A stretch of DNA of 64,000 bases, taken from assembly GCA_963855995.1 (NCBI GenBank), contig OY979716.1, positions 22,744,283 through 22,808,282 of the forward strand, given 5' to 3'. The notes below the pieces were generated by a model. That model was not told the DNA's origin, searched no databases, and was given only the letters and a program-made list of their open reading frames with translations. This document shows, in pieces, positions 1-64,000 of the stretch (position 1 is its first letter; the number at the start of each line of letters is the position of its first letter). Source of the stretch: Muricea muricata (lineage: Eukaryota; Cnidaria; Anthozoa; Malacalcyonacea; Plexauridae). The translations under genes were made by a program, and so were the position numbers.

Positions 1-1055
1 TTGAATGATAATAAGGCGCCTTGTTCTTATGGCTTCTGTAAATAGGCAGAGAAATTGTGCACTTTAGATTTAAAATATGCATTATTTTTCGAGTTCGGAT
101 CTGTAATCGACGTTCCTAGACAAATTAAGGTCATTTAATTGTAGAACAGGACAAACTGCTTAAATAACAATAAAGTTCAAAAGTCTATTTTTGGAACCCA
201 AGTTTAACCCCCGTGACCATTGTTATTGTTGTGTGGAAGTACCACCAAATTAAATGACTTACGGCTGTATTGCTGAACACTCCACATGTGATTGAAGACT
301 GGACAATTTTGACAATATAATAGTTACTTGAACTTTTCAAGGTTACTACGTGTGCAAGTCTGATATGTTTGTTTTGAAATAATTCGCAATGAATACGCTC
401 GAAAACTATATCGTGTACAAGTGGCCAGAACCATCATTATTTATAACAATGAACACTTACTCTACAATGAACATTGACCAAGATATCTTTCCGCTTTAGA
501 ATGGCACTTGAAAGTAAACAGCTTGCTGCAATAACATCTTTTCAAGCAGACTTGAAAGAATCAAGCCATTTTCAAAAATTTGCAAACTATCTAATGAACT
601 TATCCCCCAAGGTATTTAAAAAGTTGAGTTCAAAACTTGACCGGAATTTGACAGAGGACACCGATGCACGCGGACGCATCATAGACCTCGAAAATGAAAA
701 CGAACCTAGCAGCTCGTTGGAGAGCGAAGATGACGAAACAGATCATCTTCAAGAAGTTTTTAAAACACTTTTTAAGGATGACAATACTAGTGTAACATTT
801 GAACTTTTCACGAAACTTTTATCGTTTCCACTAAATATATTCCGTGGGCCGACCAAAGTCATTTACACTCCAAGTTCAACCTACGAGAACATCAAGGCAA
901 AACTTTTACAATGCGAAGACAACGGTGACTTCGAAGAATTCGACACATATGCCAACAAAATGGTGGAGCAATATCTCGAAGAGAAAGACTTCGATATTGT
1001 TGCGGGCGTCAAAATAGAGCAAGTACGATGTGCAATTTATGGAAACGACTTGAAC
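1..1055 (+). repeat. Segment A of internal A/B duplication (first copy, left side cut by window)
   Basis: About 1.24 kb of promoter, leader and coding sequence is duplicated within the unit as A and B, about 2.93 kb apart in the same orientation. A is complete in the second unit (39,553-40,782). Homology to B (2,752-3,988) stops abruptly at 1055/1056, inside the coding frame after a shared Asp-Leu-Asn. Small indels and many substitutions separate A and B, so this duplication is older than the 39.7-kb one. Confidence 0.9.
449..499 (+). promoter_or_regulatory. Upstream ORF abutting the start codon of paralogue A
   Basis: A 16-codon frame opens with ATG at 449 and ends with TAG at 497-499. Its stop is one base before the main ATG at 501. 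The same arrangement occurs before paralogue B (3382-3432). If transcripts start upstream, ribosomes finishing this frame would stop next to the main start codon. Confidence 0.45.
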
Positions 1056-1085
1056 AAGACTAGTAGATTACCCTCCCCCATATAG
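501..1085 (+). pseudogene. Paralogue A: truncated copy of helical-repeat protein gene
   Basis: The 194-aa frame starts at ATG 501 (A at -3, G at +4). The in-frame sequence upstream has no ATG. The first 185 residues align gap-free with paralogue B at roughly 90% identity (about 18 differences), including the acidic Ser-rich stretch near residues 66-85. At 1055 homology ends and nine unrelated residues lead to a stop. The helical-repeat C-terminal half and the last exon of B are missing, so A is probably a truncated duplicate. The open frame may still give a short product. The differences are spread along the frame without disrupting it, so the duplication is young or A is constrained. I do not recognise the family. 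Confidence 0.7.
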
Positions 1086-1101
1086 CGTTCAAAGGGATGC
1101 C

Positions 1102-1235
1102 GACAATGACGTCATGGCGCATGAACAGCACGTGAACAGCACATGCACATAGAATTGACGTCATAGCACGTGAACAGCCCATGCACATTGGTTTGGGGTC
1201 ATAGCGCGTAATCAGCACGTGAACAGTACAAATTT
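1102..1235 (+). repeat. Degenerate tandem repeat with CRE-like and E-box motifs
   Basis: Three imperfect units of about 45 bp follow the A breakpoint. Each carries variants of (T)GACGTCAT (perfect CRE-like octamers in the first two) and of CACGTGAACAGC, with CACGTG E-boxes. It could be a transcription-factor-binding cluster or a decayed minisatellite. Function is inference. Confidence 0.6.
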
Positions 1236-1326
1236 GGTTCCGAGGGTGATACGGCATGTATATCAGAAAAGAGAGAAATGCAATATAGGTTTAAAAAATA
1301 TTTATTTTAACTTTTAGTTTTACAAA

Positions 1327-1821
1327 CTAGTGATTATATTTCAGTTGATATAAACATATGAGATAATCTATGAGATTTTTAAAAGTAAAAGTTTTTTCGA
1401 TACTAGTGGATAGAGTTTGTAAAGTTAAGTATGATAGTTTAAAAGTTTGTTCAAAAATTTTCCGACATTTTGTTGGGGGTTCTTTGTACTTGAGGATTTT
1501 AAATGCTTCCACGATTAGGATCCAGATATGTTCTTTCCCGATATGTGATTTTACTTCTTCGGAACAGTTCCACTAACTACATAATTCCCCGGTGACAGTG
1601 TTTGTGTGTTTTCGTTCAATATCTTTAATTTTTCTTGTGATCAATTCTACAGTTATCGCAGCAGTCAGTTCCTTTGGAGTAAATTGTTCTTCGAGGTTAA
1701 AAATGTTATCAGAATACATCTGCTTAAAGAAATGTGCCATTGGAGCTAGTGTCCTTACGGCTTGGAGAGCAAGTGTATTAGAGTATATTGCACTCGTGTT
1801 GATGTAACTGTATATTAACAC
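1327..1821 (-). pseudogene. Minus-strand coding remnant with one in-frame stop
   Basis: Read from 1821 to 1327, one frame runs about 165 codons with a single TAG near 1572. Residues before the stop (…TPKELTAAITVELITRK, then HTNTVTGE) look like real coding sequence, and the frame continues after the stop with SEEVKSHIGKEHIW. There is no good ATG at the upstream end. A plausible splice acceptor (…ATATACAG) lies near 1810, so this may be an internal exon of a decayed gene. Family not recognised. Confidence 0.35.
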
Positions 1822-2751
1822 GTAAAAAGTTTTATATTTCTTAAATGTAAGGTCATAGTTTTGTAGCGAGAAATCTGATAGATTGGTCTAGATAGATCTC
1901 AATTAACTTGAAAATGACAAAGATGAAAAAAATTGAGTGAAAAAAAACAGTAAGAGTAATGACCAATGACGTAAAATGTAATGAAGAACTGGTTGCTGGG
2001 GTGAAAGTTTTTTCTAAAATCAGCCAACTATGGTCAAAACAATGTTTTAATTATTCTGCAGAATATCAAAATTACAAAATTGCCCCTGCAAGCGGGATGA
2101 AACTTTCCAGTAATTACAAACACAAGCCGAATTCGTCTCGCTTACTAGGCTGTCTCATTATGTGGGCCAGCCCAGCTTCAATACAAACAGTCCCTTAGCA
2201 AGCGATAAATATAACGTCTCTTTTGCCTTAATTAGAGCTAGTACATAAAACGGGGACTAGTAAGTATAATTCCTTCGACATCAACGTCTGCACGCTGTGG
2301 AGTTTATAAACGTTGGGCAGCAAGGCCATTTCGAACATATCCAGAGCAGCAAGCGAAACATGATTAGAATGAAAACTAAGCTAGAATGAATCTATTTTCT
2401 CTGAATTTTCATAACAGGAAATTTTATTCTTGTTGTTGCAACATGACGTCACTTGACTTCACTTGACTTATCCTTAATGTTCCTCATAATTATGCAAAAC
2501 AATTATTTTTGTTTACAAATGACATCATTCTCATGATATCAGAAGGAAAGCGATTTAAAATGCTGTCGTCGATCTGTGACTGAAAATTTATTGCTAAAGA
2601 AACTAACAGTGTTAGCCGAAGTTCTTATGATGTTTGGGTGAGCTATAAGAAGAGACATTTGGCGAACATTTCGCATAATTTTATCAAAGGTAAGCACAAA
2701 GCACTTTAATGTATGAATCCACCGGTCATATTCTGTCTCGTAAGCACATTA
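1822..2751. other. Spacer between A and B, no assigned gene
   Basis: AT-rich. It holds an unsupported 79-codon frame (1959-2198) and, near 2605-2690, a short open stretch between an acceptor-like ACAG and a donor-like AAAG|GTAAGC, which could be a stray exon. No repeat boundaries were seen. Confidence 0.5.
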
Positions 2752-3370
2752 AACTATAACGAAAACAAAACTAATAGTAATAACAGAAATTAACAGAAAA
2801 GAAAGTAAAATATATAATGTGACAGGCAAGTTTAACTACTCATCAACTCTATATGGAGAAGTTATGCAGAAATACTCACAAAGTTTAGTGATGTTTTTCT
2901 CGATGATTCAGTGATTGAATTTAATATGCTTGAATAATAATAAGGTGTCTTGTTCTTATGGCTTCTGTAAATAGGCAGAGAAATTATGCATTTTAGATTT
3001 AAAATATGCATTATTTTTTGAATTCGGATGTGTAATCGACGTTCCTAGACAAATTAAGGTCATTTAATTGTAGAACAGGACAAACTGTTTGAATAACAAT
3101 AAAGTTCAAAAGTCCATTTTTCAAGGAACCTAAGTTTAACCCCGTGACCCTTGTTATTGTTGTGTGGAAGTACCACCAAATTAAATGACTTACAGCTGTA
3201 TTGCTGAACACTCCACATGTGATTGAAGACTGGACAATTTTGGCAATATAATAGTAACTTGAACTTTTCAAGGTTACTACGTGTGCAAGTCTGATATGTT
3301 TGTTTTGAAATAATTCGCAATGAATACGCTCGGAAACTACATCGTGTACACGTGGCCAGAACCGTCATTA

Positions 3371-3380
3371 TTTATATAAC
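3371..3380 (+). promoter_or_regulatory. TATA-like sequence upstream of paralogue B
   Basis: TTTATATAAC lies 54 bases before the main ATG, with a TTTATAAC counterpart before paralogue A. It is close to the upstream ORF, so if used as a TATA box the leader would be very short and might exclude that ORF. AT-rich background makes this weak. Confidence 0.25.
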
Positions 3381-3381
3381 A

Positions 3382-3432
3382 ATGAACGTTTACTGTACAA
3401 TGAACATTGACAAAGATATCTTTCCGCTTTAG
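3382..3432 (+). promoter_or_regulatory. Upstream ORF abutting the start codon of paralogue B
   Basis: Sixteen codons from ATG 3382 to TAG 3430-3432, one base before the main ATG at 3434. Length and stop position match paralogue A, with a few amino-acid changes. Confidence 0.45.
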
Positions 3433-3433
3433 A

Positions 3434-6149
3434 ATGGCGCTTGAAGGTAAACAACTTGCTGCAATGACATCTTTTCAAGCAGACTTGAAAGAATCAAGCA
3501 ATTTTCAAAAAATTGCAAACTATTTGATGAACTTATCCCCCACGGTATTTAAAAAGTTAAGTTCAAAACTTGACCGGAATTTGACAGAGGACACCGATGC
3601 ACGCGGACGCATCATAGACCTCGAAAATGAAAAGGAAGCTAGCAGCTCGTCGGAGAACGAAGATGACGAAACACATCGTCTTCAAGAAGTTTTTAAAAGA
3701 CTTTTTAAGGATGACAATAATAGTGTGACATTTGAACTTTTCACGAAACTTTTATCGTTTCCACTAAATATATTCCGTGGGCCGACCAAAGTGATTTACA
3801 CTCCAAGTTCAACTTACGAGAACATCAAAGCAAAACTTATACAATGCGAGGACAACGGTGACTTCGAAGAATTCGACACATATGCCAACAAAATGGTGGA
3901 GCAATATCTTGAAGAGAAAGACTACGATATTGTCGCGGGCGTCAAAATAGAGCAAGCACGATGTGCACTTTATAGAAACGACTTGAACTGGGCTAAACAA
4001 CTTGCCCGTGAAGCTCACGAACTCGCGGAGCACACGCGTTTTCCGCCGCTTTTTCATGCACAAGCTTGGCTCATGATGAGTTCGCTCTCTCGAACAAGAC
4101 GCAAGTTAGGAAAAACGAAAAAATATTTGGACTTAGCTGAGCAATCGTTTGAGTCGGGCTACAGTTTAGAAGAACTCGCACATTTCCATGAATTGAAAGG
4201 CACCTATCTTGATAAGTTTCTTGGAATATCTGCCAAACCAGATGAGCAGGTGAAGGCACTTGCTCTGACCAATTTCCAGAAAATGGGCGAAATCGGTGCG
4301 CAAGATTCGCGACAGCGCGTGAGCGACAAACAACGATTTTACGCTATGACTAAAAGCGCACGAATTCTCTTGGATTCCACTTCATCGTTTGGACGGCGCG
4401 ACCGGATTGTGACGAAAGATTCTATTCGCCTCGCCGCGGAGTGCCTCGGGACAGTAAAGCGTGATCTCCTGAGCAATATACCACGTGGGTCCAAGATTCA
4501 GTTTCAATTGGTGGAAAGTGATCTGTATTACAGGCAAGGCAAGTTTGAAGATGCGATGGAATTGTTGAAGAAGTCTCTTGATGAGGCAATTGAATTTGGA
4601 TATGGAAAAGAAGCACCAAAAATAACACAGGTAGTATCGGGAGAGGGGCGGTGCTTTTAGTTTGATCTAACTTCGTATGCTTTCTTCTACAAAATTTATA
4701 CTTGATCATGATCCAGAAATAGGTAGTTACACTGGACACTGCATCTGCATATCAGGTCTCATGGAGTGTCATAATGTTAATTAATTTTAGGTTTGCTCGT
4801 GTAGTAACTAGTAACACTGGATGTGAAGCTAGTGTAGCTTTCCTTCCGAAGTAACATTGGTTCAATAAGAGATGACGCTTACTGAACATCTAATTGCACG
4901 AACAATAGACATCTCGGTTAGATTGCTTCACTTTTAAGAATTTATATAGGTTTACTTGTACCGGCAGAATCGGATCATGCAATAAGCGATGCTGCGTACA
5001 TGAAACTCCAATTGCACGAACAATAGACATCTCATTTAGATTGTCCTCGCGAACTAGCATATTACTTTAGTTATACGGGCAGGATCAATATAAGAGATGA
5101 CGTTTACGTATACTGGGCTTCAGTTCAGAAGTGATATAGGGCTATCTGTTGTCTAAACAATACGTCTGCTGAGGCGCTCACTCCGGGGGAGCCGGGTAGG
5201 ATCACCTTTTCATGTTTTACCAAGGAATACCTCTCGAAATCAGTTGTTATAAGGGTTGACCCTAACAGAAATTAGTAACTCGATGAGCTATAATGTACCG
5301 CAATGCCTCTTATGGGACATTGTGTTGAAAACCACAACGTTTGTTTTAAAAGTTGAATGAATGCATGAAAACGATTATTTCTTAAAATTTGGAAGTGATT
5401 TGCAATGATGAATTATTTATCGATTTCACCTACTTAATTCGTCAATAGACAATAGTTTTGACAACATTAATAGACAACATTCTATTCATAGTCTACTGTT
5501 CATGGCATTAGCTGTAATAGTATTGGCAAGAAATTACTTTACACATAACACTAACATTTAAGCTAGTTATGGATATGCATGTAACATTAAGATTCATAGC
5601 CTCAAATTGAAGTGGGCATTTATGTCAATCAATCTTAATTAGACATTCAAAGGTATGAAAAGCATTCACACACTTCAATGACTTTTCATAATAAAGTGCC
5701 GTAGCCTAAAGAGGAAGAAAAGATAGCAATTCCATCACATCATTTCTGTTTGATGCTCTATGCAATAATTTAAGGGGCTAGGCTGTTTACATGAGACAGG
5801 CGAGCCTGGTTACCAGGATGATTTGTGTCACTAATATCTTTCTCTCTGACAAGAGACAAGTTAGACGATGATGAGTTGTTGGATGAGTAAGAGATGATGC
5901 TGACTGGACACCTTAGCTAGAAGAATAGCAGTTTAGAAATGATGCAGCTGTCGTTTGTAAATCCACTTTCCAGTATTTTTTTTCATTCTCTTTCAGCGTA
6001 TCAAAGATATCGATCGTCTTATGAATGCGAAAATTGACATTGTTGATGACAATTCATTAGAGCGACAAAGTAGCAGCAGTTCGAGTTGTCATGAGAGTGA
6101 AACGTCACAAAGTGGAAGCGATGTATTCAGTTCAGAATTTTTGTACTAA
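3434..6149 (+). CDS. Paralogue B: two-exon TPR-like helical-repeat protein, unknown function
   Basis: Coding exons are 3434-4630 and 5997-6149. Exon 1 ends ACACAG|GTAGTA. Exon 2 follows a pyrimidine-rich CTCTTTCAG. The phase-0 join gives 449 residues. The start is the first in-frame ATG, in good context (A at -3, G at +4). The N-terminal 110 residues are helical with an acidic Ser-rich insert near 66-85. From about residue 170 there are amphipathic helix pairs resembling TPR or related alpha-solenoid repeats: ARCALYRNDLNWAKQLAREA, then QAWLMMSSLSRTRRKLGKTK, and near the exon end DLYYRQGKFEDAMELLKKSL. The exon-2 tail is Ser-rich (six consecutive Ser) and acidic. A scaffold role is plausible from the fold, but I do not recognise a named family. 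A poly(A) signal AATAAA lies at 6695-6700. Confidence 0.75.
4866..5130 (+). repeat. Imperfect tandem duplication in intron of paralogue B
   Basis: A unit of about 120 bp occurs twice. Each copy contains ATTGCACGAACAATAGACAT followed by CTC and a TTAGATTG, and AAGAGATGACG(C/T)TTAC flanks the pair at both ends. Confidence 0.6.
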
Positions 6150-7520
6150 TATAATGTCACAATGAAAAATTTTCTGCGACTCCATTTAGCAGGCTTTTAA
6201 AAGCTGCACAAATATGGCAGCCATCGATTTCTTGTTGTTTTCATATATGCAATCATCGTTTCAGTTACTGAACTGTCTGTAGGCTGTTAACCATAACTGC
6301 TCGACGGTTGAGTTTGCAGTAAAGTGTGCTTTAGGCTTACTGGCCTTCGACAAAAAGTATGTGATCGATTAAACCTATTCAGAAGATCCGTTATTTAACC
6401 CCCGCTAGCTATTATTTTTGTTAAGGAGTTGGGTTTGAACACAGTATATACTGTGTATCACGATCATTGACTATTGCTTTCTATTCGGCAACGGAAAATT
6501 GTATATACTGCTCATGATCATTGATGAATGATAGCGTCCGTTGCGTAAACAAGATTTAAAAATTTCATCAAAATACCGTTAACTATCCTAGTTTTCCTGG
6601 GTTGTATGAAAACACGAGGGGGATCATTTGGCCCACCCGGTATGCTCTCAAATATTTATCTTAATTATATAAAATGATTATACTCAAAATTGAAAATAAA
6701 TAATTGTTTTAAACGTTAAATAATATGGTGACATGTTTGTAGGATTGTATTGATTTTTTTGAAAGCTGCATATTTTGCTGCTTTGTAATGTTTACAGACC
6801 TTCCGGACTTGTTGAGGAGACGGCTTAATGGGTGATGAATGTTCTGAAGTGATGCTAGTGAAAGGTGTTCTCTTTTACTTGTACGTGTACTGAACCAAAA
6901 CTTAATCAACAATTAAGCTAGTCGTCCAGCTTCTTGTCGCTGAAAGTGATCCATTCTTTATAGTTTTCAATGTGGTAGGCATTCAAATACACCTTAAACT
7001 TTCTTTTTGCATAATTCTCAAGTTACATTTACGCTGCGATTGTTTGACGCCATTTTGAATAAATGACCGCGAAACAAAATCGTATTCTTTTAGAGCTATA
7101 CCAGCCAATCAGCGTCATGCCAAAGTTGTATACCTTTGGAGCACACCAAAAATACGAGATTTTATCTGTTTCATCAAATCACATTTGTCTATCACTGTGA
7201 GGAGAGACCAAATTTTGGCGTAGTGACTAGTGAACTATTCCTGCTAATGACGTCCCGAACAGAATTATATCAGGTGAGTGCCGAGCATTGGTGCTGAGTT
7301 ATACACAATTCTCGCTCCGATCCCTCTCCTTTTCAAGTTCAAACCTGATCTCGTAAGACCCTGTAAAACACACTAACCCAATTATAAAACCCATTCGAGT
7401 GAGACTTACAATGAACTCGAGTCACCTACAATGAACTGTAGCACAACTGGAACGCTAACTCAATACAAAAGTTCAGTTGATGGGTGATATTTTCCGAGTT
7501 TGAGACAAAGCACTTAACCA
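6150..7520. other. 3' UTR and intergenic spacer
   Basis: Contains a likely 3' UTR to about 6720 (AATAAA at 6695) and a short palindrome ACAGTATATACTGT near 6441. GTATATACTG and CATGATCATTGA are repeated at 6440-6515. No coding region is supported. Confidence 0.5.
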
Positions 7521-7770
7521 TTCCAGTTGACTCGATAGCTCAATTGGTAGAGCAGCGGTCTAGAAACCAGAAGATGCGAGTTCGAATCCCGCTCGAGACA
7601 ACGAATTTCTCGTTGTTCTCTGCAGTGTCAGATTAATATGAATTCAGTTTTTCATATCTCTGAGGATGGTTCTGAAATAGAATTGAAACACTGCGCGTCC
7701 TCAAAGACAAGCGTTAAGTCGTGACGAAAATATTTCGTGCACTTAAATTGGATAAGACTCGTCACCAATA
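7521..7770 (+). mobile_element. tRNA-derived SINE, copy 1
   Basis: The tRNA-like head at 7529-7599 has an A box TAGCTCAATTGG and a B box GTTCGAATCCC (7580-7590). The acceptor arms pair in six of seven positions, but the anticodon arm is irregular, so it is not a working tRNA. A body follows, starting with a small hairpin (ACAACGAATTTCTCGTTGT). The same head and body recur immediately downstream. Confidence 0.7.
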
Positions 7771-7891
7771 CCAGTTGAGTCGATAGCTCATTTGGTAGAG
7801 CGGCGGTCTAGAAACCGGAAGATGCGAGTTCGAATTTTGCTAGAGACAACGAATTTTTCGTTGTTCTCTGCAGTGTCAGATTAATATGAAT
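7771..7891 (+). mobile_element. tRNA-derived SINE, copy 2 (3'-truncated)
   Basis: Begins with the same CCAGTTGA(C/G)TCGATAGCTCA as copy 1. The tRNA-like head is at 7777-7847 and its T arm has decayed. The body is identical through the hairpin to …TTAATATGAAT and then ends. Confidence 0.7.
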
Positions 7892-7951
7892 CTACTTAAC
7901 ACCAAATATTGGACCATATATCAAATTGAAGGTATCAAAAAGTTACATTTT

Positions 7952-8863
7952 TCAAATTCAAATTCAAAATTCAAAAATTTATTAACGTGGACAATACACT
8001 TAGCCATACAGCTATTTTACAGGTATGCCACCTAACTACTACCTAATTAATAAAAAATAATATAACTAAATATTTTACAGTTCTAATTCAATGTTTACTA
8101 ATGCTTTCCTAAATGCTGCATAAGTGGTCAAAGACTTGACACTATCTGGCAGGCTATTCCACAATTTAGGGCCGTAGTATCTCCACGATTTAAGCCCATA
8201 TTTTGTGGTATTTACCTTAGGTAGTTTAAGAATATCTTTTCCTCTTAAGTTATAAGCTGAAATTCTACATTGTATTAGATCACGGATACTAACTGGACAT
8301 GATCCGTGCAATATTTTAAAAATGGTTCCAAGTATTTTATGAGCTCGTTCCTCAGCCAATGTTGCTCTACCTAGCTGCTTTAATAAATCGCAATATGGAG
8401 TATTTTTATCTTTAAAAACAAAGAGTATAGCACGTTCGTTTACTTTTTCTAATTTATTTAGTGAGCTCTTACTACAGAAGTGCCATGTTTCAGCACAGTA
8501 GTTATAGTGAGGAGTAATAAAAGAGTTATAAATTGCTTTCCTTAGTTCAAATGGTAACATATTTCTCATTCTTCTTAACACTGCGATCTTCTGTGTTACT
8601 TTCCTACATACTTTAGAGACATGTTGATCAAATTTAAGTTTCTCATCGAGAATAACACCAAGCATCTCCACCTCTGTAACATTTGGAATTACTGTATTTT
8701 CGCATCGAAAGTGTAGGTCTTCTTCTCTTCTACCCATCACCATTGCTTGGTATTAGTGTAGGTCTTCTTCTCTTCTACCCATCTCTTCTACCCATCTCTT
8801 CTACCCATCTCTTCTAACCATAAGTGTAGGTCTTCTTCTCTTCTACCCATCACCATTGCTTGG
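7952..8863 (-). mobile_element. 5'-truncated CR1/L2-like LINE
   Basis: The insertion holds the C-terminal part of a LINE ORF2 (8075-8743) and a 3' tail at 7952-8074 with TTGAATTTGAATTTGAA repeats typical of CR1/L2-group 3' ends. The upstream end is scrambled. The first 40 bp of the frame (GTGTAGGTC…GCTTGG on the plus strand) recur at 8756 and 8823, with extra copies of TCTTCTACCCA between them. Confidence 0.75.
8075..8743 (-). pseudogene. LINE ORF2 fragment, reverse transcriptase C-terminal region
   Basis: The open frame of 222 codons matches the region after the polymerase core of Jockey/CR1/L2-type LINEs: EVEMLGVILDEKLKFDQHV, SFITPHYNYCAETWHF, KVNERAILFVFKDKNTPY, and the terminal YYGPKLWNSLPDSVKSL with AAFRKAL. 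The YADD catalytic motif and the endonuclease domain are absent, so this is a 5'-truncated, non-autonomous copy. The frame is intact, implying a fairly recent insertion. Assignment to CR1/L2 rather than another Jockey-superfamily clade is inference. Confidence 0.8.
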
Positions 8864-8879
8864 GATTAATATAATAAAT

Positions 8880-9115
8880 TCAAGAGAAAAAATAAATGCC
8901 TAAAAAATACAAAATCGACTGCAATTTTGCACAATACAGGAAATTTCCCTTCAGACTTGAATTTTTTTTTGTTTTTCCTGAAGACTCAATTTTTTTTCAT
9001 CAAATACAAGTTTTTAATAGCTTTCATTTGACGTTCGCTGTTCGGTATTTCAACTCAAAACTCAAATTGGCTTCACCCCCCCCCACTGATCGTCCAGTTT
9101 ATTCATAGTTCAATG
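8880..9115. mobile_element. Right-end fragment of the family found intact at 12974-13894
   Basis: Read in reverse from 9115 (CATTGAACTAT… onward), this matches the left end of the 12974 element through the G-run and GAAGCC. The other end is not visible. The LINE insertion abuts it on the left. Confidence 0.5.
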
Positions 9116-9188
9116 GTCAGTTATGCCACAGATCAGGTATAGAACCAGATGTCTCACTAAGCAAAATTTATGTCCGCAATTTTGAAGA

Positions 9189-9325
9189 GCTCGCGTCAGC
9201 CTTCGTCAGATTTGCTCGCGTCAGATTTGCTCGCGTCAGATTTGCTCGCGTCAGATCGCTCGCGTCAGATTTGCTCGCGTCAGACTTGCTCGCGTCAGAT
9301 TGCTCGCGTCAGATTTGCTCGCGTG
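9189..9325 (+). repeat. 15-bp minisatellite
   Basis: About nine units of GCTCGCGTCAGATTT with occasional one- or two-base contractions. Not a CRISPR array: no spacers. Confidence 0.9.
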
Positions 9326-9955
9326 GCGTGAATCTTTCTTGCTAAAAAGAAGCAGCGTATCATTTATCAGTAAAATTCGTCAAGAAAATAAAGATCAATA
9401 GGTAGTTGCGCCTAAAATCGCCGTTTAAGTGCCAAAATTCTGCACTTCCCTATCTTTTTTCTGATAAAAAATGTGCATTACACTTGCCAGAGGTGTTGCA
9501 TGTCCAATTCGTGCTCTCACGTAAGCAGTACACGTCAGCGTGGCAAGTGCCATTGCGTGAGCAATTCGTGCTCTCTGGTTGCGTCATCTCGCGTGTGCAA
9601 TTCGTGATCAGCCGAAAAATCGCGGACACGAAAACATTAGGAATAGATAGGAAGTGAGACATCTGGTTCTTACGTGATCTGTGGTTATGCGAAGAACAGC
9701 TGAGTCACAGATAAGATATATTATATACAGATAGGGAACTCGCGGGAAATCATGTCCCCACTTTTAATGCGCATGCGCTATGCTCTGGCAAGTGTAATGC
9801 ACATTTTTTATTAGGAAAAAGATAGGGAAATGCAAAATTTTGGCAATTAAACGGCGATTTTAGGCGCAATAACCGATCGATCTTTATTTTCTGGACGAAT
9901 TTTACTGATAAATGGCACACTGCGTGTTCTTGGCAAGAAGGAATTCAACGAATAC
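9325..9955. mobile_element. Foldback element with arms of about 165 bp
   Basis: 9325-9492 is the inverted counterpart of 9788-9955. The strongest part is ATTTATCAGTAAAATTCGTC … CATTACACTTGCCAG. The middle (9493-9787) carries three copies of (G/C)CAATTCGTG(C/A)TC and a second, interleaved inverted repeat (9655-9686 with 9127-9157). No coding region. Confidence 0.75.
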
Positions 9956-12900
9956 CCTTTTTAGCGGCGAAAATGAGAAAAGAAATCCCGCAGGAGTGAG
10001 AATTCTCAGGCAATCTGAAGATTCGATTCAGTACTCTGAACTCGAGTTGGAATTTGGCTTAAATGTAAGTTTTTTTTTGCACCAGCTCGTATATATGAAA
10101 TTATCAATATATTTTTGTGAAATGCAATGTTGTATCAAAGGGTATTTAAACACTTTTATAGACCAAGGACATGCAAAAACAAAATGAACATCAACATGCA
10201 CAATTAACGGTGCCATGGAACAAGACATGTAGACTTTATTTAACTTATACGATTCCTCTACGCTTAGAACAGTGCATTGGTCAAAGGTGATTGGGATGCA
10301 GCATGCAAAGTTACTGTAAATATGAGTGTCAAACTAAACTGTTTTATATTTTATTTTTCTAGATTGCCAATCAATCCTGTTAGATTGCATTATTCTTTCA
10401 GTTACAGTGAATTAGATACAGGATCATACAACTATGGTTAATTTTTTCACTTGATTGTGGAAAACTATTTGATTTTAGTATAAATTTCCAGGTAACTATT
10501 GATTTTCCTGCACTCTGATTTGTCAAGATCCACTGTTTCTGAAGTGACAGTCACTGGTCAGTGACTATAGCTTTTTGCTTTTTGTCTTTTTTATACAGTA
10601 ATAAATTTGAAGTGAATTTTTATAGAGTTGTGTTGATTATTATTTGTAACCGCTTGGAAATTTATACTAAAACAATTAGTTGCCGAAGGCAAGGTGATTA
10701 CAAGCCAATATTCACTGAGCCGAAAAGCCTATATTCACTTCGCCTTCCACTCAGTGAATATAGGCTTGTAATCACCTCGCCAATTGTTAATTATTGGAAT
10801 GCCTACCAATTTTACATAAGTATATAATCTCTACTTACATCAATAGAGATGCTGCACCCCCTGAGAGTGGGACCTACTATGCACCCTACTGAGCTGGGTT
10901 ACCAGATTTCTTACCATCATTGGTGCTGTCACAAAAACAAAGAAAACAAAAGGCAAATACAATGAAAAACAAAGAGCATTGTTAAAAGTTTGGCTAATTT
11001 ATGCATGCAATCTGGCAACCCTGTTACTGAGTAAGTTCAAAATTTTTCTGTGTAAACACTTGCCTGGCAGTTGCTACAATAGTATTATGTTTATATAATT
11101 TTACCTTGCCAGAGTGGCTCAAGGAGTAAACACAAGATTATATAACATGCCTTCAAACTGTGCTGGTTTAATCAAAGGTTTGAAAAAAGTAGCCCAGCCC
11201 CCCCCCCCCCCCAAGGAAGAGTTTTGCAATTTAATAGGGCTTCCCTTTAAATAGAAAATTTCTTATCAAAGAAAAAAACAATGCATTTATCCATAGTATT
11301 TAAAATTTTATATCCAGATAACTGTAAAAGTAAACATTGGATCATTGGCTGCTTTTTTATTTAGTAATTTTCATGACAGCATGTGGGGTCTATTGCCTGT
11401 TTTAGAGTGAGAGTATATTATACATTGAGAATGTAATAATTGATAGTTTATTGACATTGAACACATATTTTTTTTAATGATTTATTAATATCAAGCACTT
11501 TTATATAAATGTGGAATAAATTAACATTTATCAAAACAAACTTTGTATTTTTAAACCTTAATTACACTGTACAGTAGCATCTGTAGTATACATTTTTAAA
11601 TGTAGTAATCTTGCATTGCATGTACAAAATTTGTCTTCACAAGTGCCTTTGCTTGCCTTTGAAGTTTGGGAACCAGGAGCTATGTTCAAAGAAGAAGAAA
11701 AGTAGAAAATACATGAAGGTTCAATGTTTATGACTTGGTTCCAATGAGACATCAAATTTTAAATTGATTTCATAAATATTGAGATTGCTTGAGATTAACT
11801 AAATTTAAACATATACATTTTATGTCTGATCTTGCATGTATAGTTTGCATACCGAGTCATAAATGTTAAACTCAAATAGCATATATTATTCATACAAAGT
11901 AGATTTCATGTCAAATCATCACTGTTTCTCATAGAAAGTTGACAGGGATATGCCGTGGTTCAACATTTGTGGCCAAATTATTATACCATATCACTTGACA
12001 AGTAAAATCACCAGTATGACAAAATCAGTAAAATTATTGCAAAATCAGTAAAAATTAGAGTAAAATGCTAAAGTACTGTACCATAGGTCTATGTACAGTA
12101 GTGTGTTTAAGGATTTACAGAACATAATGGCAGAAAATCATCTGACGTTAGACAGAGTAAAAACTAAAGTAGGGCGCATGAGGGCACTGTTGCTCTTTAA
12201 ACAAAGACAAAGTTCACCTTACTATCGGGGTTATCCTTGCTTTTGACTATGACCACACTGATTGATTGATATACAGTAGAAAGTGTATATACTCTAATAA
12301 CATTAATACATTATTAAATTTCATGTAAATAGTATTATATATACAAAATTATAATATATTTGTATATTTTAAATTCTTAAGTTTCAAAGTAAAAATATGG
12401 CTGCTGGAGCAATAAGCAGTCACTGCACTGCCACTGGTATTTTCAAATGTGTATTGTGGGCTATCAATTATTAATGGTTTGACCTGTCTTCCTCAAAACG
12501 ACGAAAAGAATCAATCAAATTCAATGGCTATTGTTTTAAAATCAACACCTATGGTTTCTTACTAATTTAAAAGACAGGAAAGTAATACTTTTGCCCATTA
12601 ATTTATCGAAATGGACATGGGATTCTCCTGGGTGATGCGGCAGAACTTCACAAGCACCGAGATTGTAAAATAAGGCCATGCGGTGCAAAGTTTATATTAA
12701 TTTATTCTTCGTATTTAGCCCCTAAATGTACATCTTTTTACATAAAGATAACCACTTACTATTTACCTTTCAAATTTGAATCCCAAAATGAAGATCGGTG
12801 GAGCAACTTCGCAAAAATATTTATTTTTGTACTTTCGAACGGGGTTTTCCCTATGCTTTTGACTGAAAACACGACGAACGACACTTGCCAGAGCAATTTG

Positions 12901-12973
12901 CGTGGCGCGTGGAATGACGTGAGCGTGGGGACACAAAAATTGAGGTAATTGAGTGCGAGTTCCCTGTCTGTAT
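9956..12973. other. Non-coding, repeat-rich DNA
   Basis: No supported gene. It contains a 28-bp-arm hairpin (10691-10777) and a C15 run (11198-11212). At 12886-12973 there is a reverse-complement relative of 9696-9795 (CTCTGGCAAGTGT, TGTCCCCAC, GGGAACTCGC). Short frames here lack motifs and splice support. Confidence 0.5.
10691..10777. repeat. Hairpin-forming inverted repeat (small MITE)
   Basis: The arms AAGGTGATTACAAGCC… (10691-10719) and …GGCTTGTAATCACCT (10750-10777) pair almost perfectly. The loop carries a third partial copy, AAGCCTATATTCACT. This also explains a spurious short frame over the region. Confidence 0.75.
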
Positions 12974-13894
12974 CATTGAACTATAATAGATCTGGAACGA
13001 TAAGTCAGGGGGGGAAATTGAAGCCGACTTTGTGTTCACTTTGCAGGTAGACCCAGTCCTTTTTAAGAATTTCGTGTAAAAAATATCATTTTTGTATCCG
13101 TAAAATTCTTTATTTAAATCTACTAACAGATCTCTAAGATTCAGAAATATTTAAACAATGACAGTTGAATTTATATAATACGTTATAAAATTTGACAAAA
13201 ATCGTACTATCACGGAAAAATGTTGAAGCAAAGGCGAAAATTACGAAAAATCTGCCAGATTTTGGCTACTTTTTCTGAGTTTTTGAAAGTTCAAGTAAGA
13301 ACCAAGACGTGAAACCACAGGAAATATTTAACTCCATGCAAAATACATCCGTGTGTGAAGTTTTAGGAAGATTGGACGTTTTAGGGTCGAAAAAAATGCA
13401 TTTAAAAAACATTGTTTACGAAAAACGCATGAAAAACGTCAATTTCTTCATGTTTTAAAAGGGTTAAAGCAAGGATTAAAAGTTCAGAGTAAAGAGGAGT
13501 ACCTGGCGTTCACTGCAAAATAAGTTTGGGACTGTCTAAAGGTTTCATTATATATTTTTTTTGAGCTCAAGAGCAAAGTTTTCTTTGACACGTACAAACA
13601 TTTGTAATTTTTTAAAAATATTAAAGTCAAAATGCTCACTTTTTGCTGCAGATAGGTGTAAGACAGTTGGAACTAAACAGGAAACCTGGTCTGAATCCAA
13701 AATAATGATGTCTTTCGACAAAAACAGTATATTTCTTGCCAATTTTTGCTCGAAAACAAAAATTCTCACTCCTCGAAAACCAAATCCGACCTCTCCCCAG
13801 TCTTTTTGAATGTTGATTTTCCAGCGCGCCGGCTTCAGCCAATCATAGGTTTAAAACACTGAAGTTATCGCTCCAGATCTATTATAGTTCAATG
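12974..13894. mobile_element. 921-bp non-autonomous DNA transposon with 8-bp target duplication
   Basis: Terminal inverted repeats of about 30 bp start CATTGAACTATAATAGATCT (29 of 31 positions agree). The flanks are GTCTGTAT at 12966-12973 and 13895-13902, a perfect 8-bp target-site duplication. Eight-base duplication and a CA start fit hAT or P superfamily. There is no transposase frame inside. Its insertion site lies in sequence related to the reverse complement of 9690-9795. Confidence 0.75.
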
Positions 13895-13902
13895 GTCTGT
13901 AT

Positions 13903-15414
13903 ATATCTTATCTGTGGCTGAGTCCTAGTAATATTGCTCTTAGAACCAAACCCGATCCAACGTTAAAAGAGGCGTTTTAAATGTGAATTATGGAGTGATT
14001 ACGCACAGTTACAAAGGGAAAATGTTTTCCCCTGTAAATATAGCGAGATACATGGATATTTACTGCAAAAGGTGAAGGCATATGTTTGTAAATCAACTGA
14101 CGCCATGACAGCAGCCCACGTGCTCGAGAATACAGTTATATTCAAGAGCCTGAATCATTTAGTATCTCAGCTGAGCTGAACATATTTCATAAGGTAAGAA
14201 ATTACAAACGTGATTTTATTCAACAATATTTTGTAAGAGTTTAACAAACCAGTTGAAATCATGATTAAGACTTTCAACTACACATGGCCCTTCACATGCT
14301 AGGATATATTAAAATTTTGTTGTCCTGCCATAACCTCCAGCATTTTAGATTTTATCTTAATTTGAGCACTGGAATAGCTTTAGAAAACCTGACCTAGCTG
14401 ACTGAAATTCCACTGCAATTAATATGGCTACTCCACAACAGTTTTCTAACTGACTATTAAAGCTATGTATGCATGCATACGCTAATGCATGTATCAAAGT
14501 GAATCATGAGATGGGAAGGGGGTAGAGCAGAGCACCCCCACTCTGGGAATTGAGAGAATAAGATGTATAATCATTCCTAATTTTACCTGAAGTATTTTTT
14601 AACAAATGATTTTTTTTTCAAATTTCCACCCACGGACAGGAACTATGAGTCAAGCTCCTTCCTCAGACTTCATTTTGATACCTGTATAAGTTGACTGGTC
14701 ACATGTTACTGCCTATTTGGCTAGGCTGTGTGGCTACATGTGTCTACTAGTCACACACCCAGAGTGCATTTGCTGTAAACACCACACAGGGCAAACACTA
14801 GTACTTACTATATACTATTATGATTTGCTGGAGGAATAATAGAATATATATATATACTCTGTCAAGTAAAAGTTTGTTTTTTTCTTGTTTCATAACCAGC
14901 TTTGTTAATTTTCCCTACAGGCTATACTTTGATAGGGATTCTTGATAGAACGAGGCAAACACTTATGGTATATATATAAGATACATGATAACAATTTGCT
15001 AAATACATGCCAGATATACACAAACATGGATGCATGGAGTGGGTTGTCCAGGATAGATCCCCCCCCCCATACAGGAAGTTAACAATGCCCCTCTCCAGAC
15101 ATCTTATACAAAGTGACATTTCTTATACAGACTGACATTTTCTTGCCATTACTTGTAGCGAGTAATCACAAAATTTAAAGTTTTAAATTTAAGAACCATA
15201 GAGTTTATAAATAACACCAAAAGGGACGTCAAGAGTAAAATTTGGGAACACAACAATTGGGAGGCAAATTCAAATTCTAGATGTACAATGCTGGTGGTAT
15301 TAAAGCAGTGTGTTGCTGTCTTGCTAACATGGTATGATCATAGACAGCCCATGGCTGGCGCATGCTCTGTTGTGTTTATTTGTGTTATCCAGCACGCTCT
15401 GTTTTGTTCAGGGT
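13903..15414. other. Non-coding DNA
   Basis: No gene is supported. Homopolymer and TA-rich runs (for example near 14846) and a C-run at 15060 only. Confidence 0.45.
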
Positions 15415-15545
15415 TATAATAATAATAACTTTATTAATGTGTCAATGTGTTTAGCTAGTACAACTAATTAAGGACACTATTTGTTAACAAATATTTACAA
15501 TTATTAGATGTTAGCACATTGCATTACTACTTTATTTAGAGTATT
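15415..15545 (-). mobile_element. LINE 3'-end relic
   Basis: On the minus strand this ends …GACACATTAATAAAGTTATT followed by ATT repeats. It resembles the 3' end at 7978 (TTATTAACGTGGACAATACA in reverse), so it is probably a CR1/L2-like tail without coding sequence. Confidence 0.45.
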
Positions 15546-15595
15546 ACATTATGATATTTCATTACATTCTCACGAGCTGTATATCGAGAGTGCTT

Positions 15596-16370
15596 ACACC
15601 AATGAGCTCTGATTCAAAAGAGAAAAAATAGACTCATTAGTATGCTCCATATATAGCATACTAAATATTTAAATATTATAGACTATAAGTTTTTTAGTAT
15701 CATGTGGGTATATATAACAGCATTCTCATCATAGAACACCAAGCTATCTATACAAAGCACACCTGTCGGAAACCACTAACATTAACGTAAGATAGGTTTG
15801 TTGTCGCGCGAGACGCTCGAATCCGAACGGAGACCACTCGGGTCAAGCCGGTATATACCGGTAGTATTGTTGTTGTTGGTGTGGAAAAATATTTGAGAAG
15901 GGAAATTGTTAAATACGAGAGATTGTGATTTGTATTAAATAAAGTTTAAAATAAAACATGTGAGTGTGTAGAATACTATTGGGAGGCAGTTCTGCACACA
16001 CCAACGAGCTAGTAAAACGAAAGAGCAAAATGAGCTCACTAGTATGCTCCATATAGAGCATGAATAAATAATAAATATGATATAATATAAGCTTCCTAGT
16101 ATCTTTTGAATATATAACATAACATAACATCTTAATAGAACAAGGGGCTATTTATACAGTGCACACCAGCGAGCTAGTAAAATGAAAGAGCAAAATGAGC
16201 TGATGAATAAATAATAAATACAATATAATATAAGCTTCCTAGTGTCCTGTGAATATATAACATAACATAACATCTTAATAGAACAAGGGGCTATCTATAC
16301 AGAGTACACCAGTGAGCTACCAAGACAAAGAGAAAAATGGGCTAATTAGTATGCTCCTTATAAAATGCTG
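15596..16370 (+). repeat. Tandem repeat of about 140-170 bp, four units, one interruption
   Basis: Units start at 15596, 15998, 16163 and 16304 with ACACCA(A/G)(C/T)GAGCT and share AGTATGCTCC and GGGCTAT(T/C)TATACA. Units 2 and 3 are nearly identical. Unit 1 is separated by a 15766-15997 insertion that contains a palindrome (CCGGTATATACCGG). Confidence 0.8.
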
Positions 16371-16457
16371 ATGTGTTAATATGATAGACTGTAAGGTAAC
16401 TATCATAGTATTTTCATAATTATGATCATGTTTAAAGTCGGATAGACAGCAATAATT

Positions 16458-16717
16458 TGGGGTTGATTGTATAAAAGGCATTTAGCTTAAATGGTGGATA
16501 AGCAAAAATTTAAAAGCGCTCCTATTGTTCTTGTAAATAATTGAACTTAAATTTTATCAACTAAATATGTAGTTCTATGCGTAGTCGTTACAGTAGTTGT
16601 TACTGTATGTTCCAACTGAAAAGTTTAGTTTGCTTTCAGTCAAGAGCTCATAGGCTTGTTTGATATTCTCGACTTATCCACCGTTTAAGCTAAATGCCTT
16701 TTATACAGCCTGCCCCA
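16458..16717. mobile_element. MITE, 260 bp, about 45-bp terminal inverted repeats
   Basis: The left arm TGGGG…TGTATAAAAGGCATTTAGC pairs with the right arm (GCTAAATGCCTTTTATACA…CCCCA). Thirty-three of 35 inner positions agree. No clear target duplication was seen. Confidence 0.75.
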
Positions 16718-16949
16718 GTATTCAAGGAAAAATTAACCCAAGTAAGCCACACAGGCCTCGTGGCCGTCGTCCACATTACACCGAACACACATGATCATTG
16801 TCCATCTCATATATAAATAATCATTATATAACATTCATTATATTAAGTTATTTAAGTTATGTTCAATTTAAGATGGTATACTTTCATGAGCTACAGATTT
16901 TGCAACAAGTACCGTTATTGTTCATTGCACACTCTAAATCATGTTCTGT

Positions 16950-17340
16950 ATTTTGTTCTTAAAAGATGATAAGCTTAGAGAATCTCTCACGTTTGCATCG
17001 AGTTTTTGACCAAAAAGATGGTCCTAAATGTCTCATGGAATGCTTTCCCTAGCATATAATTTCAGTCCTTGATATGTTAAAGTCACTGTTCCTTGGCGAA
17101 TAGTTAACATTCTTGCAATTGAACAATTTGGAGACAGTACATGATACAAGTCCATGTTTAGCTTTGTACATTAATGTGGCAATGTCCTGCAAACGCCTAT
17201 TTCACATACTTGGTAATTTGACTGGATGAAGTAATTCGTTGTATGATTCCGCCTTTATTTTGTATATTGTTCTCAGGGCTCGCTCTTGAATACTTTCTAG
17301 CTTCCTGCTATCTGCTGCTTTACAAAATTCTCAGACCTGG
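16950..17340 (-). pseudogene. LINE ORF2 C-terminal pseudogene
   Basis: The minus-strand frame reads LESIQERALRTIYKIKAESY, NELLHPVKLPSM, stop, NRRLQDIATLMYKAKHGLVS, then after another stop GKHSMRHLGPSFWSK. This is the post-polymerase tail of a Jockey/CR1-like LINE, of a different subfamily from the 8.1-kb copy. Two in-frame stops make it a relic. Confidence 0.75.
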
Positions 17341-18451
17341 TTATTATCCAGCTCAGTCACTTTAAAAACTGACGGCGGAGTCCAGAGCTTAAACTAGTCA
17401 TAAGCATACTGCTCATAAATTAACTTATTGTACCCAGGAAATTATATAATATCCCAGGTACAATACGATAGTTTATTCATATTATCTCTCGAGGCACAGA
17501 GCAAAGTATTTGAAACAGGTGTTTTTTTTATAATATCCGCCTATTCTGTACACCTATGGGAATTTGCCTTAAGTATTTTGAACTTTGACTGGGGCATTTT
17601 AAAACCAAATACGTAATTACATTCTTGAAATAATAAAATCACTTATTTCCCCTGGGTAGAGGTAAATAATCTATATTTACTATGAAACAAAAAGCAGACT
17701 CACTTTTCATCCAAACGAGCCAAACGTCGCACGTAGACGCATGTACGCCATAAGCGTGCCTATTTTTCAAATGTGAGGTTAAACATTTCCATCTGTTATT
17801 TGGACATACATCAGAGAAAACTCTTAAATAGATCTATATGTTTATTCAGATATAAAGACCTAAGAGATCGTTTCTTATGATACCAACAGTGGAAAATTGT
17901 TATAATATCAAGTGAGGATGAACCAAAGGAGTACTTATCATTAAGTTAATTGGAATTTTAAAATTGGTAAGTAGAAACATAGAACTGCTACCTAAATTTT
18001 ATAGTTGTTGAAATGTCAGCATGCATGAGAATAGAATTATTTTTTGCCCTGGTTGTCCTTAACTGCAGTTTTTTATGAGTCAATTTTAAAAAGCTGTTAA
18101 TTTAGGCTATGTTTAGTCAAGTATCACACATGAAAATAAATTATATTTCCCTACCGTTTAATAGAATAAGTTCTCGTTTTCTTGTTGATGTTGTCTTCTT
18201 CATATATACCTACTAAATATTGTTAACTAATTAACGTGTCTTGAAATTAAAATTGCTTTGTGAGTTTGAAGAAAATTTGTAGCTTATGACAGTGGCTTTA
18301 TTTCAGCATATTTTTAAAGCTTTTTGTTGTTAGAAAACATTACATCAATATTTTAATTTTGGCTAAAATGTACCATGTCATGTAAGAATGAAACTATACC
18401 ATTTTTACCCTAAATTTTCCAAGTAATTTTCAATTTTCTAATTGTCAATTT
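17341..18451. other. Non-coding DNA
   Basis: AT-rich. I see no supported gene or repeat. Confidence 0.4.
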
Positions 18452-18685
18452 TTATAAAAAGCGTTGGGTTAGCTTGCTATGAATACTGGCAAATAACGTC
18501 GAAATTTTAATTCCAATTTGTTTGTCTTTGAATAGTAAACAGTGAAGGTCTAAAAATTCATAAGCCATGCGAAGTCCATGCGTGCCAAGATATGGAGTTA
18601 AAACGAAACTTAAATACTCTGGCTGATAAAACTTGTCACGGGGTGTGTTATCGTCCAGGACGTTGCTGAGTTCTCCCATTAGCCA
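18452..18685 (-). CDS. Candidate terminal exon of an unrecognised gene
   Basis: A minus-strand frame of about 77 codons follows an acceptor-like TGTCACAG at about 18686-18693 and ends TTTTTATAA. Its translation (SWLMGELSNVLDDNTPRDKF, YQPEYLSFVLTPYLGTHGLR, MAYEFLDLHCLLFKDKQIG) has ordinary protein composition, unlike neighbouring random frames. Further upstream on the same strand (18760-18820) a hydrophobic stretch MDKLWTFLIATTVILTVL could be a signal or membrane segment, but a G17 run separates them and no clean exon chain could be built. Confidence 0.35.
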   Translation of the reverse strand, partial: WLMGELSNVLDDNTPRDKFYQPEYLSFVLTPYLGTHGLRMAYEFLDLHCLLFKDKQIGIKISTLFASIHSKLTQRFL

Positions 18686-18725
18686 GCTTCTGTGACAGCT
18701 AGTTTTGAAAGAATTCTACGCTCGT

Positions 18726-18742
18726 GGGGGGGGGGGGGGGGG
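18726..18742 (+). repeat. G17 homopolymer
   Basis: Seventeen consecutive G. The second unit has exactly seventeen as well (58453-58469), which is informative for the origin of the large duplication. Confidence 0.95.
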
Positions 18743-19359
18743 AGGAGAAAGCAAAAACGTTCGACAAAACAGTCAAAATAACCGTTGTTGCTATTAAAAA
18801 CGTCCAAAGTTTATCCATATATTTTCAGTCGACCTTCATATCACAACAACTACCGACAGTCACGCCGCTGACCATTGATTGTCTATCATGTGGATCTTCA
18901 TTCCCAACAGCATCGGGAAGTATTTCGAATCCATGTTCAGTGATGTTGTGGAATTATAGCTGGTATACCGCAATGACTTCAGTAAGTTTGTTTTAATTTA
19001 CTCTAAAAAATGCGTTCAGGCCTTACGCGTAATTACGGTTTGTTTCTGAACATTGGTTTGTTTAATTAAACGTCACGTTTGACTCTTACAAATGTACACT
19101 TTGCTGGACGTTACGTAATACTGTAGTTCAAATACGAGACTGAGGACTTTACCGGGATTTCAAATCCGCAACCTGCTTTTAAGACACTTTTCCTCTAGTT
19201 TCAAAACACTAATTAAATATGTATTTCTTTTGAATTTCCTGCATGAATTATTAATGAGTTTTAGAAATTTAGGTAAAATGTATGATTAATTGATATAACG
19301 TCTAAGTTTGTTAAACCTATAGTCAAAGGCGAGGTTTTAATTGGGCAAATCGGAAAACA

Positions 19360-19480
19360 ACGCTTAAATATGATTTCAATAATAATTTCCCTAACCGAAA
19401 ACAACCCGCAATTTCGGTTAACGCTTAAAAACAATTTCAATAATTTCGTTTAACGCTTAAACACAATTTCAATAATTTAA
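19360..19480 (+). repeat. Short imperfect tandem repeat
   Basis: Three copies of AACGCTTAAA…(A/G)ATTTCAATAAT with varying spacing. Confidence 0.6.
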
Positions 19481-22400
19481 TAGTTAATAGATACTGGTAA
19501 AGATTGCGGTATAAAAAAATTACTCCGGCGTTCCGTCATCCCGCCGTTCCGCAAAAGTCCTAACCATATATACTATCCGATTTTCGTTAGGATGCTGAAA
19601 TAAGTGTAAACGTGCTGAAATCTGGTTAATATTTTAAATTTGTGGATGCAAAAGAAAGCGGGATGAAGGCACACATTGTAGTGCGTTGAAACGGTTGAGT
19701 TATGAAAGGAAAAACTATTGTTGGTGCACATGAACGTCCTGTTTTGGTGAATAAAGGAAAACTCAAGTACTGAACTTTTCAGTACTAAAAAGGCAGATGG
19801 TTACGACTTGAAAGTTAGTTACTATAATTCTTTATATTACTAAGTTTAGGATTGTCCTTTGCAATAAAATTTTAAAACAAAACACGATGACCTTAAATCT
19901 TACTGTATTTAAGAGTTAGACCTGAACACAGATTTAAGTGTTTCTTGTATTTTATTGGAAGTCATCGTAAGCATATAAGTCTCTTTTGAAAAAAATCGTG
20001 TTAATAGTGTATAAGCAGATATTAACATTTGCAAACTTTCATCTTCACATGTTAATGATTTTTTCTACTTTAGAAATCTGCTGTGTAATAAAAATGTAAA
20101 CTGCGTTAAAAAGGAATGCTACCAAAGGCTAACAGAAACAATGGCAGAACTGGTAAAGACGATAGTGGCTGAGGTGTTGGAACAAAATTGAGGTACAAGA
20201 TTATTATTTCTCTTCTGATGTTCACATGCATGGCAATGCTCAAAATATCGTGTCCGTCTGTCACTGCTGCAGGTTTTTGCGGCATGAATGTCAGTGTTTC
20301 CAAATATCTTGATATGTATGTCTTTCTTTCGTTTGGTGGAGTACTGTTTGTAACTATGTCGTCTGATTACATAAATTTGGTTGTTTTAACAGTTTTGAAA
20401 TTCTGTTCCTTTTGTCTGTGTTTGTTGAGGTTGTTTTACTCTGTTTCGTTTTGTTCTGTCCATTTTTGTTTGTTTTAGTATATGTGTTTGTCTTTAATAA
20501 CCAGGGTTGATTATGATAGCATTGCTGTTTTTGCTGTTGACAATTAACATATTGCTCATTGAAGATGCTCATTAAGCAATTATTTACAACGGATTTTACA
20601 ATAATTGTGCATTTCCCAAATACAGTACATTTGTTGGGTAAATTTCAGTACACAATTACAGCCGTGTAATCTCGCCTGTACTGTAATCTAAGCGGTTCAC
20701 GGTTCGCTAACGGAGCAACCATTTGACTATTTCCAACACATCGTTTGAGTGATTTCGTGCAAGCGAAAGAAATATGAAACTTTATTCGTCATAAAAAATG
20801 CGCGTATAAAATCCTTAGTTAATTCATTAAATTCCATTTGATTCAATGTGGGGGGTATGGTAGAGTTGATTTAGTCTGATTAGAAATAGCTTCACAATTA
20901 TTTCACATTGCAAGACTGGTTGACTTAATACCCATTAGCTCTTACCCTATATTTTAGTTATCAGGTCAGCCACATTGGGCTGGTGCGCGCGTATGTTGAC
21001 CGGAAATGTTTCATGTTGAACGGATTACTGAAGTATGCTATAAGCTGGAACGTAACTGTTTTATGCGACTTCCTACCATGTGAAAGTAAAACTCCTTGAA
21101 GAAACTTCAACTCCCACTTTACACAGGCCTGCACTAATTTTCTGTTAGGTCTATACCTCGCGGGCTGTCTTTGTACTTTCTTCTTTCGATCATGATTTCC
21201 CCAGTTCGCTCAAAATAAACTCCATCCTTCACCCAAGCAAACACACTAATGAATACCAAAAGCAAAAATGTATTTATTTAGAATAAAGTACATACACAAA
21301 CGTGTCTCTTCCTCTTTGGTTTTGCATAAGCTGACCGGTTGCAGGAATCCGTCTTCCTCGAGGGCTCATTCGAAATTACCACACGAGTTCTGCCTCCCGT
21401 TGGACAGCAAAAGCACATACAACCCTATTCGCGAATCTACAACATACGTCATTTGCGATCACATGTAGTTATCAATCTAATATTCCCTGTCTTCTTTCCA
21501 GTAGGAAAGATAAATAGGAAAGATAGTTAACTCCGAGCCAAACTCAATAGTGCATTACGGAGTTCCATTAAGGAGTAGACCACTCAGAGTCAGGATCGCA
21601 TTTAAGATCGTTTAAATGGTCAACAATACCGTTATAGTATTCTATCAGCAACGCCTCTAGATACAGACGCGATATCGTCCGCTCGTTTTTCTTCATCCGT
21701 CAACATATTAAGGCAATTACGGCGTAGTTGACTCGGATATTCGTACTCGAACCCACAGCATTTTTCTGTGGAAAGCTTGCAAAGCAGCCCAAGCAAGTGT
21801 TATTTGTTGATAGAGAAGTTTCTCGTTTACTAAAAGTGGGGCGTACAATTTGTAGTTTGATTGCAGGCGATGTGGTTCTGTGCGGGACCTACCCCACTGG
21901 AGCATGAACTACTTGTTCAAACAGTATTCCAAGACCCTTTGCACCCCATGTGTGTTTTTAAAAGTAGCGCACAGAGACATGCCTAAATTAGAATTATATA
22001 GATCAACTTAAACTCGTATTTAAATTTAACTCCAAATCTTAGCAATTTTTGCATAAAGTCTTCTGAGCAGTTGTATATGCCGGTCGATCTTTCACTGTTT
22101 TATTACGATACTCCGCCTTGCAGTATGCATTGATGTCTTTTCAAAGTACGCTTGGGTAATTCCATTGAACAATAAAACCGGCCCGCTAACTGAATGCCTT
22201 CCAAATTGTTTTGCCTCTGGGCGCAAACCTGAAAAAATCATGACCAATCAATGAATGGAGTTCTTGAACTAACATTTTTTTATTGAAGCCGACATATTTT
22301 ACCGTGGCCACACAAAGTTAAAAGCCCCGACTACAATATTAACGTAAACTAGATAGACAACAATATTTTGTTGATCCTTATTAGTGCATAACAACACGTA

Positions 22401-22889
22401 AACACTAATGAAATTGTTTCATTTCCGTTTTCTTAAATTGTAGTACGTATATTTCTGTTTCTCAATAAATTATGAATAATAGCAACTTTACATGGTAAAA
22501 GTGGTTGAAGACCATTAAATTCCCCTTATTAAATGGTCAGTGAGTCATTCGATCATTGAGTATGGGTCTCAGGGCTAGCTAGCTACATGGCTTCAAGTTT
22601 TAACAGTTTCATATGAACCCTATACCTTGTAGATCGATCGCAGTTTAATAAAATTGAGCTAAATGCTATGTGTAAAGGAAAATGGAGGAAATGTATGATT
22701 TTAATCTATTTATTTCTAAATACGCGAGGGAAATTCAAATTTTAATTGTGGCACGAGTTTGTTTATAAAATTAACCACCTTCACTTGATCGCTGGTTATT
22801 TGTTATGTTCTTTAGTAATTTGTTTTCAAGTTTCATACCTTCATTTTAACGTATATCATTGAAGCTATATTACTATAGTCTGATACTTA
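19481..22889. other. Non-coding or unassigned DNA
   Basis: No gene is supported. Open frames at 20188-20478 and 21268-21530 have no recognisable motif or ATG context, and the first is a low-complexity T-rich hydrophobic translation. Confidence 0.4.
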
Positions 22890-24440
22890 TTATTGTTCCA
22901 CGTAGATGGTTTTGGGACATCGATCCCAAATTAGCCCATTGAGACATTCGTTGACGTTCTGAGTCAAGCCATGAGTGCATTTTTGTAGAAGGACATGGTT
23001 TCTCAGGTCATTGAACCCTGGCTTAAACTTGGGGATGCCATTCTTGTGTTTATAGGACTTCATGTCGCTCTATTTTCCACACCAACTGTCATTTTCGTCA
23101 GGGCAAAGGTGATGTTGTGGATCGGAATCAGTTGACGCAACATGGTGTACCACTTTTCTGATGGCTGTTGCCATTTTGTTTACATCATCCAAGTTCTCTT
23201 TTACCGCCAAGCCATATAATTCTGCAACACATCAATCTTTCCATCCGTTAATCTTCCCTTACCACCTAAACCTTTCCCATGACTTAGCTTCGCCCCTTTC
23301 GACGCATTCTTCACCTTTCGCAATCTAATGCCGACTCACTTTTGTACATGTCCTACGTACTCCAACTTGCTAGAAATACGCTCCTCACCGTTGGGCTTGC
23401 TCTCTACAATATTATTGTATGTAGAAGAGTCACCGTCACCGAGCATGTTCTTGTATTTAAGTCCCCGCGATACCAAGGATCGTTCGAACATCCGCAGAGC
23501 ACCGGCTGCCTCCATGCTGTTTGCACTTCCAGTGTGGTTGATCTTGCACTGGTGGCTAGTTTTCCACTCTGGGTACTTAACGTCATTTACTCTTTTTTTT
23601 GCTATTTCTGGCATGCTTTGCATTTATCGGACATGATCTCCACAACCAAACATTTCTCCGTGTCTAGTAACAACACCATTATGAGATGTATCTCGTTTTT
23701 GCCAACTTCCATCAAGGGAAATTCCACAATCACCCATATCATTTGCACAAACCTCTTTGACATTTATGGCATTGGTAACCATCGTTTGCCAACTGCTTTA
23801 CAGCATGCAGCAGTGTATATTGTTTTGAATTATCATGCAATTAGAGAAGCTTGTTGGTGGTGGCATGTTCATAAGTTTAGCAAATATTACGATAGCACTG
23901 TGTCCACGACCAATTTCCCTGAAGGCCAAGACTGCTCTTGTGTTTACATTGTAAGATGGCCCTTGTTTCTGGGATGTATGGAACCGATGCGTCCAGTCAC
24001 ATTCAGTGTTGTCACATTGTAAAACGATGCAATGTGAAAACCCATTTTTCTTCGTCATGTCAATGTGAGAACTCATTTGTTTACCAATGCGTCACCAAAC
24101 ACCCCAAACAATACTTCTGCGTTTATAAATATGGTGCCTTCTTTAACATAATCACTTTGACGATGATTCTCATCTAATTTTGCCGTGAAATCTCTAAGCT
24201 TCACCTCGGAAGGCTTTGCGAGGAAGATGGTTCGCCATCTTTGAATTTCTTGACTCCCCTTGATGGCGGAATTCTCTTCTTTTTTTCTCTTTCTGTTCTG
24301 CAGATTTCCCATTTTTTGCCAAAACGTTTATCATAAGATGACAAAGTATCAGAAGTGTAAAAAACGACAGTATATCTTCGATAATTCTGAAGAAATCGCA
24401 GAGTCGAAAATGCTAAAATTGCAGCTAGCATTTACATTGT
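22890..24440 (-). pseudogene. Mutator-like (MULE) transposase pseudogene
   Basis: Pieces of one minus-strand protein lie in order but in changing frames. About 24431-24210: KRFGKKWEICRTER, a basic N-terminus. 24160-24070: INAEVLFGVFGDALV. 24060-23800: CDNTECDWTHRF, NTRAVLAFREIGRGHSA and LMNMPPPTSF. 23700-23630: VEIMSDKCKAC. 23600-23336: KINHTGSANSMEAAGALRMF and LKYKNMLGDGDSSTYN, KLEYVGHVQK. 23300-22900: KLSHGKGLGGKGRLTDGKID, then LCPDENDSW. These blocks match the Mutator-like transposase domain common in cnidarians and arthropods (LGDGDS is the acidic core). A TGA follows GHVQK, a base is missing near 23220, and several other shifts exist, so it is dead. Confidence 0.75.
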
Positions 24441-24739
24441 ATTTCTATTCAATAAGTTAAAAATTGTCACCAGCTATGTACAACGTAATCAAGTTCATAG
24501 AAGTTTTTTTACAAGACCTTTTTGATCAGAAACCTCCGATCTTCGTCAGTTGGTACTAAAAACTAAGAAGCTATCAACACGCTTCTACTAATTTGTAGTT
24601 TGTTCACCACTATTTATACTATTCACATCTTCTTCTGTCTATTTATGGAGACACTTGCACCAGTGTTAAAGTGAGAAACAGCATCATACACACCCAAGTG
24701 CAAAACATCTGAGCCAACAAACACCGTCTTTGGCGATGT

Positions 24740-25198
24740 ATGAAAGGTCTTAATATTCTCGTCCACCTGTTATTAGTCCTTACTTTATTTGGAGCCCTTA
24801 TCAATTTTTTTCTGTGTTTCCTGGCACGAATGTCCGAGGACGAACTGGACTCCGAGGACCACCTGGAGTCCAGACTGCTTTGTATCTGGAAAGATCTAGG
24901 TATTGAAAATTATTACAAACAGACAGAAAACTCCGAAAAAGGACATCTAGTAAGTCAAATTATAAAAAAACATGTTTATAACGCGTGCTCTGATTTGCCG
25001 AAAGCCGTGTTTGGATCAGGCCATCCAAACACGGAAATCAAAACTGCTTTCGCGGGAACTTTTTTAGAACTTGTTATTTTACTTCGAGTTGAGAAAAGCG
25101 CGCAAAATCACTCGCCTTCGGCTCGTGTTTTGCGCGCTTTCTCGCAGCTTTCCCGCGTGTTTGGATCAAGCCATCCAGACACAGAAACCATAAAGTAA
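24740..25198 (+). CDS. Candidate ORF, 152 aa, overlapping hairpin repeats
   Basis: Starts at ATG 24740. A hydrophobic N-terminus (LNILVHLLLVLTLFGALINF) precedes an internal ATG at 24829 that begins a more protein-like stretch (MSEDELDSEDHLESRLLCIW, KDLGIENYYKQTE, HLVSQIIKKHVYNACSDL). The C-terminal third, from about 25005, is simply the translation of palindromic repeats, so the true coding part probably ends or splices before that. Family not recognised. Confidence 0.3.
   Translation: MKGLNILVHLLLVLTLFGALINFFLCFLARMSEDELDSEDHLESRLLCIWKDLGIENYYKQTENSEKGHLVSQIIKKHVYNACSDLPKAVFGSGHPNTEIKTAFAGTFLELVILLRVEKSAQNHSPSARVLRAFSQLSRVFGSSHPDTETIK
25005..25190. repeat. Cluster of three hairpins
   Basis: Two near-identical palindromes GTGTTTGGATCA(G/A)GCCATC CA(A/G)ACAC (about 25010 and 25158) flank a central hairpin whose 15-bp stem is GAAAAGCGCGCAAAA / TTTTGCGCGCTTTCTC around a CTCGCCTTCGGCTCG loop. 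Confidence 0.75.
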
Positions 25199-25344
25199 TT
25201 GTATAGTATAATTTTGTGGAAACAAAATTTGGACTTTGGGGTTAAAGTAGCGTCGGAGGATTGTTTACTCTGCGTTACATGCCTGTGTAGAATTACTAAC
25301 GCTAACATGACGTTTTGTTGCCGCTACAGACTACAGATTGCATG

Positions 25345-25577
25345 CACACAGCAAAAAATGAAAAACCTGTTTATGGTTGATAAGAACATGATTAAACAAT
25401 GTTTTGCTGCCCACATTGTGTACAGTTGTCAACAATATTCTTCACCATTGTTAAATCCGATTCAGGCTCAACAACATTGTTCAATATTGTCAACAGTCTA
25501 GAACAATGTGGGCAGCAAAACATTGTTCAATCCTGTTCTCATCAACCCTCAACAGGTTGTTCATTTTTTGCGGTGTA
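25345..25577. mobile_element. MITE with about 70-bp terminal inverted repeats
   Basis: The left arm GCAAAAAATGAAAAACCTG…AACAATGTTTTGCTGCCCAC pairs with the right arm ending …CAACAGGTTGTTCATTTTTT GC. AGATTG occurs just outside both ends (25335 and 25577) but at unequal distance, so I do not call it a target duplication. Confidence 0.75.
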
Positions 25578-26023
25578 GATTGTGATATAAACAAGTATTA
25601 CAATTTAAATCAAGTCGAGTATATTTAAATGGTTCAGAAAGAGATAGTTCAGTTACTTGCAGATTCGTATCACTATATTAATTAAGTATGACAGATTTTT
25701 TACAGTATACATCATTGCATTAGAATTGTAAGTACGAAACAAAACAACAAATCTTGCATCTAAACACAGTGATCAGAACAAATCAAGTTTGGCATGTTTT
25801 TCAATAGCAGCCATTCCAAGAAGCTTTATAATGAACCGTCGATCGTTGAATTGATTGGGTGTTTACGAGTAGAGATGGCGATGTTCGTTTTAAATGTACC
25901 ATGCAGTAATGGGGACAATCGACTTCAGTTTTGTCGTGGACGTATTAAATTTTGTATTTGAAGGGACTTGTGAAATCTCCATAATATCCACTTTAAGACA
26001 GTAGCAATATTTAATAGAATAGC
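25578..26023. other. Left flank of the P element
   Basis: AT-rich, no gene supported. Confidence 0.4.
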
Positions 26024-26030
26024 GTATTTC
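26024..26030 (+). repeat. Target-site duplication, left, of the P element
   Basis: GTATTTC, repeated exactly at 31949-31955. Confidence 0.85.
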
Positions 26031-26241
26031 CACAGTTAATGGAAGAAGACTGGTTAGGCTAGCCGGCAAACTTCAAAGGAACCGCAAATTTATGTTGAGA
26101 ACACGAAACAATTATGTCACGTGACCAGTATCGTGCATGATGCAAATGGCGATGCTATAAATTAGAGTGTCAAATTACAATAGCGCTGTATGAAATCCGA
26201 TATAATTTCGTAACTTGTTGCTTAAATGTCATGAAAACACT

Positions 26242-27501
26242 ATGGAGAGTGAAATAGAACTTGAACAAGAATACGACTTGCCTAAAGAGGAGGATGCGGA
26301 GGTTTCGGAGCCAGAAATTGTTGCTGAAGACGTGGAGTTCGAAATGCCAAGTGACTCGATCGACCATACATCGTACAACCTTGATGTTTCTGTTGCTGTT
26401 GTCGATACGGAAAGCGACGAAGTCGATGCTGAATTTGTCGAGGCAATGACCGAAATTGAAGGTAAAAAGTCGTTTCCCTGCCCCCACTGCCCAAAGATCT
26501 GCAAGTCAAAAGGAGGTTTGACGAAACATACAAATTCTAAGCACCGTGGTGTTGTCGATACGCCTTCCAGCACAACAAAATCTGCCGAACAGGAAACGCA
26601 TCTTTCGGAAGAAAATTTGGCTTCTATTGTCGAAGAAATTAAAACAAAACTATTAAAAGAAGACTTGTTTGGATCTGACATAAATTCTGCTCTCAAGAAG
26701 ATCTCGTCAAGTAAGGCGTTGTTTGATGCTGTGTTACCTATATACAACAAGTTTTGCCGCAAGAAAAATCAGGACAAAATGTTAGAAGATTTTTACGGGT
26801 TATTGCCCATAAAGCCCAGCACATTTTTGGACTGCACAGACGGAAATGTTGCAAATTTAGTAATGATTGAAATTCCGGACCGCCTCGTTGGGTTTTTCAA
26901 GATTGCTCGATCTCGAGAAGAAGCAAGCAATTATCCAACACAATCGGTAAAAAGCGCTGTCGAAATTGATGCCGCCGAACGTGGTCCCCTTTCTTATATA
27001 GCAGGATATATTGTTTCAAAAATGCATCAAAAATCCAGAAACAAAAAGGGCTCATGCAACGAAGAACTACAGACACTGGTGCGCTCTTTGAAGTCAAGCG
27101 AAAGTGCAAATAGCTTTATTTCTGCTCGTAACAGAGGAGGCCTTGTAGCGCCTTGTGAGGGTTTGCTTGGCATTCTGGAAGAAGCAGAGATTTTGTTTAG
27201 AAAACATGTTGGCACGGGCGATATTACCGACACTATTAGAAATATTCCCATAGACACAATATGTGTCTTAACGTTAGATTCTCCTCTTGTCAAGTCGTTG
27301 TGGCATAACATTGTACTAGACTCTGGAGTAGAAAAGTCGTGTCCTACCCAGAAATTGCTTTTAGAAAATATTGTAAAGTTATACTTGAGGGTGCGATCGT
27401 TTTCTTATGCAAAAGACTACATAAGCAAGTATAAAATAAGAGGAAAACAAACGAAGTCTAAATCCGTTAGAAAAGACTTAAAACGAAGAAAGGACTCGTA
27501 A
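26242..27501 (+). CDS. P-element second gene: C2H2 zinc finger plus YIAGY-type domain
   Basis: A single open frame of 419 residues from ATG 26242 (A at -3, G at +4). The N-terminus (1-75) is strongly acidic. A C2H2 finger lies at 80-101 (CPHC … LTKHTNSKH, spacing C-X2-C-X12-H-X4-H). Residues 120-230 are helical. PLSYIAGYIVSKM (249-261) resembles the YIAGY motif in C-terminal parts of P/THAP9-like and some hAT transposases. Two further blocks follow, GGLVAPCEGLLGILEEAE and LYLRVRSFSYAKDYISKYK, and a basic tail. AATAAA is at 27712. It starts about 180 bp inside the left terminal repeat and converges on the transposase. I infer a DNA-binding partner of transposition. No catalytic triad is visible, so it is not itself a transposase. 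Confidence 0.8.
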   Translation: MESEIELEQEYDLPKEEDAEVSEPEIVAEDVEFEMPSDSIDHTSYNLDVSVAVVDTESDEVDAEFVEAMTEIEGKKSFPCPHCPKICKSKGGLTKHTNSKHRGVVDTPSSTTKSAEQETHLSEENLASIVEEIKTKLLKEDLFGSDINSALKKISSSKALFDAVLPIYNKFCRKKNQDKMLEDFYGLLPIKPSTFLDCTDGNVANLVMIEIPDRLVGFFKIARSREEASNYPTQSVKSAVEIDAAERGPLSYIAGYIVSKMHQKSRNKKGSCNEELQTLVRSLKSSESANSFISARNRGGLVAPCEGLLGILEEAEILFRKHVGTGDITDTIRNIPIDTICVLTLDSPLVKSLWHNIVLDSGVEKSCPTQKLLLENIVKLYLRVRSFSYAKDYISKYKIRGKQTKSKSVRKDLKRRKDS

Positions 27502-27776
27502 GTTATTCAATTAATAGTAATTAGCAAAACCTCAAGAACTGTTTACTGAACATTTAAGTATATAGAAGTATGAACATTAATAACTATTTCACCTTGTTAC
27601 TTGTGCTTATTCTATTAAGACAACGTTTTGTTTAAACAAAAGACCTATTCCATAGAACAAAACATTACACATTGGAACAACTGAAATTATCTTGCAAAAT
27701 ATTCATTGAAGAATAAAAAGTATATTTTGAATATTGCGCATTCACTTTTAGCTGTTCTATACTGTATACTGTCTAG

Positions 27777-28138
27777 CAGGGATGCCAGAACTGGGGGGGG
27801 GGCAAGAGGGGCAGCTGCCCCCCTTGCCTTTTGCTGGGAGGGGCAAAAGTGCCCTTTAGGTATAAAGAATATTATATAACAGTTAGTTTTCAAGAAGCCT
27901 TTAGTTAGTGAAAATAAAACTCGCTGTGGCACTGTCAATTGAAAAAATCTGACTCATGTTGATATCTAATGTGATAGCAGATGCTATCCTAAGAATATGA
28001 TTGGTAAGAATTTGGTGCAAGAAGAATGCAACTGACCCTCTAAATTCCAGGGTATGGATTTTAACATAATTAGAATTTTGTTGGTGCCCTTCAACAAAGT
28101 CTGCCCCCCCTGGCCCTTTTCACGTTCCGGCGTCCCTG
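27777..28138. mobile_element. hAT-type MITE nested in the P element
   Basis: Starts CAGGGATGCCAGAAC and ends in the matching inverted GTTCCGGCGTCCCTG. It is flanked by a perfect 8-bp duplication CTGTCTAG (27769-27776 and 28139-28146). A CAGGG end with an 8-bp duplication is the hAT signature. It has no coding capacity. The left subterminal part has G- and C-runs able to pair with each other. Confidence 0.85.
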
Positions 28139-28146
28139 CTGTCTAG

Positions 28147-28900
28147 GGTTAAAACAATTTGAAATAGAACCACCATATTTACCATGATGTACACAGCTTA
28201 CAGGATTGCTGACATAATGACACAAATAAAGTACGAATTTTTTTTACCTATGATATATAACCCTGTAAATACAAATTGTTCAATCTGTCCATTTTTTGCT
28301 AGACTTGTCAATAATTCACATCTAATAAAACTTTGCAATATATGACAATGTTTTTGGAATCCTATACCTGACATTGTAGAAGATCAAGATTTTTTTGCCT
28401 GCATGCAGTGTAGTCGTATCAGTTTTGACACACCAGATTTGCTATGCCAAATTGTGAACCCCGCCTGCCTATTTACTCCAGCTATTCTTATTTTTTGAGT
28501 TAACAGTCTGCAAAAACAATCAATTTCTGAAGAAATTATTACTTAATTGAATTTTACATAGCTGGAGTAGAAAAAAAGGCTGGCTTTGCCACTCACCATG
28601 CCAAATGTAGCAAGAAATAAATTTGAATTATACCTGACCACATTTTATTCCAACCCTAATATCTATATGGTATGGCTGGAAGTTATGGTTATCAACTTAT
28701 GTTATGGCAACAGTTAATGTAAGGTGTTGGGGATAGAATCATACTGGAGACCCAAACATGAATTGATTAACAAAATTGTATCACAAGACAAAGCAATAAA
28801 TAGCCCGCCCACTGAGCACATTTATGCAATCAAATAGAATAATAAAACAAATGTACTCAGTTAGCAAGTTAAATATTACAGTAAAATTATAAAATGTAGT
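28147..28900. other. Region between the convergent P-element genes
   Basis: AT-rich sequence with no gene; probably 3' UTRs. A weak inverted pair of AGCCAGC/GGCAT-type words is present near 28440-28600, but no clear element. Confidence 0.4.
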
Positions 28901-31728
28901 TTACTTCTTTTTTCGTTTATGGACAGGTTCATTGCTAACATTGTGCCACTTCACTTTTTCATACCGTCCACCAGTATTACCCCTAATTACTGGAGCAATG
29001 TCTCGCTGGGCAGCAATCGTCAGGTCATTGTATCCAAATTGATGAGCAGATGGATTGTCTGATCTTCTACCTCTCTCTCTTTGGTGTCCAAAGTAATCTT
29101 CGAGGACATCTTGCATGAACCTCTCAGTAAGCACGTACTGGAATCCCACAGACAACAAAAATTTGACAACTTCAATATGAGAGTAGACTGCAATCTTTAA
29201 ACCCTCATATGTTTGTGCTGAAAGAAACATTCTCTGTCTAGCATCAGCAGAAAAATCTCCATCTCGGTTGAGAGTACTCTTTTTCCATGTCTCAAGGTAG
29301 TTGAGGAACATGTCTTTCAGCCAAGTAAAGCGATAGTCCTCAGGTGTAGTATATGGCATAATGAATGGATTATTCTTCTGGCTATGTTCAGTCAGTGACC
29401 TCACATTAGTGCAGTCAAAAAATCCATTCATCATGTCACAGAAATCGGCTGTGCCACTAACATCATCATCTTCGGTTTCTCTCAGGCCAATAGCAACTGA
29501 CTTGCTCAGGATCTGGACTGCAAGCTTGACCTTCATCTTGCTGTAGGGTGTCAAAACAATATGCTCCAAGGTCAGCTTTGGTAGCGTATGCAGTGCAAAT
29601 TCTTGATCGCTGTAGAAAAGGTCTGCTATATGCCGGAATAGCACATACTTTCCGTTATTCCACATAAGACGACTTCGACTCCCAGACCCAGAATTGTAAA
29701 GACAGTTCCTTGCAGTCTTCAGTAGATGTGGTGAATCTGCAAAAAAGAAAATGAATCGCGATGGTGCATAAATGTTTGGTGTTTTATACACTACATCACA
29801 ATCCACATCTTTGGCCAGCTTAGAATGTAGGCGGAAGAATTTCCGGTTGGGCGAGGCACCATCATTTACTGCAGCACACACATGAAGATTCAGGGACACC
29901 TCCAAAACAGCAACAGTTCTCCAGAATAGAGGCATTATCTGGTAGGATGTGACATTTCCTGTGAAGAAATATGCAATGATATGCTTCAAATCAGTGCATA
30001 ATCCCCTCACAAGAAATGCCAAGGCGTGGGATGCAATGGGATCCTCATCTTCATTAGAGAGACTAGCAAAGTTAGTCATCGGATCTCCTAGGTCGATAAA
30101 TCCAACTAGATCTCCAGAAACTTTGTCGAAGACAAGGTTAGCCTGGATTTTCATTTCATCCATTATGATTGCTACATATTTTTGGACTGTTGAAAAGGAG
30201 GAGGTTTTCTCACGAAGACTTTCGACATTATCTTTACTGATGCCAGGTTTCGGTTTAAAATAATTCTTGTAGTCCCGAAGAACTCGCTCGCTCGGCAGAA
30301 TAAGGGCACCACTGTCTCGTAATTCTCTGTAGGCAGATGGGGATTTGCTATGGATAGAAAGAGCAAATCGTATCACTTGTGGGTGGTATCTTCTTCCCAT
30401 TTTAGATGACTGTAAAAGCTTCATTTGCTCTTGCCAAAAGAACTTCATGTGTGGAGTTGCCTCAAGGCTTTGTCCTCCCATTATTGTCAGAATGTCCTTC
30501 TCAAGGGCTTCACTAACACCAATGCCATGTTGCTCAATCTTCCTTTGGAGTTCTTGAAGGCGATCCTCAAGGTCTTTAACCTGGAGTCTTGATGACACAA
30601 CAGTTGCTCTCAACTTCTCAGGGCCACAAGCAGACAATGGTGCTCTAGGTTTAGCTGGAGCAGCAGAGGATTTGCTCTTAGCCTTTGCAGCTCTTTTTAC
30701 TGCATTCAAAGCAGACATACAAACTTTGCATGACTTCATTGAATGTTCAGTACCAGTGAGAACTTGGCAACCAACTGCCCGGTATGTAAGGGATACTCCA
30801 AAATAAGGGTCTTCAACTCCAATGGATTTGGGCACAGAATGCCGAACAATTGATGTAGGACTTGGACCTGGCATTTCAGTGGGGTCAACAGCATGCAATG
30901 GACATGACTTCAAACCTGACCTCCCCATCCTCTGCCAAGCCATCACAAACTGCAGAACTTTCGATCCATCTCAACAGATCTACAACATCAATATTCTTAA
31001 CAGAACGCTTGTTTTCCTTGTACAATGGATTCTCGTCAGGAACAGGCCAATGAAAAACAAATACAGTGAATTCCAGTGCAGAATTCACAACAACAGTGTA
31101 TTTCGAAATGTCATGAATACTGTCAGTCAGTTCTATTCGCATTTCCTCTTCGTTTGAAGTCCCTAATTGCCAAGGTTCAATGTCTTCCTGCTGCAAGCGA
31201 ACAGCGAGTTCCTTAATTGATTGCACTGGGACTTTTGAAGTTGACGCCGTGTCTTGCGCTGGAATTTCAGGCTCCTTTCGCACGAGTTTTCGGCGCTCGC
31301 GTTTGGGTAATTCGTGGCTTCTTTCAGGCAGTCTTTCAGTGGGAACACTGCCAGTAATCAACGTTTTTCTTACTCCTGAAATATGTAAATTTTTGCTTGT
31401 TCAGCCGAATAATTAATAATGAGCAAACACACGCTTTCTATGTAAATACTATCGAGAATAAAATCAGAAAATACGTACCCGTTAAAATACATTCTTGCTT
31501 AAAATGAAGCTCACAGATATAAATATTGTTAGCGTCAATCCTTTTCTGTAATTCAGGAGTCGATTCTCTCGTTCGTAAAATTAAACGAAGCCATTCTGCT
31601 CGCGCATTTTGCTTCAATGATTTCGTATGATCGCTGTCTGAGGCAGCGACAGTAGGAATTCTAAAGAGCGAAAGTTTATGTCTTCTACTCGTCGAACACC
31701 CGTAAAAAGCGCAGTTTGAACCAGGCAT
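28901..31728 (-). CDS. THAP-domain P-element transposase (THAP9-like)
   Basis: Exon 1 is 31479-31728, ATG at 31728, donor G|GTACGT. Exon 2 starts at 31375 after TTTCAG. The phase-1 join is clean. Exon 1 is a THAP zinc finger: C6, C11, FRIP at 22-25, W46, C72-x2-H75; the C11-C72 gap of 60 residues is longer than usual. The frame then changes by one near 30,900 and continues as a 681-codon block to 28901. In that block's numbering there is a coiled coil at 115-145. RNase H-like acids are D263 (IMDEM) and D362 (NDGASPNRKF). ADSPHLLKTARN (403-414) opens the insertion domain. QDVLEDYFGHQRERG … DNP (612-631) is the C-terminal RNase H block. The fourth candidate acid lies in DFCDMMNGFFD (501-511). 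It ends soon afterwards in a basic tail, shorter than full-length relatives. Confidence 0.85.
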
Positions 31729-31948
31729 TACATCTCCCGGTGTTGATCGAGTGGTTAAAAGCCTTGAAAGTAAGATTATCTACGAAAAACAGCCTCGAGT
31801 GTGCGACAACAATGATTACATTGTTATTTGTATATGAGCTTTCAGCATCGATGCACGATATTGATCACGTGACCAAAATAAAAAGTGAACAATAACATAT
31901 TTTGTGACGTCACTGGCTAGCCTAACCAGTCTTCTTCCATTAACTGTG

Positions 31949-31955
31949 GTATTTC
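31949..31955 (+). repeat. Target-site duplication, right, of the P element
   Basis: GTATTTC, matching 26024-26030. Confidence 0.85.
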
Positions 31956-32220
31956 AGAAACAGTTTCTAGCATCCATTCTGATATAGTAAGTGCATATGG
32001 GACACCACGATGAAGTTAGGAATGATTGAGCATCGGTATTGCATTGTAGACATCATTTACAGCCGTGGCAATTGAAGTGTTCCTAAAATATTGCATCACT
32101 TCATCTGCTCACTAGAACAAATTGATTTGACAGTTGGTGGAACTGTTTACAAACTTCACAAATCTGACCATCTCTGGTCACTTCCTGCTTCGTTGTGATT
32201 GGCCGCTTGTGCCAAAGCCA
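31956..32220. other. Spacer between the two large elements
   Basis: Minus strand holds a roughly 54-codon frame with one stop (…DEVMQYFRNTSIATAVNDV, …ISEWMLETVSE) that runs up to the P insertion site. It may be a remnant of an interrupted exon, but this is weak. Confidence 0.3.
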
Positions 32221-32620
32221 CACTGTTAATTTTAGGGTGTCAATTCAACACCAAAAAGTGGTGTTAAAAAATTAGGTAAAAAATGGCACTACTTTTTGGT
32301 GCTATTTTAACACCACCATTAGTGGTGCTGATTTAACACTAGATATGGTGCTGAAACAACACCTATGTTTGGTGTCACATTAACACTGGTTTGTGGGGTT
32401 AATCTAACACCTATTTGCTAGTGCTAAAATAGCACTTGTTTTCAAGGTTAAAGTAACACCCTTTTAGGTGCTATAGTGACAGCAGGTTTAAGAGTTAATT
32501 TAACACTTATAGTGTAGAGCTAAAGTAACACTTGATTAACAGTGCTAAAGCAACACTTTTTTGTGCTAAAATATCTGTTTAAGGATTTGATTTAACACTT
32601 TCAACCGACACATTAATAGG
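32221..32620. repeat. Left subterminal TTAACACC/GGTGTTA array
   Basis: About a dozen AACAC(C/T)-containing words alternate with GGTG(T/C)TA at roughly 20-30-bp spacing in both orientations. It could form many small hairpins or serve as clustered protein-binding sites. Confidence 0.75.
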
Positions 32621-32717
32621 CACACAACTAAACAGTGATAGGTTAATGAATGATTAATATATTACTTCTTAACAATATATTATGCATGTCATAGCATTAC
32701 ATAAATGTACATGTAAA

Positions 32718-35700
32718 TCATTTATGGAGTCCAAGCTCACTAAGAAGTTTTTGTACTGAAATTCTTTTTCGTGCATCAGTATTCCTGTCCATGGTGACTG
32801 CCTCCAAGAATGCATATATGTTGGATACTCCTGGAGTATATTCCATATTTAGGATATAAAAGGTTGCACGAAGTATAGCCACCACCACAGCAACTTTGAT
32901 GTTCTTTCCACCAAAGCTTAAATAGTTCCCCCCCTCCACAGCGATATAAAATGGGTCCAGGTTCGCCAGATCTCCAGATGCCACAATTCTTGGATAGGTG
33001 GAATTTTTCACTGCTTCATCAATGGCATCATCATCATCCTAAAAGTATTCATTTTGATGTTAATCTTTACTATGTTGCATTTGTAATTCCTGTATATTTT
33101 TTGTGCTATATCCTTAAATTTTTTTTCCGTATTCATATACAGTTATAATAACACACATGGAAATGGGAAAAACAAAAGTTGTGTGAAAAAAGTTCTGTAT
33201 ATCACCATGAATTTTTGTATATTCCTTCTGAAAATACAATCTTAGTTCCTTAATCTACTACTTACACCTGTTCTCTGAGTTGACATCAAATGCAGACTGT
33301 CAATTATTTTTTGATACATGAACCTATCACATGATACAACATCAAAAATACTCACTGTGCACAACATGAAAAAGAGGTCCTTTGACGTGGCCTTCTCTTT
33401 CAAACAGGACTGTAGTATCAGTGTTGTGACCGTGCTCTCGATATCTGTAAAATACGTAAAACAGTAAAATTAGTATAATACAAGTCAACAAACAAAATGT
33501 CTTCTGTATATACAACCATATCTTCTCACTGCAAGCACTGGAAGTTTACAAACGAACAATGATTAAAACATGCTTAGCAAATTTATCCATACATTGAAAA
33601 TACATTCTGTGCACAGACTAAGTAAATTGTTCTTATAAGATTCTGATAATATTGAGTCAATAAAGCTTTTTTCAATCTGTTTACAGCAGTATTTTCTCTG
33701 TCAATTTTACTCAAAAGTGGAGTACTGGTATTTTAAACTCAGCCTTGCATAGCAATGAAAATAAACACTCGCAATGCATGATATACAGTGCATGTATAAA
33801 CATTATTGCAAGTGTTTATTCTCATTGCTATGCAAGCTTGAGTCAAGCAAATAACTACCAGTACTCTACCACTTACAGTTTGAGTAAAATCATCTGGCCT
33901 TAAATATATACTATATTTCTCTCTACCTGCTTTCTTAGATGGCTCCTCCAAAAGCTTGCTTCTCATTTCAGCTTTCAGCAATTTTATGTTCCGGCTGTTG
34001 CTATGGGCTGCCCACTCTAGCATGTTGGGTTCAATGGCATTGAATTTGCTGGCAACATTAGCGACAGCCTTTTCCTCTTCTAAAATCCTGCCAAACTCTG
34101 CCTTCACCTAAAAGTTATAAGTAGAGTTAACAATTACCACGTATTATACCAGGAAAACGTGCAGACCTCTTCATATATGGTAGACATTTGTGCACCACCT
34201 GTTCCTAACACTTCCAAAAACTGCAGTTGCAACTAACCTCTGTAATCAGTTGAAGTGCAGGATATTCAATTAGGATATCATCCAAGCTTTTTGCTTCCAA
34301 TAAGAGTTTTTGGCGTCGGTAGGGATATGTCAACTCCATGAGTTCTTTAATTAAATTAAAATTTTTCTTGGTCTTTGTCATTTCCACCACCATGACTTTT
34401 TTGTGCTCCTCACAGGTTTCCGTAGTTTCTCCATCAATCATGTTGGGTACATCAAGCTTACGCTTTTTCATCTTTGGTTCCATAGCCTTCTCATCTTTTT
34501 TGAATTAGTTTTGCAAACTTTCTTCCCGATATGTACTTTGGTTCGTGGCATGTTCTTGAACCGATTCGCAATGGCCTTAAACCATGAGCCCTATGCCAAA
34601 AAAATAACATAAGAATTAACAATGACCAATTAGTAAGACTTTCATTCCCATTGACAAGTGGAATTTCCTGTTGTTAGACACAGAATTATGGGCACATAAG
34701 CAACTAAAACCTTCCTCCACATAGTATACACCAAAGTAGGGCCCATAGGGGTTTAAAGTTATAATGAACAGACCGTGGTCTGTCTCCAAGTGTAACAGCC
34801 AAGACATCATACCCATAAATTAGTGAGGAATGAAATGCTACAGTAGTATGTCTAAATGTGCATACACTATATCCAAAAACCTGATTCAGCATTTTTTCTT
34901 CTATAAAGCAAGATAATGTTACTCCTGAATAGGAAAGTATATGCTATTTGTGTGTATTAGAAAATTATAAGTGTTACTTACAGCACCACCACCTAGGGAA
35001 TCAGTTAAAAATTGATATCTCTCAATTATCATGGATGCCACACGTTGTTTTTCTTCTCGGTTTGGGAATAAAGAATGTATCTTTATCGAGTTACAAATAT
35101 CCCTGGTAAACTCATCTCGAACATTTCCAAACAGTTTTTCAGCTTTAAGAGCTTCGTTAACTTTTGGAGAGAACTGTAAGCAAGAAAAATGATGATCAGT
35201 AAAATTTCTGTAAGAAATCTAATGTGTTTCTTGCTTTCTTTATCCTTTATCACCCAACAAAGAAGTCCTGAAATGTAACACATAATATGCTTCTGAAAGC
35301 CAACCAAAAATACATAAATTTAAAACTTACGGTATCGGGAAGCTTGAAATTCTTTATCCAGTTCTTGTTAGTAGCCTTGGTTTCTTCAATTGCAAAACCA
35401 GGTGAGGATTGCAATGATTCTGATGATGTGCTACCAGATGTTTCTGGGGAAACCAGTAAAGACTTTAGGTGACTCAGTTTGTTCGAAAGATTTTGGGGAA
35501 AATTAAATTCCTCATCGTCATCACAACTTATAGTAGAAGGTGTCTGTGGTGTACATGGTGTTGATGGTGAAGACACAGGTGTGAAGGTTTCTTTAACAGT
35601 GGTCCCCTATAAAATTATTTTGATGTTAAAAATGAAATTGGTAATACATCACATTAATCTTGTACCCAGAGCTCACATTGTTGCCATTAGCTCTCAGGTA

Positions 35701-36145
35701 AATAAATTGGTACTTTCTGTTCATACTTGGTCAAGATTGACATCATCACTCTAGTCCTAACTCCTAATACACTGGTCAATGTAAACCCCTACTTACCTCA
35801 CCTCGCCCTATATGGGGATAACCTTGGCTAGGGATTAGCAACATATTTGGCCTTTTACTGGGGAATTAGCTTATTTGCAAATCGAACGATATCAAATCTC
35901 CACATATTCCCAAAGTGGGGGGAGGAAGGGGTTTACATTGACTGGTGCTGTGATGCATAAATAAAATGAAAGGCTATAATATTTCTCCACAGCATTAACA
36001 AATGAAAGACTCTCACCACAAGATCAATTTCTGCTTGATTCAAGGTTTTTAATGCTTTTCTGATAAGAGCAACTTGGCCTCCTTTCATCCCACATGCTTT
36101 CAAGAGTTCGTCGGATGTGTTTTCTAAAATTTCAACTGTATCAAA
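32718..36145 (-). CDS. Seven-exon SAM-domain gene (SAMD3-like), apparently 5'-incomplete
   Basis: Exons on the minus strand: 36145-36017, 35606-35331, 35173-34982, 34590-34238, 34107-33927, 33444-33356, 33038-32718. All junctions are GT-AG and phases agree throughout except exon 4, which is one base short. Exon 1 holds the second half of a SAM domain (VEILENTSDELLKACGMKGG, QVALIRKALK). Exon 2 is Ser/Thr/Pro-rich. Exons 3-4 give RYQFLTDSLGGGA|GSWFKAIANRFKNM, a pattern I associate with SAMD3-like proteins. Exon 7 gives DPFYIAVEGGNYLSFG … ATFYILNMEYTPGVSNIYAF and the stop. The total is roughly 513 residues. The N-terminal half of SAM and a start ATG were not found between 36146 and 36460. SAM domains mediate protein or RNA contacts; the role here is unknown. 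Family name is inference. Confidence 0.65.
33704..33890. mobile_element. MITE in intron 5 of the SAM-type gene
   Basis: Long inverted repeat with ATTTTACTCAAA…AGTACTGGTA outer arms and CTTGCATAGCAATGA(A/G)AATAAACACT inner arms on either side of a 30-bp loop. Confidence 0.7.
35770..35947. mobile_element. MITE in an intron of the SAM-type gene
   Basis: 178 bp with 21-bp inverted ends, CAC(T/C)(G/A)GTCAATG then TAAACCCCT. No clear target duplication. The CACTGG start hints at a CACTA-type MITE. Confidence 0.65.
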
Positions 36146-36788
36146 CTGTTTAGGGAAGAAAAGAGATTGTTTTTAAAATGTGTAAGTTAACAACTCTGAC
36201 AAACCATCAGTTCTACTTCATGTAATTCAAACATTAATGCTAATAACCGACAACTTCCGAATCAGCGACGATAGGATTTGGCAAAAACGTGCTTTGATGC
36301 ACTTTGAAAGGAAAATATTTACCATACATAACCAAACATTGTTTTTATGCGGTATTGAAGAATCCCTTGTCATTATATCTATAATGTGAATGTCGACAAA
36401 TATTCGTTGTTTTCCTCCGACTGTCCATGGGTTGTTAATAATATTTGACAATCACGGACTGACTGACAAACACATGCTTGTGTGTTAACATTACACACCT
36501 TTGTGTGCTGTTGTGCACACCTTGCTGTGTACTAAAACACACCTTGGTGTGTTATTAAACACACCTGTTTTTAGAGTGCACCTGCTGTCCTTCCGCAGGT
36601 GTCATTTTAACACCTTCAAAGTGGTGTTATACAATTTTAGTGGTTAAAATGGCACTTCAGAAAGGGTTTTTGGTTGTTTCGTCTTAAATTAGCGCCGGAA
36701 ATGGGTGTTAAATAACACTTTTGTTTAACACCACCCTTAGGTGTCAATCTGACACTAGTCAAGGTGCCACTTTAACACCCTAAAATTA
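36146..36788. repeat. 5' region of SAM-type gene and right subterminal array
   Basis: 36455-36600 repeats ACACACC(T)TTG(G)TGTGT words. 36596-36788 has TTAACACC/GGTGTTA words like the left end. A short frame with donor ATG|GTAAAT near 36320 could be an upstream exon but does not look like the missing SAM half. Confidence 0.5.
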
Positions 36789-37073
36789 CAGTCAAAATAC
36801 AAAAAGTGTCCCGCTTCCGCTTCTGTAGTCTGTTGCGATTTACTGTAGTTTGTTGTATTTTTCGGTATTAGATATCGATTAAACGCAATAAAATATATAT
36901 TTCGCACCATTTATCATCGAAAAACACTTACTTTGTTGAAACATGTCATTTCAAAAACGATAGTTGCGATATTTGCAGATAAATCGCTCCTCGCTACTGA
37001 AAAACAAAACAAAGTACAGTAAATCACAACAGAGTACAGAAGCGGAAGTGAGACACTTTTTGTATTTTGACTG
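36789..37073. mobile_element. Tc1/mariner-type MITE inside the terminal repeat of the CACTA-like element
   Basis: 285 bp with about 70-bp inverted arms starting CAGTCAAAATACAAAAAGTG. It is flanked by TA at 36787-36788 and 37074-37075. Removing it with one TA rebuilds the exact partner of the left CACTG terminus, which dates its insertion after that of the host element. Confidence 0.85.
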
Positions 37074-37081
37074 TAACAGTG

Positions 37082-39133
37082 TGTAGGAAATATTCATGTT
37101 TGCCTGGAATGTTTATTTACTTGAGGGATGCAATTTCTCTGCATGAAAATGCTAAATGCTGCGTTGTGGAAATCAGTCATGCTCTGTTCTAGATTATCTC
37201 TTTTTCATGATTATATATAGTTCAAAATGAATGCTGGGAACTAAAAACTTTAAATGGTTAAAAACAGCAATGCTATAGTAACATGCGTGCGAATTATTAG
37301 ACATTTTTTCTTTTGGTCTATTGTTTATACTGCGAGATTTTATGTCGTCACACATGTATTATTTCTCAGAATTTGTCGGAACATTTTCTTGTCAGTTTTT
37401 GTATTGTAGCATTTTCTCCTCGTTATTTATAATTACAATTACTTGTTGGGGTTTTTTAGTTGCATGTGGACATTCGTTCACAGAAATTTCCGTGTTGGTC
37501 ACTCTTTTTATGATCAATGAGTGTGTTTTTGTAAATTACCGTATTTATTGTTTGTTTTAATTGTATTACAGTTTTTGTATTCTGTTTCATTGTCAGTCAC
37601 TGCTTTTGTCTTGTAATGTCATTTTTTGTTGTTGGTTGTTTTGTGTAAAATTTGTACGTTCTTTTCTATTTTTCCCCGACACGATTACTTCCATATCCTT
37701 TCCACGCATTGCCGATATGTGACAATTCAGTTGAGTTTTAATAATCTACCAGAACGAGTTCTAAACCAGCACATTGTGACCATCAAATGTTGCTCATCAT
37801 AAACATTAATTGAATGAAGTTAATATCTACAGTCCAACACCTTGTCTGGATGTAACATGCAAGCTCACAAATTGTGAAAACAGTTCTCGAGTATGTAAAG
37901 TGACAGTGTCTAGTGTTTTTAGATAAAAAAAAACCATTGGATGTCGTTAATGTGGAACTGTATAACATAAATATGTAGCAGAGTTATTTTACTTGTCTAG
38001 CATTTTGATAACACTGACTATTTACATTAGATAGATAAACCATCAATATTTATTGGTTAGGTGATATGATCCAATATATCTGCAAACTATCATCTTGCAT
38101 GTTATTTCTTTCTTTAATTGGGTAAAAATTGATATAATTATTTTTGTTTTTGAATTCTAATTGATATATTGTTTTTGAAATAGAATGAAATATATATTTG
38201 TCTATTTTCTTCGATGTTCCTAGTTCGATATTTTTATGCATCTGTGATGTTCCAACTTTTTTGAAGCCAAAGTCTTTTCTGTAGGTAAAATTTGACAAGA
38301 CTGGTTAATATAATTCTCGCGTTACAAGTATAAAAGTTTGAGCTGCGAGTGTGACTAGTAAGTTCCATATACAGGGTGTCCCAAATAACCTGGAACCATT
38401 AAGAAATTAATTTTGTATATCCTTTTTAAATTCTTTATTATTTTGAATGAAATATATAATTATTTGTTACTGGTCCGAGGGTTTGCGATACCGAGAGAAA
38501 AATGATTCACGCTCGGAAAAATCGTGCTCGTCCTGTATATCAAACCTAATAAAATTTTACGTATTGTTTGTACCCAGCCCTCACAAATTCGATGATCTGT
38601 TCTTCACTGAATCAAAAAATTTAGGCACTGGTTACTATTTCTGAGTAGAAGCTTTGTTCATTGTATTGCCATAATTAACATCTTTATTTAAAAAAACTTA
38701 TTTGCCCGTAGTAAAGCCTATAGTTGCCATTTGTGTTTATCCATATCGTGGCGATATCACAGAATATAAAATAAACAGAAGGGCCACTAGAGTCTGAACT
38801 CCCTTTGAAATTCGTGTCCTCATGCATGTCACATTGCGCTTGTTCATTATGCAGGTTCTGGCTGTTCAATTGCCTTTTCCAGCCAATAGAAACGCTGAAC
38901 TAACTGGCTGTTCTGCCATTATTCTGGCCAATTAATTGCATAAAAAATAGGGAGACATGTTGCACTGCTGAGTGGCCCTACTGTTTACTCGCCATACTGT
39001 GACGACATCAAAGTGATCGATGTTATATAGATGGTATGGTGCACTTTATTTAAACACGCTTCCCTCATCACCATAGATAATTTTTATGAGGCCTCGCCAT
39101 ACATAATAGATTATGGACTAAGACTACAATGAT
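37082..39133. other. Non-coding or unassigned DNA
   Basis: No supported gene. A T-rich frame at 37321-37560 is low complexity and lacks an ATG. A possible short TA-flanked element (about 38372-38538, CAGGGTGTCCC … CCTG) is too weak to call. Confidence 0.4.
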
Positions 39134-39301
39134 TTAAGTATAAATATAATGCAGATCCGTTGACCTGACATAGTTGGCACCTGTTATAATTCGCGCTGCT
39201 CTATTTTGTAATTTCTCTTTGAGCGTGCTTCCACAATTATCCCACAAAGGCTGGAGCACTAGAGAATTATACAAATTTTTTAGAGTTTCCTTTTTAGAGA
39301 T
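39134..39301 (-). pseudogene. LINE reverse-transcriptase fragment
   Basis: The 55-codon minus-strand frame ISKKETLKNLYNSLVLQPLW then DNCGSTLKEKLQNRAARIIT matches the segment after the polymerase core of Jockey/CR1-like LINEs. A stop and loss of similarity follow. Confidence 0.7.
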
Positions 39302-39552
39302 CTACACTTTTCTAGATCTGTACACCTTTGTAGAGATCTACACGTAACATGACTAATTTGAATACAGCTGACAAAAAAGGTAGATCTAGGCTGTGTCACA
39401 TGGTTGAATAGTCACATCGTTGAGAATGACTTTGCTTGGACAGTGAAGACCAAATTGGAAACTAGGCTTAACGCGTATGCTAGGTCTACCTAAAGGTCCT
39501 AATACCAAGCTTCGCATTGACGCAATATTTTGTACTTATATTCAAGCATTGC
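39302..39552. other. Spacer left of segment A
   Basis: Contains repeated TAGAGATCTACAC words (39294-39345). No gene. Confidence 0.4.
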
Positions 39553-40782
39553 TTTAAACTATAAAGAAAACAAAACTAATAACAGAAATTAACAGAAAAG
39601 AAAGTAAAATATGTAATGTGACAGGAAAGTCTAACTACTCATCAACTCTATATGGAGAAGTTATGCAGAAATACACACAAAGTTTAGTGTGTTTTTCGCG
39701 ATGATTTAGTAATTGAATTTAATATGCTTGAATGATAATAAGGCGCCTTGTTCTTATGGCTTCTGTAAATAGGCAGAGAAATTGTGCACTTTAGATTTAA
39801 AATATGCATTATTTTTCGAGTTCGGATCTGTAATCGACGTTCCTAGACAAATTAAGGTCATTTAATTGTAGAACAGGACAAACTGCTTAAATAACAATAA
39901 AGTTCAAAAGTCTATTTTTGGAACCCAAGTTTAACCCCCGTGACCATTGTTATTGTTGTGTGGAAGTACCACCAAATTAAATGACTTACGGCTGTATTGC
40001 TGAACACTCCACATGTGATTGAAGACTGGACAATTTTGACAATATAATAGTTACTTGAACTTTTCAAGGTTACTACGTGTGCAAGTCTGATATGTTTGTT
40101 TTGAAATAATTCGCAATGAATACGCTCGAAAACTATATCGTGTACAAGTGGCCAGAACCATCATTATTTATAACAATGAACACTTACTCTACAATGAACA
40201 TTGACCAAGATATCTTTCCGCTTTAGAATGGCACTTGAAAGTAAACAGCTTGCTGCAATAACATCTTTTCAAGCAGACTTGAAAGAATCAAGCCATTTTC
40301 AAAAATTTGCAAACTATCTAATGAACTTATCCCCCAAGGTATTTAAAAAGTTGAGTTCAAAACTTGACCGGAATTTGACAGAGGACACCGATGCACGCGG
40401 ACGCATCATAGACCTCGAAAATGAAAACGAACCTAGCAGCTCGTTGGAGAGCGAAGATGACGAAACAGATCATCTTCAAGAAGTTTTTAAAACACTTTTT
40501 AAGGATGACAATACTAGTGTAACATTTGAACTTTTCACGAAACTTTTATCGTTTCCACTAAATATATTCCGTGGGCCGACCAAAGTCATTTACACTCCAA
40601 GTTCAACCTACGAGAACATCAAGGCAAAACTTTTACAATGCGAAGACAACGGTGACTTCGAAGAATTCGACACATATGCCAACAAAATGGTGGAGCAATA
40701 TCTCGAAGAGAAAGACTTCGATATTGTTGCGGGCGTCAAAATAGAGCAAGTACGATGTGCAATTTATGGAAACGACTTGAAC
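39553..40782 (+). repeat. Segment A of the A/B duplication (second unit, complete)
   Basis: Homologous to B at 42,479-43,715 and 2,752-3,988, from AAACTATAA(A/C)GAAAAC to the breakpoint in the coding frame. Confidence 0.9.
40176..40226 (+). promoter_or_regulatory. Upstream ORF of paralogue A (second unit)
   Basis: Same as 449-499; stop one base before the main ATG at 40228. Confidence 0.45.
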
Positions 40783-40812
40783 AAGACTAGTAGATTACCC
40801 TCCCCCATATAG
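40228..40812 (+). pseudogene. Paralogue A, truncated (second unit)
   Basis: Translation identical to 501-1085. Confidence 0.7.
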
Positions 40813-40828
40813 CGTTCAAAGGGATGCC

Positions 40829-40962
40829 GACAATGACGTCATGGCGCATGAACAGCACGTGAACAGCACATGCACATAGAATTGACGTCATAGCACGTGA
40901 ACAGCCCATGCACATTGGTTTGGGGTCATAGCGCGTAATCAGCACGTGAACAGTACAAATTT
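40829..40962 (+). repeat. CRE/E-box tandem repeat (second unit)
   Basis: Identical to 1102-1235. Confidence 0.6.
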
Positions 40963-41053
40963 GGTTCCGAGGGTGATACGGCATGTATATCAGAAAAGAG
41001 AGAAATGCAATATAGGTTTAAAAAATATTTATTTTAACTTTTAGTTTTACAAA

Positions 41054-41548
41054 CTAGTGATTATATTTCAGTTGATATAAACATATGAGATAATCTATGA
41101 GATTTTTAAAAGTAAAAGTTTTTTCGATACTAGTGGATAGAGTTTGTAAAGTTAAGTATGATAGTTTAAAAGTTTGTTCAAAAATTTTCCGACATTTTGT
41201 TGGGGGTTCTTTGTACTTGAGGATTTTAAATGCTTCCACGATTAGGATCCAGATATGTTCTTTCCCGATATGTGATTTTACTTCTTCGGAACAGTTCCAC
41301 TAACTACATAATTCCCCGGTGACAGTGTTTGTGTGTTTTCGTTCAATATCTTTAATTTTTCTTGTGATCAATTCTACAGTTATCGCAGCAGTCAGTTCCT
41401 TTGGAGTAAATTGTTCTTCGAGGTTAAAAATGTTATCAGAATACATCTGCTTAAAGAAATGTGCCATTGGAGCTAGTGTCCTTACGGCTTGGAGAGCAAG
41501 TGTATTAGAGTATATTGCACTCGTGTTGATGTAACTGTATATTAACAC
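41054..41548 (-). pseudogene. Minus-strand coding remnant (second unit)
   Basis: Identical to 1327-1821, including the single in-frame TAG. Confidence 0.35.
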
Positions 41549-42478
41549 GTAAAAAGTTTTATATTTCTTAAATGTAAGGTCATAGTTTTGTAGCGAGAAA
41601 TCTGATAGATTGGTCTAGATAGATCTCAATTAACTTGAAAATGACAAAGATGAAAAAAATTGAGTGAAAAAAAACAGTAAGAGTAATGACCAATGACGTA
41701 AAATGTAATGAAGAACTGGTTGCTGGGGTGAAAGTTTTTTCTAAAATCAGCCAACTATGGTCAAAACAATGTTTTAATTATTCTGCAGAATATCAAAATT
41801 ACAAAATTGCCCCTGCAAGCGGGATGAAACTTTCCAGTAATTACAAACACAAGCCGAATTCGTCTCGCTTACTAGGCTGTCTCATTATGTGGGCCAGCCC
41901 AGCTTCAATACAAACAGTCCCTTAGCAAGCGATAAATATAACGTCTCTTTTGCCTTAATTAGAGCTAGTACATAAAACGGGGACTAGTAAGTATAATTCC
42001 TTCGACATCAACGTCTGCACGCTGTGGAGTTTATAAACGTTGGGCAGCAAGGCCATTTCGAACATATCCAGAGCAGCAAGCGAAACATGATTAGAATGAA
42101 AACTAAGCTAGAATGAATCTATTTTCTCTGAATTTTCATAACAGGAAATTTTATTCTTGTTGTTGCAACATGACGTCACTTGACTTCACTTGACTTATCC
42201 TTAATGTTCCTCATAATTATGCAAAACAATTATTTTTGTTTACAAATGACATCATTCTCATGATATCAGAAGGAAAGCGATTTAAAATGCTGTCGTCGAT
42301 CTGTGACTGAAAATTTATTGCTAAAGAAACTAACAGTGTTAGCCGAAGTTCTTATGATGTTTGGGTGAGCTATAAGAAGAGACATTTGGCGAACATTTCG
42401 CATAATTTTATCAAAGGTAAGCACAAAGCACTTTAATGTATGAATCCACCGGTCATATTCTGTCTCGTAAGCACATTA

Positions 42479-43715
42479 AACTATAACGAAAACAAAACTA
42501 ATAGTAATAACAGAAATTAACAGAAAAGAAAGTAAAATATATAATGTGACAGGCAAGTTTAACTACTCATCAACTCTATATGGAGAAGTTATGCAGAAAT
42601 ACTCACAAAGTTTAGTGATGTTTTTCTCGATGATTCAGTGATTGAATTTAATATGCTTGAATAATAATAAGGTGTCTTGTTCTTATGGCTTCTGTAAATA
42701 GGCAGAGAAATTATGCATTTTAGATTTAAAATATGCATTATTTTTTGAATTCGGATGTGTAATCGACGTTCCTAGACAAATTAAGGTCATTTAATTGTAG
42801 AACAGGACAAACTGTTTGAATAACAATAAAGTTCAAAAGTCCATTTTTCAAGGAACCTAAGTTTAACCCCGTGACCCTTGTTATTGTTGTGTGGAAGTAC
42901 CACCAAATTAAATGACTTACAGCTGTATTGCTGAACACTCCACATGTGATTGAAGACTGGACAATTTTGGCAATATAATAGTAACTTGAACTTTTCAAGG
43001 TTACTACGTGTGCAAGTCTGATATGTTTGTTTTGAAATAATTCGCAATGAATACGCTCGGAAACTACATCGTGTACACGTGGCCAGAACCGTCATTATTT
43101 ATATAACAATGAACGTTTACTGTACAATGAACATTGACAAAGATATCTTTCCGCTTTAGAATGGCGCTTGAAGGTAAACAACTTGCTGCAATGACATCTT
43201 TTCAAGCAGACTTGAAAGAATCAAGCAATTTTCAAAAAATTGCAAACTATTTGATGAACTTATCCCCCACGGTATTTAAAAAGTTAAGTTCAAAACTTGA
43301 CCGGAATTTGACAGAGGACACCGATGCACGCGGACGCATCATAGACCTCGAAAATGAAAAGGAAGCTAGCAGCTCGTCGGAGAACGAAGATGACGAAACA
43401 CATCGTCTTCAAGAAGTTTTTAAAAGACTTTTTAAGGATGACAATAATAGTGTGACATTTGAACTTTTCACGAAACTTTTATCGTTTCCACTAAATATAT
43501 TCCGTGGGCCGACCAAAGTGATTTACACTCCAAGTTCAACTTACGAGAACATCAAAGCAAAACTTATACAATGCGAGGACAACGGTGACTTCGAAGAATT
43601 CGACACATATGCCAACAAAATGGTGGAGCAATATCTTGAAGAGAAAGACTACGATATTGTCGCGGGCGTCAAAATAGAGCAAGCACGATGTGCACTTTAT
43701 AGAAACGACTTGAAC
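42479..43715 (+). repeat. Segment B of the A/B duplication (second unit)
   Basis: Identical to 2752-3988. Confidence 0.9.
43109..43159 (+). promoter_or_regulatory. Upstream ORF of paralogue B (second unit)
   Basis: Same as 3382-3432; stop one base before the main ATG at 43161. Confidence 0.45.
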
Positions 43716-45876
43716 TGGGCTAAACAACTTGCCCGTGAAGCTCACGAACTCGCGGAGCACACGCGTTTTCCGCCGCTTTTTCATGCACAAGCTTGGCTCA
43801 TGATGAGTTCGCTCTCTCGAACAAGACGCAAGTTAGGAAAAACGAAAAAATATTTGGACTTAGCTGAGCAATCGTTTGAGTCGGGCTACAGTTTAGAAGA
43901 ACTCGCACATTTCCATGAATTGAAAGGCACCTATCTTGATAAGTTTCTTGGAATATCTGCCAAACCAGATGAGCAGGTGAAGGCACTTGCTCTGACCAAT
44001 TTCCAGAAAATGGGCGAAATCGGTGCGCAAGATTCGCGACAGCGCGTGAGCGACAAACAACGATTTTACGCTATGACTAAAAGCGCACGAATTCTCTTGG
44101 ATTCCACTTCATCGTTTGGACGGCGCGACCGGATTGTGACGAAAGATTCTATTCGCCTCGCCGCGGAGTGCCTCGGGACAGTAAAGCGTGATCTCCTGAG
44201 CAATATACCACGTGGGTCCAAGATTCAGTTTCAATTGGTGGAAAGTGATCTGTATTACAGGCAAGGCAAGTTTGAAGATGCGATGGAATTGTTGAAGAAG
44301 TCTCTTGATGAGGCAATTGAATTTGGATATGGAAAAGAAGCACCAAAAATAACACAGGTAGTATCGGGAGAGGGGCGGTGCTTTTAGTTTGATCTAACTT
44401 CGTATGCTTTCTTCTACAAAATTTATACTTGATCATGATCCAGAAATAGGTAGTTACACTGGACACTGCATCTGCATATCAGGTCTCATGGAGTGTCATA
44501 ATGTTAATTAATTTTAGGTTTGCTCGTGTAGTAACTAGTAACACTGGATGTGAAGCTAGTGTAGCTTTCCTTCCGAAGTAACATTGGTTCAATAAGAGAT
44601 GACGCTTACTGAACATCTAATTGCACGAACAATAGACATCTCGGTTAGATTGCTTCACTTTTAAGAATTTATATAGGTTTACTTGTACCGGCAGAATCGG
44701 ATCATGCAATAAGCGATGCTGCGTACATGAAACTCCAATTGCACGAACAATAGACATCTCATTTAGATTGTCCTCGCGAACTAGCATATTACTTTAGTTA
44801 TACGGGCAGGATCAATATAAGAGATGACGTTTACGTATACTGGGCTTCAGTTCAGAAGTGATATAGGGCTATCTGTTGTCTAAACAATACGTCTGCTGAG
44901 GCGCTCACTCCGGGGGAGCCGGGTAGGATCACCTTTTCATGTTTTACCAAGGAATACCTCTCGAAATCAGTTGTTATAAGGGTTGACCCTAACAGAAATT
45001 AGTAACTCGATGAGCTATAATGTACCGCAATGCCTCTTATGGGACATTGTGTTGAAAACCACAACGTTTGTTTTAAAAGTTGAATGAATGCATGAAAACG
45101 ATTATTTCTTAAAATTTGGAAGTGATTTGCAATGATGAATTATTTATCGATTTCACCTACTTAATTCGTCAATAGACAATAGTTTTGACAACATTAATAG
45201 ACAACATTCTATTCATAGTCTACTGTTCATGGCATTAGCTGTAATAGTATTGGCAAGAAATTACTTTACACATAACACTAACATTTAAGCTAGTTATGGA
45301 TATGCATGTAACATTAAGATTCATAGCCTCAAATTGAAGTGGGCATTTATGTCAATCAATCTTAATTAGACATTCAAAGGTATGAAAAGCATTCACACAC
45401 TTCAATGACTTTTCATAATAAAGTGCCGTAGCCTAAAGAGGAAGAAAAGATAGCAATTCCATCACATCATTTCTGTTTGATGCTCTATGCAATAATTTAA
45501 GGGGCTAGGCTGTTTACATGAGACAGGCGAGCCTGGTTACCAGGATGATTTGTGTCACTAATATCTTTCTCTCTGACAAGAGACAAGTTAGACGATGATG
45601 AGTTGTTGGATGAGTAAGAGATGATGCTGACTGGACACCTTAGCTAGAAGAATAGCAGTTTAGAAATGATGCAGCTGTCGTTTGTAAATCCACTTTCCAG
45701 TATTTTTTTTCATTCTCTTTCAGCGTATCAAAGATATCGATCGTCTTATGAATGCGAAAATTGACATTGTTGATGACAATTCATTAGAGCGACAAAGTAG
45801 CAGCAGTTCGAGTTGTCATGAGAGTGAAACGTCACAAAGTGGAAGCGATGTATTCAGTTCAGAATTTTTGTACTAA
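43161..45876 (+). CDS. Paralogue B: two-exon TPR-like helical-repeat protein (second unit)
   Basis: Exons 43161-44357 and 45724-45876 encode the same 449 residues as the first copy, with identical splice sites and intron. If the duplication is real, the genome has two indistinguishable copies of this gene; if it is an assembly duplication there is one. Confidence 0.7.
44593..44857 (+). repeat. Intron tandem duplication (second unit)
   Basis: Identical to 4866-5130. Confidence 0.6.
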
Positions 45877-47247
45877 TATAATGTCACAATGAAAAATTTT
45901 CTGCGACTCCATTTAGCAGGCTTTTAAAAGCTGCACAAATATGGCAGCCATCGATTTCTTGTTGTTTTCATATATGCAATCATCGTTTCAGTTACTGAAC
46001 TGTCTGTAGGCTGTTAACCATAACTGCTCGACGGTTGAGTTTGCAGTAAAGTGTGCTTTAGGCTTACTGGCCTTCGACAAAAAGTATGTGATCGATTAAA
46101 CCTATTCAGAAGATCCGTTATTTAACCCCCGCTAGCTATTATTTTTGTTAAGGAGTTGGGTTTGAACACAGTATATACTGTGTATCACGATCATTGACTA
46201 TTGCTTTCTATTCGGCAACGGAAAATTGTATATACTGCTCATGATCATTGATGAATGATAGCGTCCGTTGCGTAAACAAGATTTAAAAATTTCATCAAAA
46301 TACCGTTAACTATCCTAGTTTTCCTGGGTTGTATGAAAACACGAGGGGGATCATTTGGCCCACCCGGTATGCTCTCAAATATTTATCTTAATTATATAAA
46401 ATGATTATACTCAAAATTGAAAATAAATAATTGTTTTAAACGTTAAATAATATGGTGACATGTTTGTAGGATTGTATTGATTTTTTTGAAAGCTGCATAT
46501 TTTGCTGCTTTGTAATGTTTACAGACCTTCCGGACTTGTTGAGGAGACGGCTTAATGGGTGATGAATGTTCTGAAGTGATGCTAGTGAAAGGTGTTCTCT
46601 TTTACTTGTACGTGTACTGAACCAAAACTTAATCAACAATTAAGCTAGTCGTCCAGCTTCTTGTCGCTGAAAGTGATCCATTCTTTATAGTTTTCAATGT
46701 GGTAGGCATTCAAATACACCTTAAACTTTCTTTTTGCATAATTCTCAAGTTACATTTACGCTGCGATTGTTTGACGCCATTTTGAATAAATGACCGCGAA
46801 ACAAAATCGTATTCTTTTAGAGCTATACCAGCCAATCAGCGTCATGCCAAAGTTGTATACCTTTGGAGCACACCAAAAATACGAGATTTTATCTGTTTCA
46901 TCAAATCACATTTGTCTATCACTGTGAGGAGAGACCAAATTTTGGCGTAGTGACTAGTGAACTATTCCTGCTAATGACGTCCCGAACAGAATTATATCAG
47001 GTGAGTGCCGAGCATTGGTGCTGAGTTATACACAATTCTCGCTCCGATCCCTCTCCTTTTCAAGTTCAAACCTGATCTCGTAAGACCCTGTAAAACACAC
47101 TAACCCAATTATAAAACCCATTCGAGTGAGACTTACAATGAACTCGAGTCACCTACAATGAACTGTAGCACAACTGGAACGCTAACTCAATACAAAAGTT
47201 CAGTTGATGGGTGATATTTTCCGAGTTTGAGACAAAGCACTTAACCA

Positions 47248-47618
47248 TTCCAGTTGACTCGATAGCTCAATTGGTAGAGCAGCGGTCTAGAAACCAGAAG
47301 ATGCGAGTTCGAATCCCGCTCGAGACAACGAATTTCTCGTTGTTCTCTGCAGTGTCAGATTAATATGAATTCAGTTTTTCATATCTCTGAGGATGGTTCT
47401 GAAATAGAATTGAAACACTGCGCGTCCTCAAAGACAAGCGTTAAGTCGTGACGAAAATATTTCGTGCACTTAAATTGGATAAGACTCGTCACCAATACCA
47501 GTTGAGTCGATAGCTCATTTGGTAGAGCGGCGGTCTAGAAACCGGAAGATGCGAGTTCGAATTTTGCTAGAGACAACGAATTTTTCGTTGTTCTCTGCAG
47601 TGTCAGATTAATATGAAT
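47248..47618 (+). mobile_element. Pair of tRNA-derived SINEs (second unit)
   Basis: Identical to 7521-7891; tRNA-like heads at 47256-47326 and 47504-47574. Confidence 0.7.
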
Positions 47619-47678
47619 CTACTTAACACCAAATATTGGACCATATATCAAATTGAAGGTATCAAAAAGTTACATTTT

Positions 47679-48590
47679 TCAAATTCAAATTCAAAATTCA
47701 AAAATTTATTAACGTGGACAATACACTTAGCCATACAGCTATTTTACAGGTATGCCACCTAACTACTACCTAATTAATAAAAAATAATATAACTAAATAT
47801 TTTACAGTTCTAATTCAATGTTTACTAATGCTTTCCTAAATGCTGCATAAGTGGTCAAAGACTTGACACTATCTGGCAGGCTATTCCACAATTTAGGGCC
47901 GTAGTATCTCCACGATTTAAGCCCATATTTTGTGGTATTTACCTTAGGTAGTTTAAGAATATCTTTTCCTCTTAAGTTATAAGCTGAAATTCTACATTGT
48001 ATTAGATCACGGATACTAACTGGACATGATCCGTGCAATATTTTAAAAATGGTTCCAAGTATTTTATGAGCTCGTTCCTCAGCCAATGTTGCTCTACCTA
48101 GCTGCTTTAATAAATCGCAATATGGAGTATTTTTATCTTTAAAAACAAAGAGTATAGCACGTTCGTTTACTTTTTCTAATTTATTTAGTGAGCTCTTACT
48201 ACAGAAGTGCCATGTTTCAGCACAGTAGTTATAGTGAGGAGTAATAAAAGAGTTATAAATTGCTTTCCTTAGTTCAAATGGTAACATATTTCTCATTCTT
48301 CTTAACACTGCGATCTTCTGTGTTACTTTCCTACATACTTTAGAGACATGTTGATCAAATTTAAGTTTCTCATCGAGAATAACACCAAGCATCTCCACCT
48401 CTGTAACATTTGGAATTACTGTATTTTCGCATCGAAAGTGTAGGTCTTCTTCTCTTCTACCCATCACCATTGCTTGGTATTAGTGTAGGTCTTCTTCTCT
48501 TCTACCCATCTCTTCTACCCATCTCTTCTACCCATCTCTTCTAACCATAAGTGTAGGTCTTCTTCTCTTCTACCCATCACCATTGCTTGG
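47679..48590 (-). mobile_element. 5'-truncated CR1/L2-like LINE (second unit)
   Basis: Identical to 7952-8863; ORF2 fragment at 47802-48470. Confidence 0.75.
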
Positions 48591-48915
48591 GATTAATATA
48601 ATAAATTCAAGAGAAAAAATAAATGCCTAAAAAATACAAAATCGACTGCAATTTTGCACAATACAGGAAATTTCCCTTCAGACTTGAATTTTTTTTTGTT
48701 TTTCCTGAAGACTCAATTTTTTTTCATCAAATACAAGTTTTTAATAGCTTTCATTTGACGTTCGCTGTTCGGTATTTCAACTCAAAACTCAAATTGGCTT
48801 CACCCCCCCCCACTGATCGTCCAGTTTATTCATAGTTCAATGGTCAGTTATGCCACAGATCAGGTATAGAACCAGATGTCTCACTAAGCAAAATTTATGT
48901 CCGCAATTTTGAAGA

Positions 48916-49052
48916 GCTCGCGTCAGCCTTCGTCAGATTTGCTCGCGTCAGATTTGCTCGCGTCAGATTTGCTCGCGTCAGATCGCTCGCGTCAGATTTG
49001 CTCGCGTCAGACTTGCTCGCGTCAGATTGCTCGCGTCAGATTTGCTCGCGTG
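48916..49052 (+). repeat. 15-bp minisatellite (second unit)
   Basis: Same number and order of variant units as 9189-9325. Confidence 0.9.
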
Positions 49053-49682
49053 GCGTGAATCTTTCTTGCTAAAAAGAAGCAGCGTATCATTTATCAGTAA
49101 AATTCGTCAAGAAAATAAAGATCAATAGGTAGTTGCGCCTAAAATCGCCGTTTAAGTGCCAAAATTCTGCACTTCCCTATCTTTTTTCTGATAAAAAATG
49201 TGCATTACACTTGCCAGAGGTGTTGCATGTCCAATTCGTGCTCTCACGTAAGCAGTACACGTCAGCGTGGCAAGTGCCATTGCGTGAGCAATTCGTGCTC
49301 TCTGGTTGCGTCATCTCGCGTGTGCAATTCGTGATCAGCCGAAAAATCGCGGACACGAAAACATTAGGAATAGATAGGAAGTGAGACATCTGGTTCTTAC
49401 GTGATCTGTGGTTATGCGAAGAACAGCTGAGTCACAGATAAGATATATTATATACAGATAGGGAACTCGCGGGAAATCATGTCCCCACTTTTAATGCGCA
49501 TGCGCTATGCTCTGGCAAGTGTAATGCACATTTTTTATTAGGAAAAAGATAGGGAAATGCAAAATTTTGGCAATTAAACGGCGATTTTAGGCGCAATAAC
49601 CGATCGATCTTTATTTTCTGGACGAATTTTACTGATAAATGGCACACTGCGTGTTCTTGGCAAGAAGGAATTCAACGAATAC
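49052..49682. mobile_element. Foldback element (second unit)
   Basis: Identical to 9325-9955. Confidence 0.75.
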
Positions 49683-50417
49683 CCTTTTTAGCGGCGAAAA
49701 TGAGAAAAGAAATCCCGCAGGAGTGAGAATTCTCAGGCAATCTGAAGATTCGATTCAGTACTCTGAACTCGAGTTGGAATTTGGCTTAAATGTAAGTTTT
49801 TTTTTGCACCAGCTCGTATATATGAAATTATCAATATATTTTTGTGAAATGCAATGTTGTATCAAAGGGTATTTAAACACTTTTATAGACCAAGGACATG
49901 CAAAAACAAAATGAACATCAACATGCACAATTAACGGTGCCATGGAACAAGACATGTAGACTTTATTTAACTTATACGATTCCTCTACGCTTAGAACAGT
50001 GCATTGGTCAAAGGTGATTGGGATGCAGCATGCAAAGTTACTGTAAATATGAGTGTCAAACTAAACTGTTTTATATTTTATTTTTCTAGATTGCCAATCA
50101 ATCCTGTTAGATTGCATTATTCTTTCAGTTACAGTGAATTAGATACAGGATCATACAACTATGGTTAATTTTTTCACTTGATTGTGGAAAACTATTTGAT
50201 TTTAGTATAAATTTCCAGGTAACTATTGATTTTCCTGCACTCTGATTTGTCAAGATCCACTGTTTCTGAAGTGACAGTCACTGGTCAGTGACTATAGCTT
50301 TTTGCTTTTTGTCTTTTTTATACAGTAATAAATTTGAAGTGAATTTTTATAGAGTTGTGTTGATTATTATTTGTAACCGCTTGGAAATTTATACTAAAAC
50401 AATTAGTTGCCGAAGGC

Positions 50418-50504
50418 AAGGTGATTACAAGCCAATATTCACTGAGCCGAAAAGCCTATATTCACTTCGCCTTCCACTCAGTGAATATAGGCTTGTAATC
50501 ACCT
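50418..50504. repeat. Hairpin-forming inverted repeat (second unit)
   Basis: Identical to 10691-10777. Confidence 0.75.
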
Positions 50505-52700
50505 CGCCAATTGTTAATTATTGGAATGCCTACCAATTTTACATAAGTATATAATCTCTACTTACATCAATAGAGATGCTGCACCCCCTGAGAGTGGGAC
50601 CTACTATGCACCCTACTGAGCTGGGTTACCAGATTTCTTACCATCATTGGTGCTGTCACAAAAACAAAGAAAACAAAAGGCAAATACAATGAAAAACAAA
50701 GAGCATTGTTAAAAGTTTGGCTAATTTATGCATGCAATCTGGCAACCCTGTTACTGAGTAAGTTCAAAATTTTTCTGTGTAAACACTTGCCTGGCAGTTG
50801 CTACAATAGTATTATGTTTATATAATTTTACCTTGCCAGAGTGGCTCAAGGAGTAAACACAAGATTATATAACATGCCTTCAAACTGTGCTGGTTTAATC
50901 AAAGGTTTGAAAAAAGTAGCCCAGCCCCCCCCCCCCCCCAAGGAAGAGTTTTGCAATTTAATAGGGCTTCCCTTTAAATAGAAAATTTCTTATCAAAGAA
51001 AAAAACAATGCATTTATCCATAGTATTTAAAATTTTATATCCAGATAACTGTAAAAGTAAACATTGGATCATTGGCTGCTTTTTTATTTAGTAATTTTCA
51101 TGACAGCATGTGGGGTCTATTGCCTGTTTTAGAGTGAGAGTATATTATACATTGAGAATGTAATAATTGATAGTTTATTGACATTGAACACATATTTTTT
51201 TTAATGATTTATTAATATCAAGCACTTTTATATAAATGTGGAATAAATTAACATTTATCAAAACAAACTTTGTATTTTTAAACCTTAATTACACTGTACA
51301 GTAGCATCTGTAGTATACATTTTTAAATGTAGTAATCTTGCATTGCATGTACAAAATTTGTCTTCACAAGTGCCTTTGCTTGCCTTTGAAGTTTGGGAAC
51401 CAGGAGCTATGTTCAAAGAAGAAGAAAAGTAGAAAATACATGAAGGTTCAATGTTTATGACTTGGTTCCAATGAGACATCAAATTTTAAATTGATTTCAT
51501 AAATATTGAGATTGCTTGAGATTAACTAAATTTAAACATATACATTTTATGTCTGATCTTGCATGTATAGTTTGCATACCGAGTCATAAATGTTAAACTC
51601 AAATAGCATATATTATTCATACAAAGTAGATTTCATGTCAAATCATCACTGTTTCTCATAGAAAGTTGACAGGGATATGCCGTGGTTCAACATTTGTGGC
51701 CAAATTATTATACCATATCACTTGACAAGTAAAATCACCAGTATGACAAAATCAGTAAAATTATTGCAAAATCAGTAAAAATTAGAGTAAAATGCTAAAG
51801 TACTGTACCATAGGTCTATGTACAGTAGTGTGTTTAAGGATTTACAGAACATAATGGCAGAAAATCATCTGACGTTAGACAGAGTAAAAACTAAAGTAGG
51901 GCGCATGAGGGCACTGTTGCTCTTTAAACAAAGACAAAGTTCACCTTACTATCGGGGTTATCCTTGCTTTTGACTATGACCACACTGATTGATTGATATA
52001 CAGTAGAAAGTGTATATACTCTAATAACATTAATACATTATTAAATTTCATGTAAATAGTATTATATATACAAAATTATAATATATTTGTATATTTTAAA
52101 TTCTTAAGTTTCAAAGTAAAAATATGGCTGCTGGAGCAATAAGCAGTCACTGCACTGCCACTGGTATTTTCAAATGTGTATTGTGGGCTATCAATTATTA
52201 ATGGTTTGACCTGTCTTCCTCAAAACGACGAAAAGAATCAATCAAATTCAATGGCTATTGTTTTAAAATCAACACCTATGGTTTCTTACTAATTTAAAAG
52301 ACAGGAAAGTAATACTTTTGCCCATTAATTTATCGAAATGGACATGGGATTCTCCTGGGTGATGCGGCAGAACTTCACAAGCACCGAGATTGTAAAATAA
52401 GGCCATGCGGTGCAAAGTTTATATTAATTTATTCTTCGTATTTAGCCCCTAAATGTACATCTTTTTACATAAAGATAACCACTTACTATTTACCTTTCAA
52501 ATTTGAATCCCAAAATGAAGATCGGTGGAGCAACTTCGCAAAAATATTTATTTTTGTACTTTCGAACGGGGTTTTCCCTATGCTTTTGACTGAAAACACG
52601 ACGAACGACACTTGCCAGAGCAATTTGCGTGGCGCGTGGAATGACGTGAGCGTGGGGACACAAAAATTGAGGTAATTGAGTGCGAGTTCCCTGTCTGTAT

Positions 52701-53621
52701 CATTGAACTATAATAGATCTGGAACGATAAGTCAGGGGGGGAAATTGAAGCCGACTTTGTGTTCACTTTGCAGGTAGACCCAGTCCTTTTTAAGAATTTC
52801 GTGTAAAAAATATCATTTTTGTATCCGTAAAATTCTTTATTTAAATCTACTAACAGATCTCTAAGATTCAGAAATATTTAAACAATGACAGTTGAATTTA
52901 TATAATACGTTATAAAATTTGACAAAAATCGTACTATCACGGAAAAATGTTGAAGCAAAGGCGAAAATTACGAAAAATCTGCCAGATTTTGGCTACTTTT
53001 TCTGAGTTTTTGAAAGTTCAAGTAAGAACCAAGACGTGAAACCACAGGAAATATTTAACTCCATGCAAAATACATCCGTGTGTGAAGTTTTAGGAAGATT
53101 GGACGTTTTAGGGTCGAAAAAAATGCATTTAAAAAACATTGTTTACGAAAAACGCATGAAAAACGTCAATTTCTTCATGTTTTAAAAGGGTTAAAGCAAG
53201 GATTAAAAGTTCAGAGTAAAGAGGAGTACCTGGCGTTCACTGCAAAATAAGTTTGGGACTGTCTAAAGGTTTCATTATATATTTTTTTTGAGCTCAAGAG
53301 CAAAGTTTTCTTTGACACGTACAAACATTTGTAATTTTTTAAAAATATTAAAGTCAAAATGCTCACTTTTTGCTGCAGATAGGTGTAAGACAGTTGGAAC
53401 TAAACAGGAAACCTGGTCTGAATCCAAAATAATGATGTCTTTCGACAAAAACAGTATATTTCTTGCCAATTTTTGCTCGAAAACAAAAATTCTCACTCCT
53501 CGAAAACCAAATCCGACCTCTCCCCAGTCTTTTTGAATGTTGATTTTCCAGCGCGCCGGCTTCAGCCAATCATAGGTTTAAAACACTGAAGTTATCGCTC
53601 CAGATCTATTATAGTTCAATG
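52701..53621. mobile_element. 921-bp DNA transposon with GTCTGTAT duplication (second unit)
   Basis: Identical to 12974-13894; target duplications at 52693-52700 and 53622-53629. Confidence 0.75.
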
Positions 53622-55322
53622 GTCTGTATATATCTTATCTGTGGCTGAGTCCTAGTAATATTGCTCTTAGAACCAAACCCGATCCAACGTTAAAAGAGGC
53701 GTTTTAAATGTGAATTATGGAGTGATTACGCACAGTTACAAAGGGAAAATGTTTTCCCCTGTAAATATAGCGAGATACATGGATATTTACTGCAAAAGGT
53801 GAAGGCATATGTTTGTAAATCAACTGACGCCATGACAGCAGCCCACGTGCTCGAGAATACAGTTATATTCAAGAGCCTGAATCATTTAGTATCTCAGCTG
53901 AGCTGAACATATTTCATAAGGTAAGAAATTACAAACGTGATTTTATTCAACAATATTTTGTAAGAGTTTAACAAACCAGTTGAAATCATGATTAAGACTT
54001 TCAACTACACATGGCCCTTCACATGCTAGGATATATTAAAATTTTGTTGTCCTGCCATAACCTCCAGCATTTTAGATTTTATCTTAATTTGAGCACTGGA
54101 ATAGCTTTAGAAAACCTGACCTAGCTGACTGAAATTCCACTGCAATTAATATGGCTACTCCACAACAGTTTTCTAACTGACTATTAAAGCTATGTATGCA
54201 TGCATACGCTAATGCATGTATCAAAGTGAATCATGAGATGGGAAGGGGGTAGAGCAGAGCACCCCCACTCTGGGAATTGAGAGAATAAGATGTATAATCA
54301 TTCCTAATTTTACCTGAAGTATTTTTTAACAAATGATTTTTTTTTCAAATTTCCACCCACGGACAGGAACTATGAGTCAAGCTCCTTCCTCAGACTTCAT
54401 TTTGATACCTGTATAAGTTGACTGGTCACATGTTACTGCCTATTTGGCTAGGCTGTGTGGCTACATGTGTCTACTAGTCACACACCCAGAGTGCATTTGC
54501 TGTAAACACCACACAGGGCAAACACTAGTACTTACTATATACTATTATGATTTGCTGGAGGAATAATAGAATATATATATATACTCTGTCAAGTAAAAGT
54601 TTGTTTTTTTCTTGTTTCATAACCAGCTTTGTTAATTTTCCCTACAGGCTATACTTTGATAGGGATTCTTGATAGAACGAGGCAAACACTTATGGTATAT
54701 ATATAAGATACATGATAACAATTTGCTAAATACATGCCAGATATACACAAACATGGATGCATGGAGTGGGTTGTCCAGGATAGATCCCCCCCCCCATACA
54801 GGAAGTTAACAATGCCCCTCTCCAGACATCTTATACAAAGTGACATTTCTTATACAGACTGACATTTTCTTGCCATTACTTGTAGCGAGTAATCACAAAA
54901 TTTAAAGTTTTAAATTTAAGAACCATAGAGTTTATAAATAACACCAAAAGGGACGTCAAGAGTAAAATTTGGGAACACAACAATTGGGAGGCAAATTCAA
55001 ATTCTAGATGTACAATGCTGGTGGTATTAAAGCAGTGTGTTGCTGTCTTGCTAACATGGTATGATCATAGACAGCCCATGGCTGGCGCATGCTCTGTTGT
55101 GTTTATTTGTGTTATCCAGCACGCTCTGTTTTGTTCAGGGTTATAATAATAATAACTTTATTAATGTGTCAATGTGTTTAGCTAGTACAACTAATTAAGG
55201 ACACTATTTGTTAACAAATATTTACAATTATTAGATGTTAGCACATTGCATTACTACTTTATTTAGAGTATTACATTATGATATTTCATTACATTCTCAC
55301 GAGCTGTATATCGAGAGTGCTT

Positions 55323-56097
55323 ACACCAATGAGCTCTGATTCAAAAGAGAAAAAATAGACTCATTAGTATGCTCCATATATAGCATACTAAATATTTAAA
55401 TATTATAGACTATAAGTTTTTTAGTATCATGTGGGTATATATAACAGCATTCTCATCATAGAACACCAAGCTATCTATACAAAGCACACCTGTCGGAAAC
55501 CACTAACATTAACGTAAGATAGGTTTGTTGTCGCGCGAGACGCTCGAATCCGAACGGAGACCACTCGGGTCAAGCCGGTATATACCGGTAGTATTGTTGT
55601 TGTTGGTGTGGAAAAATATTTGAGAAGGGAAATTGTTAAATACGAGAGATTGTGATTTGTATTAAATAAAGTTTAAAATAAAACATGTGAGTGTGTAGAA
55701 TACTATTGGGAGGCAGTTCTGCACACACCAACGAGCTAGTAAAACGAAAGAGCAAAATGAGCTCACTAGTATGCTCCATATAGAGCATGAATAAATAATA
55801 AATATGATATAATATAAGCTTCCTAGTATCTTTTGAATATATAACATAACATAACATCTTAATAGAACAAGGGGCTATTTATACAGTGCACACCAGCGAG
55901 CTAGTAAAATGAAAGAGCAAAATGAGCTGATGAATAAATAATAAATACAATATAATATAAGCTTCCTAGTGTCCTGTGAATATATAACATAACATAACAT
56001 CTTAATAGAACAAGGGGCTATCTATACAGAGTACACCAGTGAGCTACCAAGACAAAGAGAAAAATGGGCTAATTAGTATGCTCCTTATAAAATGCTG
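55323..56097 (+). repeat. Tandem repeat of about 140-170 bp (second unit)
   Basis: Identical to 15596-16370, including the interruption. Confidence 0.8.
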
Positions 56098-56184
56098 ATG
56101 TGTTAATATGATAGACTGTAAGGTAACTATCATAGTATTTTCATAATTATGATCATGTTTAAAGTCGGATAGACAGCAATAATT

Positions 56185-56444
56185 TGGGGTTGATTGTATA
56201 AAAGGCATTTAGCTTAAATGGTGGATAAGCAAAAATTTAAAAGCGCTCCTATTGTTCTTGTAAATAATTGAACTTAAATTTTATCAACTAAATATGTAGT
56301 TCTATGCGTAGTCGTTACAGTAGTTGTTACTGTATGTTCCAACTGAAAAGTTTAGTTTGCTTTCAGTCAAGAGCTCATAGGCTTGTTTGATATTCTCGAC
56401 TTATCCACCGTTTAAGCTAAATGCCTTTTATACAGCCTGCCCCA
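56185..56444. mobile_element. 260-bp MITE (second unit)
   Basis: Identical to 16458-16717. Confidence 0.75.
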
Positions 56445-56676
56445 GTATTCAAGGAAAAATTAACCCAAGTAAGCCACACAGGCCTCGTGGCCGTCGTCCA
56501 CATTACACCGAACACACATGATCATTGTCCATCTCATATATAAATAATCATTATATAACATTCATTATATTAAGTTATTTAAGTTATGTTCAATTTAAGA
56601 TGGTATACTTTCATGAGCTACAGATTTTGCAACAAGTACCGTTATTGTTCATTGCACACTCTAAATCATGTTCTGT

Positions 56677-57067
56677 ATTTTGTTCTTAAAAGATGATAAG
56701 CTTAGAGAATCTCTCACGTTTGCATCGAGTTTTTGACCAAAAAGATGGTCCTAAATGTCTCATGGAATGCTTTCCCTAGCATATAATTTCAGTCCTTGAT
56801 ATGTTAAAGTCACTGTTCCTTGGCGAATAGTTAACATTCTTGCAATTGAACAATTTGGAGACAGTACATGATACAAGTCCATGTTTAGCTTTGTACATTA
56901 ATGTGGCAATGTCCTGCAAACGCCTATTTCACATACTTGGTAATTTGACTGGATGAAGTAATTCGTTGTATGATTCCGCCTTTATTTTGTATATTGTTCT
57001 CAGGGCTCGCTCTTGAATACTTTCTAGCTTCCTGCTATCTGCTGCTTTACAAAATTCTCAGACCTGG
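56677..57067 (-). pseudogene. LINE ORF2 C-terminal pseudogene (second unit)
   Basis: Identical to 16950-17340, with the same two stops. Confidence 0.75.
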
Positions 57068-58178
57068 TTATTATCCAGCTCAGTCACTTTAAAAACTGAC
57101 GGCGGAGTCCAGAGCTTAAACTAGTCATAAGCATACTGCTCATAAATTAACTTATTGTACCCAGGAAATTATATAATATCCCAGGTACAATACGATAGTT
57201 TATTCATATTATCTCTCGAGGCACAGAGCAAAGTATTTGAAACAGGTGTTTTTTTTATAATATCCGCCTATTCTGTACACCTATGGGAATTTGCCTTAAG
57301 TATTTTGAACTTTGACTGGGGCATTTTAAAACCAAATACGTAATTACATTCTTGAAATAATAAAATCACTTATTTCCCCTGGGTAGAGGTAAATAATCTA
57401 TATTTACTATGAAACAAAAAGCAGACTCACTTTTCATCCAAACGAGCCAAACGTCGCACGTAGACGCATGTACGCCATAAGCGTGCCTATTTTTCAAATG
57501 TGAGGTTAAACATTTCCATCTGTTATTTGGACATACATCAGAGAAAACTCTTAAATAGATCTATATGTTTATTCAGATATAAAGACCTAAGAGATCGTTT
57601 CTTATGATACCAACAGTGGAAAATTGTTATAATATCAAGTGAGGATGAACCAAAGGAGTACTTATCATTAAGTTAATTGGAATTTTAAAATTGGTAAGTA
57701 GAAACATAGAACTGCTACCTAAATTTTATAGTTGTTGAAATGTCAGCATGCATGAGAATAGAATTATTTTTTGCCCTGGTTGTCCTTAACTGCAGTTTTT
57801 TATGAGTCAATTTTAAAAAGCTGTTAATTTAGGCTATGTTTAGTCAAGTATCACACATGAAAATAAATTATATTTCCCTACCGTTTAATAGAATAAGTTC
57901 TCGTTTTCTTGTTGATGTTGTCTTCTTCATATATACCTACTAAATATTGTTAACTAATTAACGTGTCTTGAAATTAAAATTGCTTTGTGAGTTTGAAGAA
58001 AATTTGTAGCTTATGACAGTGGCTTTATTTCAGCATATTTTTAAAGCTTTTTGTTGTTAGAAAACATTACATCAATATTTTAATTTTGGCTAAAATGTAC
58101 CATGTCATGTAAGAATGAAACTATACCATTTTTACCCTAAATTTTCCAAGTAATTTTCAATTTTCTAATTGTCAATTT

Positions 58179-58412
58179 TTATAAAAAGCGTTGGGTTAGC
58201 TTGCTATGAATACTGGCAAATAACGTCGAAATTTTAATTCCAATTTGTTTGTCTTTGAATAGTAAACAGTGAAGGTCTAAAAATTCATAAGCCATGCGAA
58301 GTCCATGCGTGCCAAGATATGGAGTTAAAACGAAACTTAAATACTCTGGCTGATAAAACTTGTCACGGGGTGTGTTATCGTCCAGGACGTTGCTGAGTTC
58401 TCCCATTAGCCA
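58179..58412 (-). CDS. Candidate terminal exon (second unit)
   Basis: Identical to 18452-18685; same uncertainty. Confidence 0.35.
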   Translation of the reverse strand, partial: WLMGELSNVLDDNTPRDKFYQPEYLSFVLTPYLGTHGLRMAYEFLDLHCLLFKDKQIGIKISTLFASIHSKLTQRFL

Positions 58413-61400
58413 GCTTCTGTGACAGCTAGTTTTGAAAGAATTCTACGCTCGTGGGGGGGGGGGGGGGGGAGGAGAAAGCAAAAACGTTCGACAAAACAGT
58501 CAAAATAACCGTTGTTGCTATTAAAAACGTCCAAAGTTTATCCATATATTTTCAGTCGACCTTCATATCACAACAACTACCGACAGTCACGCCGCTGACC
58601 ATTGATTGTCTATCATGTGGATCTTCATTCCCAACAGCATCGGGAAGTATTTCGAATCCATGTTCAGTGATGTTGTGGAATTATAGCTGGTATACCGCAA
58701 TGACTTCAGTAAGTTTGTTTTAATTTACTCTAAAAAATGCGTTCAGGCCTTACGCGTAATTACGGTTTGTTTCTGAACATTGGTTTGTTTAATTAAACGT
58801 CACGTTTGACTCTTACAAATGTACACTTTGCTGGACGTTACGTAATACTGTAGTTCAAATACGAGACTGAGGACTTTACCGGGATTTCAAATCCGCAACC
58901 TGCTTTTAAGACACTTTTCCTCTAGTTTCAAAACACTAATTAAATATGTATTTCTTTTGAATTTCCTGCATGAATTATTAATGAGTTTTAGAAATTTAGG
59001 TAAAATGTATGATTAATTGATATAACGTCTAAGTTTGTTAAACCTATAGTCAAAGGCGAGGTTTTAATTGGGCAAATCGGAAAACAACGCTTAAATATGA
59101 TTTCAATAATAATTTCCCTAACCGAAAACAACCCGCAATTTCGGTTAACGCTTAAAAACAATTTCAATAATTTCGTTTAACGCTTAAACACAATTTCAAT
59201 AATTTAATAGTTAATAGATACTGGTAAAGATTGCGGTATAAAAAAATTACTCCGGCGTTCCGTCATCCCGCCGTTCCGCAAAAGTCCTAACCATATATAC
59301 TATCCGATTTTCGTTAGGATGCTGAAATAAGTGTAAACGTGCTGAAATCTGGTTAATATTTTAAATTTGTGGATGCAAAAGAAAGCGGGATGAAGGCACA
59401 CATTGTAGTGCGTTGAAACGGTTGAGTTATGAAAGGAAAAACTATTGTTGGTGCACATGAACGTCCTGTTTTGGTGAATAAAGGAAAACTCAAGTACTGA
59501 ACTTTTCAGTACTAAAAAGGCAGATGGTTACGACTTGAAAGTTAGTTACTATAATTCTTTATATTACTAAGTTTAGGATTGTCCTTTGCAATAAAATTTT
59601 AAAACAAAACACGATGACCTTAAATCTTACTGTATTTAAGAGTTAGACCTGAACACAGATTTAAGTGTTTCTTGTATTTTATTGGAAGTCATCGTAAGCA
59701 TATAAGTCTCTTTTGAAAAAAATCGTGTTAATAGTGTATAAGCAGATATTAACATTTGCAAACTTTCATCTTCACATGTTAATGATTTTTTCTACTTTAG
59801 AAATCTGCTGTGTAATAAAAATGTAAACTGCGTTAAAAAGGAATGCTACCAAAGGCTAACAGAAACAATGGCAGAACTGGTAAAGACGATAGTGGCTGAG
59901 GTGTTGGAACAAAATTGAGGTACAAGATTATTATTTCTCTTCTGATGTTCACATGCATGGCAATGCTCAAAATATCGTGTCCGTCTGTCACTGCTGCAGG
60001 TTTTTGCGGCATGAATGTCAGTGTTTCCAAATATCTTGATATGTATGTCTTTCTTTCGTTTGGTGGAGTACTGTTTGTAACTATGTCGTCTGATTACATA
60101 AATTTGGTTGTTTTAACAGTTTTGAAATTCTGTTCCTTTTGTCTGTGTTTGTTGAGGTTGTTTTACTCTGTTTCGTTTTGTTCTGTCCATTTTTGTTTGT
60201 TTTAGTATATGTGTTTGTCTTTAATAACCAGGGTTGATTATGATAGCATTGCTGTTTTTGCTGTTGACAATTAACATATTGCTCATTGAAGATGCTCATT
60301 AAGCAATTATTTACAACGGATTTTACAATAATTGTGCATTTCCCAAATACAGTACATTTGTTGGGTAAATTTCAGTACACAATTACAGCCGTGTAATCTC
60401 GCCTGTACTGTAATCTAAGCGGTTCACGGTTCGCTAACGGAGCAACCATTTGACTATTTCCAACACATCGTTTGAGTGATTTCGTGCAAGCGAAAGAAAT
60501 ATGAAACTTTATTCGTCATAAAAAATGCGCGTATAAAATCCTTAGTTAATTCATTAAATTCCATTTGATTCAATGTGGGGGGTATGGTAGAGTTGATTTA
60601 GTCTGATTAGAAATAGCTTCACAATTATTTCACATTGCAAGACTGGTTGACTTAATACCCATTAGCTCTTACCCTATATTTTAGTTATCAGGTCAGCCAC
60701 ATTGGGCTGGTGCGCGCGTATGTTGACCGGAAATGTTTCATGTTGAACGGATTACTGAAGTATGCTATAAGCTGGAACGTAACTGTTTTATGCGACTTCC
60801 TACCATGTGAAAGTAAAACTCCTTGAAGAAACTTCAACTCCCACTTTACACAGGCCTGCACTAATTTTCTGTTAGGTCTATACCTCGCGGGCTGTCTTTG
60901 TACTTTCTTCTTTCGATCATGATTTCCCCAGTTCGCTCAAAATAAACTCCATCCTTCACCCAAGCAAACACACTAATGAATACCAAAAGCAAAAATGTAT
61001 TTATTTAGAATAAAGTACATACACAAACGTGTCTCTTCCTCTTTGGTTTTGCATAAGCTGACCGGTTGCAGGAATCCGTCTTCCTCGAGGGCTCATTCGA
61101 AATTACCACACGAGTTCTGCCTCCCGTTGGACAGCAAAAGCACATACAACCCTATTCGCGAATCTACAACATACGTCATTTGCGATCACATGTAGTTATC
61201 AATCTAATATTCCCTGTCTTCTTTCCAGTAGGAAAGATAAATAGGAAAGATAGTTAACTCCGAGCCAAACTCAATAGTGCATTACGGAGTTCCATTAAGG
61301 AGTAGACCACTCAGAGTCAGGATCGCATTTAAGATCGTTTAAATGGTCAACAATACCGTTATAGTATTCTATCAGCAACGCCTCTAGATACAGACGCGAT

Positions 61401-62616
61401 ATCGTCCGCTCGTTTTTCTTCATCCGTCAACATATTAAGGCAATTACGGCGTAGTTGACTCGGATATTCGTACTCGAACCCACAGCATTTTTCTGTGGAA
61501 AGCTTGCAAAGCAGCCCAAGCAAGTGTTATTTGTTGATAGAGAAGTTTCTCGTTTACTAAAAGTGGGGCGTACAATTTGTAGTTTGATTGCAGGCGATGT
61601 GGTTCTGTGCGGGACCTACCCCACTGGAGCATGAACTACTTGTTCAAACAGTATTCCAAGACCCTTTGCACCCCATGTGTGTTTTTAAAAGTAGCGCACA
61701 GAGACATGCCTAAATTAGAATTATATAGATCAACTTAAACTCGTATTTAAATTTAACTCCAAATCTTAGCAATTTTTGCATAAAGTCTTCTGAGCAGTTG
61801 TATATGCCGGTCGATCTTTCACTGTTTTATTACGATACTCCGCCTTGCAGTATGCATTGATGTCTTTTCAAAGTACGCTTGGGTAATTCCATTGAACAAT
61901 AAAACCGGCCCGCTAACTGAATGCCTTCCAAATTGTTTTGCCTCTGGGCGCAAACCTGAAAAAATCATGACCAATCAATGAATGGAGTTCTTGAACTAAC
62001 ATTTTTTTATTGAAGCCGACATATTTTACCGTGGCCACACAAAGTTAAAAGCCCCGACTACAATATTAACGTAAACTAGATAGACAACAATATTTTGTTG
62101 ATCCTTATTAGTGCATAACAACACGTAAACACTAATGAAATTGTTTCATTTCCGTTTTCTTAAATTGTAGTACGTATATTTCTGTTTCTCAATAAATTAT
62201 GAATAATAGCAACTTTACATGGTAAAAGTGGTTGAAGACCATTAAATTCCCCTTATTAAATGGTCAGTGAGTCATTCGATCATTGAGTATGGGTCTCAGG
62301 GCTAGCTAGCTACATGGCTTCAAGTTTTAACAGTTTCATATGAACCCTATACCTTGTAGATCGATCGCAGTTTAATAAAATTGAGCTAAATGCTATGTGT
62401 AAAGGAAAATGGAGGAAATGTATGATTTTAATCTATTTATTTCTAAATACGCGAGGGAAATTCAAATTTTAATTGTGGCACGAGTTTGTTTATAAAATTA
62501 ACCACCTTCACTTGATCGCTGGTTATTTGTTATGTTCTTTAGTAATTTGTTTTCAAGTTTCATACCTTCATTTTAACGTATATCATTGAAGCTATATTAC
62601 TATAGTCTGATACTTA

Positions 62617-64000
62617 TTATTGTTCCACGTAGATGGTTTTGGGACATCGATCCCAAATTAGCCCATTGAGACATTCGTTGACGTTCTGAGTCAAGCCATG
62701 AGTGCATTTTTGTAGAAGGACATGGTTTCTCAGGTCATTGAACCCTGGCTTAAACTTGGGGATGCCATTCTTGTGTTTATAGGACTTCATGTCGCTCTAT
62801 TTTCCACACCAACTGTCATTTTCGTCAGGGCAAAGGTGATGTTGTGGATCGGAATCAGTTGACGCAACATGGTGTACCACTTTTCTGATGGCTGTTGCCA
62901 TTTTGTTTACATCATCCAAGTTCTCTTTTACCGCCAAGCCATATAATTCTGCAACACATCAATCTTTCCATCCGTTAATCTTCCCTTACCACCTAAACCT
63001 TTCCCATGACTTAGCTTCGCCCCTTTCGACGCATTCTTCACCTTTCGCAATCTAATGCCGACTCACTTTTGTACATGTCCTACGTACTCCAACTTGCTAG
63101 AAATACGCTCCTCACCGTTGGGCTTGCTCTCTACAATATTATTGTATGTAGAAGAGTCACCGTCACCGAGCATGTTCTTGTATTTAAGTCCCCGCGATAC
63201 CAAGGATCGTTCGAACATCCGCAGAGCACCGGCTGCCTCCATGCTGTTTGCACTTCCAGTGTGGTTGATCTTGCACTGGTGGCTAGTTTTCCACTCTGGG
63301 TACTTAACGTCATTTACTCTTTTTTTTGCTATTTCTGGCATGCTTTGCATTTATCGGACATGATCTCCACAACCAAACATTTCTCCGTGTCTAGTAACAA
63401 CACCATTATGAGATGTATCTCGTTTTTGCCAACTTCCATCAAGGGAAATTCCACAATCACCCATATCATTTGCACAAACCTCTTTGACATTTATGGCATT
63501 GGTAACCATCGTTTGCCAACTGCTTTACAGCATGCAGCAGTGTATATTGTTTTGAATTATCATGCAATTAGAGAAGCTTGTTGGTGGTGGCATGTTCATA
63601 AGTTTAGCAAATATTACGATAGCACTGTGTCCACGACCAATTTCCCTGAAGGCCAAGACTGCTCTTGTGTTTACATTGTAAGATGGCCCTTGTTTCTGGG
63701 ATGTATGGAACCGATGCGTCCAGTCACATTCAGTGTTGTCACATTGTAAAACGATGCAATGTGAAAACCCATTTTTCTTCGTCATGTCAATGTGAGAACT
63801 CATTTGTTTACCAATGCGTCACCAAACACCCCAAACAATACTTCTGCGTTTATAAATATGGTGCCTTCTTTAACATAATCACTTTGACGATGATTCTCAT
63901 CTAATTTTGCCGTGAAATCTCTAAGCTTCACCTCGGAAGGCTTTGCGAGGAAGATGGTTCGCCATCTTTGAATTTCTTGACTCCCCTTGATGGCGGAATT
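62617..64000 (-). pseudogene. MULE transposase pseudogene (second unit, cut by window end)
   Basis: Identical to 22890-24273, with the same TGA and frameshifts. The N-terminal part lies beyond the window. Confidence 0.75.

Follow-up and report, generated by a model that had tools for sequence, protein, structure and literature searches.

In the Muricea muricata genome, a cut-and-paste transposon of the P superfamily probably has its transposase split over two convergent genes, the proteins of which we infer to assemble in trans; we put this reading at roughly three chances in four. The minus-strand gene would supply the THAP, HTH-like, RNase H and GTP-binding parts of the enzyme, and the plus-strand gene the missing C-terminal domain (CTD), with a C2H2 finger and a helical middle region fused in front of it. 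One element of this family lies complete, at 26031-31948 (5,918 bp), in the window, which is the whole 64,000-nucleotide stretch of contig OY979716.1 that was analysed.

Organization of the element and its two genes

A repeat search of the window returned a perfect 35-nt inverted repeat (26030-26064 and 31915-31949), and because the outermost letter pair is part of the target duplication, the terminal inverted repeat (TIR) proper is 34 bp long. With up to three mismatches allowed, the first 23 bases of the TIR occurred at two sites in the window, the two ends of the element, and in none of 100 shuffled controls, which rules out ends arising by chance. The subterminal arms lie 85 bp (left) and 75 bp (right) inward of the element ends, and the plus-strand gene starts 211 bp inward of the left end. 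Perfect 34-bp ends, a 7-bp target duplication, subterminal repeats and a convergent layout, with the transposase on one strand and a C2H2 gene on the other, had all been proposed in the original prediction, and all were recovered here (Table 1).

Table 1 Features of the element and its flanks in the window.
Feature	Position	Strand	Evidence or remark
Left target-site duplication, GTATTTC, 7 bp	26024-26030		
Left TIR, 34 bp, perfect	26031-26064	+	inverted-repeat search
Subterminal inverted repeat, left arm, 23 nt, 91%	26116-26138	+	
C2H2-CTD gene, 419 aa	26242-27501	+	one uninterrupted frame
C2H2 zinc finger, aa 78-101	26473-26544	+	zf-C2H2, E 7.5e-4
Helical middle region, aa ~123-230	26608-26931	+	AlphaFold model; no family assigned
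P-transposase C-terminal domain, aa ~239-419, final long basic helix	26956-27498	+	
Transposase main frame: HTH-like, RNase H N, GTP-binding insertion, RNase H C	28901-30892	-	
Transposase exon 2, first part	30918-31375	-	broken before main frame in window copy
GT-AG intron, 103 nt	31376-31478	-	inferred
THAP exon, ATG at 31728	31479-31728	-	PF05485, E 2.1e-8
Subterminal inverted repeat, right arm	31851-31873	-	
Right TIR, 34 bp, perfect	31915-31948	-	inverted-repeat search
Right target-site duplication, GTATTTC, 7 bp	31949-31955		

The predicted THAP/RNase H-like transposase was confirmed on the minus strand by the match to PF05485 and by matches to the N-terminal part of the RNase H domain (PF21787, E 6.5e-25) and to its GTP-binding insertion (PF21788, E 1.4e-17, 64.7 bits). 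The C-terminal part of RNase H scored below its cut-off (PF21789, E 0.01), as did the HTH-like region (PF12017, E 2e-4, 22.1 bits against a cut-off of 23), and the protein matched the P transposase structure chain 6p5a_A with an E value of 5.8e-27. Residues of the DDE triad and of D(2)H are present in the motifs MDEMK, NDGASPNR, ADSPHLLK and LEDYF, of which the first, third and fourth aligned to P transposase; the second D falls outside those alignments and was assigned by motif. At least one of the four catalytic motif patterns was missing in 7 of 16 rows, which represent partial sequences or variants. The intron between the THAP exon and exon 2 was placed on the grounds that the reading frame is continuous across it, and in nine related loci the THAP match ended at aa 84-86, close to the proposed exon boundary (five loci), or at aa 90-92 (four loci). 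An AlphaFold model of the transposase (pLDDT 44) was set aside.

The plus-strand protein carries a single finger in its 419-aa frame. Its zf-C2H2 match is below Pfam's cut-off, yet the separate C2H2 gene of the original prediction stands, since the finger residues C80, C83, H96 and H101 are invariant in all 12 aligned family members. By 10-residue block, the AlphaFold model reached a pLDDT of 81-90 for residues 121-220 and 66 for residues 221-230. The C2H2 protein had no match in phage records, and no relative of either protein was found in IMG/VR.

Relative to loci L010 and L017, where exon 2 and the main frame lie in one frame, the window copy and its duplicate carry a small indel between the two that interrupts the reading frame; the window copy may therefore depend on other copies. 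L010 has frame breaks of its own in both genes; L017 keeps both frames open, over 820 aa in the main transposase frame and over 408 aa in the C2H2-CTD gene. The duplicate, L009, has flanks identical to those of the window copy over 600 and 1,083 bp, target duplication included, and positions 1-24273 of the window are exactly repeated at 39728-64000, a 39,727-bp tandem duplication (or assembly duplicate); a second independent insertion was thereby ruled out.

Pairing and co-inheritance of the two genes

Both ends were read in ten further elements, all chosen from loci listing both genes. Each of the ten is flanked by a perfect 7-bp duplication, the duplications are mutually different, the TIRs share 28 to 33 of their 34 positions, and a far-end THAP match was present in nine of them, with none in L061. 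Taken with the window copy, L010 and L017, and with the tandem duplicate uncounted, perfect 7-bp duplications were thus found in 13 of 13 elements, with distinct sequences in all 12 besides the window copy; they lean to the palindromic GTYWRAC, with T at the second place in 12 of 13 and a weaker preference at the first. By the sequence of its catalytic domain, together with the THAP domain and the target duplication, the element is assigned to the P superfamily.

Similarity to the element ends retrieved nine loci, five with both genes (one being the tandem duplicate of the window copy), four (L011-L014) with C2H2-gene sequence alone, and none in which the transposase stands by itself. In the whole genome, matches numbered at least 105 for the C2H2 protein and at least 73 for the transposase; merging of the matches listed gave 97 and 65 loci, respectively. 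A C2H2-CTD gene lies within 9 kb, tail to tail, at 43 of the 65 transposase loci among the matches listed. One more transposase locus has a same-strand C2H2 neighbour 7.2 kb away, which is already paired with another transposase. The other 21 have no C2H2 gene among the matches listed; six of these were opened downstream, and four contained a diverged convergent C2H2-CTD gene (24-44% identity), while two led into Polinton-like DNA (genes judged by eye). Overall, a convergent C2H2 gene accompanies 47 of the 65 transposase loci, a count in which 16 of the 65 stand unopened, and the paired transposases range down to about 50% identity.

Seen from the C2H2 side, 53 of the 97 merged loci have no transposase among the matches listed. 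Of the 30 best C2H2 loci, 25 have a transposase, and at 23 a TIR-like end outscores all 600 shuffled controls; when a score equal to that of the best control is accepted, and with a consensus derived from these same loci, 29 of the 30 show such an end directly upstream, a convergent transposase, or both. Hence other copies with these ends do not lose the C2H2 gene while keeping the transposase (0 of 9), nor does the gene, at its 30 best loci, occur mainly outside P elements.

The two proteins have also diverged together. Transposase and CTD distances among 16 elements correlate with r = 0.905 (0 of 20,000 permutations as high), and with r = 0.733 when the four deepest elements are removed (1 of 20,000 permutations). 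Clades strongly supported in both trees are the window copy with L017 and L022; L031 with L038 (and L042); L029 with L033; and L048 with L050 and L053 (and L052). Inner branches differ between the trees, namely the closest two among the window copy, L017 and L022 and the order within L048, L050 and L053, as does the weakly supported placement of L036. In comparisons between families, silent-site differences have reached saturation (pS 0.74-0.80), with a pN of 0.23-0.28 for the C2H2 gene; dN/dS is 0.18 in the one pair at moderate distance and 0.13-0.72 in seven very recent pairs with few changes. Between the window copy and L017, the main transposase frame is the more constrained (pN 0.11, against 0.23 for the C2H2 gene), and the whole CTD, including its basic helix, is under constraint across the family. 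The pair is co-inherited and under purifying selection across a diverged family in this genome.

These observations bear on the idea that the C2H2 gene is a passenger captured from the host. C2H2 fingers are common host domains, and no counterpart of the finger and middle region was found in canonical P transposases, both of which would suit such an origin. Against it stand the side and orientation kept at 47 of 65 transposase loci, the lack of transposase-only loci among the nine retrieved by their ends, the TIR-like ends and/or convergent transposases at all but one of the 30 best C2H2 loci, the agreement of the two trees and the homology of the second protein to the transposase CTD (below). 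We therefore reject a captured passenger, to which we attach next to no probability.

The C-terminal domain and its unsplit relatives

The main transposase frame of the window copy stops soon after the C-terminal part of RNase H, without a CTD. A CTD profile run over all six frames of the window (E<=0.01) matched the plus-strand gene only, and the domain was identified in the C2H2 protein by the sequence profile and by a structural model. The second gene thus encodes a domain of the transposase itself, and that domain is absent from the minus-strand gene. The original proposal of a two-component system stands after the co-occurrence results above, but its stated basis, two DNA-binding proteins in one element, misses the CTD in the second gene; self-regulation by the element, the other half of that proposal, is kept as a less probable rival.

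A transposase with its CTD in cis exists in the same genome. The GTP-binding domain there gave 150 P-like matches, scored from 565 candidates, at 79 to 182 bits, compared with 64.7 bits for the window transposase. Three ordinary P-like transposases (L078-L080), chosen for long open frames and read downstream of the GTP-binding domain, all carry RNase H C, a linker and the CTD in one frame. In this small set, the CTDs were matched by the split family's CTD profile (E 1.5e-10 to 1.7e-8); against THAP9_C, L078 scored over the curated cut-off and L080 under it, and L079 gave no match. On the opposite strand, 1.9 kb of which was read at each locus, there was no C2H2-CTD match. Since these three keep the CTD in cis, split and unsplit forms coexist in the genome, the split family being the one that deviates.

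Could the CTD likeness reflect chance or a widespread helical layout, so that the second protein would be an unrelated accessory factor like those of Harbinger and MuDR elements? Single-sequence scores for the CTD are weak, and all-helical folds match easily, a limit that applies to the comparison of the CTD model with the PDB, made as a second look with VIA-align. However, profile and model both indicate the one domain that is missing from the partner gene, and the profile also matches the in-cis CTDs found elsewhere in this genome; we consider a chance likeness very improbable.

Proposed assembly and comparison with known transposons

In the Drosophila strand transfer complex, as described in PMC7776569, the CTD sits on a disordered linker between the RNase H domain and the GTP-binding domain of another subunit, touches both transposon and target DNA, and aims its basic helix at the target. 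A domain that is held on a flexible tether and docks on a neighbouring subunit might become detached. In the Muricea element, the two proteins would accordingly be able to assemble in trans, the finger perhaps serving as the CTD protein's own DNA or protein contact in place of the flexible linker of P transposase, and transposition would require expression of both genes. Such a need could act as a control point comparable to the splicing of the P-element third intron, which settles between full transposase and, when the intron is retained, a 66-kDa repressor without the C-terminal third (PMC7776569); two genes would allow that choice with no splicing involved.

The C2H2-CTD protein might instead be a regulator, a repressor or helper that acts by binding to the ends or to the target DNA, or by competing for the CTD's place, with the catalytic protein working alone. 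Truncated P proteins (66 kDa, KP) do repress (PMC7776569), C2H2-CTD loci outnumber transposase loci (97 versus 65 among the matches listed), and four of the nine loci retrieved by their ends match the C2H2 gene alone. This account is nonetheless unlikely in our view: a CTD is missing from the catalytic gene, in the Drosophila strand transfer complex that domain is in contact with both DNAs (PMC7776569), the whole domain with its basic helix is constrained across the family, and none of the nine loci has a transposase without C2H2-gene sequence.

The element shares with Drosophila P transposase (PDB 6p5a/6pe2) the THAP domain, the RNase H domain interrupted by a GTP-binding domain, the DDE and D(2)H residues, and an all-helical CTD with a basic C-terminal helix. 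Drosophila P transposase is one protein, whereas the Muricea element has two genes on opposite strands and a CTD to which a C2H2 finger and a new middle region are joined. P elements make an 8-bp target duplication (PMC7776569, PMC1562414), compared with 7 bp in all 13 elements here, and with its CTD outside the catalytic protein the element is not a canonical single-gene P element or THAP9. RNase H C and GTP-binding families are shared with THAP9 and with L078-L080, in which the CTD follows RNase H C in the same frame. Galileo, a P-superfamily element of Drosophila, has a 7- or 8-bp duplication with a palindromic preference (GTANTAC / GTATTAC; PMC4168063), similar to the weaker GTYWRAC preference found here, but its TIRs are long and internally repetitive, compared with 34 bp. 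RAG-like transposons likewise carry two convergent genes between TIRs (PMC7204232). They belong to another transposase family and make a 5-bp duplication, against the 7 bp of all 13 elements here. To our knowledge RAG2L is not a piece of the transposase itself, unlike the second protein here. No description of a two-gene or split P transposase was found in a literature search that leaves aside Repbase and the majority of subscription journals.

We consider it somewhat more probable than the contrary that in the Muricea family a eukaryotic DDE-type transposase has divided, naturally and durably, into a pair of obligate subunits encoded on opposite strands, with a zinc-fingered CTD acting in trans. 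If so, transposition would be set by the ratio of two proteins rather than by splicing, and C2H2-CTD-only derivatives could control or parasitise the element. The role of the P-transposase CTD is known from structure and is difficult to isolate from that of the remaining domains; in this family the separation has been made by evolution, both halves have been kept together through deep divergence, and unsplit relatives in the same genome allow comparison. With this family one can test for CTD action in trans, ask in what way a DDE transposase is divisible, and learn whether fission of a transposase, besides gene capture, can give rise to two-gene transposons.

Tandem duplication of the window

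The window carries an exact tandem duplication of 39,727 bp, of which 24,273 bp are visible, and because of this duplication a second, identical copy of the transposon is found in the source genome (G000:C1:22810040). The duplication represents either a recent event or an assembly duplicate. Also present twice within it are a 418-aa frame and a shorter relative, which together resemble a repeated family of host genes.

Duplicated features of the window
Feature	First copy	Second copy	Strand	Identity
Duplicated stretch	1-24273	39728-64000		100%
418-aa frame	3404-4660	43131-44387	plus	
204-aa relative	471-1085	40198-40812		

P-superfamily content of the genome

P-superfamily elements are abundant in the Muricea muricata genome: the GTP-binding domain of P-like transposases gave 150 scored matches (of 565 candidates), many of them in open frames of 780-977 aa. 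At two transposase loci (L049, L051), remnants of the split-family transposase adjoin clustered frames that, read by eye, resemble genes of the Polinton/adintovirus type (frames of integrase, packaging ATPase, collagen-like and GIY-YIG-like kinds).

Loci matching the C2H2 gene

Four loci (L011-L014) matched the element's end and the C2H2 gene, with no match to the transposase gene; both ends were demonstrated in none of the four. They are possibly derivatives of the element that could serve as repressors or parasites, a proposed likeness to the KP elements of Drosophila.
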